Assembly (NCBI GenBank): GCA_027922465.2
Contig: BQMF02000043.1
Span: 186,001-250,000 of the forward strand
Source: Turritopsis dohrnii
Taxonomy: Eukaryota > Cnidaria > Hydrozoa > Anthoathecata > Oceaniidae
Length of the DNA: 64,000 bases
Reading direction: 5' to 3'
Part shown: one piece after another, positions 1 through 64,000 of the stretch
Layout: every line of letters starts with the position of its first letter
How positions within the stretch are numbered: position 1 is the stretch's first letter
Made by a program: the position numbers and the translations under genes
Notes under the pieces: generated by a model
What the model saw: only the letters and a program-made list of their open reading frames with translations
Databases searched by the model: none
Told to the model about the DNA's origin: nothing

Positions 1-1
1 A

Positions 2-625
2 TCCAAAGCAGGTGACCCCTCAATTATGGGTAATTATAGACCAATATCTGTACTTCCAGTTTCTTCAAAGATTATAGAAAGAATATTACATAATCGAATC
101 TATAATCACTTGATTTCAAAGAAATTGATTTTCCCCAAACAATTTGGATTTCAAGAAAACGTATCTACAGAACGTGCAATTCTTCAGCTAGTCAACGATA
201 TCACTGAATCTTTCAATGATGGTAAATTTACGCTCAGGATATTCATTAATTTATCAAAAGCATTCGACACTGTTGATCACTAGATTTTACTTCGAAAACT
301 CAAACACTATGGCATTAGGAGTAACACATACAATATTTTTGAAAATTATTTAACTAACCGAAAGCAACACGTGAGTTTTGGAAGGAGGGGTCTTTTCCAA
401 ACCTGCGGGGTACCACAAGGCTCAATACTCGGTCCTCTCCTTTTTTTAATCTATGTGAACGATTTTGTGAACTGTTCATCAAAACTTAAATCAGTAATGT
501 TTGCAGATGATATAAATTTATTTCTATCGAACCATGACATAAAAAACTTTTCAGTGAGATGAATGAAGAATTACAAAATTACGATAACTCAACTCAAACT
601 CAACCCTTGTTTCATTTTCATACCT
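2..625 (+). pseudogene. Non-LTR retrotransposon reverse transcriptase fragment
   Basis: This is the middle of a CR1/jockey-type LINE reverse transcriptase. One frame runs from the window edge through the NYRPISVLP motif (about 30-60), the KAFDTVDH motif (about 258-280), GVPQGSILGPLLF (about 405-440) and the catalytic FADD box (about 500). A TAG at 281-283 interrupts that frame. A second break near 555 shifts the frame, after which coding similarity continues only to about 625. The thumb and C-terminal regions are missing, so this copy is dead. The 5' part lies outside the window. The RT assignment is secure from the motif order; the clade is less certain. Confidence 0.9.
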
Positions 626-1091
626 TTGCATCTAATCTTGTTTACTAGATCACACTATATCTTGTAAAATCTGAACATTACAAATTCTTGTCTACACGTG
701 TAAGACCATGAAACATTGACTGTAGCTACTACATCGGTTTTCGACGATAAGATCATTATGATCTTCTACGAGTTTCCCGTGTTGTTTGGAAACACCTGGT
801 CATAGTTTATAGTTATTTTTAGTCGATTGTACTTTTATTCATGTTGTCTATATGATTTCGTATTAACCGCACCTTATATAATGTATCGTTGTTATATAAA
901 CTAGATGAACCATGTATGTATGTTTCTTATAATAGAAAATAAAGAAAATCATATCATATTTTTAGGTCTACACTGGATGACAATCTTTTATTACGGCATT
1001 TTCCATGGCTTTTCATATTAAGCAAAAAGCTCATTGCTTATGTCTTTAAGCTCAATTTACGATATTATAATCAAAGTTTAGAAGATAACCC
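626..1091. other. AT-rich stretch, possible LINE 3' end
   Basis: No gene is visible. The run near 940-960 with AATAAAG next to an A-rich tract may be the 3' end of the LINE fragment to its left, but I see no clear target-site duplication. Confidence 0.3.
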
Positions 1092-1159
1092 TCAAAAGAT
1101 TTGAACAACTACGTCATTACCTAGCATAAAATGCAATAAAAATAAAAAAAAGATCTTAC

Positions 1160-1481
1160 CAACAGCATCACTTTCATCTGATCCTTCTTCATCACTTTCA
1201 ACTGATCCTTCTTCATCACTTTCATCTGATCTGTCTTTATCACTTTCATCTGATCCTTCTTTACCACTTTCATCTGATCCTTCTTCGTCACTTTGATCGG
1301 GTCCTTCATGAAACATCAGAAGACGTTCACAAGAAGGATTAGCACTTTCTTCAGTATTTTGTCTGCATTCTACGCTTAAGGACGTTTCTATTTCTAATAA
1401 TGCTTCATTTCCATGATGATCATACTTTTTTGTTTTTACAACTTCCAACTCTAAGACAGACAAATTTTTATTAAAAATCAA
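1160..1481 (-). CDS. Exon encoding a highly acidic Ser/Asp/Glu repeat protein
   Basis: I do not recognise this gene. On the minus strand the frame encodes about 75 ordinary residues, then about five copies of an 8-residue unit of the type SDEEGSDE. A strong donor (G|GTAAGA, exon end 1160) follows directly after the repeat, and the frame degenerates past it, so I read this as an internal or first exon, not a complete 129-residue protein. No partner exon was found to the left. Low-complexity acidic runs like this occur in many nuclear and chromatin-associated proteins, so no function is assigned. It may belong to a host gene or to a decayed element. Confidence 0.4.
1166..1299 (-). repeat. 24-bp coding minisatellite (5-6 units)
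   Basis: Imperfect tandem copies of a 24-bp unit encode the SDEEGSDE-type repeat. The units differ mainly by single substitutions and keep the reading frame. Confidence 0.8.
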
Positions 1482-1499
1482 ACTCCTCCCACATGGAAG

Positions 1500-2726
1500 G
1501 TCTAGGCAACATTGTCACCAAGTGCGAAACAAAACTAATATGCCAGTATAGAGAATCATTGGAGCTCATTGCTTCATAATTAGAACACACTATATCTATA
1601 TCTTTTTTGTAATGGGCATTTTCAGGGCCAATGCCAAAGCACTTAAAACGTACATCAAGTTTGAAGGGAAAAACTGTTAAAATCTTTCCAAGGGCTATGG
1701 ATCATTTCTCATGGAATCATCTCTCATAGAAGAAGAGATTGGATTAAAACCTTTGGAGTTCTAAGGCCTCTTATCATTCTTGAATTGAGCAGTACTTCTT
1801 ATCGATCTCCAATAATGAATGGATGTGTTACAGATGATGGGTTATAGTTGAGTATTTACAAGACCATGCATATCCAAAGAAGAACATCTGAACAAAACCA
1901 CATAAGCAAAAGCGGTTCCTGATTTTGTTATTCTTCTCAAAAAGTCGTTTGTTTGGCATTAAATTTGCATTGTGTAACAAAATAATCCTTCAAGGAGACT
2001 TAATTATATAAACATGTTCCCAACCTCACAAGATGACTGATCAAGCAAAATTTAAACCAGCATTTAATACTCCTCTTTTGGTAACATGAGATATCTATTT
2101 AATATCATTTATAATTTCGTGTTTAACACATGTAAAGAAGGAAAAGTAATGATGTCAGAATAATGTTGCTTACCAAGCACTTGATAGCTTGATAGATATC
2201 TTATTCTTGTATTCTTGTACATTTGACGAGTGCACAAGCACGAAACTCGGAGTTATGTACTCATTTTAGGTTTTTAGTTTTATGATTTGAAAGATAATTT
2301 TATATTTTAATGTACCTTGCTCTGGTCTTTTACCTTACCATTGAGCACTCTGCAAACATTGGTTCAACATTGAAATAGATATCTTATCTATCATATTATG
2401 GTAATGAGGATATGGGAGGTGATTTTCAACTTTTTACAGCGGTTGCAGATAAAAATTGCTGGTTCTTAAGTTTAATAAATCTGAGAAATGCTTCTTAGTA
2501 GTGCTTTTTGATTATTTACTTGAAATCAAGTATCAAGAAATTTCTTTATTTGTACCTGGTTCTTCACATATTTCAATCCTTGGCTCCAAATTTTCTGCTA
2601 TTACTTCATTTAATTGATATTCCTTGATTATCATCTAAACAAATCAGACATGTATTTTGTGAGTGTAAACTTTACAACTACAAGTCCAATGGAGATACTC
2701 GGAGGATTGAAGTTTAATAAGTTACT
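1500..2726. other. No recognisable gene
   Basis: AT-rich sequence with no long frame, clear repeat or RNA gene that I can support. Confidence 0.5.
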
Positions 2727-3955
2727 AGTATCCCGTGTAAAAATTTTTTACGGGTTTTAATTCTGAAAGTGACGTCTCAAAAATGGTTTCGAAAAATTAA
2801 ATCACAGCATGACGAACAGAAAGGGTATCAGTGCTGTAAGTACTTTAAACTTTAGATATAGGAGCGCAGAACAGTCGTTTTACTTGGAAGATCTTAAACC
2901 CATCAAAAATAAAAATACGCGCTGCGTGTGCATCGGCTTTTTTTCACTTTGTAAAATAAAATGTATCGATTGAAGATGCAATGCAATGGTTGCCCGTGAT
3001 GAAAAATCTAACGTCAATACGAAAAAAAAAACACTTCTCACCCTTTTAATTAAGAAACTCTAGGTATTCCAGCTAAAGCATTTTTAGTTCACTATCAACA
3101 CTGGAGTTATGAACAGAAAAACTTTTTAATCGGAAGATCTGACACACATCAAAATATTCATAATACATCTTTCATGATAGTAGTAAAAATAAATTGTGCT
3201 AACAGGAAAACAACAAAAATGCTGGATAAATAAACTGTGTTCTAACTAAATAGATCTATAATATTTTAACTTTGGTTTAACTTCAAACAAAGAGAATATA
3301 CCTATCCATACTAATTCACATCATCGTGTTAATAAACAACAACATCTTCTTCAGCCATTTTCAAACACTTATAAACTCTGTACTTTCCATATTTCATATC
3401 TGAAAACAAAATAATTATACTTTAAACTACTACTAATTTAAACTACTACTTTCCAGCACACTTTCCTACTGTAAACATATACTTATGTAAACATATACTT
3501 AAAACACTTAAATACTTAAAACACTTTCTTCTGCTATTTCTTTTCCACTGAAATTACGCTACCATATTTATACACTGAAAAACATAAAACTACTTTCTTC
3601 GTTTGGAAAAACTGCTTTTATGCTTATGTGAGGTAACTTTCTCTATTTTGCAGAAGATTTTCTACTATAAACATACACTAAATACCTCTGTAAACTTTCT
3701 TTTCTTTCCAGTAAGTGTAGTAAACCTTTCACCTTTCACCTTCGTCTGCTTCGTGCTAAACTGTCTGTAGACTACGGGATTTACTAACGGATTCCGTCGG
3801 CAACCAATCAAAACGGCGAAAAAATAATTTCTTGCGTTTTGATTGGCTTAAAAATAAATGACGTTAGATGCCCCGTGCTATTATACTAATCGTGAATGTG
3901 TCTTGCGTGGTCTAACTGCCGCTATATGACCACGATTAAGAAGATTTTGGCCGTA
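2727..3955 (-). mobile_element. Internally deleted relative of the 28.9-36.7 kb element (inverted)
   Basis: Both ends match the large element in the opposite orientation. The left end (2727-2765, CCCGTGTAAAAATTTTTTAC followed by GGGTTTTAA) matches the right terminus of the large element near 36625-36663. Segments at 2880-2945 and 2960-3085 match 36250-36345 and 35935-36050. The stretch 3882-3955, containing GTGGTCTAACTGCCGCTATA, matches 28882-28960 reversed. The coding interior is absent. This is the pattern of a non-autonomous deletion derivative. The exact terminus near 3955 is uncertain. Confidence 0.65.
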
Positions 3956-4517
3956 AATTTTTAAAAAAACCATCACTCTCTAAGTTAAATGTGTTACACA
4001 CGATTGCGGATTATTATAAGTAGATGGAGTTTAGCTTGCTTCTGAATCATTTCGAAATGACAAGCCTGTGAACAACCTGGTCTTTTGCTATAATCTTCAA
4101 TTGCTAACTCGGTACCGAGCTCGGTAATCTCAGAATTTTTAAAAAAAATTGCTAGATTTATAATTTCCATTTTTCAACTGTTTTATCTATTTTAGCGGTC
4201 TCCCAAGCTTCTGATTCGCTAATAGTTCTCTTTGCAAAATTTCCTGTAACATATCCTAGATATTTCTTTTTACTTATTTTTTGAAAAGTTTTTAGCATTT
4301 TAAATGATATTTCGAGGGATAGTAGGTCTCGCAAAGTTGTTTAAGAATTTTTTCAACATTTTTTATAACTCTATTTGATGGGGCAGATATTTTGATTTAA
4401 GAATCATCAAATTATTTAACAAAAAATTATGATATCATAAGACAATATTTTGTTGATACCATAACTTCATTCCTCTATCAATGAACACAGTCAACATAGA
4501 TTGGAAGAACTTTCTAT
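3956..4517. other. No recognisable gene
   Basis: AT-rich sequence; nothing supportable beyond short poly-A and poly-T runs. Confidence 0.5.
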
Positions 4518-4696
4518 GATATGACTGGATGTTGGTGAAGGTCATCCAGGAGAGCACAGACCCTTGATTAGGTTTGTGTCACTCATGAGAGTGTCAAATA
4601 CTTCTGAACCTCCAACCTAAGCCGTGACCCCTCCTGGAAAGCAGACTGAGTGAGGCTAGCCACGTAAAACAATACTATTTATTTGTTATTTATTTG
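4518..4696 (+). mobile_element. SINE 3' part, left arm of a palindrome
   Basis: This is the body and tail of the same SINE family as 4697-5004 but in the opposite orientation. The arms share GTGTCACTCATGAGAGTGTC, the CCTCCTGG region and the tail block CCACGTAAAACAATAC. The tRNA-like head is missing here. A short TTTATTTG-type tail separates the two arms. Confidence 0.8.
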
Positions 4697-5004
4697 GTAT
4701 TGTTTTACGTGGCCTGCACTCAGTTGCTACTGCATCTGTTTTCCAGGAGGGGCCACGGCTTAGGTTGGAGGCTCCGAAGTATTTGACACTCTCATGAGTG
4801 ACACTAACCCAATCAAAGGCCTGTGCTCTTCTGGATGACCTCCTGCAACACCCGATGTATCATCTACCCAATTTCCCTCACATGGCATGGGTTGACCCGG
4901 CGCCATGGTACATTCACTCGCGCATGGTGAATTGCCGCCAAGGGGAATTGAACCCCGATCTCCCGCATGAAATACGAGAGTGATAACCACTATACTACGG
5001 CGCC
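4697..5004 (-). mobile_element. tRNA-derived SINE, full length, minus strand
   Basis: Read on the minus strand, the element starts with a tRNA-like head (5004 down to 4933), continues through a body of about 220 bp and ends in CCACGTAAAACAATACC plus AAATAAAT repeats. The head has A-box-like (TAGTATAGTGG) and B-box-like (GGTTCAATTCC) polymerase III promoter sequences. A truncated tail of the same family occurs at 18842-18910 inside another repeat, showing that the family is dispersed. Confidence 0.85.
4933..5004 (-). tRNA. tRNA-like SINE head (Glu-type anticodon TTC by position)
   Basis: The 72 nt fold as a cloverleaf with wobble pairs in the anticodon stem and a few mismatches in the acceptor, D and T stems. 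The anticodon position reads TTC. Because the sequence continues into a SINE body and tail, I interpret it as a retroposon head and not as a functional tRNA gene. Confidence 0.6.
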
Positions 5005-6946
5005 ACTAAATAAATAAATCAAATAAATAACGAAATAAATAAATAAATGGTCTTTATCACAGTACGCAAACGCAAGAAAACTATAACTTAACATAACAAT
5101 AAAGATGGCGGGTGTGATGACGGTGCCACCAAAACAACTTTATGTGCAATTGAAAGAGTGGAAAGAAAACATTTCAAATGGATACCAAAAAGCAAAACTC
5201 AATGAAGTTGCACCAGTATTGTAAATGTAGTAATCGTATTCATAATAGTAGAAGATGCTAGTGAACTCCATTTTAAAAATCAAAACATTCGCGCTTCTGG
5301 ATCACGTGACAACCTTTTTCGAGGCGGAGTGAATATTTTCCCATATAATTACGCCCTTAAATGGAACATACGGCCTAAATGTAAGCCGGTAAACTTTTAC
5401 TTTAATCTTTTTCTACTTAAAAATGGAGCATAAAATAATATTAATTTAAGAAATGTTTTCAACTCTGCCTGAAATATGTTTATCTGTTATTTGACCATAT
5501 CTATTCACGAGTGTTGAGAAAATGAACCGATTAAATATGTTATATATACAAATGACGTGATAATCTGGATTTGCAAGACCAGTCCTTCGTAAAAAGTTAA
5601 CTCGCCACTTAAAAACCTTCTAAGACATTTAAAAATCTTTAAATATGTACATTTTGTTGAAATAATACGTTTTTATAATTACAAAATAGTCATACATAAG
5701 TTGCTTCATTACACAAATTAATTAATCAACAAAATAGGTAACTTATTCGTCAGCGAATAGCAGGTTTTCAATATGAATCAGTACTATCTGAAAATCTGTC
5801 TTGTTTATCAAGTAACATGGAAGATAACACACCAGAGATTTACATCAATAGGTTTGATTTTCTTACCCAATCCTTATGGCAGAAACTGTTTCAAGCAACA
5901 ACTTCTGATTTACTCTTAACTCAATAAGTTGAGCCTTCATTAAAAAATTCGAGTCAAAACATCTTTCTTCAAAATAAGTAGACCAGGGGATATTTTAAAC
6001 CGTGTTGCAAGCGCATAAAAAAATGAAAATTGAAATTCGAAAGATTATTACCGATTTTTTAAAAAGGATTAAATGCAACACTCTTTCTAAAGTTTTTATA
6101 GCTCTTTGAAATCATTTTATTTTAGGAGTTTTAATGGCGGTCTTTGGATGAAAAATACTAGTTGTCCATAACTTTCATCATAAAATTGAGTTAAGTCTGT
6201 AAAGCTAGTTGGGAACTAGCTATATACCTTTAAAAATGTTTTTACTGCTTTATGCAGATAAAAAATATTTATCTTAAATACCATTCAAATTAACTGATAG
6301 TATCTGAATGCAGATTTAGCTATTGTAACCTTGAATATATTTACCTGAAAAATTTGTTGCATTAGCTCCGTCCAACAGATTCCATCTAACAGACATTATA
6401 CCGATCTTATAATCTTAAAATAATATTCTTAGATTTTCGTTGCAATACATTTTCAATGTGGATATAATTTTGATAAGATAATGTTCTAAAGAGATCCAAG
6501 TTATGCATTATAAAGTAATTTTTCGCACTTTTTTTTTTATTCGAGGTGGAACTTGAGTGGCTATAAAAAAAATTTATTGCAAAAATTCTATCTATTCTAT
6601 CCAACGGACTTCCTAAAATTTGAACAATTATGGAAGCAGCTAGGCAAATGTCAAAATTACACCGATCAGTTTTAAATGCTTCGCAAAGTATCAAATTCCG
6701 TCGAACAGAATTTTTAATTAACAAAATAACCACAAACACACGCTTAGGAAGCTCAATCTATTTATTAATCTATAGCATTGGTCACGAAATAGTCGATCTT
6801 ATGACAGAGAATGTTTTTGATTTGTCATTTTTGTAATGGTTGGTTACACCCGCGCAACAAGACATTTTATAAAATGATTAAACCATAACTTTCATCTTGC
6901 TGTATGCTTTACTTTATTGTCAGAAAATTATGCAATTTCACGTTTT

Positions 6947-6949
<3 letters not shown>
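5005..6949. other. No recognisable gene
   Basis: Begins with an AAATAAAT-type low-complexity run (5006-5047), then AT-rich sequence. Short open frames near 6407-6836 overlap on opposite strands and have no recognisable motif, so they are not called. Confidence 0.5.
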
Positions 6950-7035
<86 letters not shown>

Positions 7036-7038
7036 TTT
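6950..7038 (+). repeat. (TTTA)n microsatellite, about 22 units
   Basis: Almost pure tandem TTTA over about 89 bp. Confidence 0.95.
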
Positions 7039-7914
7039 GAAAAATCTCGAAATTAAATTCCATGACCTTCGAAATTTAATTATTTAAAACACTTTCTTTA
7101 ATGACTTAAGATTAGAAATTAACTGAAAGGACATTACAAATCTTGACAAAAAGTAAAAAATTGTACAAAAAATTCATTTGCATTTCCGGTAAAATAAAAT
7201 TTTTGTTCATCCGTAAACAATAAATTCCTGCAAAATCAATTTTATCTACTGAGCTGCGAAAATTAATTTCTCAAACGTGCAAAAATTTCGCGATTATTAT
7301 CGAATGCAAAATCTTCTTCCTGCAAGTACTTCGGACAATAACGTTAGCACTTCTCGAGACTATTGTAGTCAGTGCACTGACTTCCAAGTCTCTGCATTTT
7401 AATATCTAAACATGTATCCGTGATTCAAAGATTACGCTAGAAAAAGACAAACTGTCGAACTCAATGGAAGAGGATAAAAATAATCCAGAAACTGTTTTCT
7501 GTTTGCTTATTGAGTTTTCCTGAAACAACAAATAAAAATTAAATAATCTTTAAACTGATACTTCTCAGAAACGAAATATCTAAGTAATTTGAACATTGAT
7601 TCTCTTAAGGAAGCTATGTTAAACTTATTTTTTGATATGTACCATAATGGCAACGCAAATAACAATTACCATTTCTTTCAGAAAAAAGCATCCAATTCTG
7701 CATAATATTGCACACCCGATGTAGACTGCATGCAATGCTTATTTGAACAACATTAATCAGATGATGATGATTTCATATCGAAATGATCATGCAACGTCAC
7801 AAATATCAATCTTACTTATATGCAATGATGGATCGGTATCCCGTAAACAAGGGCGGATAGGTACATGAAAAAACTTGTAACGTAATAGTACCTGGTATAA
7901 ACAGTTTACAGAGC
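7039..7914. other. No recognisable gene; possible intron of the HEPN gene
   Basis: No ORF or repeat is supportable. Because the exon to the right ends in a conserved donor on the minus strand, this stretch may be intronic. Confidence 0.4.
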
Positions 7915-7965
7915 CTAGTAAAAACTGAAACTTGAAGCGAAAAGATTAATAACAAATCGACTCAC

Positions 7966-9483
7966 CTCACACCTATCTGCAAATTTTTGTTTAATCCAAA
8001 GCAAATCATCATCAAATACTTTTTGAGGATTTTCAACTTTACAATATTCAAAGGAGAATACAATGCATAGGACGCTTTTCTTTTCTTTAATTCCGGGGAA
8101 TTCTACTTTAATGTCATATTCTTCCAACTTGTGACGTGATAGAACGTTATGCAACCCATGCGCAGCCACAAATTCTTGAATTGAACTTTTAATTTCGTTT
8201 CGTTTCTCAATATCAAAACTTTTGTTCTTGCTTGATGAAATGGAGAAGAATATATTTATTGAGCTAAATTTGTATCCTTTTATAGTTAACTTAACATCTT
8301 CATCTGGAAAAACATTTTCAAGTTTTTTTAATAAAACGTTTTTAATTTCACTTTTGAGATTCTTTGACTCAGTGGAATTAATAGACTTATAAACATCGGA
8401 AATAATTTTCTCCTTGGAATCAATAGTAAGTACCATTGACAGTTCCCTACTGTCCTCGTTCGTGGTTTCTATAAAGTCAAACCCAGATAATCTCACATTT
8501 ACGAGGTTTTCTGATTCATCTACACCTAAACATTCCCTCAGAACTTTTTTTGCTTCAATTTCAAAATTTTGTTGGAAATCCTCTGACGCTTGACTATCTA
8601 AAGATTCCAGATCTGCTAATTTTGGACTGTCCGTTGCTATGCGAAAGCGGAATTCAACTTTGTTTTGATGTTCTTTTGGTAATTCATTCTTCAACGATGT
8701 GGATGGGAAAATAGCAGGCCAATATTTCTCTCTGGTATTTTGATATACTAAATGTAGATCTGTCATTAGTTTCTTGAATTCTTCAGCTTCATGTTTATCA
8801 CTAACACCTATTAACCATTTCAGTAGTTTTTCAATGGCAATTTTCCATGCTTTAATTTCCTTTCCAGTTGGTAGTTTGTCAACTGGAAAATTTACCTCCA
8901 GGTGTGCCCAAGTGTTACGTAATTTTCGAATTTCGTCAACATTTACTGGTATGCATTTATTTTTTCTGCAATGAATGCACGTCATACACTTCGAACAACA
9001 TACTGATTTAATGGAACATCCTGTAACTAAATGTGATATTTTTGATGGATTCTTTGGAAGGTAGTTATTGCTGCAAGTTGCATATTCACTTACGTTTAGC
9101 AATATTTGACAAGCTGCTGTAGTGTCTATCTTGTCGACGTCAATGTTAGGCTTGATTGCACCTTTATTGTCAAAGAACGTGTCTTTGTTATCTTTCCATG
9201 AAAGCGATCCAAGTGCTTTGGATTTAAGTAGCTTCTTATCTTGGCAACTTAAAATGACTGAAAGAGCTTGTCCAGGATTTGTTAAGTGTTGCTGTTTTGC
9301 AATATTGCTTTCGACAGATAAATGTTCCAATAATCGTCTTACAGGATATGCTATTATCTTTTTAAAACATACAACTTTACTTAGTGTTTCTTGATTGTTT
9401 GTGCTTGTTTGTGTTGTTTGACTATTTGTACTAGTTGTTGTTGCACAGCTTACATTTGTTTTAGTTGTCAATGCAGCGCCCAT
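7966..9483 (-). CDS. DZIP3-like HEPN-domain protein, first coding exon
   Basis: The exon encodes about 506 residues from an ATG at 9483. Residues 40-260 resemble the DZIP3-like HEPN region expanded in cnidarians and molluscs. The motif RNTWAH at about 189-194 fits the R-N-x3-H signature of the HEPN nuclease active site. A cysteine cluster (CCSKCMTCIHC) precedes it at about 162-172. The C-terminal half is unrecognised and probably mixed alpha/beta. The N-terminus MGAALT fits an N-myristoylation signal (Gly2, Thr6), suggesting membrane targeting (inference). The frame stays open to 7915, but a GTGAG donor at 7965 is conserved in the paralogue at 48589, so I end the exon there; further exons may lie to the left. 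HEPN proteins of this type are often linked to immune or stress signalling, which the sequence alone does not prove. No internal stop or frameshift is visible. Confidence 0.75.
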
Positions 9484-9759
9484 ATTTTTATCGAATTAAT
9501 GATTTTCACTTTAAAGTTATATTTTTCTAGAAAGTTCAATATAAAAATGATAAGCAGAGTGAGAGTAAACAGTCAATTATGAGTCGATGGTTTTAGCACT
9601 TGTGAGTAGAACTCTTGCGTAAAAGAATAAAAAAGATGTATGCTGCCGATTAGAAGACTGAAAGCTCGAGTCTGCCATTACTGGAAAGCATTCAACACAG
9701 TTTTTTATTTCTTTATAATGTGTCTTAAAAAAACATGAACACTTAATATTCTTCAACAA

Positions 9760-9894
9760 AAAATTTATTTATTTGTTTATTTGTTTATCTGTTAATTTGA
9801 AAAGTTTGAAGCTTTTTACAATAAAATCACAAATTCAAAATATATATGGCTATTAAAGAAAAAAATAAAATGAATTATTAAGTAATTACAATAC
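9760..9894. other. Low-complexity TTTATTTG run and AT-rich spacer
   Basis: Short TTTATTTG/TTTGTTTA run at about 9764-9790; no gene. Confidence 0.5.
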
Positions 9895-10985
9895 ACTAGT
9901 TTATTAAGCCTGGTTCAGACATGACGATTACGACGATCACGACGATTAAAAAAATATCAATCGTCGTAATCGCCAATCACCAGGTTTGAACACTCTAAAG
10001 TATCTCAAAATACCAATTTCATAACTGTTTCGAACACACGATACTTCTTTCTCTTGTTAAGTTTGAACTGCTTTGTAAAATTTGAAGCACGTGCCTTCAC
10101 GATCTTAAAACAATAGAATTGACGTAATATTAAATAGATTTTTACATACAATAGAGCGACTACGACGATAAAATATCAAAATTTTTTTGTATTTTGTCGT
10201 CGTAAGCGCCCGACGTTTATGACGATTACGACGATTACAAAACTGTTCACATTAGACGATTACAACGATTACGGCGATTACACTAAACTTTAATCGTCGT
10301 AATCGTGTAATTGCCAGGTCTGAACCAGGCTTTAGAACTTTGGAGTCCACACAAACACCAGCCTTCAATTGCTTATGGACAGCTATTCCAGTATAAATTG
10401 CTTATCAACAGTATAAAGTCAAAACATTTAAAAACATAACAAGGAAGTATAGGATGTTCTTTAACAAGTGTTATAACTGGAAAACTATAAGGACGAGTTT
10501 TGGGCCATAACCTTCGTGGTTCAGTGGAAACTTCCTTAACAATTCTAACAGTATGAAACAACAACACATCGGTATTTTCCGGTCAAGGTCACTATGTAAA
10601 AAATTCATACCATGTAGGTTTTCGAGAAGATGGTATATTACAGTTCCTTGTAATTTTTCCTTACAAACCATGCCGATAAAGACTTTTTGAAAATACAAAA
10701 TCTAACTCTTGTTTGTTATATAAACTGTTTTGTCAATTTTTTCATCTAAAAAAATGTTTATCACAAAACCATGAATTTCATCATCGAATTTTCTCATTCT
10801 TATAGATATTTTCTATATGTATTTCTATATCTATTCATCGTTTGCAAAGAACTAATCATAGAAATACGAAAAGAGAGAGAATCAGAACAGTCAGCTGTTC
10901 TATTCAATTTTTTATTGTTCTTTTCTAACAATAGGTTAGATGCGCGTCTTTGGTACAAGTCTTTTTGGCGCGCGAATAAAACATA
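9895..10985 (+). repeat. Unnamed dispersed repeat, copy A (split by a MITE)
   Basis: After removal of the MITE, this stretch aligns by eye to copies B (18690-19770), C (24965-26345) and D (52960-53600). Shared landmarks are CACTAGTTTATTA at the start, the GTTTTCGAGAAGAT block, the TAACTCTTGTT-TATATAAA block and TATTCATCGTTTGCAAA. I see no coding capacity or terminal repeat. Confidence 0.65.
9907..10331. mobile_element. 425-bp MITE (probably PIF/Harbinger-like)
   Basis: The terminal inverted repeats begin AGCCTGGTTCAGAC, with TTA duplicated on both sides (9904-9906 and 10332-10334). The interior is made of many GACGATTACGACGATT-type direct and inverted motifs. Copy B of the host repeat preserves the uninterrupted site with a single TTA, which confirms the boundaries. 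A 3-bp TTA duplication is typical of PIF/Harbinger elements, so the superfamily is an inference. There is no ORF. Confidence 0.85.
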
Positions 10986-11197
10986 ATTAAACTCCCGAGA
11001 ATTTTACCGACAAATAACACAAAATCAGAGGCTTTTCATATCAAGCTAATTATGGTTTTCCCACATCAAAAGAAGTCTTGATTGGCTGAAGTGCATGCAA
11101 GACACCATTTTTATAACGAAAACACAACATGCGACTTCTACAACTCTGCTTAAGCTTGTGGAGAGAGGAGTTTCCAGTAATTTGATGGCTCCGAGCT

Positions 11198-11228
11198 ACC
11201 TTATCGGCCCTTTTTACGCCGGCCCTAA
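11198..11228 (+). repeat. Left TIR of the HIRAN element
   Basis: 31 bp, the exact inverse of 16841-16871. Confidence 0.9.
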
Positions 11229-11291
11229 TGTGGCGTTAATTTTGGTGCGCGGCGTTAAAAAGGCCGGAGTAAAAAGGGCCGGCGTAAAAAG

Positions 11292-11541
11292 TGTTAAAGT
11301 TATTTTGCACAGAGAACTTTTCCAATTCTAACATAGAACTTCTTCTAGTAAAAAAAACTTACATCATGTACAGACTCGTTAAAAAACAAGAACGTAAAAA
11401 ACAAAGACCTATAGAAAAAACTAAACAATGCAACACGCTACATACATAAAAAGAAACCAACGCATTGTCGAAATAGAAATAGACATACGTCATACGAGTC
11501 ACATATTCAGTATAGAAACAATGTTTTGTCTATTATCAACA
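11292..11541 (-). repeat. Copia 3' LTR
   Basis: 250 bp with TGTT...AACA ends. Confidence 0.97.
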
Positions 11542-11550
11542 CTCCCACTT
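11542..11550 (-). promoter_or_regulatory. Copia polypurine tract
   Basis: On the minus strand AAGTGGGAG lies immediately before the 3' LTR, the expected plus-strand priming site. Confidence 0.85.
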
Positions 11551-11573
11551 GACGAGTATGGCGAGTCTGACAG

Positions 11574-14500
11574 TCATTTCACACGTAACATGATTCGAAG
11601 TTTATCAAATTTCGCTTTGGGTAAGCTTTTCGTTAAGATATCAGCAACCATCTCATCTGTGGGGCAATATTCGACTTTAATCACTTTCTCTCCAACAGCT
11701 TGTCTAACGTAATGAAATTTAATGTCGATGTGCTTTGTTCTTGAATTCGATCTTGGATTTTTGCTAAGTCCAATAGCACCTTGATTGTCTTCATACAATG
11801 TCGTTGGCGTTGTTTGTTTGAACCCAATGTCGTTCAATAATTGTCGAAGCCAAGTTGCTTCTTGTGCAGCATGACTGAGAGAAATGTACTCAGCTTCTGT
11901 AGAAGACAGTGCAATAACAGATTGACGCTGTGATCGCCATGTGATTGGAGACCCTCCAATCTGAAAGACGTACCCAGATGTCGACTTTCTGAATATCTTA
12001 TCACCTGCCCAATCAGCGTCAGTGTAAGCAGACAAATTGACTTTATTTGTTTTCGATGCGACAAACTCTAAACAATAGTTCAATGTCCCTTTTATGTAAC
12101 GAAACACACGTTTGATTCCTTTCCAGTGTTCTTGGCTAGGGTTAGACATAAACTGGCTTAATACTCCAACTGCATAAGATAGATCAGGTCGTGTACCGAT
12201 GGAAGCATAGATGAGTGATCCAATAGCAGCTTGGTAATCCTTGAGATTGACAGGGTGATCTTCTGTGGGCATTTTTTCGAAAAGCTTGCCAGTCTCCATT
12301 GGTGTTGATACTGGCTTACACTCATCCATTCCAAAACGCTTTAGCACATTTTGTAAATAAGCTGTTTGACTGATTCGAAGAATACCTTCTTTACGATCTC
12401 GCTTAATTGACATACCAAGGATGTAATTAATTTTACCTTAATCAACCATATCAAATTCATTCTCGAGATTCTTCTTTTCCTGGTCGAGAAGTTCAAGATC
12501 ATCAGATGCTAAAATGACATCATCAACATAAATAGCAATAATCATCAAAGAGATTCTGTTATTCTCTTTGACACATTTGTAATAAATACATGGATCAGCA
12601 TCACTAGCATTATACCCATTTTCTTTCAAATAGCGATCGATTTTTAAGTTCCACAAACGAGCAGCTTGTTTCAGACCATAGATACTTTTATGAAGCTTGC
12701 AAACTTTGCTCGGATCATCGACAAAACCTTTAGGTTGTTTCATGTAGATTTCTGCATCTAGATCTCCATTTAAAAATGCAGTTTTGACATCCATTTGATG
12801 AACATCAAGATTGAGCTCATTAGCAATAGCTAAGACAGTCCTTATAGAATTATATTTGGCAACAGGAGCGAAAGTATCATCAAAATCAATGCCTTGCTTT
12901 TGGGAATATCCTTGAGCAACAAGACGAGCTTTGTGTCTGTTGATTTGACCATCTGCACCACGTTTCTCTTTGAAAACCCAGCGACTACCAACTACGTTTT
13001 TTCCTTCAGGAAGATCGACTAGATCCCAGGTGCGATTTTTGATGAGTGAATCCATCTCATCTTGAACAGCTTTACGCCATTGATCAGCTTTGCTGCAACT
13101 CATTGCTTCTTCATAGCTGGAAGGCTCATTATTACTAACAGCAATGCTAGCATTTTCAACGAAATCCCACCAATTTCCAGTAAGAACACCGAGACGATCA
13201 GGTGCTCTTCTCTCGCGTTGAATACGTTGATTGATTACGTTAGGGACTTCTCGTGGAATAGCTTGGTCAGGAGCAGCTTGGTGATCAGGTACAGGTTGAT
13301 TTTCAGGTGCATGGTCAGCAATCTCATCAACATTTGAATCAAAGTAAAACTCACAAGGTTCATCGATAATGTCTCGTTTGGTGGAGTATCCCACTTTCGG
13401 AAATTCCTCTTCAAAAAACAGAACATCATTACTTCGAATCATTTTTCTTGATTCAGGATTAAATAACTTGTACCCTTTGCTATCACTATGGTAACCAACG
13501 AAGATGCATGAAATAGAACGTTTATCTAATTTGTTCTTTTGGTTTTCAGAAGGCACGTGAACCATAGCTTTGCAACCGAAAACTCGTAAGTGGTGTACGG
13601 TAGGCTTCCTTTTAAACCAGCATTCGAATGGTGTTTGATCTTTCAATTTCGACGTTGGACTGCGATTTCGAACGTAAACCGCTGTTGCAACCGCTTCAGC
13701 CCAAAACTCCAAGCCTAGGTTAGTTTGATGAAGCATTGATCTCGCTAAATCGAGGATAGTGCGATTCATTCTCTCAGAAACACCATTTTGCTGTGGCGAA
13801 TAAGGAATCGTAAACTCTCGTTGGATCCCTTTATCTTTACAAAACTGATTAAACTCATTTGAAGTGTATTCTCCACCATTGTCGGAGTGGAGTCTCTTAA
13901 TTTTACAGCATTTTCCATCAAAGCAACATACTCTTTGAATTTCGACAGTGTTTCACTTTTAGCCTTCATAGTGTATAGTACGGTATACCTCGAAAAGTCA
14001 TCGATGAAGGTAACAAAATATTTCGATCCTCCCACTGAATCAATACTCATAGGTCCACAGACGTCACTATGGATCAACTCCAAAGGTTGCTCAGTTTCAG
14101 ATTCTGACCTTTTTGGAAACGAATTTCGGTGTTGTTTTCCAACTGCACAGCCTTCACACTTTAGGTCACTCATCTCTTTAGAATCGATCTGCAAACCAGT
14201 AACTAATTCTTTGTCATTTAAGGATTTTAAACTTTCATAACCTAAATGACCATATCGTTGGTGCCATAAATGTAAGGATTGTTGTTTAGTTGCCTTTCCA
14301 ATGCAACAAGTTTCATTAAAATCCACAGTATTGAGTTTATACAATTTGCCATGTTTATGGCCAATAACGTAATCCTTCCCATCGATATTAATACCACATG
14401 ATTGTCCCTGGAACTCAACAACAACACCCTTCTCCGTAACAGACGGCAGTGAGAAAAGTTTGTTTTGCAATTTCGGCACGTAAAGAACGTCCTTCAAAAC

Positions 14501-15496
14501 AATATCGACTTTTTCATCTTTGTTTAGCACGGTTAAATGCACTTCCCCTTTTCCATACGAATACAGACAACTATTATCTGCTAATTGAATGCACAATGGT
14601 TGATTGAACTTATGAAAGTTTTTAATGCTTTTCCTCTCATAAGTCATATGTTGAGATGCTCCAGAATCTATCCACCATTCTTCTCCATTATTCGGATTAG
14701 AGGACACGAGAGCGATTTCTGGCGACTGATCAGTCTGGTTAGACAAATTTGCTTTTTGTTTGGCATTCTCATCACGCTTTTTCTTGGTACAATCTCGGGC
14801 ATAATGGTTTTTTCCTTTACAATAATGACATATAAAGTCTTTCGGTTTTTTCGGATCTTTCGGATTTTTAGTGAAAAGAGCATCCTTAACTCTGTCCTTT
14901 GAGGCAGGAAATTTCATCTTTTCAGCTTCATGAATTAAACGGTCACGAACATATTCCCATGTCAAATTATCTTCAGCAATGGTTTCCAATGCAGTTATCA
15001 GAAAATTAAATTCTTCAGTAAGACTACTTATCAAAATGATAACTAAATCGTGTTCAGCTATAGGATCGCCTATTGCTTCTAAATGTTCCGCAATCGTCTT
15101 GACAGAATTGATATGTTCAACCATATCACCACCTTTCTGTAACTTTGCTGAATACAACTTTCTTCGCAGCTGTATTTTTTTCGAAAGCGTCTTCTGCTGG
15201 AAATGTTTTGCTAAGCTATCCCAAGCTTCTTTTCCAGTTTCAGCAGAACGTACATAGATTTGGAGATTAGTCGAGATTGATAAACAAACACTAGCAAGAG
15301 CAAGATTCTCTCTCTTTTTAAATTTACGTTTCTCTTCTTCATCACCAGCTTCGTTTAAAACTTCGGAACCATTCACAATCTCCCAGAGATCTCTTCCGAT
15401 TAAAAACATTTTCATATTAAACTTCCACGTATGGTAGTTCTCAGCTGTAAGTTTCTCAAATTTAAAGTCAAGTCCCTTATCAGCAGCCATAGCCAT
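11574..15496 (-). pseudogene. Copia Gag-Pol polyprotein with one frameshift and one stop
   Basis: The start is an ATG at 15496, 70 bp inside the PBS. In order: a Gag domain (about 15490-14850), a CCHC zinc knuckle CHYCKGKNHYARDC (about 14830-14790), an aspartic protease site WIDSGAS (about 14675), an integrase with an HHCC zinc module (about 14270-14150) and DDE core (from about 14070), reverse transcriptase with YVDD (12516-12530), and RNase H with YTDADW, TEAEY and EDNQGAI motifs (about 12040-11780). A one-base shift near 13900, in an A-rich run in the integrase core, moves the frame. An in-frame TAA at 12438-12440 cuts RT from RNase H. With LTRs this young, the copy probably arose or was mobilised recently but is not autonomous as read. 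Confidence 0.95.
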
Positions 15497-15566
15497 AGTC
15501 AGCGAAAGTAATACTATACTGGATCAAGATATAACATAAACTTCGTGTTTTAAAACATGCGGTTGT

Positions 15567-15580
15567 CTGGGCCCATAACC
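15567..15580 (-). promoter_or_regulatory. Copia primer-binding site, complementary to the tRNA-iMet anticodon arm
   Basis: Directly next to the 5' LTR, the plus strand reads CTGGGCCCATAACC. This is the anticodon stem-loop sequence of eukaryotic initiator tRNA-Met, so the site would pair with an internal or half tRNA, as in Drosophila copia. Standard priming uses the tRNA 3' end instead. Confidence 0.85.
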
Positions 15581-15830
15581 TGTTAAAGTTATTTTGCACA
15601 GAGAACTTTTCCAATTCTAACATAGAACTTCTTCTAGTAAAAAAAACTTACATCATGTACAGACTCGTTAAAAAACAAGAACGTAAAAAACAAAGACCTA
15701 TAGAAAAAACTAAACAATGCAACACGCTACATACATAAAAAGAAACCAACGCATTGTCGAAATAGAAATAGACATACGTCATACGAGTCACATATTCAGT
15801 ATAGAAACAATCTTTTGTCTATTATCAACA
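15581..15830 (-). repeat. Copia 5' LTR
   Basis: 250 bp, 249 identical to the other LTR by eye. Confidence 0.97.
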
Positions 15831-16035
15831 AAAAGGGCCAAAAAAATGGAAATTTCTCAAACAATCGGCGTTATTTTTTAAAGTTGAAATTAAGATTTTA
15901 CAGGTCTTAATTCTAATATATTTCATTATGAGCTTTATAGAATTTGACTTCAGAGGCTTTTGAAGTAAAAAGATTGACATAATGCAGTAACTGAAGATTT
16001 TTTTCTCGATAGTTCGTAAAACCTTTACAAGATCT

Positions 16036-16617
16036 TTGTATAGAACAAATATTACCTTAGGAGAAAACATCTTTGCAGGAGAATTTCTTGAGTTTCATAA
16101 AACAGTCTATGAATTTGCAACGACCAACAGAGGTTATCACGTTTATCGTAATTCAACATGGAGAAGTGTTGCGCTACATCAACAAGTGAAGGTTTTAAAA
16201 GAAACCAGTACAATGTCAAGGGACATTGACCCATATTGTTGCATGATAACGATAACAAGAATCGACAGAATTGGTGATGTCACGGTTGGTCACATACCAA
16301 GAGAGCTTTCCAGATTTGTTTTTTATTTCCTCCACGAAGGAGGATCCGTTACTAGTACGGTCGCATGTCTAACGCCAAATATGTCACCTATTCCAGAAGG
16401 AGGGCTTGAGATCCCCATTCTAATGCATTTTGTGCATGAAAACGGTGTGATACTAGAAAAGATGAAACGCTTTGTAGGTGATCAAACTTTAGATGTGAAA
16501 GAACTCTTTGGAGACAATGAAGAGTCAGATGAAGGGGAAGTTGAAGCAGAAATAGAGGTAGAATCAGATGACGATGAAGGAATTAGAGAAATTAATGAAA
16601 GCATTAATGAAAAATAG
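16036..16617 (+). CDS. HIRAN-domain protein carried by the TIR element
   Basis: The frame encodes up to about 193 residues. Residues 63-135 fit a HIRAN domain: a strand with a DPY start, then VGHIPRELSR, a FLHEGGSV segment and the hallmark GGLEIPILMHFV. HIRAN domains bind 3'-ends of single-stranded DNA in HLTF-type remodelers. Stand-alone HIRAN ORFs are common in repetitive families of cnidarian and fish genomes (from memory). The last 40 residues are strongly acidic (DDDE runs). The frame is open from 15991 but has no ATG until 16210, just before the domain. Either translation starts there (about 135 residues) or an upstream exon was lost; a weak acceptor ends near 16043. It lies wholly between the TIRs, so it is cargo or an accessory gene of the element. 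Confidence 0.65.
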   Translation: MYRTNITLGENIFAGEFLEFHKTVYEFATTNRGYHVYRNSTWRSVALHQQVKVLKETSTMSRDIDPYCCMITITRIDRIGDVTVGHIPRELSRFVFYFLHEGGSVTSTVACLTPNMSPIPEGGLEIPILMHFVHENGVILEKMKRFVGDQTLDVKELFGDNEESDEGEVEAEIEVESDDDEGIREINESINEK

Positions 16618-16840
16618 GACGAAATAATTGTAATAGATTAAGTCTTACGATGCATTAAATGATATATATTAGAAGACATTTGTAGTATAATTTAAAATTT
16701 GAACAGAAAAAGTGAAAAATAGTGCTTAAAATTTTTTTTTCTTTTTTACTTTTGAGGCGTAAATGACGGCCCAAAGTGGCGTTAAGGAAAAACGTTGGGG
16801 TGGCGGAATAAGGGCCGGCGTAAAAAGAGCTGGCGTTAAA

Positions 16841-16871
16841 TTAGGGCCGGCGTAAAAAGGGCCGATAAGGT
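16841..16871 (-). repeat. Right TIR of the HIRAN element
   Basis: 31 bp, the exact inverse of 11198-11228. Confidence 0.9.
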
Positions 16872-17190
16872 CGATCTTTTAAAACGCATTGGGTAAGGTT
16901 AGAACTGGAACACAAAGTGCGACAGCCTCTCTCGAAAGTTCCTACCTCACCATTGATGCAAAATACTCACTATTCTAGTCAATGCTGTGCATAATTTAAG
17001 ATGGTCACTTTTTCACACAGCGCCTTATATCGCTTCTAAATACTAGAGCTACCGTATCACCTTTACCATTCACATCGGCACAATTGAGGCAACAAACTGT
17101 ATACTGAGACAAATAATTGATAGGTAGAAAGATTAATGATGATAGTTGGCTAGGGTGTTGTGTTTCTCTGTCCGTACTCAAGGAAGAAAT
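16872..17190. other. No recognisable gene
   Basis: Spacer between the HIRAN element and a low-complexity run. Confidence 0.5.
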
Positions 17191-17315
17191 TGTTTATTTA
17201 TATTTTGTTTATTTATTTATTTATTCATTTATTTATTTATTCATTTATTTGTTTATTCATTTATTTATTTGTTTGTTTATTTATTTGTTTGTTTTTTTAT
17301 TTATTTGTTTATTTT
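17191..17315 (+). repeat. Degenerate TTTA/TTTG/TTCA microsatellite
   Basis: Tetranucleotide repeat with interruptions. It is open in all three plus frames only because the unit lacks stops. Confidence 0.9.
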
Positions 17316-17650
17316 CAGTTGGATATAAACTATAGTATACAATACCAGTCAAGTCCAACATGCAACAAACTATATGAAAACGATAGAAAAAGTAAAACAA
17401 AAAAAATAAGGAATTAAAAAAAATATGAAGGTTATGACTTATTTTCAGTCGACATATAATGCCAGAATTCTTGCATTCAAGGTTAGAAATGTAAAGCTTT
17501 GTTATGCAGATGAATTAAGTTATTAATACAGTATGTTTCAAAAAATGGAACCAAGAATTATAACCACTTTTAGGTAAATGAATTTTTGTCAACAAGCAAT
17601 AAATTTTATATCAGTATGGAGCCGATTTTATAAGCTTTCTGAAGTTGTAT

Positions 17651-17980
17651 GTTTTTTATTTATTTTATTTATTTATTTATTTTATTTTACGAATGTTTAC
17701 CCAGGATAGCCTCTTCAGTTCCGTAAGGTACTGTTATCAATGAGGGTCCTGCGAAGGAGGTCCTAGAGCATTTAAAGCCCCCATTTGGGCTACGGAAGCT
17801 GTAATGACAGGAACCGCTCAACTAGACAACCACCCTAGACATCATTCCTACTCTCTTGCTGAGTGCTAAGCAGAGAGGATTGATTCACACTGTTATAGTC
17901 GCTGGCATGACTCGGTCGGGGATTGAACCCGCGACCTCCCGAACAGGAAGCGAGCACTCTACCACAAGGCTACCAGTCGG
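17651..17980 (-). mobile_element. tRNA-derived SINE, second family
   Basis: On the minus strand a tRNA-like head (17980 down to 17909) has an A-box-like stretch (TAGCCTTGTGGTAGAG) and a B-box-like GGTTCAATCCC. It is followed by a body of about 220 bp and a tail of TAAAATAAAT repeats at 17651-17690. The body is unrelated by eye to the SINE at 4697-5004. Confidence 0.8.
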
Positions 17981-18689
17981 TAGTTTTAGTAAAATGAGAA
18001 GTAAACGAAGAGAAAATCGAAAATATTAGTTTGCACTAATATTTTACTAATAGAATTTTGACTTCGTGACTTTTTTTGTCCAAAAATATTTTTTTAATGC
18101 CCTTTGTTATCCAAGGTTTTTTCTCTTTTTAAGTTGATTTGTAGTGAGCTTTCTTGTAACTACACATTGATTCGCAAGAGCAGGGATTTTTCGCATAAGT
18201 AAGTAAGTGGAAATGTTAAGGTCTTTTTCCTCAAATTCTAGAGTTTTATTCAATTTTATTTAGTCAAAGTGCTCATTAAATTTATCGTTTTCAAAATGTT
18301 TCCAGTGTCTAGTAAAATTTGGGATCAATGAAGCTAAATTAGTTAAGACTTAAACTGTGGCAAATAATCAGATAGTTCAGTTATAAACTTTCCTGATATG
18401 TTTATTAAATAATGTGGAGATATAAAAATGTTTCTGAATTGCAAAAAAAGACATCTTATATTCCAAAGTTAATCTCGATTTATTTTGTTTCAATGGATAT
18501 TGGATTTAATATATCTGACAATCACATCATGAATCTAGAACGTATTATCGTTGTAGCCAATTCACTCGTTTGTACCTAAATTTACTGCAAGAAGAGTGTC
18601 AGAATGTGCTTAGGAAAGTTGTTGTTTTGGGGGAAATAATAACCCTAAGGGATCATACTTTACGTAAATAAAATTACTAGATAGCTACA
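17981..18689. other. No recognisable gene
   Basis: AT-rich; nothing supportable. Confidence 0.5.
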
Positions 18690-19770
18690 CTTCACTAGTT
18701 TATTAAAACTTGAGAGTCAACACGAAACACCACCCTACAAGTATACTTATGGAAAGTTATTTCTAGTAAAAAGTCAAAAGGAGTGAAGAACATAACAAAG
18801 CATAGGAGAAAATCATTTAAACATATTCCATAACAAGTCTCACAACCACGGAAAACAATACCACGTAATAGCCACGTAAAACAGTACCAAATAAATAAAT
18901 AAATAAAAAACACGAGAGTTATCGCTATAACTCTCGTGTTATATCGAGTTTTCGGCTATAAGCTTCGTCTTCCAAGAACAATAATTCAAACGGGTCTTGT
19001 GCTGTTCAAAAGTCACTAGCTAAAATTCATACTACATACCTACTAAGTTTTCGAGAAGATAATATATTACAGTCTTCTGTAACGTACTTCCAGACCATTG
19101 TGATAATAAAACATCTAACTCTTGTTCGCTATATAAATTTTTTTGTTAATGTTCCGGTAAAATCAACAAAACAATTTATGGTAATACCATTTTAATCTTG
19201 ATCACAAAAATCACCGATTTTGCTTTCACCATCAATATTCTAGATATTAATATTTATTCATCGTTTACAAAAAAGTAACATATACGTTCTCAAAAAGCTT
19301 TAACATATCGAAACTCACTCCTTGCAATGACTATGACATTTGACTCATGACTTTGTAGTGTCTGTTTGTTTAAATAATAGTATCAAATTTCATGGCCTCT
19401 GCTTCTAGAGGGCGGTATTGTCAACAAGGTGTGAGATTGGCGCAAAATTCGTTATTATTCCAATGTTATTACCGGAAAACTCGCATGAAAGTGCAAGACT
19501 AATATTGATTGCCACATTCCAAGTTACATTAGTTGTGTTATGACATTTGGATCACAATGCAAAGCCTTAAAATACATCATATTGTACATGCGAGCAAACT
19601 CGGATAGTTTTACATCCTTCATGTTGTAAGTTGTCTATGATTTTGTGTTCAGCCTCAAAAGGTGGAATACAGCTAGTGAAAAAATATGAAAAAATGTATA
19701 AATGATATGTACATCATGTTTATCGTATTCACGGCTTGATGATAAGGCAAAGAAGTTTTGATTTTTGTTA
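18690..19770 (+). repeat. Unnamed dispersed repeat, copy B
   Basis: This is the longest copy. It has the uninterrupted CACTAGTTTATTA site that is split by the MITE in copy A, the GTTATCGCTATAACTCTCG block (near 18913) and the CTTCGTCTTCCAAGAAC block shared with copy C, and the GGGCGGTATTGTCAACAA and GCTTGATGATAAG blocks shared with copy D. Confidence 0.7.
18842..18910 (+). mobile_element. Truncated SINE tail inserted in copy B
   Basis: Contains CCACGTAAAACAGTACC followed by AAATAAAT repeats, the tail of the 4697-5004 family. Copy C lacks it at the same point. Confidence 0.7.
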
Positions 19771-19866
19771 TTGGTCAGTGCCGCAAGGTAGCTGATCTTT
19801 CATTTACCCATTTCCGTCAGTCCGTCCATGTGTAACGCCCCCGTTAAGTAGGTAAGTAACCAAGTA

Positions 19867-22850
19867 TTATTTTATTTCCATAATAATAACTAAATATATC
19901 TACAAGAACTGAAAATGGAAGGAGACCACCTAATAGTAAAATACTAATCAGAGGGAGTGGCCACCAAATATGCTACTTCAATATATTGGACAAAAAAATA
20001 AAAAATTAAATGAAATAAAAAAAATGAAAAATAAAAAACAAATGAAAATTAAAAATAAAAACAAAAATAATAACAATAATCTAAGGCCGTCAAGGGTCGA
20101 TTATTAATTAGGACAACTTAATAAACCTCTATTTCTTGCCCTGGTTCCGTATAAATGATTAATTTTTGAGAATTGAAAAGTATTAAGCGTGTTTAGAGGT
20201 AAACAAGAGTTCATGTTTTGGTGCACAAATTGTATGTTAAGGACTTTGACAAGATCAAAAACATTTAGGATTTTTAGTTCGGAAAAAATCGGAGCGCTAA
20301 ATGTACGATTATTAAAAAATGTCATGATTCCTATAGCAAACTTTTGAAGAACCAGTATTCGATGTGTGGTTTGAGTATCACAAAGCCCTCAAAGCTGACA
20401 AGCGTAACGAAGATGAGAGTTGAAAAGAGAATGGTAAATTCCAACTAGAGCTTTTTTTGGAATAAAATGGCGAATTTTTGATAATACCCCATTAGCCCTT
20501 TGCAGTTTAAGACACAATTTGGAAACATGAGTTTTCCACTGAAGATGTTCTTCTAAATGAACACCTAAATATTTCACACTAGTGCTTGGGTAAATACGCT
20601 TTCCAAAAACTTTAAGAACAGGTATGAAAGGCAAAGATTTAGTTTTTGATCTGAAAATTAGAAATTCTGTTTTTTCAGCATTTAGAGCAATTTTATTGGC
20701 ATTTAGGCAGCTGCTCAGGAAATTAAGGTCAAGATTGACTTTCCTACATAGGCGCTCTAATGAGTTTGAAAAGTATAACAGGTGAGTGTCGTCCGCAAAG
20801 TGGTAAGTTTCAGATGACACAATTGCTGTATTAAGGTCATTGGTATACAACAAGAATAACAGAGGCTCCAAAACTGAGCCTTGAGTGACACCATGTTTAA
20901 CCAATTTTAGCTTAGACTTAGCAATACCAACAGCTACGTATTGAAGACGAGATGACAGATAAGATCTAAACCATTGGTTAACAACTCCTCTTAATCCATA
21001 GTGCTCAAGCTTCGAGAGGAGAATAGAATGATCAACGGTATCAAATTCCTTTTGCAGATCGACAAACACACCACATGTAAACTCCCCTTTATCTAAACAA
21101 CGTCTTATTCGCTCAACAATATTAAGTAATGTGTGAATGGTAGAATGAGATTTCCGAAAGCCAAACTGCTTTTGGTAGATAATATTATGAATATTAACAA
21201 AATTTACTACCCTATGATACAATAGTTTTTCAAAACTTTTTTCAATATTGGATAATAGGGAAATTGGGCGGTAATTAGAGACTTCAAGGGGTGAGCCTTT
21301 TTTGAAAATAGGAATAACTTTAGAGTTTTTCAGTGTGTTTGGAAAGCTACCGGTTTCGTAGGAGCGGTTAACAAGGAAAGCAATTGGATTGGATGTATCG
21401 CAATGAAAAAATTTTAATATTCTCATAGGAATACTGTTAGGTCCAGATGATTTGGAAAGTGAAAAAGACAAGATAGTTTTCGAGACTTCTTCAGCAGTAA
21501 CAGGAGATAAGAACTTGGAGTTTGGATTTTTATTTCGAAGATAAGAAGAAAAATGCTTGTGAGATTTGGGAATTTTGGTCGGATAGGGTCAGGTATAGAA
21601 GTGAAAAAGTCGTTAAAAGATTCAGCTACTTGGATAGGATCAGAAAGAACACTGTTGTGGGACTTAAGGGAAATAGGTGAAAATAATTTCTTTGGTCTTA
21701 TTGAAATAAGTTCCGCGACGCCTTGCCAGATTTTTTGGATGTTGTTGGAATAAGTTTGGAAATAAGATGTGAAATGATTGTTTTTGCTTTGTCTGATGAG
21801 GCTCACAATCATATTCCTATAACGTTTAAATAGTACATGAAATTCTCTTTTTATGGTAGGATTCTTAGCTTTTAAGAATTTTTGGAAATAAAAATCCCGT
21901 TTAGACATTGATTTGATCATAGCTTTGGTAATCCATAGTTTTTGACGAGGTTTTAGTTGTCTTTTGATGAGCTTGACTGTGGGTAGATGACGATCTACAA
22001 GGTTTTGCATTTTGTCGTTAAAAATATCAAAGCAGTGGCTCGAGTCATTTGACTCGGCTTGAGAAAACATTTCGTCCCAGTTAATGTCAAAATATTGAAG
22101 TATAAAGTTTTTCCTGTCAAATTTAGACCAATCTTTAATGAATACAGGCTCTCTTCTTCCGTCATTATCAATAGAGTCAGATTTGAAAAGACAGAACTGA
22201 GGTAAATGATCAGAAATGTTATGTATAATATTGCCAGAAATACATTGATTATCAGTGATGGAAGAAAAGATGTTGTCAATTAAAGTTTGGGAGCTCTCTG
22301 TTATTCTTGTTAGAAGAAGTATCTGAGGGAGGATCAAATTTGAGCCTAGTGAATCAAGAAAGTAGGAAACATTTTCATCCGCATTTGCTTTTAAAAGATT
22401 AATATTGAAATCACCTAGTAGTAAAATGTTTTTGTTTTCCTTTCCAATTGAATTCAAAAAGTCTTTAAAAGAGGGCAGTAAGTCATCCATAGTCACACAA
22501 GAATGCCCATAAATACAACCAACTATTATGTTGGCTTTGTTAGGAAGTAAAATTTCAGCAAATACAGATTCAAGTTTCCTAGGAGTATAAAGCAGTTGAT
22601 CAAGATCAGCTCTAGCTTTGTAAGCAACTTTATCGGAAATAAAAAGTAAGGCACCTCCTGCGGTCGCTTCTGTTGGAGTATGGATTGAAGAATACCCAGA
22701 CAATTTGAAATGCATTGAGCTGTCTTTGTAAAGTCTAGTTTCGGAAATTCCAATAACACTGAATTGAGTTTTCAAAAGGGTCAAATGCTTGTTCAGTTCA
22801 AAATCAGAAAGTTCAAAGCGCAACATTAATTTTTGGAAGATATATCGCTA
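19867..22850 (-). mobile_element. 5'-truncated CR1/jockey-type LINE, minus strand
   Basis: The element is flanked by a 15-bp duplication with one mismatch (GTAAGTAACnAAGTA, at 19852-19866 and 22851-22865), marking it as a target-primed insertion. The 5' end lies inside the endonuclease domain. The 3' end is A/T-rich with a TTATTATTATGG-type tail. Confidence 0.9.
20104..22826 (-). pseudogene. LINE ORF2 (endonuclease plus reverse transcriptase), broken
   Basis: The first segment (22826-21423) has an APE-type endonuclease: VIGISETRL near the start, LLLGDFNINLL in the middle and SDHLPQF at its end. The second (21471-20392) is a reverse transcriptase: NYRPISLLSNIEKSFEK, a QKEFDTVDH motif (usually KAFD), VTQGSVLEPLLF (usually PQGSVLGP) and FADD at 20788-20799. 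The frame shifts between them near 21450. A stop at 20389-20391 separates the RT from a C-terminal tail ending at 20104. The altered KAFD and PQGS motifs suggest decay. It cannot make a full protein as read. Confidence 0.92.
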
Positions 22851-22877
22851 GTAAGTAACAAAGTAAATATATTACTA

Positions 22878-23611
22878 CGGAAGCGTATTGGTGCCATGTT
22901 ATTTTCGTGACATAAAATTGCTATCTAATGTCAAATTTAATTTCATAAAAATTTTCACTTCACATAGAAAATTCTATGTGATGTGAAATTTGTTTTTTTC
23001 ACTTTTTTCACTTTACATAAATTGCTATGTCAAGTCAAAATAAATTTGTTTTGATTTTGACATGTAAACGCTATGTCATGTCAAATTTATAATTTTCATA
23101 AATTTGACATGCCATAGTAAGGCTCTTGAAGTGATGTGTTGTTAAGTGGCACGAGGCTGTGTGGAAGTTATGATATCATGTGTATGTCAACAAGCTAAAC
23201 GATAGAGAAGAATATAAATCATGGCGGAAAGTAAGTATTCCTAGTTAAATTGAATCCCTTAAACGTTTTTGGTTAGGAGAACAGAAAGTCGTCTCACCTC
23301 ATCGTTAGAAGACATTTTTGCGGCCATTTTTACAGCGCACGTTTTGTTTTGTTTTGTTTCAGCTTTTAAATCCAGTTAATGGTTAAAAGCACATACAGTG
23401 AACTTTTAATGTACATCAACTTATGTCAAAATTTTTTTAGAAATTTTGAAAAAAATTTGACTTGACTTAGCTATGTGAAGTGAAAAAAGTCCGCGTTAAT
23501 TTCACATCACATAAAAAATTTTATGTAATGTGAAAATTTTTTATAAAGTTTGAATTTGACATTACATAGAAATTCTATGTCAAGAAAATAGATGGCACCA
23601 ATACGCTTCCG
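22878..23611. mobile_element. 734-bp MITE with 20-bp TIRs and palindromic interior
   Basis: The termini CGGAAGCGTATTGGTGCCAT (22878-22897) and its exact inverse (23592-23611) are flanked by TA on both sides. The interior holds many variants of a CTATGTGATGTGAAA-like module arranged as imperfect palindromes. It also has an ATGGCGGAAA next to a GTAAGT donor at about 23221, which could be a captured first exon. There is no transposase. Confidence 0.85.
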
Positions 23612-23613
23612 TA

Positions 23614-24304
23614 TATTAAAATATAAAAAGGCATCTCTTTAAGCAAACGAATAAATAAATAAGTTATTGTTTCAATGCGCCCTGTTCCCACACCCTTAGC
23701 TTTAGCGTGGTGTATCTTGAGAGCGAAACGCTGCTAAAACTTGTCAAAAACGACACAGTTTTACAGCTGTATAAAGTTAGACGTTTACAACTACGTATCT
23801 CTATTGGATTCTATCCTTTCCTATTTTTGCACTGTAGAAACACTACAATTTTGTAGCTTTGCAGTGAAATTTTAAATGAATGAAAAGTTGCTGTCAAAGG
23901 ATTTGAGAAGTGATCCCACTATTCCTTAAAATATTGATGTTTTCATGTATCACTATCGAAATGATCCTTATTGAAGGATTGTTTAACAGTAAAATATCCA
24001 CCCGTATGGAGACAAATTCCTTCTTCATCCTCAAAATATAATCATCAGCAACTCCTTGGCAATAGAACTTCAGTTAACCTAATCTTTGGGGGCACAACGA
24101 AAGTTCACCTGCAAAACATGTAAGCTTCGTTTTTAGCGAATGAATTTACATTTTCGATGCGCAAGTCCACCAAAACGAATACGGGCTTATCAGATACTAA
24201 TCAAGCTGTATTTTAGAAAGCCAGCCTTTTCTTTTTTTAAAGTGATTTTAATCTTTTTCCAAATATGTGCCTTCGTTCATAAATTCAGTTCCTTCCATTT
24301 CACG
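23614..24304. other. No recognisable gene
   Basis: AT-rich; nothing supportable. Confidence 0.5.
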
Positions 24305-24960
24305 CTTAAAAAGTCGACAAAGTCGAAACAGTAAATCAAACAAAATTGAATGATATGAAAATAAAGAGAAGACGAGAAGAATAATATTGACGAAGAAGAA
24401 GAAACTCAAATAGAAACTGATGAGAACGCAACAAAGGATGATATTTCTAATGATATTATTGAAAAAGACTGATTGTATATTTACTTTTCTCTTGTTTAAA
24501 ATAAGATGCTTGCTTTTTTTAAAGAAAGAAAATCGTTTTCTCTTATCTTGAAAATTAGTCGGCAAAAGGTGATTTTGAAGAAAAAAAATTAGTGGGTAAA
24601 AAGTGATTATATCTTGGCTAAGTGACTAAATTTTTTACTGGTTAATGTTTTTTAGACTTTTTTTAGCCGGTTTTTTACCGTTAAGGTACCACTTGAAAGT
24701 ACAAAGTCGAAACAGTGAATCAAATAACATTGCCCACGATCGTAATCATATTATGTTGGTTAAACCAACCGTATTTTCTTATAAGGAACACCAGAGAGCG
24801 AATAGTCAACTCAATAAAATGGCTGCCCAACAATTCGTATTGACATTATTTACTTCTGTTTTTGACTCGGTGAAAATAAAGCATTGTTATGAAATGTGAA
24901 AAAACAATCAGGAGTTTTCTGCAAGGGAATCTCCACGGCTGAACCAATCATATGCTAGCC
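24305..24960 (+). repeat. Dispersed repeat fragments (tail part of the copy A-D family)
   Basis: 24690-24850 matches 53428-53565 of copy D (AGTGAATCAAA, CTTATAAGGAACACCAGAGA, CAACAATTCGTAT). A shorter piece near 24307-24350 repeats the CGAAACAGTAAATCAAA start. Confidence 0.6.
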
Positions 24961-25136
24961 TCATGTTTTTGTTTTTTTGATACATTTAAACATATCCCAT
25001 AACAGGTCTTACAGCTCAACAGTTATCGCTATAACTCTCGTGTTATATCGAGTTTTCGGCTATAACCTTCGTCTTCCAAGAACAATAATTCAAACGGGTC
25101 TTTTGCTGTCACTACCTATGTTAAAAATTAATACTA

Positions 25137-26096
25137 GCATTGCCCCCGCGCTCAAGCATTCCAATTTGTACACACAGCAAGCTATACATTGCAAGCCTAT
25201 ACAACGAAAACAAAAACAAACAAAACTTTGTTACTTTTTGTTATCTCTTAGGCCTATGTCACGCTGATGCTATTATACCTTTTAAAAAGTGTAAATAAGG
25301 CTTAACAAGTAATATCAGAAAGTATTTGCTACAAGCAAAAGAAATGTGTGAACTGAAACATGGATACGTATTTTATAATCAAAGTAAAATTTGTTAAAGA
25401 AATTATGTAAAAGCCAAAAGAAAAAAAACACTGTTTCAAAAAAAATATTAAAGCGAAAAATCCATTAGAAATTTGCTTTTCAAACTTTAGTTCAAAACAA
25501 AAAATAGCCAACGTTTACATAAAATAGCAAGAAAAAAATGTAAAAAGGTTTTATTGATCACGAGTGGAGGACAGTTAAAGAAGAAAAAAACAAGAATTTG
25601 TAATATGGCTTTCTTACATACACAGGAATCCAATTAAAATGGCAAGATCCACCAAAAATCATTGAATAAAATTTATTGAACGAACGATTTAGAACTAAAA
25701 CAACATATACAAACATAAAATGTATGCTTGGCAAAATTACAGATTTCAAGCTGTGCTTCAGAATCCTTGTTGTTCACTTCACTAAAAAACGCAAAAGTAA
25801 TATAAAAAATGTTTAATTAAATTTAGCATACGAACTTTTTAAACAACATTATATATTATAATAATAAATTAGGAAAGAGATACGAAAAAACATTCTGTCT
25901 CCCACTTACAGTACCATGCTTTGAAACGGGAAAAACGCAAAGTCAGCTAATAATTGTTTTCCACCGTGTAACGTCAACACGAAAGTTGGAAGGTGATGAT
26001 GATGATGATGATGATGAACAAAATCGGAAACTGACATTCGCCTATCTCGTGAAACTACTATGCCTCCTTGCTCGCTTACGCTTGCTGCGGGGGCAA
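25137..26096. mobile_element. 960-bp insertion with short inverted ends
   Basis: The ends carry TTGCCCCCGC and its inverse, with CTA on both sides (25134-25136, 26097-26099). The interior is AT-rich with no convincing ORF. Comparison with copy B supports an insertion here; the exact ends could shift by a few bases. Confidence 0.6.
25997..26018 (+). repeat. (GAT)n microsatellite
   Basis: About seven tandem GAT units. Confidence 0.9.
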
Positions 26097-26345
26097 CTAC
26101 ATACCTACTAGCTTTTCAAAAAAATAATGTACTACAGTCTTCTGTAATTTACTTACAGACCATTGAGAAACCTTCTGACAATAAAAATGGCTTACTCTTG
26201 TTGATTATATAAATTGTTTTGTTAATGTTGCGGTAAAATTAAAAAAAACAATTTATGGTAATACCATCTTAATCTTGATCACAAATATCACCGATTTTGC
26301 TTTCACCATCAATATTCTGAATATTAATATTTATTCATCGTTTGA

Positions 26346-26510
26346 TTAAAGACGACTTAGAGACGTTTCAAAGACGGCTTTTGCACTCGTCTTGAAGACG
26401 TTTTATAGACGTCTTTGAAACTCTTCTCAAGGCGTTACAAATAGAGACGTATCAAAGACGTTCTTTTTGTATCTTGAAAAACGTCTTAAAGACGACTTAG
26501 ATGTGTTTTT
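26346..26510. repeat. Cluster of AGACG/CGTCT motifs
   Basis: At least a dozen AGACG or CGTCT words in about 160 bp, many as AAAGACGTCTTT-like dyads. No ORF is supported. Confidence 0.6.
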
Positions 26511-26856
26511 GTGTTTACTGGGCTGCTCTTTCACAATCAGTTTTACGGGAATAGGTAATCTGCATTTCAGTAGTGTCCTCTCATGTTTCAAATATTTGCA
26601 ATTGGAGACAACTCAAATAGAATTAAAGGAAGCTTTAAATAAACCGAATGCTTTAAATGCCACAGTAAAGAATGATATATATAATAAACGAAACAAGCAT
26701 TGACTCACTGTGACGAAGAGCATTTTATTGAGGTAATGTGTGTATATGTAAAAATACATTCCTTCGCAGTGATGTCTACCTCGTATAAGCTAAAAGATAC
26801 CACAGATCGTTTTTCCTTAACTGATACAGGAATGAATGTCACATTTGTTCATACAT
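26511..26856. other. No recognisable gene
   Basis: Short spacer before the LINE target-site duplication; nothing supportable. Confidence 0.4.
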
Positions 26857-26920
26857 TTTTTTTTTCTTTATTGAATTAATCATCACGTACACAAAAACAA
26901 ATACAAATACAAACGTTAAA

Positions 26921-26971
26921 GGACCCTACTTCCGCAAGGCGCTCAAGGCGATATCGCCAGAAGTAGGATCC
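26921..26971 (-). promoter_or_regulatory. LINE 3' UTR stem-loop 2
   Basis: Outer stem of 12 bp, inner GGCGATATCGCC palindrome, 14-nt spacer. Both stem-loops have a G-U wobble at the fourth outer pair. Confidence 0.75.
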
Positions 26972-27081
26972 GTAAATAAATTTTTTTTTCTTTCCTTTTT
27001 TCCTTTTATAATTTTTTTTTTCTTTATAATTTTGAAACACAATACATAAACAATTTACAGGATTACACAAAAACAACAAGA

Positions 27082-27134
27082 GAGCCCAAGCTCCATCAAG
27101 ACACACTAGGCGACATCGCCAGGAGCTTGGACTC
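27082..27134 (-). promoter_or_regulatory. LINE 3' UTR stem-loop 1
   Basis: Outer stem of 13 bp, inner GGCGATGTCGCC hairpin, 14-nt spacer. It has the same architecture as stem-loop 2 with a different outer stem sequence. It may be the RNA structure recognised by the element's own RT (inference). Confidence 0.75.
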
Positions 27135-27250
27135 TATATACTATAAGAAAAATAGTATGACAAACATAAAAAAAAAAAAAGAAAAATAAAAAAAAAAAAA
27201 AAAAATTATATATAATAAACAAAAATACAGTTTAAGGGAGGAGTTACATT

Positions 27251-28375
27251 TCAATCAAAGAGAGAGCCACTAAAACGATCGGTTTCTAAAATAAATGTAA
27301 TAACATGATTTAAAATGTCTCGATTTTCATTTACAGACAAAGATAAATCGCCAAAAAGCAAAAGTCGTCCTAAAGATTTTAGGTTTAGTGGCATAAATAC
27401 AGCATCTACAGTTCTGAGGTTGTCAAACAGCTCGAGTCTTTGGTTTGAAAAGTCAGAGCATTGTCATAGGTAATGTTCGGTTGTCTCAATAGAATTTGTT
27501 CTACAAGCACAAAAGGGGTCGAGCGTATCAAGAAACCCGTGCCTAAATTTATGTTCACGAAGATGACTAAACCCAACCCTTAACCGAGTAAGTAATACAA
27601 GGCCATAATTGTTTTGGACTCCAAAAGTTGGCGACGGCTTTGGACGGATGAATTCAAAGATAGCACGCTTAAAACTAGAAATAGAAGGGAGATCACGTAT
27701 ACGATGATCCAAGCTATTCCACTGATTGATACAAGATGGAAAGAAAGAGTTACGATAGCGTTCAGTACGAGCCTCCATTGGATACACAGGAAGTCTCAAT
27801 CTGAGATTGGCAGGAGCTTTATTCTGAATAGGAATCAAGTCAGACAAATATCTTGGGGCCATTCCATTCATAATTTTGTAGAAAAAGAAAAGCCTTCGGC
27901 TTTGACGTCGGTCGGCCAAGCTCTCAATACCCAGCTCAGAATAAGGCTTCTCCCTTGAGATCCCACGGATGCATCCGGTAATAGCTAGACAGGCATTATA
28001 CTTAACAGACTCAAGTTTTTGCGAAAAAGTGGCGTTGCCTGGATTATCGTATATGATATCTCCATAATCTAAATGAGGTCTAACGTAAGCCTTGAATATG
28101 GTTAAGAGAGCACTTCGCGATAAATACTTGCGAAGTTTATTAATAAGGCCGATGCCTTTGTTTGTTTTCTGAGTTTTCCCATTGAGATGACAATCGAAGT
28201 TTAGCTTAGCATCCAGGACAAGTCCTAAATGCTTTTGACTATTAGAAGAGTGTATTGGAGCACCATTGAAGGAAATAAGCGGAACATTAGCTACAGCAGG
28301 CCTTTTTGAAAAATAGACTCCAACCGCCTGCTTTGAAGGATCAGGATTAAATGACAACTTCCATTGATGAGCCCA
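27251..28375 (-). pseudogene. LINE reverse transcriptase C-terminal part, one in-frame stop
   Basis: The frame covers the RT thumb and C-terminal domain: a HLGLVLDAKLNF motif, YVRPHLDYGD, a NQWNSLD motif, and a Cys/His element (FCACRTNSIETTEHYL) near the end. A TGA near 27464 interrupts the frame, which then stays open to 27251. The catalytic FADD region is lost to 5' truncation, so no active enzyme can be made. Confidence 0.9.
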
Positions 28376-28386
28376 TGTTCATACAT

Positions 28387-28881
28387 AATATGCAACTTAC
28401 ATAAAACGATGCTTCAGGGGCGGTCGGTAAAAGATGAGGTTTCAAAATAGCACCAAATCGGATTTGAATCGGATTTTCCACTATACAACTTCTGCTCAAC
28501 CTCGATTTTCAACTCGTCAGGAAAGCATACTAACGTTAAGAAATGCTTTATTTTGATAAGAAACAAAATTCAATTCTCTTCCCAATAATGAATGAATGAT
28601 GAACTTCTTCAGAATAGCATTTTATTAGCTATATGAAAATGTATGAAGATGTCTTCAACGAGAACTTTACAAACAAGTTATTATTTGTCTATTTATTGAT
28701 GTTTGGGGCATTTATCAGATGGCTGAGCTGTCGGTTTGACACTTCAGATGTAGTGCAATTTACTAATAAGTTTTTAAGTTTTATTCTTCTTTTTTTTTTT
28801 TTTTTGATAATCTTTATCTATATTCTAATACGCGCTTTGCATCCAGTTTTTAGTTTAGTGAGTGAATGTTTCGGGTCGTTT
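28387..28881. other. No recognisable gene
   Basis: AT-rich with a poly-T run near 28790; nothing supportable. Confidence 0.5.
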
Positions 28882-30115
28882 TTCACGGTCAAAATCTTCT
28901 TACTCGTGGTCATATAGCGGCAGTTAGACCGCGCATGACACATTCACGATTAATATAAGCAGAAGAAACCCTCACAGCGCATTTTATCGTTTCAAATGTT
29001 TTGATTGTTCGCAAGATCAAGAATCGATAGCGTTGACGTTCGTTTGCCAGCAAGTGTTCATTTGCTATTTTGAAAAAGAGGTAATGAAACATACGAGAGT
29101 AAGAAATCTCAAGACAACGAAGTTAGTAACGAAAGTATTGCACGAAGATTTATTAATGTTTTTAGGGTAAATACGCTCTTGAACTTTTTTTGTTTGTTTT
29201 GTTTATAATATAAATAGGGTTTCTGCATCATTACTTCTCCTTTAGGGAAGACCAATAAAAACAATGAACTTTGAAGAAATGAATTTTAAATCATGAGGTT
29301 CTGGATTGGTTCGAAGGTATTAATTTGTTTTGACACGTTTACGACTTACGGTTTTGGCTTTTCAAAATAGCTTCTGTTTACCTTGGATTTTAATCTTTCT
29401 GTTGTTTTCATGTGCGCACAATTTATTTCTAGATCGTATCGTGAAAGGATTTAATATGAGTATTTTTTATGTGTTTCAGATCTTCTGAGTAAGTAAAAAG
29501 ATATGTTTATGATGTGCGGTGTTGATAATGAACTAGTCAGGGAGCTACGGTCACAAAAAAATGCAAAACAAACAATGTTTTGCGGACCTTCTAAAAGCTC
29601 AATAGTTGGATTCACTAGGATTCAATAAACAAAAATCAATTTACTGGATGTCTTAAAAACACTGAAGAAGCCAGGAATAATCAAAAATCAATGCATCAAA
29701 TTTGTTCAAGCTCCAACTGACTTTTCATCCGACATGTTGCCTTCCACGTTCTTTTTATGACGCATAAATTAAATCTTTCGAATGTCATAAAAATCTCGAC
29801 AAAACAAAACAGGGGGTTTAACTTATATTTAAAAATTCAAGGATTTAAGTAATTTTCAGTATTTATTTATTTTGATTAAAATTAAAACGAACTTTTTTTA
29901 TTGTTTAATATTGTTTGATAGATTGCGAAATAATTGATCGCAAAAGCGTATAAAAGGAAAACTAAAAAAAGTACCAACCCCCTGTCAGAATATAACGCGT
30001 AAGATCGAATGTAGAAGCGGGAGAATTAATTTTGTAAACAAACGAAGTTATGAAAAACGTGTGTATGATGAAATTTGTAGATGGTATTTATTGTAATCAT
30101 TTATTGTAATTTGCA

Positions 30116-33100
30116 ATGAAAAGAAAACAAAGGTTGTCTATTGAGAGCAAGCTAAACAAAACTGCTAAAAAAGAAGACTGTTTTATTCACCATATTTACC
30201 ACTACAGCAACAATTTAAAACTGCGGAAGCTGACAAAGACTTCATATCTTCGATTACGACATGCAAGGTTTGTAACTTTTCTTTTAAATGATTGTTACTA
30301 TTACTACGCTCTGTTTATGATCTTTTTTTCTTTAGCCAAATTCGTAAAGATGAAACTGTAATTCAGCTCATCGATACATGTAAAGTTGATGGAGAAGAAG
30401 TGATTTCAGATCTTGTCTTTCATCAAAAATGTTATGATGTATATACACATTCGGGAAGTATAGTGGCGCTTGAAAATGCTAAAGATCACGAAAGTTTGAC
30501 ATCAGAAAAGAATGATAACGGTGAAACGGAAAATGAACGAAGATCGGCCCGTTAAAAAGATCGCGGAGGTAAGCTCTTGACATTCAAATTGTTTTGTTTT
30601 GGTGTATATAATTTCCAATCTTAGAGTTATAATACAGTATTACAAAAAAATAGTTCCTTTTCTTTTTTAACACTAGGACGTCAAATCGCAGATTTTGAAT
30701 GCTGCATCTGCTTTACGAAAAAAGTTAACAAGGGGCTAACGGCAGGCTATGAAAAGTTAGAAAAAGTTACGACGGAAGACGGTGCAGATAAAATAAAGAG
30801 AAAAGCACTCGATAAAATGGACAACCAGCGACTAATGGCATATGTAGCTGGTCGCAGTTTGAATGAAATCATTTCTTTGGAACTGGTATATCATAAATCT
30901 TGTTGGCGAAATTACACCAGGGAAGAACGGGCAAAACAAGACATTGATGATGACACAATACCGCCCTTCCATCAACGAAAAAATTGACGCCGTTGTTGAA
31001 GTCATTCGAGAAGAAATTAAGCAAGCAAATCCAACATTTGACTACTGGCCCCCGGACGCAGATTCTTTGCTTGACTGCTCAACAGACATCCCACCAACTT
31101 TATACAATTTCATTAAGAAAGTTTGTCATCAAAAGCTGGGCAAAATCTCGAAAAGAAAGAGCACTGTCATCGATTCCATTTGTCAAGATATAATTTATCT
31201 CTCCTCAAACGGAAAAACCCGAACAAAGAAACATTCTTACTTAAGTCTTTGTATCAAGCGTATGACTGGCTCAAAGGAAACTGTTACCTGGTTGAACCGT
31301 CTTGGTCATGGTATATCATACGATGAGGTAATTATTGGTAAAATCTAACTGTATATTACAAACTTGTAGACATTTTTTGAAGCCTAAAAAATAATTGTGC
31401 TCCCATATTCGAACTAGGTGGCTGTACTGGAGACTCAATTGGCTGAGGCATCTATTTTAAACGCGCAATCAAAACATTTCTGTCCACGAGCTCTTTTCCC
31501 TTCTACTTTCTTAACGTTCATTTGGGATAATAATGACGTCAATCCCGAGTCAATATATGGTCGTACTATGCATTGCACAAACGGTATCATTGCACAAATC
31601 CCTTCTGGTGCAACTGGAGAACCTTCACTTTTACAGAAACCCACCGGAAAACGAAGTCGCTCATTTAAGCCAGTTAACAACGATATATCCAAGTATATAG
31701 CTCGTGAACGAACTTCTCCTCAGGTTGATTTTTCAAATGTTACCTTGGATATTTCTGAAGTTCAATCAGGTTTTCAGAGCTCGACTTGGATAGATTTGTT
31801 ATGGATACTGTTGCAAACAATCGATGAAGAACGCATTCCAGATTGGACTGGTTTCAATTACATGGTGTTTAAAAGCGATCACATGGAACCTATTCACAAA
31901 GTACATTACTTACCTGCTATAAATCTATCCCCTACAAAACACGATGCAGTTTTAGAGCTCCTCGTTCAATCCAAATGTAAAGCAGAACATCTTGGTTTGA
32001 AAGAAACCGACATTGTACTTGATCAAGCTATATATGCAAAGGCTGTTGAAATTCTATCCAATCCGTCACATGCTGATCTTCGTGATTTTATCGTCCTCAG
32101 ACTTGGCGCTTTTCACACAAGTTGTATCTTTTTAAGTGTTATTGGAAAACGTTTTGAAGATGCTGGGCTGCGTGACTGGATTCTTGAAGCTGACTTAATT
32201 GGTAACTTAAAAATGTTTTTCTACTAATCGTACCATTTTGTCTAAATTCTTTTCAGTCTTTTTTGAACAAATTTTTCAAACATCTTTTAACTTATGTTTT
32301 TCCTTCAGGCAAAGGTTCAGTTGATAGAGTTCTCGCTGGGAAACATTACAATTACTGTTCACGTATTTACAAAAGTCTGTATTCTGCCATCACTCGAATG
32401 CGGTTACAAAGTTTTCAAGAATGGCTCACAAAAATGGGACATCCAGATGTTGTTGAAATATTTTTAACAAGTAGTGAAGTTGCTGACTGTGTCCTTGAGG
32501 TAAGTTGGAATTTTTATGTACTTTTTTACAATTTAGTTAAAGACAATAAGTATAATCTGTTTATTTTTTTACGTTTTAGTTGACATCTGCAAGTTTTGAA
32601 GAAGCAGTTTCATGCCATGAAGATCTTACCGCAAAACTTGAGGAGCACTCGACTTATATAAAAGACGGATCATTAGGGCCTACAGCACAATTTTGGTTTT
32701 CTTTTGTCGAAATGCTGGACATTCTATTTGCCTTCATACGAAGTGTCAAGATAGGTCATTGGGAATCTCATTTGTGTGCTACAAGAAAGATGCTCCCATG
32801 GTTTTTCGCGTATGATAGACCTAATTACTCCAGATTTGCCACACTTTACCTTGACGAGATGAGAAAACTTCCACAAACGCATCCAGGAATTCACAACGAG
32901 TTTATGTAAGGAAATTTTTTCAGTTTACTTGCCGGATAGATATTTTTTAAAATTTAGTACATTCAAGAGGCGTTTTAAGCAGTGAGAATTATCGAATATG
33001 GTTGAATTTATTTATTTCTCAGGGACGAAAAATTCTCCATACGAAGGTCAGAGGGTTCTTTCAACAAGGTACCATCCGATCAATGTATTGAGCAGACAAT

Positions 33101-35478
33101 CAACCGGGAGCAAAAGTGCCGTGGAGGGATAACTGGCTACAGTACTTCAGATGGGACAGTTCAAAGATGGGTCCTGACAAGCCACACTGTTGCTCAATGT
33201 ATCTCCATCACAAAGAATGATTTGGTTTTAACCAAACAGAAGTCGATACCAAAAGATCTTGGGAAATCCAGAATTCTTTTTAATAACCAATCAGCTGCGA
33301 GGGCATATGAAATCCTCAACAATTGGGGAAATCCTTTCGAAGAAAAAAAAGTCTGATCAATATCTGTTCTGGAATCGAAGCTACTGAAAAAGTAAAGTCA
33401 GACTTACTCAATGCTCAATCATTAGGTGAATCTGCATTGAAACATTTCTGTGTTTATCGTTTGAAAACCACGACTGCTCCGTTATCCGGCACACCAGCTA
33501 CGTCATCCGAAGATCCTTCTGACATTCATGACGACTCTTCATCATCTACTGATGCTCAAGCTACATCATCGAAAAAGATTGATTTTTACGCGAAAATTGA
33601 CAACTTGAAACTCAGTACTTTTGGCTCGATGAGTGTTAAGAAATCGGTGAAGATCAAAGACAAATCGGTTATTATTGCAGCTGAAAGAAGCATGTTCGCA
33701 AGACTCATGACGATTGCACAAACACGGAGTGGATTAAGTTTGAAACAGATCTTGTGCTATTCCCTCAGTCCAATCCCGTGGTCATTGGGTTTGCCAGACG
33801 ATAGTTATGTGAAAACTCAAAAATCAAAACTTCTCGGTATGTAATATTTGATCCAAATTATGTGACAAAATTTGTTCCTCATTAATTTTTTTTTGCAGAC
33901 TAAAGAAATATTTTCATTTGTTTTCACAAATACAGGTGAGTTAGAATCAGAAATTGGGAACACAACGACAGATCCTCCAGCCAGAAGTGTTTGGATATAT
34001 GACGGGATGGTTTTACTTCAAAAGCTACAAAAACAAAACCTGCCAACATTTGGAGACGTTTCAACCTTTCTTTTAAAGAAAGTTACAAAAGAAAATATCA
34101 GCTATTTTGTGACCGACCAGTACTTAGAAGGTTCGATTAAATCTTTTGAAAGAGCGAAACGTTCAGAAACTGGAAGCATACGAATTCAAACCCAAAGAAG
34201 AGATCAACCGCGTCCTAAGCAGTGGATGAAGTATTTGCGCGATCCCAGAAACAAAGAAGAGCTTATTTCATTCTTACTGAAAGACTGGACAGATGAGAAT
34301 CGTTTCCTCGAAGAGCTATGTGGAAAAACCCTGTACATAAACAACAAATCATCATTCTACAGAATTACTTGCAATGGCAACGAGGTAATAAATTGTATTA
34401 AGAGGTAATTGTAGTATTAAAGTTACACATCAGGCATTTATTACGTGGCCGACTTTCAAACTTTTAAATTTGCAAAAATCAATTAACTGTATATAGGTGA
34501 TAATATCTATTTTTTCATCAATAGGTTGTCTGTGAATTTGTCCCAGGTTTAGAAACTACACAAGAGGAAGCTGATACTAAAGTGTTTTTGTGTACAAAAC
34601 ATGCTCAAGACCAGCACTCTTCGTCTCAAAATCAACCATCCGGTGTCATTGAAACCGTGGATACTGACATCGTGGCCTATGCAGTTTATTTCCAAGTTCA
34701 GCTGACCATTAAGCTGTTCTTAAAAGTTGGTTCCGGAGCAAAAAAACGGACCCTCAAAATTGAAAATATTACGACCAAGCTTGGAAGGGATTGCAGTCTT
34801 GCTCTTCCAGCTTTCCATTGTTTTACTGGAACTGATTATACCAGTGCCTTCTATGGTATAGGAAAGTCGAAAGCACTTAAAAAGATGAAAGAGAGCGACG
34901 AGTTAATCCAGACTTTTAAGAGACTTGGCAATTCGTTCACATTCAACATGTGTCTGTTCTCCTCTATTAATAAGTTTGTTTGTGCGCTTTATGGAGTTAA
35001 TGTGGACTCTGTCAATGAAGCCAGATATTTGAAGTTTTGTTCAACAAAAAGAACTCCTGAACCTCAACAACTTCCGCCAACCGAGGATGCCTTGTTGTGC
35101 CACTGCAAGCGAGTTTTGTATGCTACTGCAGTTGCTAAAAAGGCATTGCTGCTTAACCCAAATGTTCCAGCAGTTGAAAAGACTTATGGGTGGATAGTTG
35201 AACAAGGAAAATTGCAGGTTCAGTGGATCCTTTTGCCTCCTGCACCCGATGATGTGATAAATTTAGTCTTTTGCTCTTGCAAGAAGTCAGGTTGTAAGAA
35301 CCGTATTTGTGCATGTAAGTCACACGGACTCAAATGCACTGATCTATGTGGTTGCACTCAAATCTGCGAAAACAGACCAACAGAAGATGACTTTTTTTAT
35401 GATGGTGGTGAAGACGCTTCGAGTGATGAAGAAATTGACGTGGATGGTGACGAATGCGATCTTATTAATATTTATTAA
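30116..35478 (+). CDS. FEN1/XPG-like nuclease protein with N-terminal Cys/His modules and C-terminal CXC domain
   Basis: I infer nine exons from frame and splice sites: 30116-30267, 30336-30568, 30677-31327, 31418-32201, 32309-32499, 32580-32905, 33023-33836, 33936-34384 and 34525-35478. Frameshifts near 30545, 30975 and 33347 make this copy probably non-functional. Two N-terminal modules end in FHQKCYDVYT and YHKSCWRNYT, probably zinc-binding. A long helical middle has KHYNYCSR and NPFEEKK-type motifs of a widespread transposon-like family. The C-terminal third shows ordered acidic motifs: DGM (34001), Asp at 34115, EEAD (34564-34575), DTD (34660-34668), GTD (34828-34836), then YGIGKSKALKKM. 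These resemble the FEN1 catalytic residues and helix-hairpin-helix in order and spacing. A Cys-rich block (35272-35373: CSCKKSGC, CACKSHGLKC, CGCTQIC) is a tesmin/TSO1-like CXC DNA-binding domain, followed by an acidic tail. The FEN1 reading is my inference; family members are usually annotated only as uncharacterised. Confidence 0.7.
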
Positions 35479-35929
35479 TTTGCTTAGCTGAAACATTGGT
35501 TATTGATCAAACAACTTCATTGTCCTTTAAGAAAAACACGAATATTTACGTTTTAAATCGATTTTTCATAAGCTAAAGAACGTCTTATAGCACCAAACGT
35601 ATATTTAAGTTATGACGTCATCACCTCATTTAATGACCTATATCTCTTGAAATATTGATTATTACTGTATGATGTAATTGTAAATTTTGATCGGTATTTA
35701 ATTAGCTATCGATTGGTGTTAAAAAAAATGAATTTCGCTAAAAAAATTTTTTTGCTTTACCTGTGACGTCATCAAAAGCTAAAATTAGCTACTGCCACGC
35801 CCTTCAGTAATTTTAAAATCTCCGGTAAAGATTTTCCTACTCGAAATAAGTTGTTTTATCGATCTGAACAAAATTTAAAAGGTCCACACGTTTTCCAATA
35901 AAAAAATGACCCTAGCGCCCTGACTAAAC

Positions 35930-36663
35930 AGGTAAAATGCTTTATCTGGAATACCTACAGAGTTTTTAATAAAAAGGGTGAGGAGTACTTTTTTCCACTT
36001 TGACGTTGCATTTTTTTAATCACGGGGAACCATTGCATTGCATCTCGAATCGTACAAAGCGCTTTTCGGAAGATATTTCGAGAACTTCATTTTGATGGTC
36101 CATGCAACATTGGTAGGGCTGTGATGTTTGATCGTAGACATCTCGGTAACGGTTACTGTATTTTACTGTACTTTCTCAACATCGTTCCGTGATTAAAATT
36201 TTTGTGGCCATTTCTGAGACGTTATTATTTTAAAATCAAAACACGTAAAATATTTTACAAAAGATAGAATTTATTTTACAGAGTGAAAATAGCGGATGCA
36301 CAGCGCGTATATTTTATTTTTGATGGGTTTCAGATCTTCCAGGTAAAACGATTTCTTTAGCGCACTCCAGTGAAGTTTGCAAACTTGGAAAATGTTTTAT
36401 CTGTGTCTATTTTAAGTGGGCCTTTAAAATCAGGGGAATCATCGCATTGCCTCCTAAATTAGATTCGAAGTTATTAGGAAAACATTTCTAAAACCTCTAA
36501 GAAAATAACAGGTATTTTTATGGTTCGCGTTATTGACGAAGTGGTGACTACAACACTAATGCACTTTCTGTTTGTCATTTTGTAAATTAATTTTTCGACA
36601 CCATTTCTGAGACGGCATTTTCAGAATTAAAACCCGTAAAAAATTTGTACACGGGTTACTAGT
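35930..36663 (+). repeat. 3' subterminal repeats of the large element
   Basis: Two diverged direct copies of about 300-400 bp. The second is the terminus shared with 2727-2765. Confidence 0.5.
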
Positions 36664-38119
36664 GCTCCATAATCTCGTGCTGTACCGAGTTTTAACATTA
36701 GTACGGAAGAAACTGTCTGTAATACATATTACCACTTATTACTTATATAGAAAGACTCCTTAATGGAGAGTTCAAGCATTTGAAAGCACTCGATAACATC
36801 GTGCGTGTGAGTGCATTATATTTCTAAGAGTGACCAGTGGAATGTTTACAAGATCGTGCTTTACGTAATGTGTCTTCGTTTCCAATATTGTAAAATTTGA
36901 ATTATGTTGTAAATTCACATGCAATGTTCTGCTTGTGTTTTGAATTGGAAGAAGTACCTTAAGGGAAGAAGTTGTTTTTGTAAGAAATATGTGTAGAACA
37001 GACTTTTACGGAATTTGATGGGATAAAGTACGTCACAATAGCGCGTGATTCAGTAAACCCCTCTTATCAACGGATTACATTTTTATCAGTAAAACAAACA
37101 TACAAGACTAAAAGCTGTAGATGCAAAAATTACATAAAAAGAAATTCAAATAAAGTTTATAAACGTTCACACGGAAATTACGTAATAGTTAATGCACCAG
37201 AACTTTTGCCTTATCTAATTTAATTCCAATGACGTGTTATTAGTCATCCACAATACTTAAGCTCATCAATATGTCGGCTATATGTACAGGTCTGCATATG
37301 TAGAAGGTCAAATCTGCTTAAGTTACATTATTACGTTTAATGGCAAAATAAAATAGCAATATGATATATGTGTAGCTACCGAAAATAAAAGCTATAAAGA
37401 CAATATCCTTTTTCCAAATAAATCATAAAGCCACCATCAATTTTCAGGCTGGAAGTTGTAAGTCTTATACTCTGGCTCCGATTGAGGCTTGAAATCGCTT
37501 TTAGAGAATATTTAACAAATATTAAAGAATTCTTAAATAAAAAATACAACAGAACAAACTCGAAAAATGCTTAGCAAACTTCTTTTCAAAATGTGCAATT
37601 AACCTAAATGCAAGAAGCATCTAACGTTGGACTGCGCCTTTTTGACTGACCAAGAACATACTGATGAATAACTTGATCAGTATGTTCTGGTTGTCCTTAT
37701 AAATCATGTTCGATATAGTCTCTTTTAAGCGATCAAAATGTAATTTTGAGTTCGAACTTTTGATTAAATAGATACATCAAAACTTTCTATTTCTTCTAAA
37801 GATATACTTTATTGTTAGCAATTTCAAGGGAAGAAAATTTTGAGTTTTCGTGATTTTTTCGAAAAATCTTAAATTCCACTATTATCAAGGTTATTTTCCG
37901 AATCGCAAAAATTAATTTAACCTTCTGAATCGCGAAAACTAACTCCACGATTTTGTTTTCAAATAGCAAAGTTTCTTTCTTCAAAGATATCTTACAATAA
38001 CGCAACAGGTATTAAGTACTTATTATTTTTTTTTTATTTATTTTTTTTTTGATAATGCTTTCGTGTTGTACGGTCATGCTCTAGTGTGCTCAAAAAAGTG
38101 GGCAAATAATTAAATTGAT
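36664..38119. other. No recognisable gene; one small hairpin
   Basis: AT-rich. The only notable structure is a hairpin at 37650-37690. Confidence 0.5.
37650..37690. repeat. Short near-perfect inverted repeat
   Basis: Arms CCAAGAACATACTGAT and ATCAGTATGTTCTGG pair with one bulge around a loop of about 10 nt. Confidence 0.7.
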
Positions 38120-38125
38120 TTGAAC

Positions 38126-38839
38126 ATGGCTGCTAATACAAGAAGTAACAAGAAAGCTTCGAGCGATTTTGAAGAAAATATAAACAAGAAACTTGATGAA
38201 CTGGCTGTATCCGTTGCTTCACAAGAAAGTATTGATGAGCTGAAATCTTTATTGACCCTTCAAAATGTAAAGATAGAAAATCAGAATAACGAAATCGCTG
38301 CTCTGAAGGAACATATCTCATCACAACAAAATCAAATTAACCGTCTCGAGGATCGTCTTGCTGTTGTGACATCTGATATAACTGCTGTGAAGGTGCATGC
38401 TGATAATAACGAGGAGTACTCTCGTAGGCATTGTTTACGAATAAAAGGAATAGAGAAGGGTCAAAACGAGACTTCGTCTGCCTGCAAGGACAAGGTTGTG
38501 AAAATGTTTAATGATGATTTAAATCTAAATATCAGTACGAATGACATAGACCGAGCTCACAGGATCGGCAAAGACGGGAAAGGTATGATTGTTAAGTTCT
38601 ACTCATTTGCTAAAAGGACCTCTGTCTACAGAAAACGAAAAGACTCGTCCCTTAAAATTCGTTTGGATATCACCAAAACAAGGTTGGATTTACTTGACAA
38701 GGCTAGTTCTATCATTGCTAACTCTGAGTCAAACATTGATTATGTTTTCGCAGACATCAACTGCAATACTGTTGCAAAATTTATAGATGGAAAATACAGA
38801 TTCTTTAATTCGATAGAAAGTTTCAATGAGTTTTGCTAA
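38126..38839 (+). CDS. LINE ORF1 protein (coiled coil plus RRM-like)
   Basis: An intact frame of about 237 residues from ATG 38126. Residues 15-95 form a heptad-rich coiled coil, expected to trimerise. Residues 95-190 have the YSRRHCLRIKGIEK start and DIDRAHRIGKDGKGMIVKF segment typical of the L1-type ORF1 RRM domain (Transposase_22 family), followed by a basic C-terminal domain. It would be an RNA-binding chaperone of a LINE ribonucleoprotein. ORF2 starts about 600 bp downstream but is broken and 3' truncated, so this LINE cannot move alone. Confidence 0.85.
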   Translation: MAANTRSNKKASSDFEENINKKLDELAVSVASQESIDELKSLLTLQNVKIENQNNEIAALKEHISSQQNQINRLEDRLAVVTSDITAVKVHADNNEEYSRRHCLRIKGIEKGQNETSSACKDKVVKMFNDDLNLNISTNDIDRAHRIGKDGKGMIVKFYSFAKRTSVYRKRKDSSLKIRLDITKTRLDLLDKASSIIANSESNIDYVFADINCNTVAKFIDGKYRFFNSIESFNEFC

Positions 38840-39430
38840 TATTTTTGACGTTGGTGCTTAAAACTGATGATTTTTCTCTGATAACTTGTGTGACATTATT
38901 TTTGTGCGCATGTGAATGTCATATTTCTCAGTTGATTTCATCTCTAATCGTTCATGTCATAAATTTGTCAAATCGCTACACTTTTTGAATGCCTATAAAT
39001 TGTTTTTTTTTTCTGATAGTGCTCTTAGTGTCTTTTAATTGCCCTTTTGTTTGTGACATCTGTTAATTTCTTTAATCGTTTGGTGCATTACAGCCACTTT
39101 ATGGCTCATTTGTGTTATCATATTCACAATATTCTTTTTATTCCAATGTTGTTTTTCTGTTTTTGTTAAAATACGTTTTTTAAATTTTTGAGAGAGGCAT
39201 TGAGGTTTTGATGGTTGTCAAATTTTTGTTGTGATGTCTATAAGTGTAGAACAGTATAGAGCTTGCGTAGGGTGTTTTAATCTTGTTAGATTTTTAAGCA
39301 CGCGTTTTGTGTTTCTTTCTCAATTTCTGATTCACTTAGGTTTCTTGTTAACCTCGTATTATCAGGAATTTTTGCTTTAAATCTAGGCCAGTTCCGATCT
39401 TTCCTAGTTATGTTACAATTTTATTATGCC
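38840..39430. other. Spacer between LINE ORF1 and ORF2
   Basis: T-rich, no long frame; probably the inter-ORF region plus decayed start of ORF2. Confidence 0.5.
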
Positions 39431-39972
39431 TTTTTTAGTTTTTTGCTCCTCATCTTATCAGGGGATATCGAACTAAATCCTGGACCGAATTTTAATCTGA
39501 AGGACCTTCCGTTTGTCAGTGGAATTTAAATAGCGTTTGGGTAGACGATTTTTCTAAACTTGCTCAAGTTCCTGCTCTCCTCCAAACGCAAAAGTTTGAT
39601 TTTTCTTGTATTTGCGAAACCTTCTTGATTCTTCATATGCGGGTGATGATCCAAGGTTAGCTATAGATGGTTATGAACTTTTTCGCTGGTGACCACCCTT
39701 CTAATACAAAAAGGGGTGGGGTTTGTATTTACTATAAAAATCACTTGCTACTAGTGGGAAGACCCGAGCTTACAAACCTCGACGAATGTCTTGTTTGTGA
39801 ACTCAAGGCTGGTTCTAATCGCTTGTTTTTATATCTTAGTTACCGTAGTCCAAGTCAGGACGCTGATAGCTTTACACTCTTCAAGCAGAATTGGGACGAG
39901 ACGATCAAAAGCATTAATCATTGCTCTCCTACTCTTTCGCTTTACCTTGGTGATTTCTATGCCGGACCTTAA
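39431..39972 (+). pseudogene. LINE ORF2 N-terminal part with a 2A-like motif, 3' truncated
   Basis: The first piece reads through a hydrophobic leader to SGDIELNPGP (39458-39487), an exact D-[VI]-E-x-N-P-G-P 2A-like ribosome-skipping motif. It stops near 39527. Endonuclease-like sequence follows in shifted frames: a WNLNSV start, FDFSCICETFL near 39590, and 39667-39972 with RGGVCIYYK, ECLVCEL, YRSPSQD and LYLGDF. The element ends at about 39972, where ankyrin sequence on the other strand begins. Loss of the 3' end is unusual for a LINE, which normally loses its 5' end, and suggests a later rearrangement. Confidence 0.8.
39464..39487 (+). other. 2A-like motif DIELNPGP
   Basis: Matches the 2A consensus at all fixed positions. 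Similar motifs are known at the start of ORF2 in some non-LTR elements of sea urchins and cnidarians (from memory). Confidence 0.8.
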
Positions 39973-41088
39973 TATGTGCAATTAATACAGAATTACTGTC
40001 ATTCCACTCACTTTTGTTTTTCAATAAACCACGTACGCACCTTTCCTTGTCATTCCTTGCCGCAGGCATCAGTGACGACAAACCTTCGTTGTCCTCTGGA
40101 TTGATGTCACTTTTGTATTCTAATAATCGATGTACGCACAATCCACTGTCATTCCTTGCTGCATGCATTAGTGCCGTCAAACCTTCGTTATCCTTTGCAT
40201 TGATGTCACTTTGCTTTTCCAATAAACGATATACGTACCATCCATTGTCATTCCTTGCCGCATGCATCAGCGCCGTCAAACCGTCCTTGTCCTTCGCATT
40301 GACGTCACTTTGGTTTTCCAATAAACGATATACGCACCAATCATTGGCATTCCTTGCCGCATGCATCAGCGCCGTCAAACCTTTGTTATCCTTTGCATTG
40401 ATGTCACTTTTGTATTCTAATAATCGATCTACGCACAATCCACTGTCATTCCTTGCTGCATGCATTAGTGCCGTCAAACCTTCGTTATCCTTTGCATTGA
40501 TGTCACTTTGCTTTTCCAATAAACGATATACGTACCATCCATTGTCATTCCTTGCCGCATGCATCAGCGCCGTCAAACCGTCCTTGTCCTTCGCATTGAC
40601 GTCACTTTGGTTTTCCAATAAACGATATACGCACCAATCATTGGCATTCCTTGCCGCATGCATCAGCGCCGTCAAACCTTTGTTATCCTTTGCATTGATG
40701 TCACTTTTGTATTCTAATAATCGATGTACGCACAATCCACTGTCATTCCTTGCTGCATGCATTAGTGCCGTCAAACCTTCGTTATCCTTTGCATTGATGT
40801 CACTTTGCTTTTCCAATAAACGATATACGTACCATCCATTGTCATTCCTTGCCGAATGCATCAGCGCCGTCAAACCGTCCTTGTCCTTTGCATTGACGTC
40901 ACTTTGGTTTTCCAATAAACTATATACGCACCAATCATTGGCATTCCTTACCGCATGCATCAGCGCCGTCAAACCTTCGTTGTCTTTTGCATTGACGTCA
41001 CTTTTGTTCTTTAATAAGCGACGCATCTGACCAGGACTGTTATTCTGTGCCGCCTCCATTAGTGCGGTCAAACCTATGTCACGTTTGC
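39929..41088 (-). CDS. Ankyrin-repeat exon (11 repeats), 3' truncated
   Basis: A single exon with about eleven 33-residue ankyrin repeats (GLTALMHAARN consensus). Repeats 2-10 form three copies of a three-repeat cassette (types NDWCVY, DNGWYVY, DSGLCV), a higher-order period of 297 bp with near-identical DNA. Ankyrin arrays are protein-binding solenoids; no partner is visible. The frame continues upstream of its first ATG (41071) to an AG acceptor at 41088, so an earlier exon is expected. The last 20 or so residues come from LINE sequence read antisense, so the natural 3' end is lost. The opposite strand is also open for about 1 kb, but only as a shadow. Confidence 0.8.
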
Positions 41089-41429
41089 CTTAAAGAAAGA
41101 TAACATTAAAGAAAATTTGGTACATAGGATGACCAAAAATGTTTACAAATCATGTCTTCTGCGACAAGATTAATTGTGTAAAAGATTTACAGTCATGATA
41201 AACATCAAACAAACTGAAAACTGACGTATAGAACAAGTTTGCATTAAAGTTCCCAGGGTTGTAACTACTGAATGTTAGTAATCTTTAAGATTCCTTATCA
41301 GAAAGTAGCTGCTTCAGAGATGCATATGTGAAGACCGTTTCTTACAAAATACATGCAAAATGTATAATTAACCATAGTTAGTGCCTCAAGTTAAGGCCCG
41401 AACAAACAAATGCTACAATTAGCAATTTG
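41089..41429. other. Probable intron or spacer upstream of the ankyrin exon
   Basis: No gene visible. Confidence 0.4.
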
Positions 41430-41852
41430 GGGCCAAATTTGGACCAAATTTCGAAAGTTCTTCAAATTTCATGAAATTTTGCATGGATTACATTTGAAAG
41501 GTGCTGATTTCAAATTTGACAGTCATTTTGTCAGAATTGACTAAAATTAGACAATTTTGGGCCAAATTTGGACCAAATTTCGAAAGTTCTTCAAATTTCA
41601 TGAAATTTTGCATGGGTTACATTTGAAAGGTGCTGATTTCAAATTTGACAGTCATTTTGTCAGAATTGACTAAAATTAGACAATTTTGGGCCAAATTTGG
41701 ACCAAATTTCGAAAGTTTTTCAAATTTCATGAAATTTTGCATGGATTACATTTGAAAGGTGCTGATTTCAAATTTGACAGTCATTTTGTCAGAATTGACT
41801 AAAATTGGACAATTTTGGGCCAAATTTGGACCAAATTTCGAAAGTTCTTCTT
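41430..41852 (+). repeat. 129-bp tandem repeat, about 3.3 copies
   Basis: Units start GGCCAAATTTGGACCAAATT at 41430, 41560, 41689 and 41818, with only scattered substitutions. The unit has stops in each frame that I checked. Confidence 0.93.
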
Positions 41853-42839
41853 TTTTCATGAATAAACATCATGCGTAAGATATTGGTGAACTGTTTTTCT
41901 GGCCCCGAAACATCATAGTGAATTGCAAAGCTGTCAAGATTAAGTTAAATAAATTAAAGAAGGGAGTAATTTGATGAATTCCAGACTGTATCAAATTATT
42001 AGTCAGTGTACAAGTCATTCAGATATCTTGAAAATTAGCCTCAAGCAATTTTCTCAAGGGTTGATGCGGAAATTGTTCAAGCCTAATGGCTTCTAGTTTG
42101 TTTTGATTTACAAAGTAATTTTTATCTCATAATGTGTGTGAACATATTTTTTATAAAAGTAATGTTTATTCCGAATACTTTAATTTAACTTTATCATAGA
42201 AATACGAAAAGAGATTGAATAACATCAAACTTTAGCTCTATTCAAATTGCTATTCAATTTTCAAACAATGAGAATCTATGAGAATCTGATGAGAATCTAT
42301 AAAACATATAGAAGAACTAAAAAGAGCGAAAAAAAAGTAAAGAAAATGAAAACAAACAAGATGCCCTTATGGGCAGAAGGATTTCTGCAAAATCAGCTGA
42401 AGTATGAAAATGACTAACAATAACATTCTTGAAACTTGAAAGATTTTGAATGATTGAACAATACAATACAACATTGACTGCTGCTCCAGTGTAGACTGCG
42501 CACAGCAGGTGGGGATTGTGACACACAAATTAAAATGAGCTTTGTTATTGAAATTTTGAAGTTAAATATGTTCAAACAGCTGGCCAAAGGTGTGCTACCA
42601 GTGAAAATTTTCATGAATAAATGATTTGAAATTATATGTTGACTCTTTTGAATGTTTGAATGAGAGTGAGAAATGTAAAAAGTACTCTTATATATAATTA
42701 CATAAACAATACACAAATTATATATAAAAGAAACACATGACATAACAATCAACCCAAAATGACCTAATTTAATCTAACAAAATAGAAGAAAAGTTTATAA
42801 AAATTCTTTTAGAAATTCGAAAAGGTTGAATGATCTTTA
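41853..42839. other. No recognisable gene
   Basis: AT-rich; nothing supportable. Confidence 0.5.
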
Positions 42840-44260
42840 CAAGGCATGCCAAAAGTGTAATTGATACTATGTAAAACTTTATTGCATATATATATACATC
42901 TGAATGACATGAAACATTGTTTATTTTGGGTATACAACATACGATTAAGTTTATATTGATCTTTTCTGATATCACAGTGATTACGTATGAAAATCATGTA
43001 ATATGCTTTAAACAATTGATATGTACTTCCAATCTTCTTAATTATATACAAACAGAATTCCCAATGTTGCAAATACAAAAAGTAATCAAAGATCTTGATC
43101 ATTAAAAGTATATGCTCTATAAATTTATACCAAAATTTATCAACAAACAAATCAACAAACATAAAATAATAATAAATACATAATAGTTTATATGACGCTC
43201 GACCCACACACAAGCCACATACAAGCAGGAATAAATTCACAACAGATAACACAAGCAAACACGGGTCCACACAGCACGTAAAAATTGAACACAACGTAAT
43301 TGTTCATTAACAATCGTGATTAGGAAGAACATTCATAAATAGGGGCATTGTCAGTATAACTTAGCTAAAAAATCATCAATCAAAAGTGGTGCAGAGCAGA
43401 CAACCACTACTTAATGTTAGAGCTGAGAAGGAAACAGTATTAAAGTATTACAACCCAAACAAGAAATAAAAAAAATCTTTTGTACTAGAAAGGCTTAAAC
43501 ATTGAAACATTTTTCCCTAATACAAACACATAGCTCTTTGACTCAAAACTTCTTACTTTACAACTTCTTAGTTAGAAAAGAATTATCACACTAAAGTAGA
43601 ATATTATACGTACTCCTCAGAGCTTCATAAAAGCATAATTGACACTACAAAAACTTTATTGACACTACGAACACTTTAAACTATATATACCATCAGACTA
43701 TATATTTATTTACATCTGAATGAAAAATACTTACTTTATTTTCGAATAAAGTATACAGAATAATGAGTGTACATTGATCATTTCTGATTTCAAAGTAATT
43801 ACGTAAGTAAATCATACACAAACTTCAAACATTTAAGATTGCTATCAATCTTCCTTTTTACGAATGGACTAATTGCAAACAAAAAAGTAAACAAAAATTT
43901 TGATCATGAAAAATACAAAACTGAAAGTTTAATGTTTTTTACAGGATGTGAAGTGTTTCGAATTGCATATCAAAATTAGGAAGGCTGCCCATAATTAGAG
44001 ACATTGATAACCTAAAAACGACTGATCACCAACAAAAAACAATTCTGCATTTCGAAGTATTAGCTTACAAGCACATAAGCTTAAAATATAGCTAGAGTGA
44101 AACATTAAAGATATAAAAAGTGGTGCATAGTAGGCAGACAGTTGGAGCTGATATGGAACTTAAGCTGAGCTGTACGCATCCAGGGCTTAAAAAACATTAC
44201 AGCCCACATTTGAAACAAACAATGATCTTTTTTTAGAAAAAATCTCAGACATTAATCTCA
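42840..44260. repeat. Diverged tandem duplication of about 780 bp
   Basis: 42840-43490 and 43620-44260 share in order an ATTGATACTA/ATTGACACTA start, CATCTGAATGA, a TGATCnTTTCTGAT block, ACGTAnGnAAATCAT, CAATCTTC and AAAGTGGTGCA. Frames in this region lack motifs. It may be duplicated UTR or intergenic sequence. Confidence 0.55.
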
Positions 44261-44726
44261 AAAACAAAACATACCTTTACATTCTGTTTATAAAATGAAA
44301 CGAAAAATCACCATTGAATCATAATAATATAATATAAGATAATAATAAATTACTGCTACAGATTTTATTCTTCATCTTCAGTTTTGGAAATGTGCATCTT
44401 CTTTAATTATAATGACTAAAGCTGCTTTGGGATCCTTTTGGTTGGTTCTTTGTTGTGAGTTTCTTCGACTGAAATGCGTGACTTTGGCTTCGTGTAAACA
44501 TTCGCACGAGATTTCAAAAAACCGCTAGGTTTGGACAGTAAGAAGAAGAAAAAGAACAGAGCCGGTTTTAAGGTCTTTCTTGCTTTCGCAGAAATCCAAA
44601 AAATGAATAACTAAATAATAATGTAATTAAAAAACATTACGTTAAATAAAAAAATTTAAATCGTTGCCATTGCCATTTCTCGATTACTGGCGATTTCTTT
44701 CCAGAGAATGCACAAAATAAATAAAG
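44261..44726. other. No recognisable gene; putative 5' flank of the integrase gene
   Basis: AT-rich sequence leading to the ATG at 44727. Confidence 0.4.
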
Positions 44727-45060
44727 ATGGCGTCGAAGATTCGCAACGCTGCATGGAAAACTGACGATAAAAAAGGCTATAGAATCTTATCTGAAACGAA
44801 ATTATCTTAGAACAGAAATGCTAGATTACTTGAAAAGGGACTTCAGTCATTATTCCTGGAGTTTGCGAACCTTGGACCGAAGAATGAGGCATTTCGATCT
44901 GTATTACACTGACAAGAACGTATCTGTGGAAGATGTGAAAGATGTTATTAAGAAAGAGTTTAAAGGGCCTGGTGTTTTACTCGGTTACCGTGCTATGCAT
45001 CAGAAAGTAAGACAAGTGTATGATATGCGTGTACCACGAGCTGTTGTCCACGCAGCTATA
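44727..45060 (+). pseudogene. Integrase-type transposase gene, 5' part, interrupted
   Basis: From ATG 44727 the frame encodes about 20 residues, then shifts by one base in an A-run near 44770. It continues through SWSLRTLDRRMRHFD, a GPGVLLGYRAMHQKVRQ segment and VPRAVVHAA. This N-terminal region belongs to a widespread animal family that carries a retroviral-type (rve) integrase core further downstream (recognised from memory). The core is not in the window: a second mobile element starts at 45058-45061 and no clear continuation is seen after 47935. Confidence 0.65.
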
Positions 45061-45333
45061 GTCCAGGAGCCTGCTACACATCTATTTAACCCATAAGCCT
45101 CAGAATTTTAAGCAAAATTTTCTTGTTTCTTATAAAGTCATGAATGCAACATTGGTCGTCAGACGCATTCCTAGCGGTTCTTTTGGTCCCAGGACCAAAT
45201 ACAAAACCGTCAAAAATAACTTTTATTTAACCCATGAGCCTCAGATCTGAAATTTTCACAGTTGTAACTATGGTCCTTGGAGATTATAAAAATCGCATGT
45301 CTGACGATAACTGACGGTTCTAAGGAGTCAATC
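45058..45333 (+). repeat. Left TIR of the 45-48 kb element
   Basis: Inverse of the right end with high identity and one extra segment of about 20 bp. Confidence 0.85.
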
Positions 45334-45724
45334 TAATCCAATCATTTAATGCGCATTTAATAACTCCTGGATTGTAAAGTCCTAGATTATGCTGTTTTAA
45401 CTAGTCAAAGGACTTTAGTGACCCCTAATAACACTTTTATATCAAATGTTCACAGTAATTATGAATGATTCTGAAGGCCTATCTGAAAATATATTTCTGT
45501 CTTTAATTTTCTTTAAAATCTTGTTCTCTTTCATGTGCATGTTTGTCTACGTTCAATTATCACGACCTAAAAACAAAAATAGTCAAACATTAATGAATGT
45601 AGATTATTTTGAATTATTTATCTGCGCAATATTTTGTGAAATGAGTGTATCAGATGTTACTGATATTTTTAGAGAGTTAACTAATCATCAAAATGTAACG
45701 TACATCTGCTAGTATACAACTATC

Positions 45725-47340
45725 ATTCTTCTTCGTCATCTTCCTCGTTTGTTAATTTGTCACCATCACCGATGTTTTCCGATTCGTCATCTTCATCATC
45801 TTAAGTATAAAACAATATGCGTTTATACATGCATGATGATATTTATGGTTTGGAAAACGAGAGCTAAATGAATTAAATGAATTAAACAAACTTATCAGCC
45901 AGTGCACGAATCGTCTTTAACTACCTCTACAATCTTCGTTGAAGCATCGCCATCAAACTACTTTATGCAATAGGTTGCATTTTCATCCGAATACCATGCA
46001 AATAAAGTAGGATCAAGTGACGGTGGTTCCGAGCTAAGTGAGTTCGACCAGATTCTTGAAGCATAGAGACACCTTCTGTTTTTTTGATGCAGAACTTTAG
46101 AGCAAGGTGGCATTACACTGGAGTCCAATTTCCTTGCCTGACTTTGATTGAGAGAGGCTAATCCTTTTTTCGGCTTATATATTGTCATAAAGATCTCGAA
46201 GCGTGCCTGATCGACGGAGGTGGTCTTTTTTCGTCCATACATCTGACACACGAAAGACTCAATTGTCAACATATCATCCTCGGAAATATGTTCTGAGTGC
46301 GATAATCTGGAAAATACCTCTTGAAGTTTCGGATTTTTTTCCACAAACTTGAATGGTGTTATCTTTCCATTTCGGTTGAAGGAAGATGTGTTATCACATC
46401 ATGATAGAATGATAGAATGGGAGCGCTTTGCTCAGTGGCTCTCCAAGGTTATCAAAGAGTTGGTTGATGTTGATGTACTTCAGATTGTTCTTAGATTGGA
46501 TACCAGATTCCACCCATATTTCTTTATCACGCACTTGATGAGAAATTCCAATACAGTCACAACCACATCCGTATCCACGGTTCTTATAACAACTCTTTTC
46601 CTATTTGGCAGTTGGCCTAAGTGATACATCATCCTAGTATCCACTTCTTCATGTTTTGCATTGTACTGAACTGCTTCTGTTTTCACCATTTTGTTTTCTC
46701 GAGACATGAAGGAATAATATATATCACCATTGCTACCAATCAACGTATTTGAACCCAAGATTCTAGCAGTATCGTCATTTTCCCAATAATTAGTCAAGAA
46801 GGTGACAAGAGGTTCTTTAAATTGATCTCCTCTCAGCGCTTGGAGCCAGTTTGAAGGGCGTATTTGTTCAGAGTCTGTTATTTGGTAAGCCATATTACGC
46901 TGATCTGATCTCTTGTTGCGCTCCGCATCTTTTATAAAAGGTGAAATTGTCTTATCAAAAACCAAATGAATTTCACTTCCTCTTTGTTTGCAGACTTGCG
47001 TCACCAAATGATCGGCAATACCACCAAAAGTAGATGGAGGTTGATACAGCAAGTGAAGGAAGAACATGCCATCAATTATAGTTACATCTATTTCTGTAGG
47101 TGGGTTTGATACAATTCTTTTTTCAACCTCTTGAAGCAATTTGGATTTTGGTGTTTTCTGCATCATCCTATCCACATGGCTCAAAGACAAAGGTACCGGC
47201 TTTAATGGGTATTTGACTATTTGCTGCGTCATGTCAACCTCTGCTTGCAATGCATGATACAAGATGCTTCCAAATAGATCACGCGCCATAGATACAGAAA
47301 CAAGGCTTTTATTTTTGCTTGATATCTTGATATATATCAA
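45725..47340 (-). pseudogene. FEN1-like nuclease gene of the 45-48 kb element, broken
   Basis: The N-terminal part in the window begins near 47340. Visible motifs are IDGM (47065-47076), a HLVFD strand (about 46950-46970), IKDAERNKR, HEEVDTR (about 46632-46652) and VDTDV (46566-46579). The frame then breaks at 46480, and a CDNTSSF motif lies near 46386-46405. It continues to a stop near 45957 and a final acidic exon (45725-45799) after an AG acceptor. The motif order equals that in the 34 kb gene, including the VFD...K..ER..R pattern of FEN1-type nucleases, but there is no CXC domain. The 46350-46480 region is degenerate, with stops. Confidence 0.65.
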
Positions 47341-47404
47341 TTTCAGAATGAATTAAACAAAAGATGCATAAAATTCAAGTTTTTTCTTCTGTGGTTAGAT
47401 GACA

Positions 47405-47820
47405 GTTAGAACCGTCAGTTGTCGTCAGACATGCGATTTTTATAATCTCCACGGATAGATATATCTGTGAAAATTTCAGATCTGAGGCTTATGGGTTAAA
47501 TAAAAATCCTCTTTTGGCCAATCTTTCATTGGGTGAGACCGGCTATTAGAACCGTCAGTTATCGTCAGACATGCGATTTTTATAATCTCCGAGGACCATA
47601 GTTATAACTGTGAAAATTTCAGATCTGACGCTTGTGGGTTAAATAAAAGTCCTTTTTTGGTCAATCTTGGATTGGGTCAGACCGGCTATTAGAACCGTCA
47701 GTTATCGTCAGACGTGCGATTTTTATCATCTCCAAGGGTCATAGTTATAACTGCGAGAATTTCAGATCTGAGGCTCATGGGTTAAATAAAAGTTATTTTT
47801 GACGGTTTTGTATTTGGTCC
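47405..47820 (+). repeat. About 141-bp direct repeats, 3 copies, in the right subterminal region
   Basis: The AGAACCGTCAGTT word recurs at 47408, 47548 and 47691 with matching flanks. The last copy is part of the TIR. Confidence 0.85.
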
Positions 47821-47935
47821 TGGGACCAAAAGAACCGCTAGGAATGCGTCTGACGACCAATGTTGCATTCATGACTTTTGCTTAAAATTCTGAGGCTTAT
47901 GGGTTAAATAGATGTGTAGCAGGCTCCTGGACTAT
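47690..47935 (-). repeat. Right TIR of the 45-48 kb element
   Basis: Inverse of the left end. Confidence 0.85.
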
Positions 47936-48588
47936 TAGGTTTGACTGTTTTTTTTCTTCTCTTGTAAAACCTGTATACAAATTTGGTTGTATATTCTAAG
48001 TTTTATCCGAATTTTAAAAAGCAAGTGTCATATTGAATTACTTTGATTTTATGGCATAAAGGATAGGAAACTTATCAAGAGTCAGCAAGAATAATGATCA
48101 TATATTTATTATGACAAAATTGACGTACACGTTGATGTGGTTGTTGACGTTCAGTTGCTAAAGGGGAAATATTAGTCACATTTAGGTTATATAATTTTTA
48201 GCTGTCTATAGTCATTTCATAGAAAAAACCCTTCTCGTTTGACCATGAACATCTTCATTTCATAGATAAATTCTTTCCTGGTATTAGATTCAATTCCGCA
48301 CTGTTTATTGTCTGGAGTACTAGGCTGAGTTATACCATTGTAATTATTTAATGATACATTTTTCTTATGGTTATCATTGCACACTTTGCATTTTCAAGAT
48401 TTTCATTTTTGCGAATCTTGTTTTAATATTGCAATCATTCAATATCACCGACATTAATCAACCTTATATACAATTTTTGATTGCTTTCCCGTAAAGCGGT
48501 AGGGTATATACAAAAACTCAGAACGCAGCAATACCTAGGATAAAAGCAACTAACTTAAACGCAAAAGGTAAACAATAAATCCGCTCAC
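47936..48588. other. No recognisable gene
   Basis: T-rich sequence; possibly intron of the interrupted integrase gene or of the HEPN pseudogene. Confidence 0.4.
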
Positions 48589-49863
48589 CTCACACCTATC
48601 TGTAATTTTTTGTTTAATCCAAAGCAACTCGTCAACAAATATTATTTGAGGATTTTCAACTTTACAGTAATTAAATGAATCAAATACAATGCACAGGACG
48701 CATTTCTTTTTTTTGCTTCCGAGGAATTCCACTTTAATGTCATATTCTTCCAACTTGTGATGTGATAAAACGTTATGCAACCCATGCACAGCAACAAATT
48801 CTTGAATTGAACTTTTAATTTCGTTTCTGACTATCAAAACTTTTGTTCTTGCTTGATGAAATGGAGAAGAATATATTTATTGATCTAAATTTATATCCTT
48901 GTATAGTGAACTTAAAACTTCATCTGGAAAAGCATTGTTTTAAAAGTTGTTTTAATAAAACGTTTTTAATTTCATTTTTGAGATTGTTAGACTCAGTGGA
49001 ATTAATAGACTTATAAATATCAGAAATAATTTTCTCCTTGGAATCAATAGTAAGTACCATTGACAGTCCCCTTCTGTCCTCTTTGATGGTTTCTATAAAT
49101 TCAAACCCAGATAATCTCACATTTACGAGGTTTTCTGATTCATCTACACTTCCCTCAGAATTTTCTGTGCTTCAATTTCAAGATTTTGTTGGAAATCCTC
49201 TGATGCTTTACTATCTAGAGATTCCAGCTCTTTTAATTTTGGACTTTCCTTTGTGATGCGAAATCGAAATCAAAATTTATTTTGATGTTCTTTTGGAAGT
49301 TCATCCTTCAACGAGGTGTATGGGAAAACAGCAGATCAATATTTTTCTTTGCTATTTTGATATACTAAATTTAGATCTGTCATTAATCTTAAATTCCTTA
49401 GCTTCTTGGTTTTTCGCTAACACCTATTAACCATTTCAGTAGTGTCTCAATGGCATCTTTCCATTCTTCTATCTCCTTCCCAGTTGGCAGTTTATCAAGT
49501 GGAAAGTGTACTTCCAATTTCCGAATTTCACCAACATTTATTGATATGCACCTACTATTTTTACAACATATACACTCCATACACTTTGAAATTGCGTTGG
49601 TTACTTAAAATGGCTGAAAGTGCTTCTCCAGGATCTTTCAAATTTTGCTCATTTGCAATATTACTTTCGATAGATAAATATTCCAATAGCCATCTTGCAG
49701 GATATGCAGCTATCTTTCTAAAAGATACAATCTTACTTAGTGTTTCTTGATTATTTTTGCTTGTTTGTGTCACTTGACTAGTTGTACTAGTTGCTGTTCC
49801 TTCACAGCTTACATTTGCATCTGTTGCATCTGTCAATAACCGTGCTGTCAATGCAGCGCCCAT
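48589..49863 (-). pseudogene. Decayed paralogue of the DZIP3-like HEPN gene
   Basis: Starts MGAALT at 49863 like the gene at 9483 and ends at a donor in the same place (48589). It has several frameshifts (near 49600, 49400, 49130 and 48870-48920) and a deletion that fuses residues near 90 to the Cys cluster near 165. A second small deletion removes the RNTWAH segment, so even a repaired copy would lack the HEPN motif. Upstream sequence to about 50000 is also similar to the region above 9483, so the promoter was duplicated too. Confidence 0.85.
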
Positions 49864-50343
49864 GTTCCTATCGAATTAATAATTGTATCTTCACAATGAT
49901 CATTTCTGTAAGTTCAAGATAAAAATTATATACAAGAGTTAAAGTAAAAAGTCAGTTATGAGTTGATGATTTAAACATTCGCGAGTATAATTTTTGCATG
50001 CATATTTAACAACCAGTTACCGAAGGAATCATAAAAACGTTTGCTGAGGATTGAAAGATTGAAAACTCTATCATTATTTGTTTTTATATATACAAATTCA
50101 TAATGGCAGCACCGAAGGCGGACGTTTTACTTCTGCTCATGATCGCATGTTACACTTTTTGAATAAAAATTCTTATGTTTAACTTCGGATGTCATTAATA
50201 TTTCATTTGGTAAAAAGCAAGCTTACGACATCAGTAACTTGACCCATGGTTACTCGAATTTATGGGAAAATCGCAGAAGGTATGTCTCAACGAACCCTTA
50301 CTCTACACAAAGTTTGATCGCATTGTTGTTGATTATATCCGGA

Positions 50344-50367
50344 GACCTTGAACTCTTCCCTGGACCT
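50344..50367 (+). other. Degenerate 2A-like motif (DLELFPGP)
   Basis: Same position in ORF2 as the intact motif at 39464, but Phe replaces the invariant Asn, so skipping is unlikely. Confidence 0.65.
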
Positions 50368-51000
50368 AAAATCACTTGTCCAAATTGCATGAAAACCATA
50401 CGAATAAATCAGAAACGTTTTCAGGATGTATCCGATCAGGAAAGGGAATAACTATTTTGTCATTCATGTCACACACCCGAGGAAAACGGAACCAGCGACC
50501 ATTCTTTAAATCCAGGTTTTGTATCATTTCTTCGAGGAATTAAAATTACTGACCAAAATGTTAAAAATGTACTTGATAAATTAGATCGACTAAACCTATT
50601 ATTATCCGATTCAAGAAATCAAGTTTGTGTATCATAGAAACACATTTGAACTCCACGTTTTACAATTCTACGCTTTCAATTCCGGGGTTACAGGACGCAT
50701 GGATCGCAAGAACGGTCCCCACGGGGGTGTGTTTATGTATATTCGTGAAGATATCAACTATCAACGTCGTTACGATCTCGAAACTGAACGAGTTGGGTGT
50801 ATCTGGATACACCCAACGAAATTTTTATTCCAAACACAAAATCAATTTTAATATGTTCAATGTATAAACCCCCTGACAACTCTAAATATCTCGACCAAAA
50901 CTTTGATACAAAACTTGATGACATTATAACGAACAAAAGGAATGTATAATTACTGGCGATCTTAATTGCAACTGTTTGAAAGCAAATGATCATGTATCTT

Positions 51001-51072
51001 TAAAGCCTGGTTCAGACCTGAAGACTACGAGATTACGACGATTAAAAAAATATCAATCGTCGTAATCGCGAA
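51001..51072 (+). mobile_element. Truncated copy of the 425-bp MITE
   Basis: Begins TAAAGCCTGGTTCAGAC and keeps the AATATCAATCGTCGTAATCG block, then breaks off. The other TIR is absent. Confidence 0.85.
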
Positions 51073-52257
51073 AAGTCCGGAGGAAAACATTTCTTTTCAA
51101 ACTATCCGTGCTCAACGTGATTTCTAAAGCTCTCGAAAGATTGGCTTTCCAACAAATATTCTCGGGCCCTTATTTATAGTTTTATTGAATGATCTAAAAT
51201 TTTGCTTCAACAATTGTTCAATTCTTAAATATGCAGATCTTCTCTATTATTCACACAAGAACGAACGAAACATCATTGCAATTATTAAAAAAAGCACAAA
51301 TTGTGCAAAAATGGATAACTGACAACTGTTTAATACTCAACACTGAAAAAGGAAAACAGAATTTGTGATGTATGACAACAGAACAACATCATGAATCAAT
51401 CTCAAAATATTAATCAGCCATCCTCATATTAATACCTTGGTGTCACATTAGATGCACATCTCAACCTAAACGAACACTTCAAGAAAGTATATAAACAAAA
51501 TCTGTTCCAGAATCTTTTTATTGAGGAAGTTGCAACACCAGATTCCTCTGATGGCCGCTGAGTCTATTTACACAGCAATGATAAAGCCAATTTACTTCTA
51601 CTGCGATCCTATTACACAGCGGCTAAAACATGACATTGACAATGAAATTCAAAAATCTCTATAACCGTCCCTGCTCAATTGTTGGAAAGTCTGGAACGAA
51701 ATGGATTGAAATCAAAAAGGAAGGGAAAAGAAAAATTGTACTAGACGTTTTCAAGATCATTCATAAAATCGAAAAAGTCAACAACGTCGAATACAAGCAA
51801 ACTAGTCATCGAATTAACACACAAGGAAGTAAATCACTCATCAGAATGCCGAGAGTTCGCACAGAGGCTAGTAAGAAGGCTTCCTCGTACTATGGTACCC
51901 AATTGTTCAACCGCTTACCCGTGGAAATCAGAAACGAAAGTTATTTAGTGAATTTTAAACGAAAATTGTTCTGATTTTTTAGCCACTAATGGTCCAGTCT
52001 GTTCCAAAACATTTTGCTTTTTGACCCACTTCTTAAAGTTCGATCTTGATACTTTGTAAGTCACTTTGTATGCATTTTTGAGAGCACCTCCTATACTTAG
52101 TGTGCTATGTCGACCTTATGTCAACTCGTCAGCGGAATCATAATAAGCAAATAAAATGAAATGAATAAAAAGAAACTAGGAAGAATAATCAGTCGTTTTG
52201 CTTGGGATGAAATCAACAAAATAATTCATAACTGAGATAACAATAATAATAATTACT

Positions 52258-52752
52258 AATCTATATATTAATAGCCGATTCTCTGTTTGTCCGTTTGTCC
52301 GTTTGTCTGTTACGCAAAATGGTAGATGTGAACTGCTAAAGAGAGTCAGCAATGTAAGATCACACATAAATTATTTCTTTTCTTGTGCTCGACGTCAGTG
52401 TGATACCATTGTATTGAGACCCTAATCGAATGCGACGTTTAGGGAAAATTATCTCGATAACCAATAGGGATTACTGACGTTTTTGGGGGTCCGCGATACA
52501 GGCGATGGGGTGACGAAAAATTTGGGTCTAATTTTTTTTGGGGAGGGGTCTGTGACGTCATCAAAATCTTTGAACGATGATATCTCTGTAACGGTTGATC
52601 GTAGCGGAACGATCCCATACATTTTTTGATCAGTTTTTCGAGCTCTACAACATGGGAACACTTTCGGTTGCCAATTCCTTAATTTAATTTTTCGTGAAGT
52701 CAACGCATGCTGAACATGGGCGGCGAACGACGCCGCCTTGGCGGCTATTAAT
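52258..52752. mobile_element. About 495-bp element with TATTAATAGCCG inverted ends
   Basis: TATTAATAGCCG (52266-52277) and CGGCTATTAATA (52742-52753) are inverse. AATAATTACT flanks both sides (52248-52257, 52753-52762), a possible target duplication in simple sequence. The left end contains GTTTGTCCGTTTGTCCG-like repeats and the right end a GCCGCCTTGGCGGC hairpin, features also seen in Helentron-type elements. Class unknown. Confidence 0.55.
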
Positions 52753-52959
52753 AATAATTACTGAAAAGAGTTAGATGTTCATTGAAAGACTCCATCCAAA
52801 TGGTGTTTATCTCAGTAAAATTTTCACAAAACTCGCAGAGTTAAAATCAATAAACTAGAAACTTACTAATGACTTCCCTTGGTTAAGATGGTGAGTCAGA
52901 ATTAGCCAGTGAATGAAAATTCCCTTGCGATGATTATGTTGATATTCGAATTCTAGGAT

Positions 52960-53600
52960 TTGATTTTTACTAGTAAATTGAAAAACCTTATGATAATAAA
53001 AATATATAACTCTAGTTCGTTATATAAATTAATTTGTTAATTTTTGCCATCTAAAAACATCAACATCGAAATTTTGTACTTCTGTTGTTATTCTGTAATT
53101 TTGTACGTATTCATCGTTTACAAAGAAGTAATTACATACGTTATCTTCTCAAGAAGCTTTAACATATCGCAATTTATACCTTGTAATAACATAACATTCT
53201 TGTGTCTGTTTGTTTGAAAAATAGTATCAAATTTCTTTGCATCTGCTTCTGGAGGGCGGTATTGTCAACAAAGCACCCGATTGGCGTAAAATTCATGGCT
53301 GTTTCTGAAATTGCACTACTTGTCATATTCGGGGCTTGATGATAAGCAAAAGAAGCTTTCTAAACTGTTGGTTCATTTCTGTTATTTCTGTTCTGTTATG
53401 TACATTGTTTCCATTTACCTCTTGAAATTACAAACAGTGAATCAAACAAAATTGCTCACGCTTGTTATCATGCTATGTTTGTCAAACCAACCGATAATTT
53501 CTTATAAGGAACACCAGAGAGAGAATAGTCAATTTAATAAAATGGTTACTCAACAATTCGTATCATTTCAATCATATGTTAGCCTCGTTTGTTTGTTATT
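52960..53600 (+). repeat. Unnamed dispersed repeat, copy D
   Basis: Shares TATTCATCGTTTACAAA, GGGCGGTATTGTCAACAA, GCTTGATGATAAG and CTTATAAGGAACACCAGAGA blocks with copies B and C. Confidence 0.7.
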
Positions 53601-54613
53601 TTGGTACTTGTCAGCTGTTCGTTTCCAGACCAACTTTTTATTTTATTATGAGGGTTGGCCACTGGTGACATCAGCACACTGCAAACCTTCGGTTCCATTT
53701 GTAACAATATGTTGCAAAATGATTTCTGTATCAGATTAGTTTTTAGATTGATCATAAGTTATGATTCCATTTCATTAGGCTGTATAACTGAAATTCCAGT
53801 TACATATATGTAATGGTAGCAAGTAGTAGAAAAATACATTGTAGTTTTTGTGCACAAATGTTTATATATAATCCATTTACCATATCTTTTGTGAAATTGT
53901 GTTGTGCGGATAATAAAATCTAAACTGTGAACTCATATACAACATAAAGTTGTTAGTCAGCGGCTTTAGCACGCTGACTATTAAAATCGACGTTTTTTTT
54001 TTTGTTTTTTTTTCCAAAATTTCGATGCTCACGGGCTAGATAAAATAGCATATAGCTGTCGTAAGACACAAAAGATTTTCCATTGTGACTAGACTTGGAA
54101 CTACGTAATTTTTTCTCTGTGTAAGAATAGCGCACAAATAATAAAAATGGCAGGGAAGTGTCGGTGTTTCACGTGTATTTATAACGTGAGTTGTTTAAAG
54201 ATGAAGGAGGGTATAATTTTTAAATTGGAATCAAGTTTGATACTGCTTTGGGTTGTCTAAGATGAAGTATTATAGGTAGTTAAAGGAATTCTACCCTGGT
54301 GTTAATGCACAGCAGTTTCTCTTCCAGGAAACCTGATTGTTTACTTTTTTTTTCCATTTATATTTTGAAGTAGCTAAACATACTTAATTAACTCTTTCCA
54401 GAGAATTTTCTGAAGTTATGTATTTCCAATTTTTTTAAACAGTACATAAGTGATAAATTTATATAATAAAAAAGCTTTATGATTTAAGGAGAAGTGAGTA
54501 AAACCTTTTCCTTTAAACTTACTTTATGATCAACTTACCTTATGACCCTATATATAGAAAGATTTATTTCAATTTCGTAACTTAAAGATAAATGAACTGT
54601 TTTAAATTTATAG
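53601..54613. other. No recognisable gene
   Basis: AT-rich; one possible donor-like site near 54186, nothing supportable. Confidence 0.5.
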
Positions 54614-55235
54614 TGCAATCGAGATAACTGACACACAGTTTGTAACATTGAGTGAATATTGTTCAAACTAGAAATGAAAATTATACAAAATTCTAAATTT
54701 ACATGAACTTAACTTAAAGATAAATATACAAATGAACAATTTGTAAAAGTGACTATTGGACACGCCCTAAACAAAATGGCTGACAATGAAAAAAAGAAAA
54801 TAAGCAGAAAACATACCAGGTGGCCAGTAAAATGACTGAATCTCGTGCACAAATTTAAATTGATACTTCATCTGAATGACTTCTCAAATTCATGACTAAC
54901 TTCATGAAAGTCAAGTTACAAGTAAAAAAACAGTAGGAAAAATGTGTCCTTTTATATAAAACAAGTAATTTGAAATAGTGACCTAAGTGTGAAAAACTGA
55001 TTATATAGAAATTAAATGCTAATGTAAATTTAATTGTCTAGAGATACAAAAACAAAAGATTGACTGAAACAAAAGCAAAGGACAATGAAAAAAGACAAAA
55101 ATACTGTGAAAACTGAACAAATAAGACCAAGACACTGAGACAAAAACTGAAAGCACAAATGTAAATAAATGAAATTTTTTGAGTATTTTTATTTTTTGTT
55201 TATAAAATTCAATTGCATATTTCAGATGCACAACA
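54614..55235 (-). repeat. BEL 3' LTR
   Basis: 622 bp, TG...CA ends, followed inside by a purine tract. Confidence 0.93.
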
Positions 55236-55246
55236 CTCCCCGCCAT
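55236..55246 (-). promoter_or_regulatory. BEL polypurine tract
   Basis: Minus strand ATGGCGGGGAG immediately before the 3' LTR. Confidence 0.8.
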
Positions 55247-55268
55247 GGGAGAAAAATTTCATCGAAAG

Positions 55269-58200
55269 TTATTCAAGCCAATGAATATAGCAACTTTCTG
55301 CCATTTCGTAAAGTTCATTAAACATATCTGAATCATCGACAGAATGAAACAAAACAAGGTTTCGTACCGATCGTATCGTCTCTCGTTTGACCTTTTCATT
55401 TTCATTCTGGTACATCACTGTGACTTTACGTACGTTACCATCAGCACCAAGTTCAACATTGCTCACCATACCGTACGTGTAACGTTTTGAGAGAGTGGAA
55501 TCCATTTTTGTGAACAAGACGATGTCACCAACTTGCAAGTTTCTGTCATGACGAAACCATTTGCTATGTTTCATCAACTTGGGAACGTGATTTACGAGCC
55601 AGTTTTCAAACCAAGCATCATAGATCTTTGAGTTTTCCTTGAGTAATTTGGTAGGATTGCAACTTTGCACAAAATCTCCATCAGGGCTTCATTCGTTGTT
55701 ACGACCAAGGATTAATCTGTTCGGCATCAAGAGATCTATCGTTTCTGTATTAGTTACATTTCCAGCGAGAAGAGGAATATCATTAATTGAATTAGCGATC
55801 ACCGCTGCAACAGTTTCCCACTGGAGTACCAAAAGTCTTTCATTCTGGACGGTTTTTTCGAGTGATGAGTTGATTTCTCTGATTTTACGTTCAACTTTTC
55901 CATTGACATTATGAGCTCCAACCGGACACGTCTCAAACTCGACTTTTCGATCTTTGTGAATAATGGCCTTGATGTCAGTGAAGTTTAATCTGATGTCTTG
56001 AGTTCCTTTGACCAGCTGACTTCCTTCATCACAGAATAACTTCTTTGGGAACCCATATCTTGAGGAGAAGCGTGTGAAGGACTGGATGAACGAAGTTGAA
56101 GAGTAATCATCCATTACATTGATCATCACTGCAGATGTGGAGCAACAGCAATATACAACCAACCAGATTTTGATTGTGGTTCTCTTGTGTGCTGGTGAAT
56201 ACGACTTGTATGGGCCACTCAGGTCCACTTGAGTCTGATAGAAAGCTGGCGCGATTGTTAGACTGCTACTTGGAATGGGTCCCATGATGGCTTCGACAGT
56301 ACGTTTCTCAAGATATCTGCACCTTTCACATGACTTCTTTATCAGCTTGACCAAGGCTCTTCCTTCGATGATAAATGCCTTCTTCAATAATTGTCGAAGT
56401 GTAGCTTCAATTCCAGCGTGTTTGGTGACTTTGTCGGACCAATGAACTTCGTTGACAAGGCTGTATGCAACTGGTGAATGTCGATCCAAGATTGGCACAC
56501 AAAACTTTGAAGATGAGAGGTCCATCATTGCATTAGTGAATCTTCCAACGATCGTCACAGTGTTGTTTGGAAGAATTCGTCCTTTGTAGATTAAGATGCC
56601 ATCTTTCAATATCGAGATTGGTTCATACTTCTTTGGATCTAGGAACTTTATGACTTCATTGGTAGCTAATAATAATAATAATAATAAATGTATTTCAGGG
56701 TAATCCATTTACATGGCTATTCTCCCAATATATATATGTACATAACAAAAAAAAAAAAAAGAAAAAAAATTCAAATATAAAATCAGTCCTAAAAAACACA
56801 GGTAAAAACATTTTATTCTATAAAATATACGTGCATAGTTAAGAACAAAGTCGACATGAAAGGAAAAATTGGCGAAAATTGAATCAAAATTGATTGAACT
56901 ACGAAAATTGAATCGAGTAAATTGACCACTCAAAAAATGTTGCAAAACCAGGTGCAGATCCAGGCCTCAGTCGAACCCTGTGCAGAAGAGCTGAACCAGC
57001 GATTGGCGAATGGGTTGCTCCTCTCCACAAATTCAACTAAGGCCTGGATCCGCTACTGCAAAACTGAATTGGGGATTGAGATAGAATGGAAAATTTCAAA
57101 AAAAAAATATAGTCATAAAAACACAAGTAAAAGCTTGGTTTAGCTTTCTTCATATAGTAGTTTTCAGCATGACGTATCTCTTCTTCAGTGAGTGGATGAA
57201 TTGACGGCTTGAGAAGTCCACTTGTACGCTTCTTTGATTTGGCATTGTGGAAAAATCTCATCACGTATGCCATGATTCGAACGACGTTACTGAATGGCTT
57301 GGAATTTGGATCGATGAGATAGTCTGAAAACTTGTATCGCTCCCTTACTTCCTCAGGAACGATTGATTTTGAATGATGAACTTGAATGTAAGACTCCTTG
57401 TGAGCTTCTGAAATTTGCTGTTCGTTTAAGCGTAGATCTTGAGCACTTGTGACTGGGAATAATGAGGGATCAAGATGCATCCATTCATGACCATTGATCT
57501 ACGTCGAATTATTGTTGACGTCATCGATTGTTGCACCCTTCCTTGTACCAATATCTGCGATCATTTGCTTTGTGTGAACGTACTTCCATTGTGATTTGTC
57601 TGTAAAACGTAAGCTTTCAATCACTCTGTTTCGAACCCATTGTTTCAAAGGTTTTTCTTTGTTGTCGAGCCAGTATAGTACAATTTGACTATCAGTGAAC
57701 TTGAGTGCTGACTGATGCCATTTGCTAAGCGACCTTCTTAATATTTCACCAGTGTGCGTGTTGATTAGAGCCGCATATAGTTTACCTCTTGGTTGTGACA
57801 TTCCCTTTGGTACTGCTCTTGTTCTCGAAAGGATGAGCTGACACGAATATTGACCGTTTTTTCTCAAGAAACGCGCATAGATAGCCACACAAGTCATGGC
57901 ACAACTTGCGTCTCCAAAGTCAACGGTGTCGATTGATAGATTTACAGCGTCTTCAGGAACAACTGCTCTGTTAAATCTCAGGTTTCCAACCTCCTTGATA
58001 AGTTGAAAGTTTGATTCCCACAACGGTCTGAGTGTTTCAGGTATGACGTCATCCCAATCCAATTTTCGTTGGACTAAATCTTGGAGATCGATTTTCATGA
58101 AAGCGATGATTGGTGAAACCTTTCCTGTCAAGTCAAACATCTCGGCAACTTTCGAGGCGCAATGACGACGCGTTAACTTCTCAGGAATGATGTTGATTTG

Positions 58201-61200
58201 ATTTGATGGCTTTTTTCCTCGACACTTCTTTGCAAAATTTAGATCACCAACGTTGAGTGAGACCATATCTAATTTGACGTACCACTTGAAGCCAGCAACA
58301 TGAACCATTTCATTGTCGTCACTCATACTGCTAGGAGGATCTTCGCCAGAAAATGCCACTCCTTTAAGATTGAAACCACCTCTGTTGATTACAAGTTCTA
58401 GCTGATCAGCTCGAGCATACGCAGTCTCCTTGTCTTTCTCGCCAGTCAAGCAATCATCAACGTAGATGTCTTGCTTAACAATCTTCTCGACTTCTGGATA
58501 CTCTTCTTTTGACATCTCTGCAACTTTGCGTAGACCGTATCCAGCTTGATTTCCTGATGACTTTACGCCATAAATGAGCGTTTTCACAACTTTCTCTTGA
58601 GGAATCTTTGATGGATCAAGTTCAGGCTGCCAAATGTACCGTTGGAAGCACCAGTGTTTTTCGTCTAATTTGATCGTATTGTACATTTTCTTGATATCTG
58701 TGTGGATTGCGACTGGTTGAACGGTCCATCTGATAAGTACTTCCTGAAGTTTGTTCAGGTTATTCTTCCCCTTGGCAAGAAGATCATTCAAACTATAGCC
58801 TGATGATGTTACTGATGATGCATCGAATACGACACGACAAGGCGTACTGATAGAATTCCCTTTCCACACTGCTCTCCAAGAGATGAAATGCTGAATTTCA
58901 TGCTCACGTAGCATACGTTGGGTTTCCTCTGGAAGATTGTGAATGTAATCCACGTATCCAAGCTTTTGAAGTTTGTCTTCTGAAACAAGGATATCTTTTT
59001 TGCCGCTGTGATTTGATGGTTTGTTGAGTTTTCGTAACTGTTGCGTGTAAACTTTCATCGCTCTATCTTTGTTGTTCGCTAGTCTTGTCAGTGGATCAGC
59101 AATGAATGGCAGCGTTGTCTTGCTTGTTCGAGTTGAAGCGTCAATGGTGATAGACGAGTTGATTATTGATTGCTCGATTTCCTCCTTGATACTGATGATT
59201 TCGTTGGAATCATTGTGTTTACATTGATTACAATTTCGGCATTGAGGACAACGATAAGATATTTTGCTTCCGGTCTCTTGTACCTCTTCGAATATTTTCA
59301 TGGAAGTTGATATGTGAGCGTCATGACGGTCGTCTTTGTTGAAGCCAAGTAATGGAACATCAGATTGAAGATGATCTCGGAGAAGATTGTATTGTTCGGT
59401 GAAGTACGACATTGAAAGGTTGATCGAGTTGTGATGAATTTGGCTAAATGCAGGGTGTGGACCACCAATGAGTCCTCTCCCATCGCTTGTGTTCATGAAC
59501 GAGGATTCATAAATCGAAAGTCCTGATGGTAGCTGATGAATGATTTTCGGATGATACCTCAAGTATTTGATACCGATCATCATGTGAACGTCTCCACCAA
59601 TCGAAGATGGTATTTTTGGTAGAGCTCTTATCCCCCCGGAAGCGATGTACAAATGATGGATGTCCTTCTCTGCTTCGGTCAGTGAATAAACTGGGAAGGT
59701 TGATGTGATCTGTTGGATGCAAACACCGGATAATGACGCCATTTTTCCATCGTGAAGAGGTAATTTGACATTGTATCGACCAAGTGATGATTTTGTGACA
59801 CTGTTTCCAACACCACCAAGGATGACTGGTTCAGATGATTCTTTGATTGCATTTGGTCCAAGTAGCTCGACCGCTTTTTGACTGATGACAAAATCACTGC
59901 AACCATTGTCGTAGAAGATCAAGAGTTTTTGTTGATTGACGAAGATTTCTTGAAGAAGATAGATTCCCTTGTTGGTATCGTCATGATCGTATGTTTGGAA
60001 CGAATTGATGTGACAGGATAAACTGATGTTCTTGGCGAAGCTTGGAAGGTTTGGATTTTTAAAGAATCGTTGTTTATACTTCTCCAACAATTCTTGATTG
60101 GCAGGTGAATCCTTGTGTTCCTCACAAACGAGTACATGTTTTCGAACTGGATACTTCAGGTGAGATGCATGAGGACAGGTGTAATCATGTTGGCACTTGC
60201 CATCTTTGTGTTTGCCAGTTGAAGACGCTGCACCTGGAATCAAACATTGGAAGCAGTATCCCTTGTTTTTGAGGAGCAAAAGTCGATTTGCAAGAGTAAG
60301 CTCTGCAAATTTTCTGCACGTATAGTACTGAATGAGTTGAGATTTTCCAGCGGCTGTTGATGCAACATGGTCGTCTTGACTGGCAGGGATTTCACAGATT
60401 GCACAAATAGGATCAGAGGTACTTGAGGACAAATAAGAATTTGATAAATGTCTATACCTCTGATTCCTATTGGTCTTGGAAGCATCAATGTTCTTTGAAG
60501 CATCGCTGTTCTTTGAACCTTCATTTGATTTTAGTGCTAATTGATTATGTTTCAGAATCAACTTCTGTTCGTTGATACGTTGCTCCTTGTTCAGGAAGGT
60601 GGTCAACGCATCCCAAGTTTGTTTTGGGGTAAGATCATTTTCACAAGTGATAGAAAGAAACCGCGTTGTTCTGCTGTCACCGAGCAATTGATAGATTCTT
60701 GGTAGACTGTCGCCATAATAAAAATGTTCTTCAATCTTGTGTTCTTTGGCAAGGGCTGAGACGTCTTGCATTATACTGATGAGTCGACTGATATCAGAAG
60801 CTAACTTCTCTGGATCTTTCTTGCCAATGTCCAGTGATTTGATCTGGTTGAGCTTTTTCGCTAGCATAACCTTGGTGTCACCGTAAGCTCATTGTAGACG
60901 TTGCCAAATATCTTCAATTGAGTTGAGATTCTTAACCATAGTGAATGCTGGGTTTGACAGGTAGTTATTACGAAGAAGATCTGGAAGGAGACTTTTAGGT
61001 GTCGATTCCAAGTGTACCTTTTCAAAATTTGAGCGAAACGTGTAAAAATCAGTTGCTGAATCGTAGCCGGAGAATTTGCCAATCTCAATGTTAAGCTTGT
61101 TTTGTTTGAATTCAACATGTTTATCCAACTCTCGCTTATTGATCTCAGAGCTCAAGCATTTCAGAAAATTTTGACGTGAAATGTCCAATTTAAAATATCT

Positions 61201-61758
61201 CTCACCGACTGCATTGACTTGATCCATAATGCTGGTGTTGTTGATGGGTGACTGGAAGCACTCTTTGTAAGTTTCAGTGACTTTGTTGAATTTCTTCTCC
61301 ATTGTTAGTAGCTCTTTTCTCCAATTCAGTAACTCGCTTGACTCAGATTCTTTTGGGTTGCGATCAAACTCGAGTTCGAGTTCATCGATGGTTCGATTAA
61401 TACATGTGATGTTGAAGGTAACAATTCTTTCTTTGTGAGCGAAATATTCATCAGATCTCCTCTTTTCTTCTCTGAGAGATACCTTCGAATTGAAATCTTT
61501 GACACTTAGAATAAAATCTTTGATCATGGCAATAGAAGATTCCATTGATGATTTGAGATCTTCAGGTAGGCTACCATTGGGAGATGTGATTCTGATGGAT
61601 CTCGTACGTATCGACGTTCTCAGGAGTTCGAGCCTTGAGATGATTGACTTGGATTCTTCTTGTAACTGATCAACAGGATTCTCATCTATAACGTCAGCGA
61701 CTTCTTAACACATAACTGCCAACTGAACTTGATCATCGGTGACATTCAATTCATCCAT
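55269..61758 (-). pseudogene. BEL/Pao Gag-Pol polyprotein with four in-frame stops
   Basis: From ATG 61758 one frame covers Gag with a DUF1759-type IEIGKFSGYDSATDFYTF segment (about 61090-61030), Cys-rich nucleocapsid (about 60400-60100), protease DNGCSDF (about 59900), reverse transcriptase with YVDD (58450-58464), peptidase A17-type/RNase H with FTDSQIVLYW (about 57680), integrase HHCC (about 56430-56310) and core with VDLSGPY, DEGSQ and VERKIRE (about 56230, 56025, 55885), and a C-terminal DUF5641-like domain ending at 55269. Stops lie at 61705-61707, 60889-60891, 57499-57501 and 55689-55691. Discounting the 474-bp insertion and one 4-bp duplication, the length is exactly 2,004 codons, so there are no net indels. 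Confidence 0.93.
56668..57141 (-). mobile_element. 474-bp retroposon-like insertion inside BEL integrase
   Basis: Flanked by AGCT on both sides (56664-56667, 57142-57145). On the minus strand it ends in CCTGAAATACATTTATTATT and further ATT units, a tail typical of CR1/L2-type elements. It contains an inverted repeat around CCAGGCCT (about 56952-56975 and 57030-57060). It carries no gene. Confidence 0.75.
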
Positions 61759-61938
61759 GATTGATGATTGATTGTTGAACAGGCTGGTTAATTGATCTGG
61801 TTGACTCTCGTTTAAGGGTACAATGTTCCCGTTGGAGTGTAATTCCTTGTAATTGATTCGATTGATTCTTTTTGACACAGATGTTTAGTAAGTGAATGAT
61901 CACGGTTTGAGGTGTGGAAAGCCTTGTTATGAATGAAG

Positions 61939-62559
61939 TGCAATCGAGATAACTGACACACAGTTTGTAACATTGAGTGAATATTGTTCAAACTAGAAAT
62001 GAAAATTATACAAAATTCTAAATTTACATGAACTTAACTTAAAGATAAATATACAAATGAAAAATTTGTAAAAGTGATTTTGGACACGCCCTAAACAAAA
62101 TGGCTGACAATGAAAAAAAGAAAATAAGCAGAAAACATACCAGGTGGCCAGTAAAATGACTGAATCTCGTGCACAAATTTAAATTGATACTTCATCTGAA
62201 TGACTTCTCAAATTCATGACTAACTTCATGAAAGTCAAGTTACAAGTAAAAAAACAGTAGGAAAAATGTGTCCTTTTATATAAAACAAGTAATTTGAAAT
62301 AGTGACCTAAGTGTGAAAAACTGATTATATAGAAATTAAATGCTAATGTAAATTTAATTGTCTAGAGATACAAAAACAAAAGATTGACTGAAACAAAAGC
62401 AAAGGACAATGAAAAAAGACAAAAATACTGTGAAAACTGAACAAATAAGACCAAGACACTGAGACAAAAACTGAAAGCACAAATGTAAATAAATGAAATT
62501 TTTTGAGTATTTTTATTTTTTGTTTATAAAATTCAATTGCATATTTCAGATGCACAACA
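61939..62559 (-). repeat. BEL 5' LTR
   Basis: 621 bp, nearly identical to the other LTR. The minus-strand sequence after it (CTTCATTCATAACAAGG) is the PBS position, but I do not recognise the tRNA. Confidence 0.93.
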
Positions 62560-63322
62560 AAATTGGAAGTGAGGATTGTAGTGAGGTGATGTCTTACCAG
62601 TGGGAATCTTTCATTTAATATGAGTAATATGAGTTAAGAAATGAAGATAATTCAAACTATTTGCCATGTTTGATAGTGATAAAATACATAATTTTATCAA
62701 TTAAAAATTTTTCGGCTTACGTCATCAGTATAAAACAAATTTGGCATAAGCCGAAAAGCTTTTAACTAATAAAATAATGTATTTTATTGTTAGAATGAAG
62801 ATGTTTTAATAATAGCTATAGTGCTTCCACTAAATTTGATATAGACGTTTTTTCAGTTTGTTTAGTGTATTAGCACTTAATAGATTTTATAAGTATTTTT
62901 ATTTATAACAGGTAACACAAACAAAAGTATATATAACAGCATTTATAACAGCAAACAAACAAAATTACAAAAATGATTGGCTACCTCATTGAGATTTCCT
63001 CATAGAAAACGGTTAATTCATCTTACTCACAAGAGCCCACCTTTTACGAATCAAGATCTTTTCCTTTTTATACATATTTGAAGAAAAATCATGGGCCGCA
63101 GAAGCTTTTTTGTTTTAGGGGGGCTGAAGATATAGTATTCCCCGCAGGCCCCACCATGGTTGAAGGGCTTTTGAGTAATATCAGAAGTGGGTGCATTTCT
63201 TATCTTTTATATGTATATAAAACAGCTAGAATTCATGTGACAGAAAAGAATCTGTCTATTTCTGAGGAGAACTAACGCAAGCGGTCAGAGGAGTTAGTAT
63301 TGATATTTTGTAATTCTTTATT
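62560..63322. other. No recognisable gene
   Basis: AT-rich. An imperfect inverted repeat near 62690-62780 (TTAATTAAAAATTTTTCGGC region with its partner GCCGAAAAGCTTTTAACTAA) is visible; no gene. Confidence 0.45.
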
Positions 63323-63905
63323 AGTCGGCGACGTATTTTATACGGAGCGACTATTGGTTTCGGTTTTCATGTTTTTGCTCCAACAATTTGTTATTTATTT
63401 ATTTATTTTTATCTCTATAGTATTTTTACGATAACTGTATATTGTTTGATATTCTTTTGTTATTTCATTCATTTCTTAAACTTTCTGTTATACTTAGCAA
63501 TAGTGAAATTATTCTTTTGTTTTTATTGGTATTATGCTCAACCAACCTTCTTTTGTTTTTGTTGGTATTATGCTCAACCAACCATTTTGTCCTTTGAAAT
63601 TTTTTCATGTAGTAAGACCAATTCTAGTCGAGGATTTTGTTACAACTTAACAGGATTCTTTGTGCACTACTAATACAAGTTTTTATTTAGCTTTTTACGT
63701 AAAGAATTATCTTAAAGAAAGGCGTTGCACTACATTTGTGAAATCTAAAATTTATTCTTAGGTTTTGAAACAGGAATATTTATGTTCATATAGTCGTATA
63801 GTTTGTATTTATTTTGAAATAAAAATAATTCATACACAGACTCCCACTTACTGCCTCATTTAAATGAATACAATTTGGTTTTCTCACTTTTTCATTTCGC
63901 CGACT
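63323..63905. mobile_element. Possible 583-bp MITE with AGTCGGCGA ends
   Basis: AGTCGGCGA at 63323-63331 and TCGCCGACT at 63897-63905 are inverse. The inner left end has CGGAGCGACT. No clear target duplication; low confidence. Confidence 0.35.
63512..63585 (+). repeat. 36-bp direct duplication
   Basis: Two copies of a unit containing GGTATTATGCTCAACCAACC, differing by one base. Confidence 0.85.
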
Positions 63906-64000
63906 TTGCAACCGATTGCGGCTGCTTTATTATTGCTTAAAGATCAAAAAATACATTCAAATTGTTTGTCTCAAAAATTCTGAAAGAGTCTTTCTGTCAA

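What the first reader, a model, noticed from the sequence alone, without database searches (positions are those of the whole stretch)
28882..36663. Transposon-like element encoding a FEN1/XPG-like nuclease fused to a CXC DNA-binding domain
The nine-exon gene has acidic motifs in the order and approximate spacing of FEN1 catalytic residues (DGM; Asp; EEAD; DTD; GTD, then a GIGKSKALK helix-hairpin-helix-like segment). It has two Cys/His modules upstream and a tesmin/TSO1-like CXC block downstream. An inverted, coding-deleted copy at 2.7-4.0 kb shows that the DNA around the gene has moved or been copied. A structure-specific nuclease, not a DDE enzyme, could be the mobility protein, or it could be a processing partner. 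The motifs are seen; fold and role are inferred.
Basis: partly seen in the sequence, partly recalled or inferred. Interest (0 to 1): 0.88.

Follow-up and report, generated by a model that had tools for sequence, protein, structure and literature searches.

The report
Jumping gene with transposase plus flap-nuclease
The sequence holds a worn copy of a transposon whose single large protein joins a cut-and-paste transposase to a DNA-repair-type flap nuclease; this fits a known but little-studied transposon group, and the copy sits inside a second, unrelated mobile element that was mistaken for its ends.

The parts
29534..35926 (+). Inner TIR transposon carrying the gene (6393 bp)
   Evidence: 20-bp TIRs, 18/20 matching (repeat I2); 5' end matched from its first base in 11 of 13 genomic hits, 3' end to its last base in 8 of 8; both counts include the window itself
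29534..29553 (+). 5' terminal inverted repeat TAGTCAGGGAGCTACGGTCA
35907..35926 (-). 3' terminal inverted repeat (TAGTCAGGGCGCTAGGGTCA on the minus strand)
29531..29533 (.). Target-site duplication, left copy (AAC)
   Evidence: empty sites hold one AAC
35927..35929 (.). Target-site duplication, right copy (AAC)
30116..35478 (+). Transposon gene; exons 30116-30267, 30336-30568, 30677-31327, 31418-32201, 32309-32499, 32580-32905, 33023-33836, 33936-34384, 34525-35478; broken by a stop at 30553-30555 and by frameshifts near 30961-30977 and near 33345-33356
   Evidence: Splice sites and phases; exon model made by hand, supported by alignment to P0001 (49% identity, 100% of the searched region 230-1480 covered)
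31418..33104 (+). DDE transposase core, limits approximate: D382 31526-31528, D385 31535-31537, D547 32021-32023, GAFHTSC 32105-32125, D798 33078-33080, E802 33090-33092
   Evidence: positions; fold of relatives P0023 and P0004
33818..35178 (+). FEN1/EXO1/XPG-like nuclease, limits approximate (about residues 1045-1418): D1073 34001-34003, D1111 34115-34117, E1215 34567-34569, D1217 34573-34575, D1246 34660-34662, D1248 34666-34668, D1304 34834-34836, GIGKSKA 34855-34875
   Evidence: fold of relative P0023
35269..35373 (+). Tesmin/TSO1-like CXC block
   Evidence: PF03638 slightly below cut-off here, above it in homologue P0002
30415..30906 (+). Parts of two N-terminal Cys/His modules (VFHQKCY 30415-30435; CCICF 30700-30714 to YHKSCW 30889-30906)
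   Evidence: sequence and family consensus; the first Cys pair looks worn in this copy (by eye)
28817..36662 (+). Outer Helitron-like non-autonomous repeat (28817-29533 + 35927-36662) that holds the insertion
   Evidence: 5' TC, 3' hairpin and CTAG, T after 18 of 18 3' ends found
2724..3957 (-).

Best explanation
A decayed member of an abundant, recently active TIR transposon family of AcademX type, in what is most likely a cnidarian genome. One protein of about 1,500 residues has N-terminal zinc modules and a winged helix, a DDE (RNase H-like) transposase, a FEN/XPG-class structure-specific nuclease and, here, a CXC DNA-binding block. Shown: both domains by conserved acids and predicted fold, TIRs, 3-bp TSDs, empty sites, near-identical copies at different loci. 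Inferred: the DDE domain recognises the TIRs, cuts the 3' ends and joins them to target DNA with a 3-bp stagger. The nuclease processes a branched intermediate of the same reaction, most likely by trimming the non-transferred 5' strand or flap at the transposon ends, or by opening an end structure before gap repair.
Confidence: 0.82

Rival explanations
1. The element is a TIR transposon with DDE plus FEN nuclease, but of a superfamily of its own rather than Academ.
For: Academ membership was judged by architecture and TSD length only; the best structural match of the transposase is the P element, and 8 of 22 homologues match DUF6589, a family of unknown function.
Against: DDE with a nuclease and 3 or 4 bp TSD is what the passages say of Academ/AcademX; mean Academ length of 5565 bp in curated bivalve elements is near the 6393 bp here.
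Confidence: 0.13
2. The nuclease itself is the mobility enzyme and the N-terminal half is only a DNA-binding or structural region.
For: The seven FEN acids are conserved, the fold is complete, and Foldseek found no transposase for the N-terminal half at E<=0.001.
Against: The N-terminal half has an RNase H strand/helix order with D, D and E identical in all rows with letters, transposase matches by VIA, and TIRs with 3-bp TSDs, which are signs of a DDE enzyme.
Confidence: 0.03
3. The outer repeat (28882-36663) is the mobile unit of this gene, and short copies are internal deletions.
For: Short copies share both ends with the region.
Against: The joint of short copies is the insertion point with one AAC in 22 of 29 loci; the inner ends recur at unrelated flanks, 11 of 13 and 8 of 8 hits, window included.
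Confidence: 0.01
4. A host gene of FEN/EXO1 type or a domesticated transposase.
For: A large spliced gene with a repair-type nuclease.
Against: 126 matches to exon 9 in this genome, a few of them pieces of one copy, lesions in this copy, TIRs and TSDs.
Confidence: 0.01

Closest known systems
Academ superfamily, AcademX lineage (Kojima 2020 as cited in PMC10045372; first description by Kapitonov and Jurka is recalled)
   Same: Nuclease-encoding lineage with 3 or 4 bp TSD (passage); Academ counted as DDE/D with mean length 5565 bp in bivalves (passages). That the nuclease is called XPG and that a Cys8 zinc finger was noted are recalled.
   Different: No direct sequence comparison was possible; whether published members have a CXC tail and TAGTCAGGG ends is not known here.
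AcademH lineage
   Same: Same superfamily as AcademX.
   Different: Encodes a helicase and makes 9 or 10 bp TSDs; here nuclease and 3 bp.
FEN1 / EXO1 / XPG / GEN1 nucleases
   Different: Fused to a transposase; about 9-13% identity in those matches; not named by Pfam.
P-element transposase
   Different: 9% identity; P element makes 8-bp TSDs and has no FEN nuclease (recalled).
KDZ transposons (Kyakuja, Dileera, Zisupton)
   Same: Recalled to pair a DDE-like domain with CXC-type modules.
   Different: Recalled to lack a FEN nuclease; no KDZ family among matches at E<=0.1.

Membership tests
Academ superfamily, AcademX lineage | DDD/E transposase | tested here: met
   D, D, E identical in rows with letters; RNase H-like order; P-element, ISCth4, Hermes matches by VIA (moderate); Foldseek silent at E<=0.001
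Academ superfamily, AcademX lineage | Encodes a nuclease (XPG type, recalled) | tested here: met
   [not shown]
Academ superfamily, AcademX lineage | 3 or 4 bp TSD | tested here: met
   3 bp at 8 of 8 distinct paired sites
Academ superfamily, AcademX lineage | Terminal inverted repeats | tested here: met
   20-bp TIR, 18/20
Academ superfamily, AcademX lineage | Transposase sequence groups with named Academ families in a tree | not testable with these tools
   No Academ reference sequences held; source paper not held
FEN/XPG nuclease superfamily | Fold and seven-acid active site | tested here: met
   on relatives; all seven acids present in the window protein too
FEN/XPG nuclease superfamily | 5' flap or 5' exonuclease activity | not testable with these tools
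   needs purified protein
Helitron (outer repeat only) | 5' TC, 3' CTRR with hairpin, insertion between A and T | tested here: met
   TC start; A before 20 of 28 5' ends, T after 18 of 18 3' ends; hairpin -6.1 kcal/mol, z -1.86, 10 of 200 shuffles as good, so the hairpin is modest
Helitron (outer repeat only) | Rep/Hel protein | not tested
   Non-autonomous copies; no autonomous partner sought
KDZ transposons | KDZ transposase domain | tested here: inconclusive
   No KDZ family among Pfam matches at E<=0.1 for 22 homologues; DUF6589 matched 8 of 22

The most novel reading that the evidence does not exclude
The fused FEN nuclease is a second essential transposition enzyme: DDE makes and joins the 3' ends while the FEN active site cuts the other strand or its flap. 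This would be a two-nuclease cut-and-paste mechanism in one polypeptide. It would explain why all ten acids are kept together from cnidarians to insects and unnamed sources, and why nuclease- and helicase-bearing Academ lineages differ in TSD length.
Probability: 0.35. Interest if true: 0.7.

Novelty: new member of a known kind. Interest (0 to 1): 0.4.

Why it matters
What a repair-type nuclease does inside a transposase is, in the passages seen here, only linked to TSD length. This family gives exact ends, 3-bp sites, empty sites and near-identical copies in one genome, so the question can be tested. It also corrects a nested-insertion error that would put wrong ends into a repeat library.

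Tried and rejected
Pfam scans do not name the nuclease or the window's transposase exons; DUF6589 appears only in relatives (8 of 22) and in P0002 it is below Pfam's cut-off, 23.7 against 27 bits. The sequence profile against PDB gave EXO1 only at E 0.068 and 0.019, so a fold comparison was needed. IMG/VR: 50 pattern matches, 0 confirmed relatives. Foldseek then gave winged-helix proteins first (E 0.26 and up) and nothing at E<=0.001.

Parts used: A2 held 22 of the 37 proteins; A3 39 and A5 37 of the 52 proteins found in two searches. Rows dropped before the ten-acid count: 10 of 39, for truncation or gaps; one of these, P0040, has N at the first FEN position, and one counted row, P0038, has I at the last. 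Two counted rows (P0035, P0037) have D in place of E. TSD pairing left out C351 and C46 (5' match starts at base 49 and 23) and C129, C430, C297 and C268 (no 3' match). C109 and C17 share flanks and count as one site. Seven of 29 outer repeats gave no empty site at up to 7 edits. Of 20 exon-9 loci read for the 3' end, 13 showed it. The count of TAGTCAGGGCGCT never ran, nor did the search with the outer repeat's 3' end or the XPG_I control.

Full report
What was checked. The exons hold: the junctions have GT/AG and compatible phases. The copy is broken, with an in-frame TAA in exon 2, a frameshift in exon 3 and another in exon 7. The read-through protein is 1517 residues.

Where the element really ends. 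Self-comparison gives five segments shared with the copy at 2.7-4.0 kb, at 75.5-92% identity, all outside 29536-35933. In the window's own genome (436 Mb, 891 contigs) the outer edge is a repeat with 40 matches from 40 scored of 545 candidates. Many of the fetched copies are about 28816-29533 joined to 35927-36663. At those two joints sits a 20-bp inverted repeat, TAGTCAGGGAGCTACGGTCA at 29534 and its partner ending at 35926 (repeat I2), and AAC stands on both sides (29531-29533, 35927-35929). The outer repeats hold the joined site with a single AAC in 22 of 29 loci at up to 7 edits. So the gene is in a 6393-bp TIR transposon that jumped into another repeat. The copy at 2.7-4.0 kb is a diverged repeat without the insert, 8 edits from the predicted empty site.

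Independent copies. The first 117 bases of the inner element match 13 places, 11 of them from base 1 with nine different flanks; the last 117 bases match 8 of 8 to the final base. The window is one hit in each. Copies that could be paired at both ends: C43 (window) AAC, C256 ATA, C109 and C17 ATC (shared flanks), C38 TTA, C202 TTA, C247 TTA. In another subfamily, C42 has AAT and C230 ATA. That is 9 of 9 paired copies and 8 of 8 distinct sites with 3-bp duplications. Among 15 loci diverged in exon 9 (L044-L058), 9 show the same end ...AGCGCCCTGACTA in the stretch held, at 53-54% identity; two of these nine are the C42 and C230 copies. The 20-mer TAGTCAGGGCGCTGGCGCCC occurs 8 times, its reversed control 0. 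L049 (C42) and L050 (C230) agree at 99.96% over 2753 bp; other pairs of that subfamily range from 97.5 to 99.9%. The 5' parts of C42 and C230 agree at 99.6% over 3662 bp, with unrelated flanks. The family has been active recently. Exon 9 gives 126 matches from 125 scored of 2117 candidates, a few of them pieces of one copy.

The protein. The first search found 37 homologues, the best an uncharacterised Hydra vulgaris protein, 49%; others come from Clytia, two octocorals, thrips, an ant and unnamed sources, down to 23-24%. A second search listed 19, 15 of them new. In alignment A3 (39 rows, P0023 numbering) the FEN-register acids are D765 33/34, D802 34/34, E904 30/32 (other two D), D906 33/33, D932 32/32, D934 32/32, D990 31/32 of rows with a letter; the N-terminal D110, D113, D278, H307 and E523 are 36/36, 36/36, 37/37, 37/37 and 39/39. 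Of 29 rows with letters at all ten catalytic positions, 28 are acidic at all ten. Of those 29, 12 passed a crude string test for a CXC tail (13 of all 39), and PF03638 matched 4 of 22 scanned. So the CXC block looks optional while transposase plus nuclease go together.

How it most likely works. Shown: DNA with TIRs moved, leaving 3-bp duplications, and the family protein keeps two sets of catalytic acids. Inferred: zinc modules, winged helix and CXC bind DNA; the DDE site cuts and joins 3' ends; the FEN site handles the second strand, a 5' flap or an end structure. The passage read in PMC10045372 says AcademH makes 9 or 10 bp TSDs, AcademX 3 or 4 bp, and that the difference seems related to the helicase and nuclease they encode. 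The label XPG and the Cys8 finger are recalled.

What it is. By architecture, TSD and TIRs it is an AcademX-type transposon; direct sequence membership could not be tested. Papers: PMC10045372, PMC10799480 and PMC10294476 were seen as passages only; Kojima 2020 was not seen. The ten library searches brought no held paper with both Academ and XPG as whole words, which says little, as the main source is not held.

Verdict. Good eye for the nuclease; wrong element ends and a wrong guess about the DDE enzyme. A member of a known kind, with an open and testable question about the nuclease's step.

Noticed in passing
28817-29533 + 35927-36662; loci L009-L038: Abundant Helitron-like non-autonomous repeat, 1.0-1.55 kb in 18 copies measured. 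Of the 8 of 28 5' ends not preceded by A, 7 directly follow a CTAG, as if copies stand head to tail.
   Followed up: partly
27464-28378 (-): 304-residue open frame that looks by eye like the end of a non-LTR retrotransposon reverse transcriptase; no Pfam match at 0.01.
   Followed up: partly
38114-38839 (+): 241-residue coiled-coil open frame (Tropomyosin and SlyX matches below their cut-offs), perhaps an ORF1-like protein of a retroelement.
   Followed up: partly
P0013, P0015-P0021, P0023-P0027 (alignments A1, A3): Unnamed relatives keep transposase plus nuclease but have an acid-rich tail in place of the CXC block (P0027 is truncated at its start).
   Followed up: partly
[not shown]
   Followed up: no
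Pfam PF20231 (DUF6589): A Pfam family of unknown function matches 8 of 22 homologues at E<=0.1, in P0002 over the transposase region; DUF6589 may itself be a DDE transposase domain.
   Followed up: no
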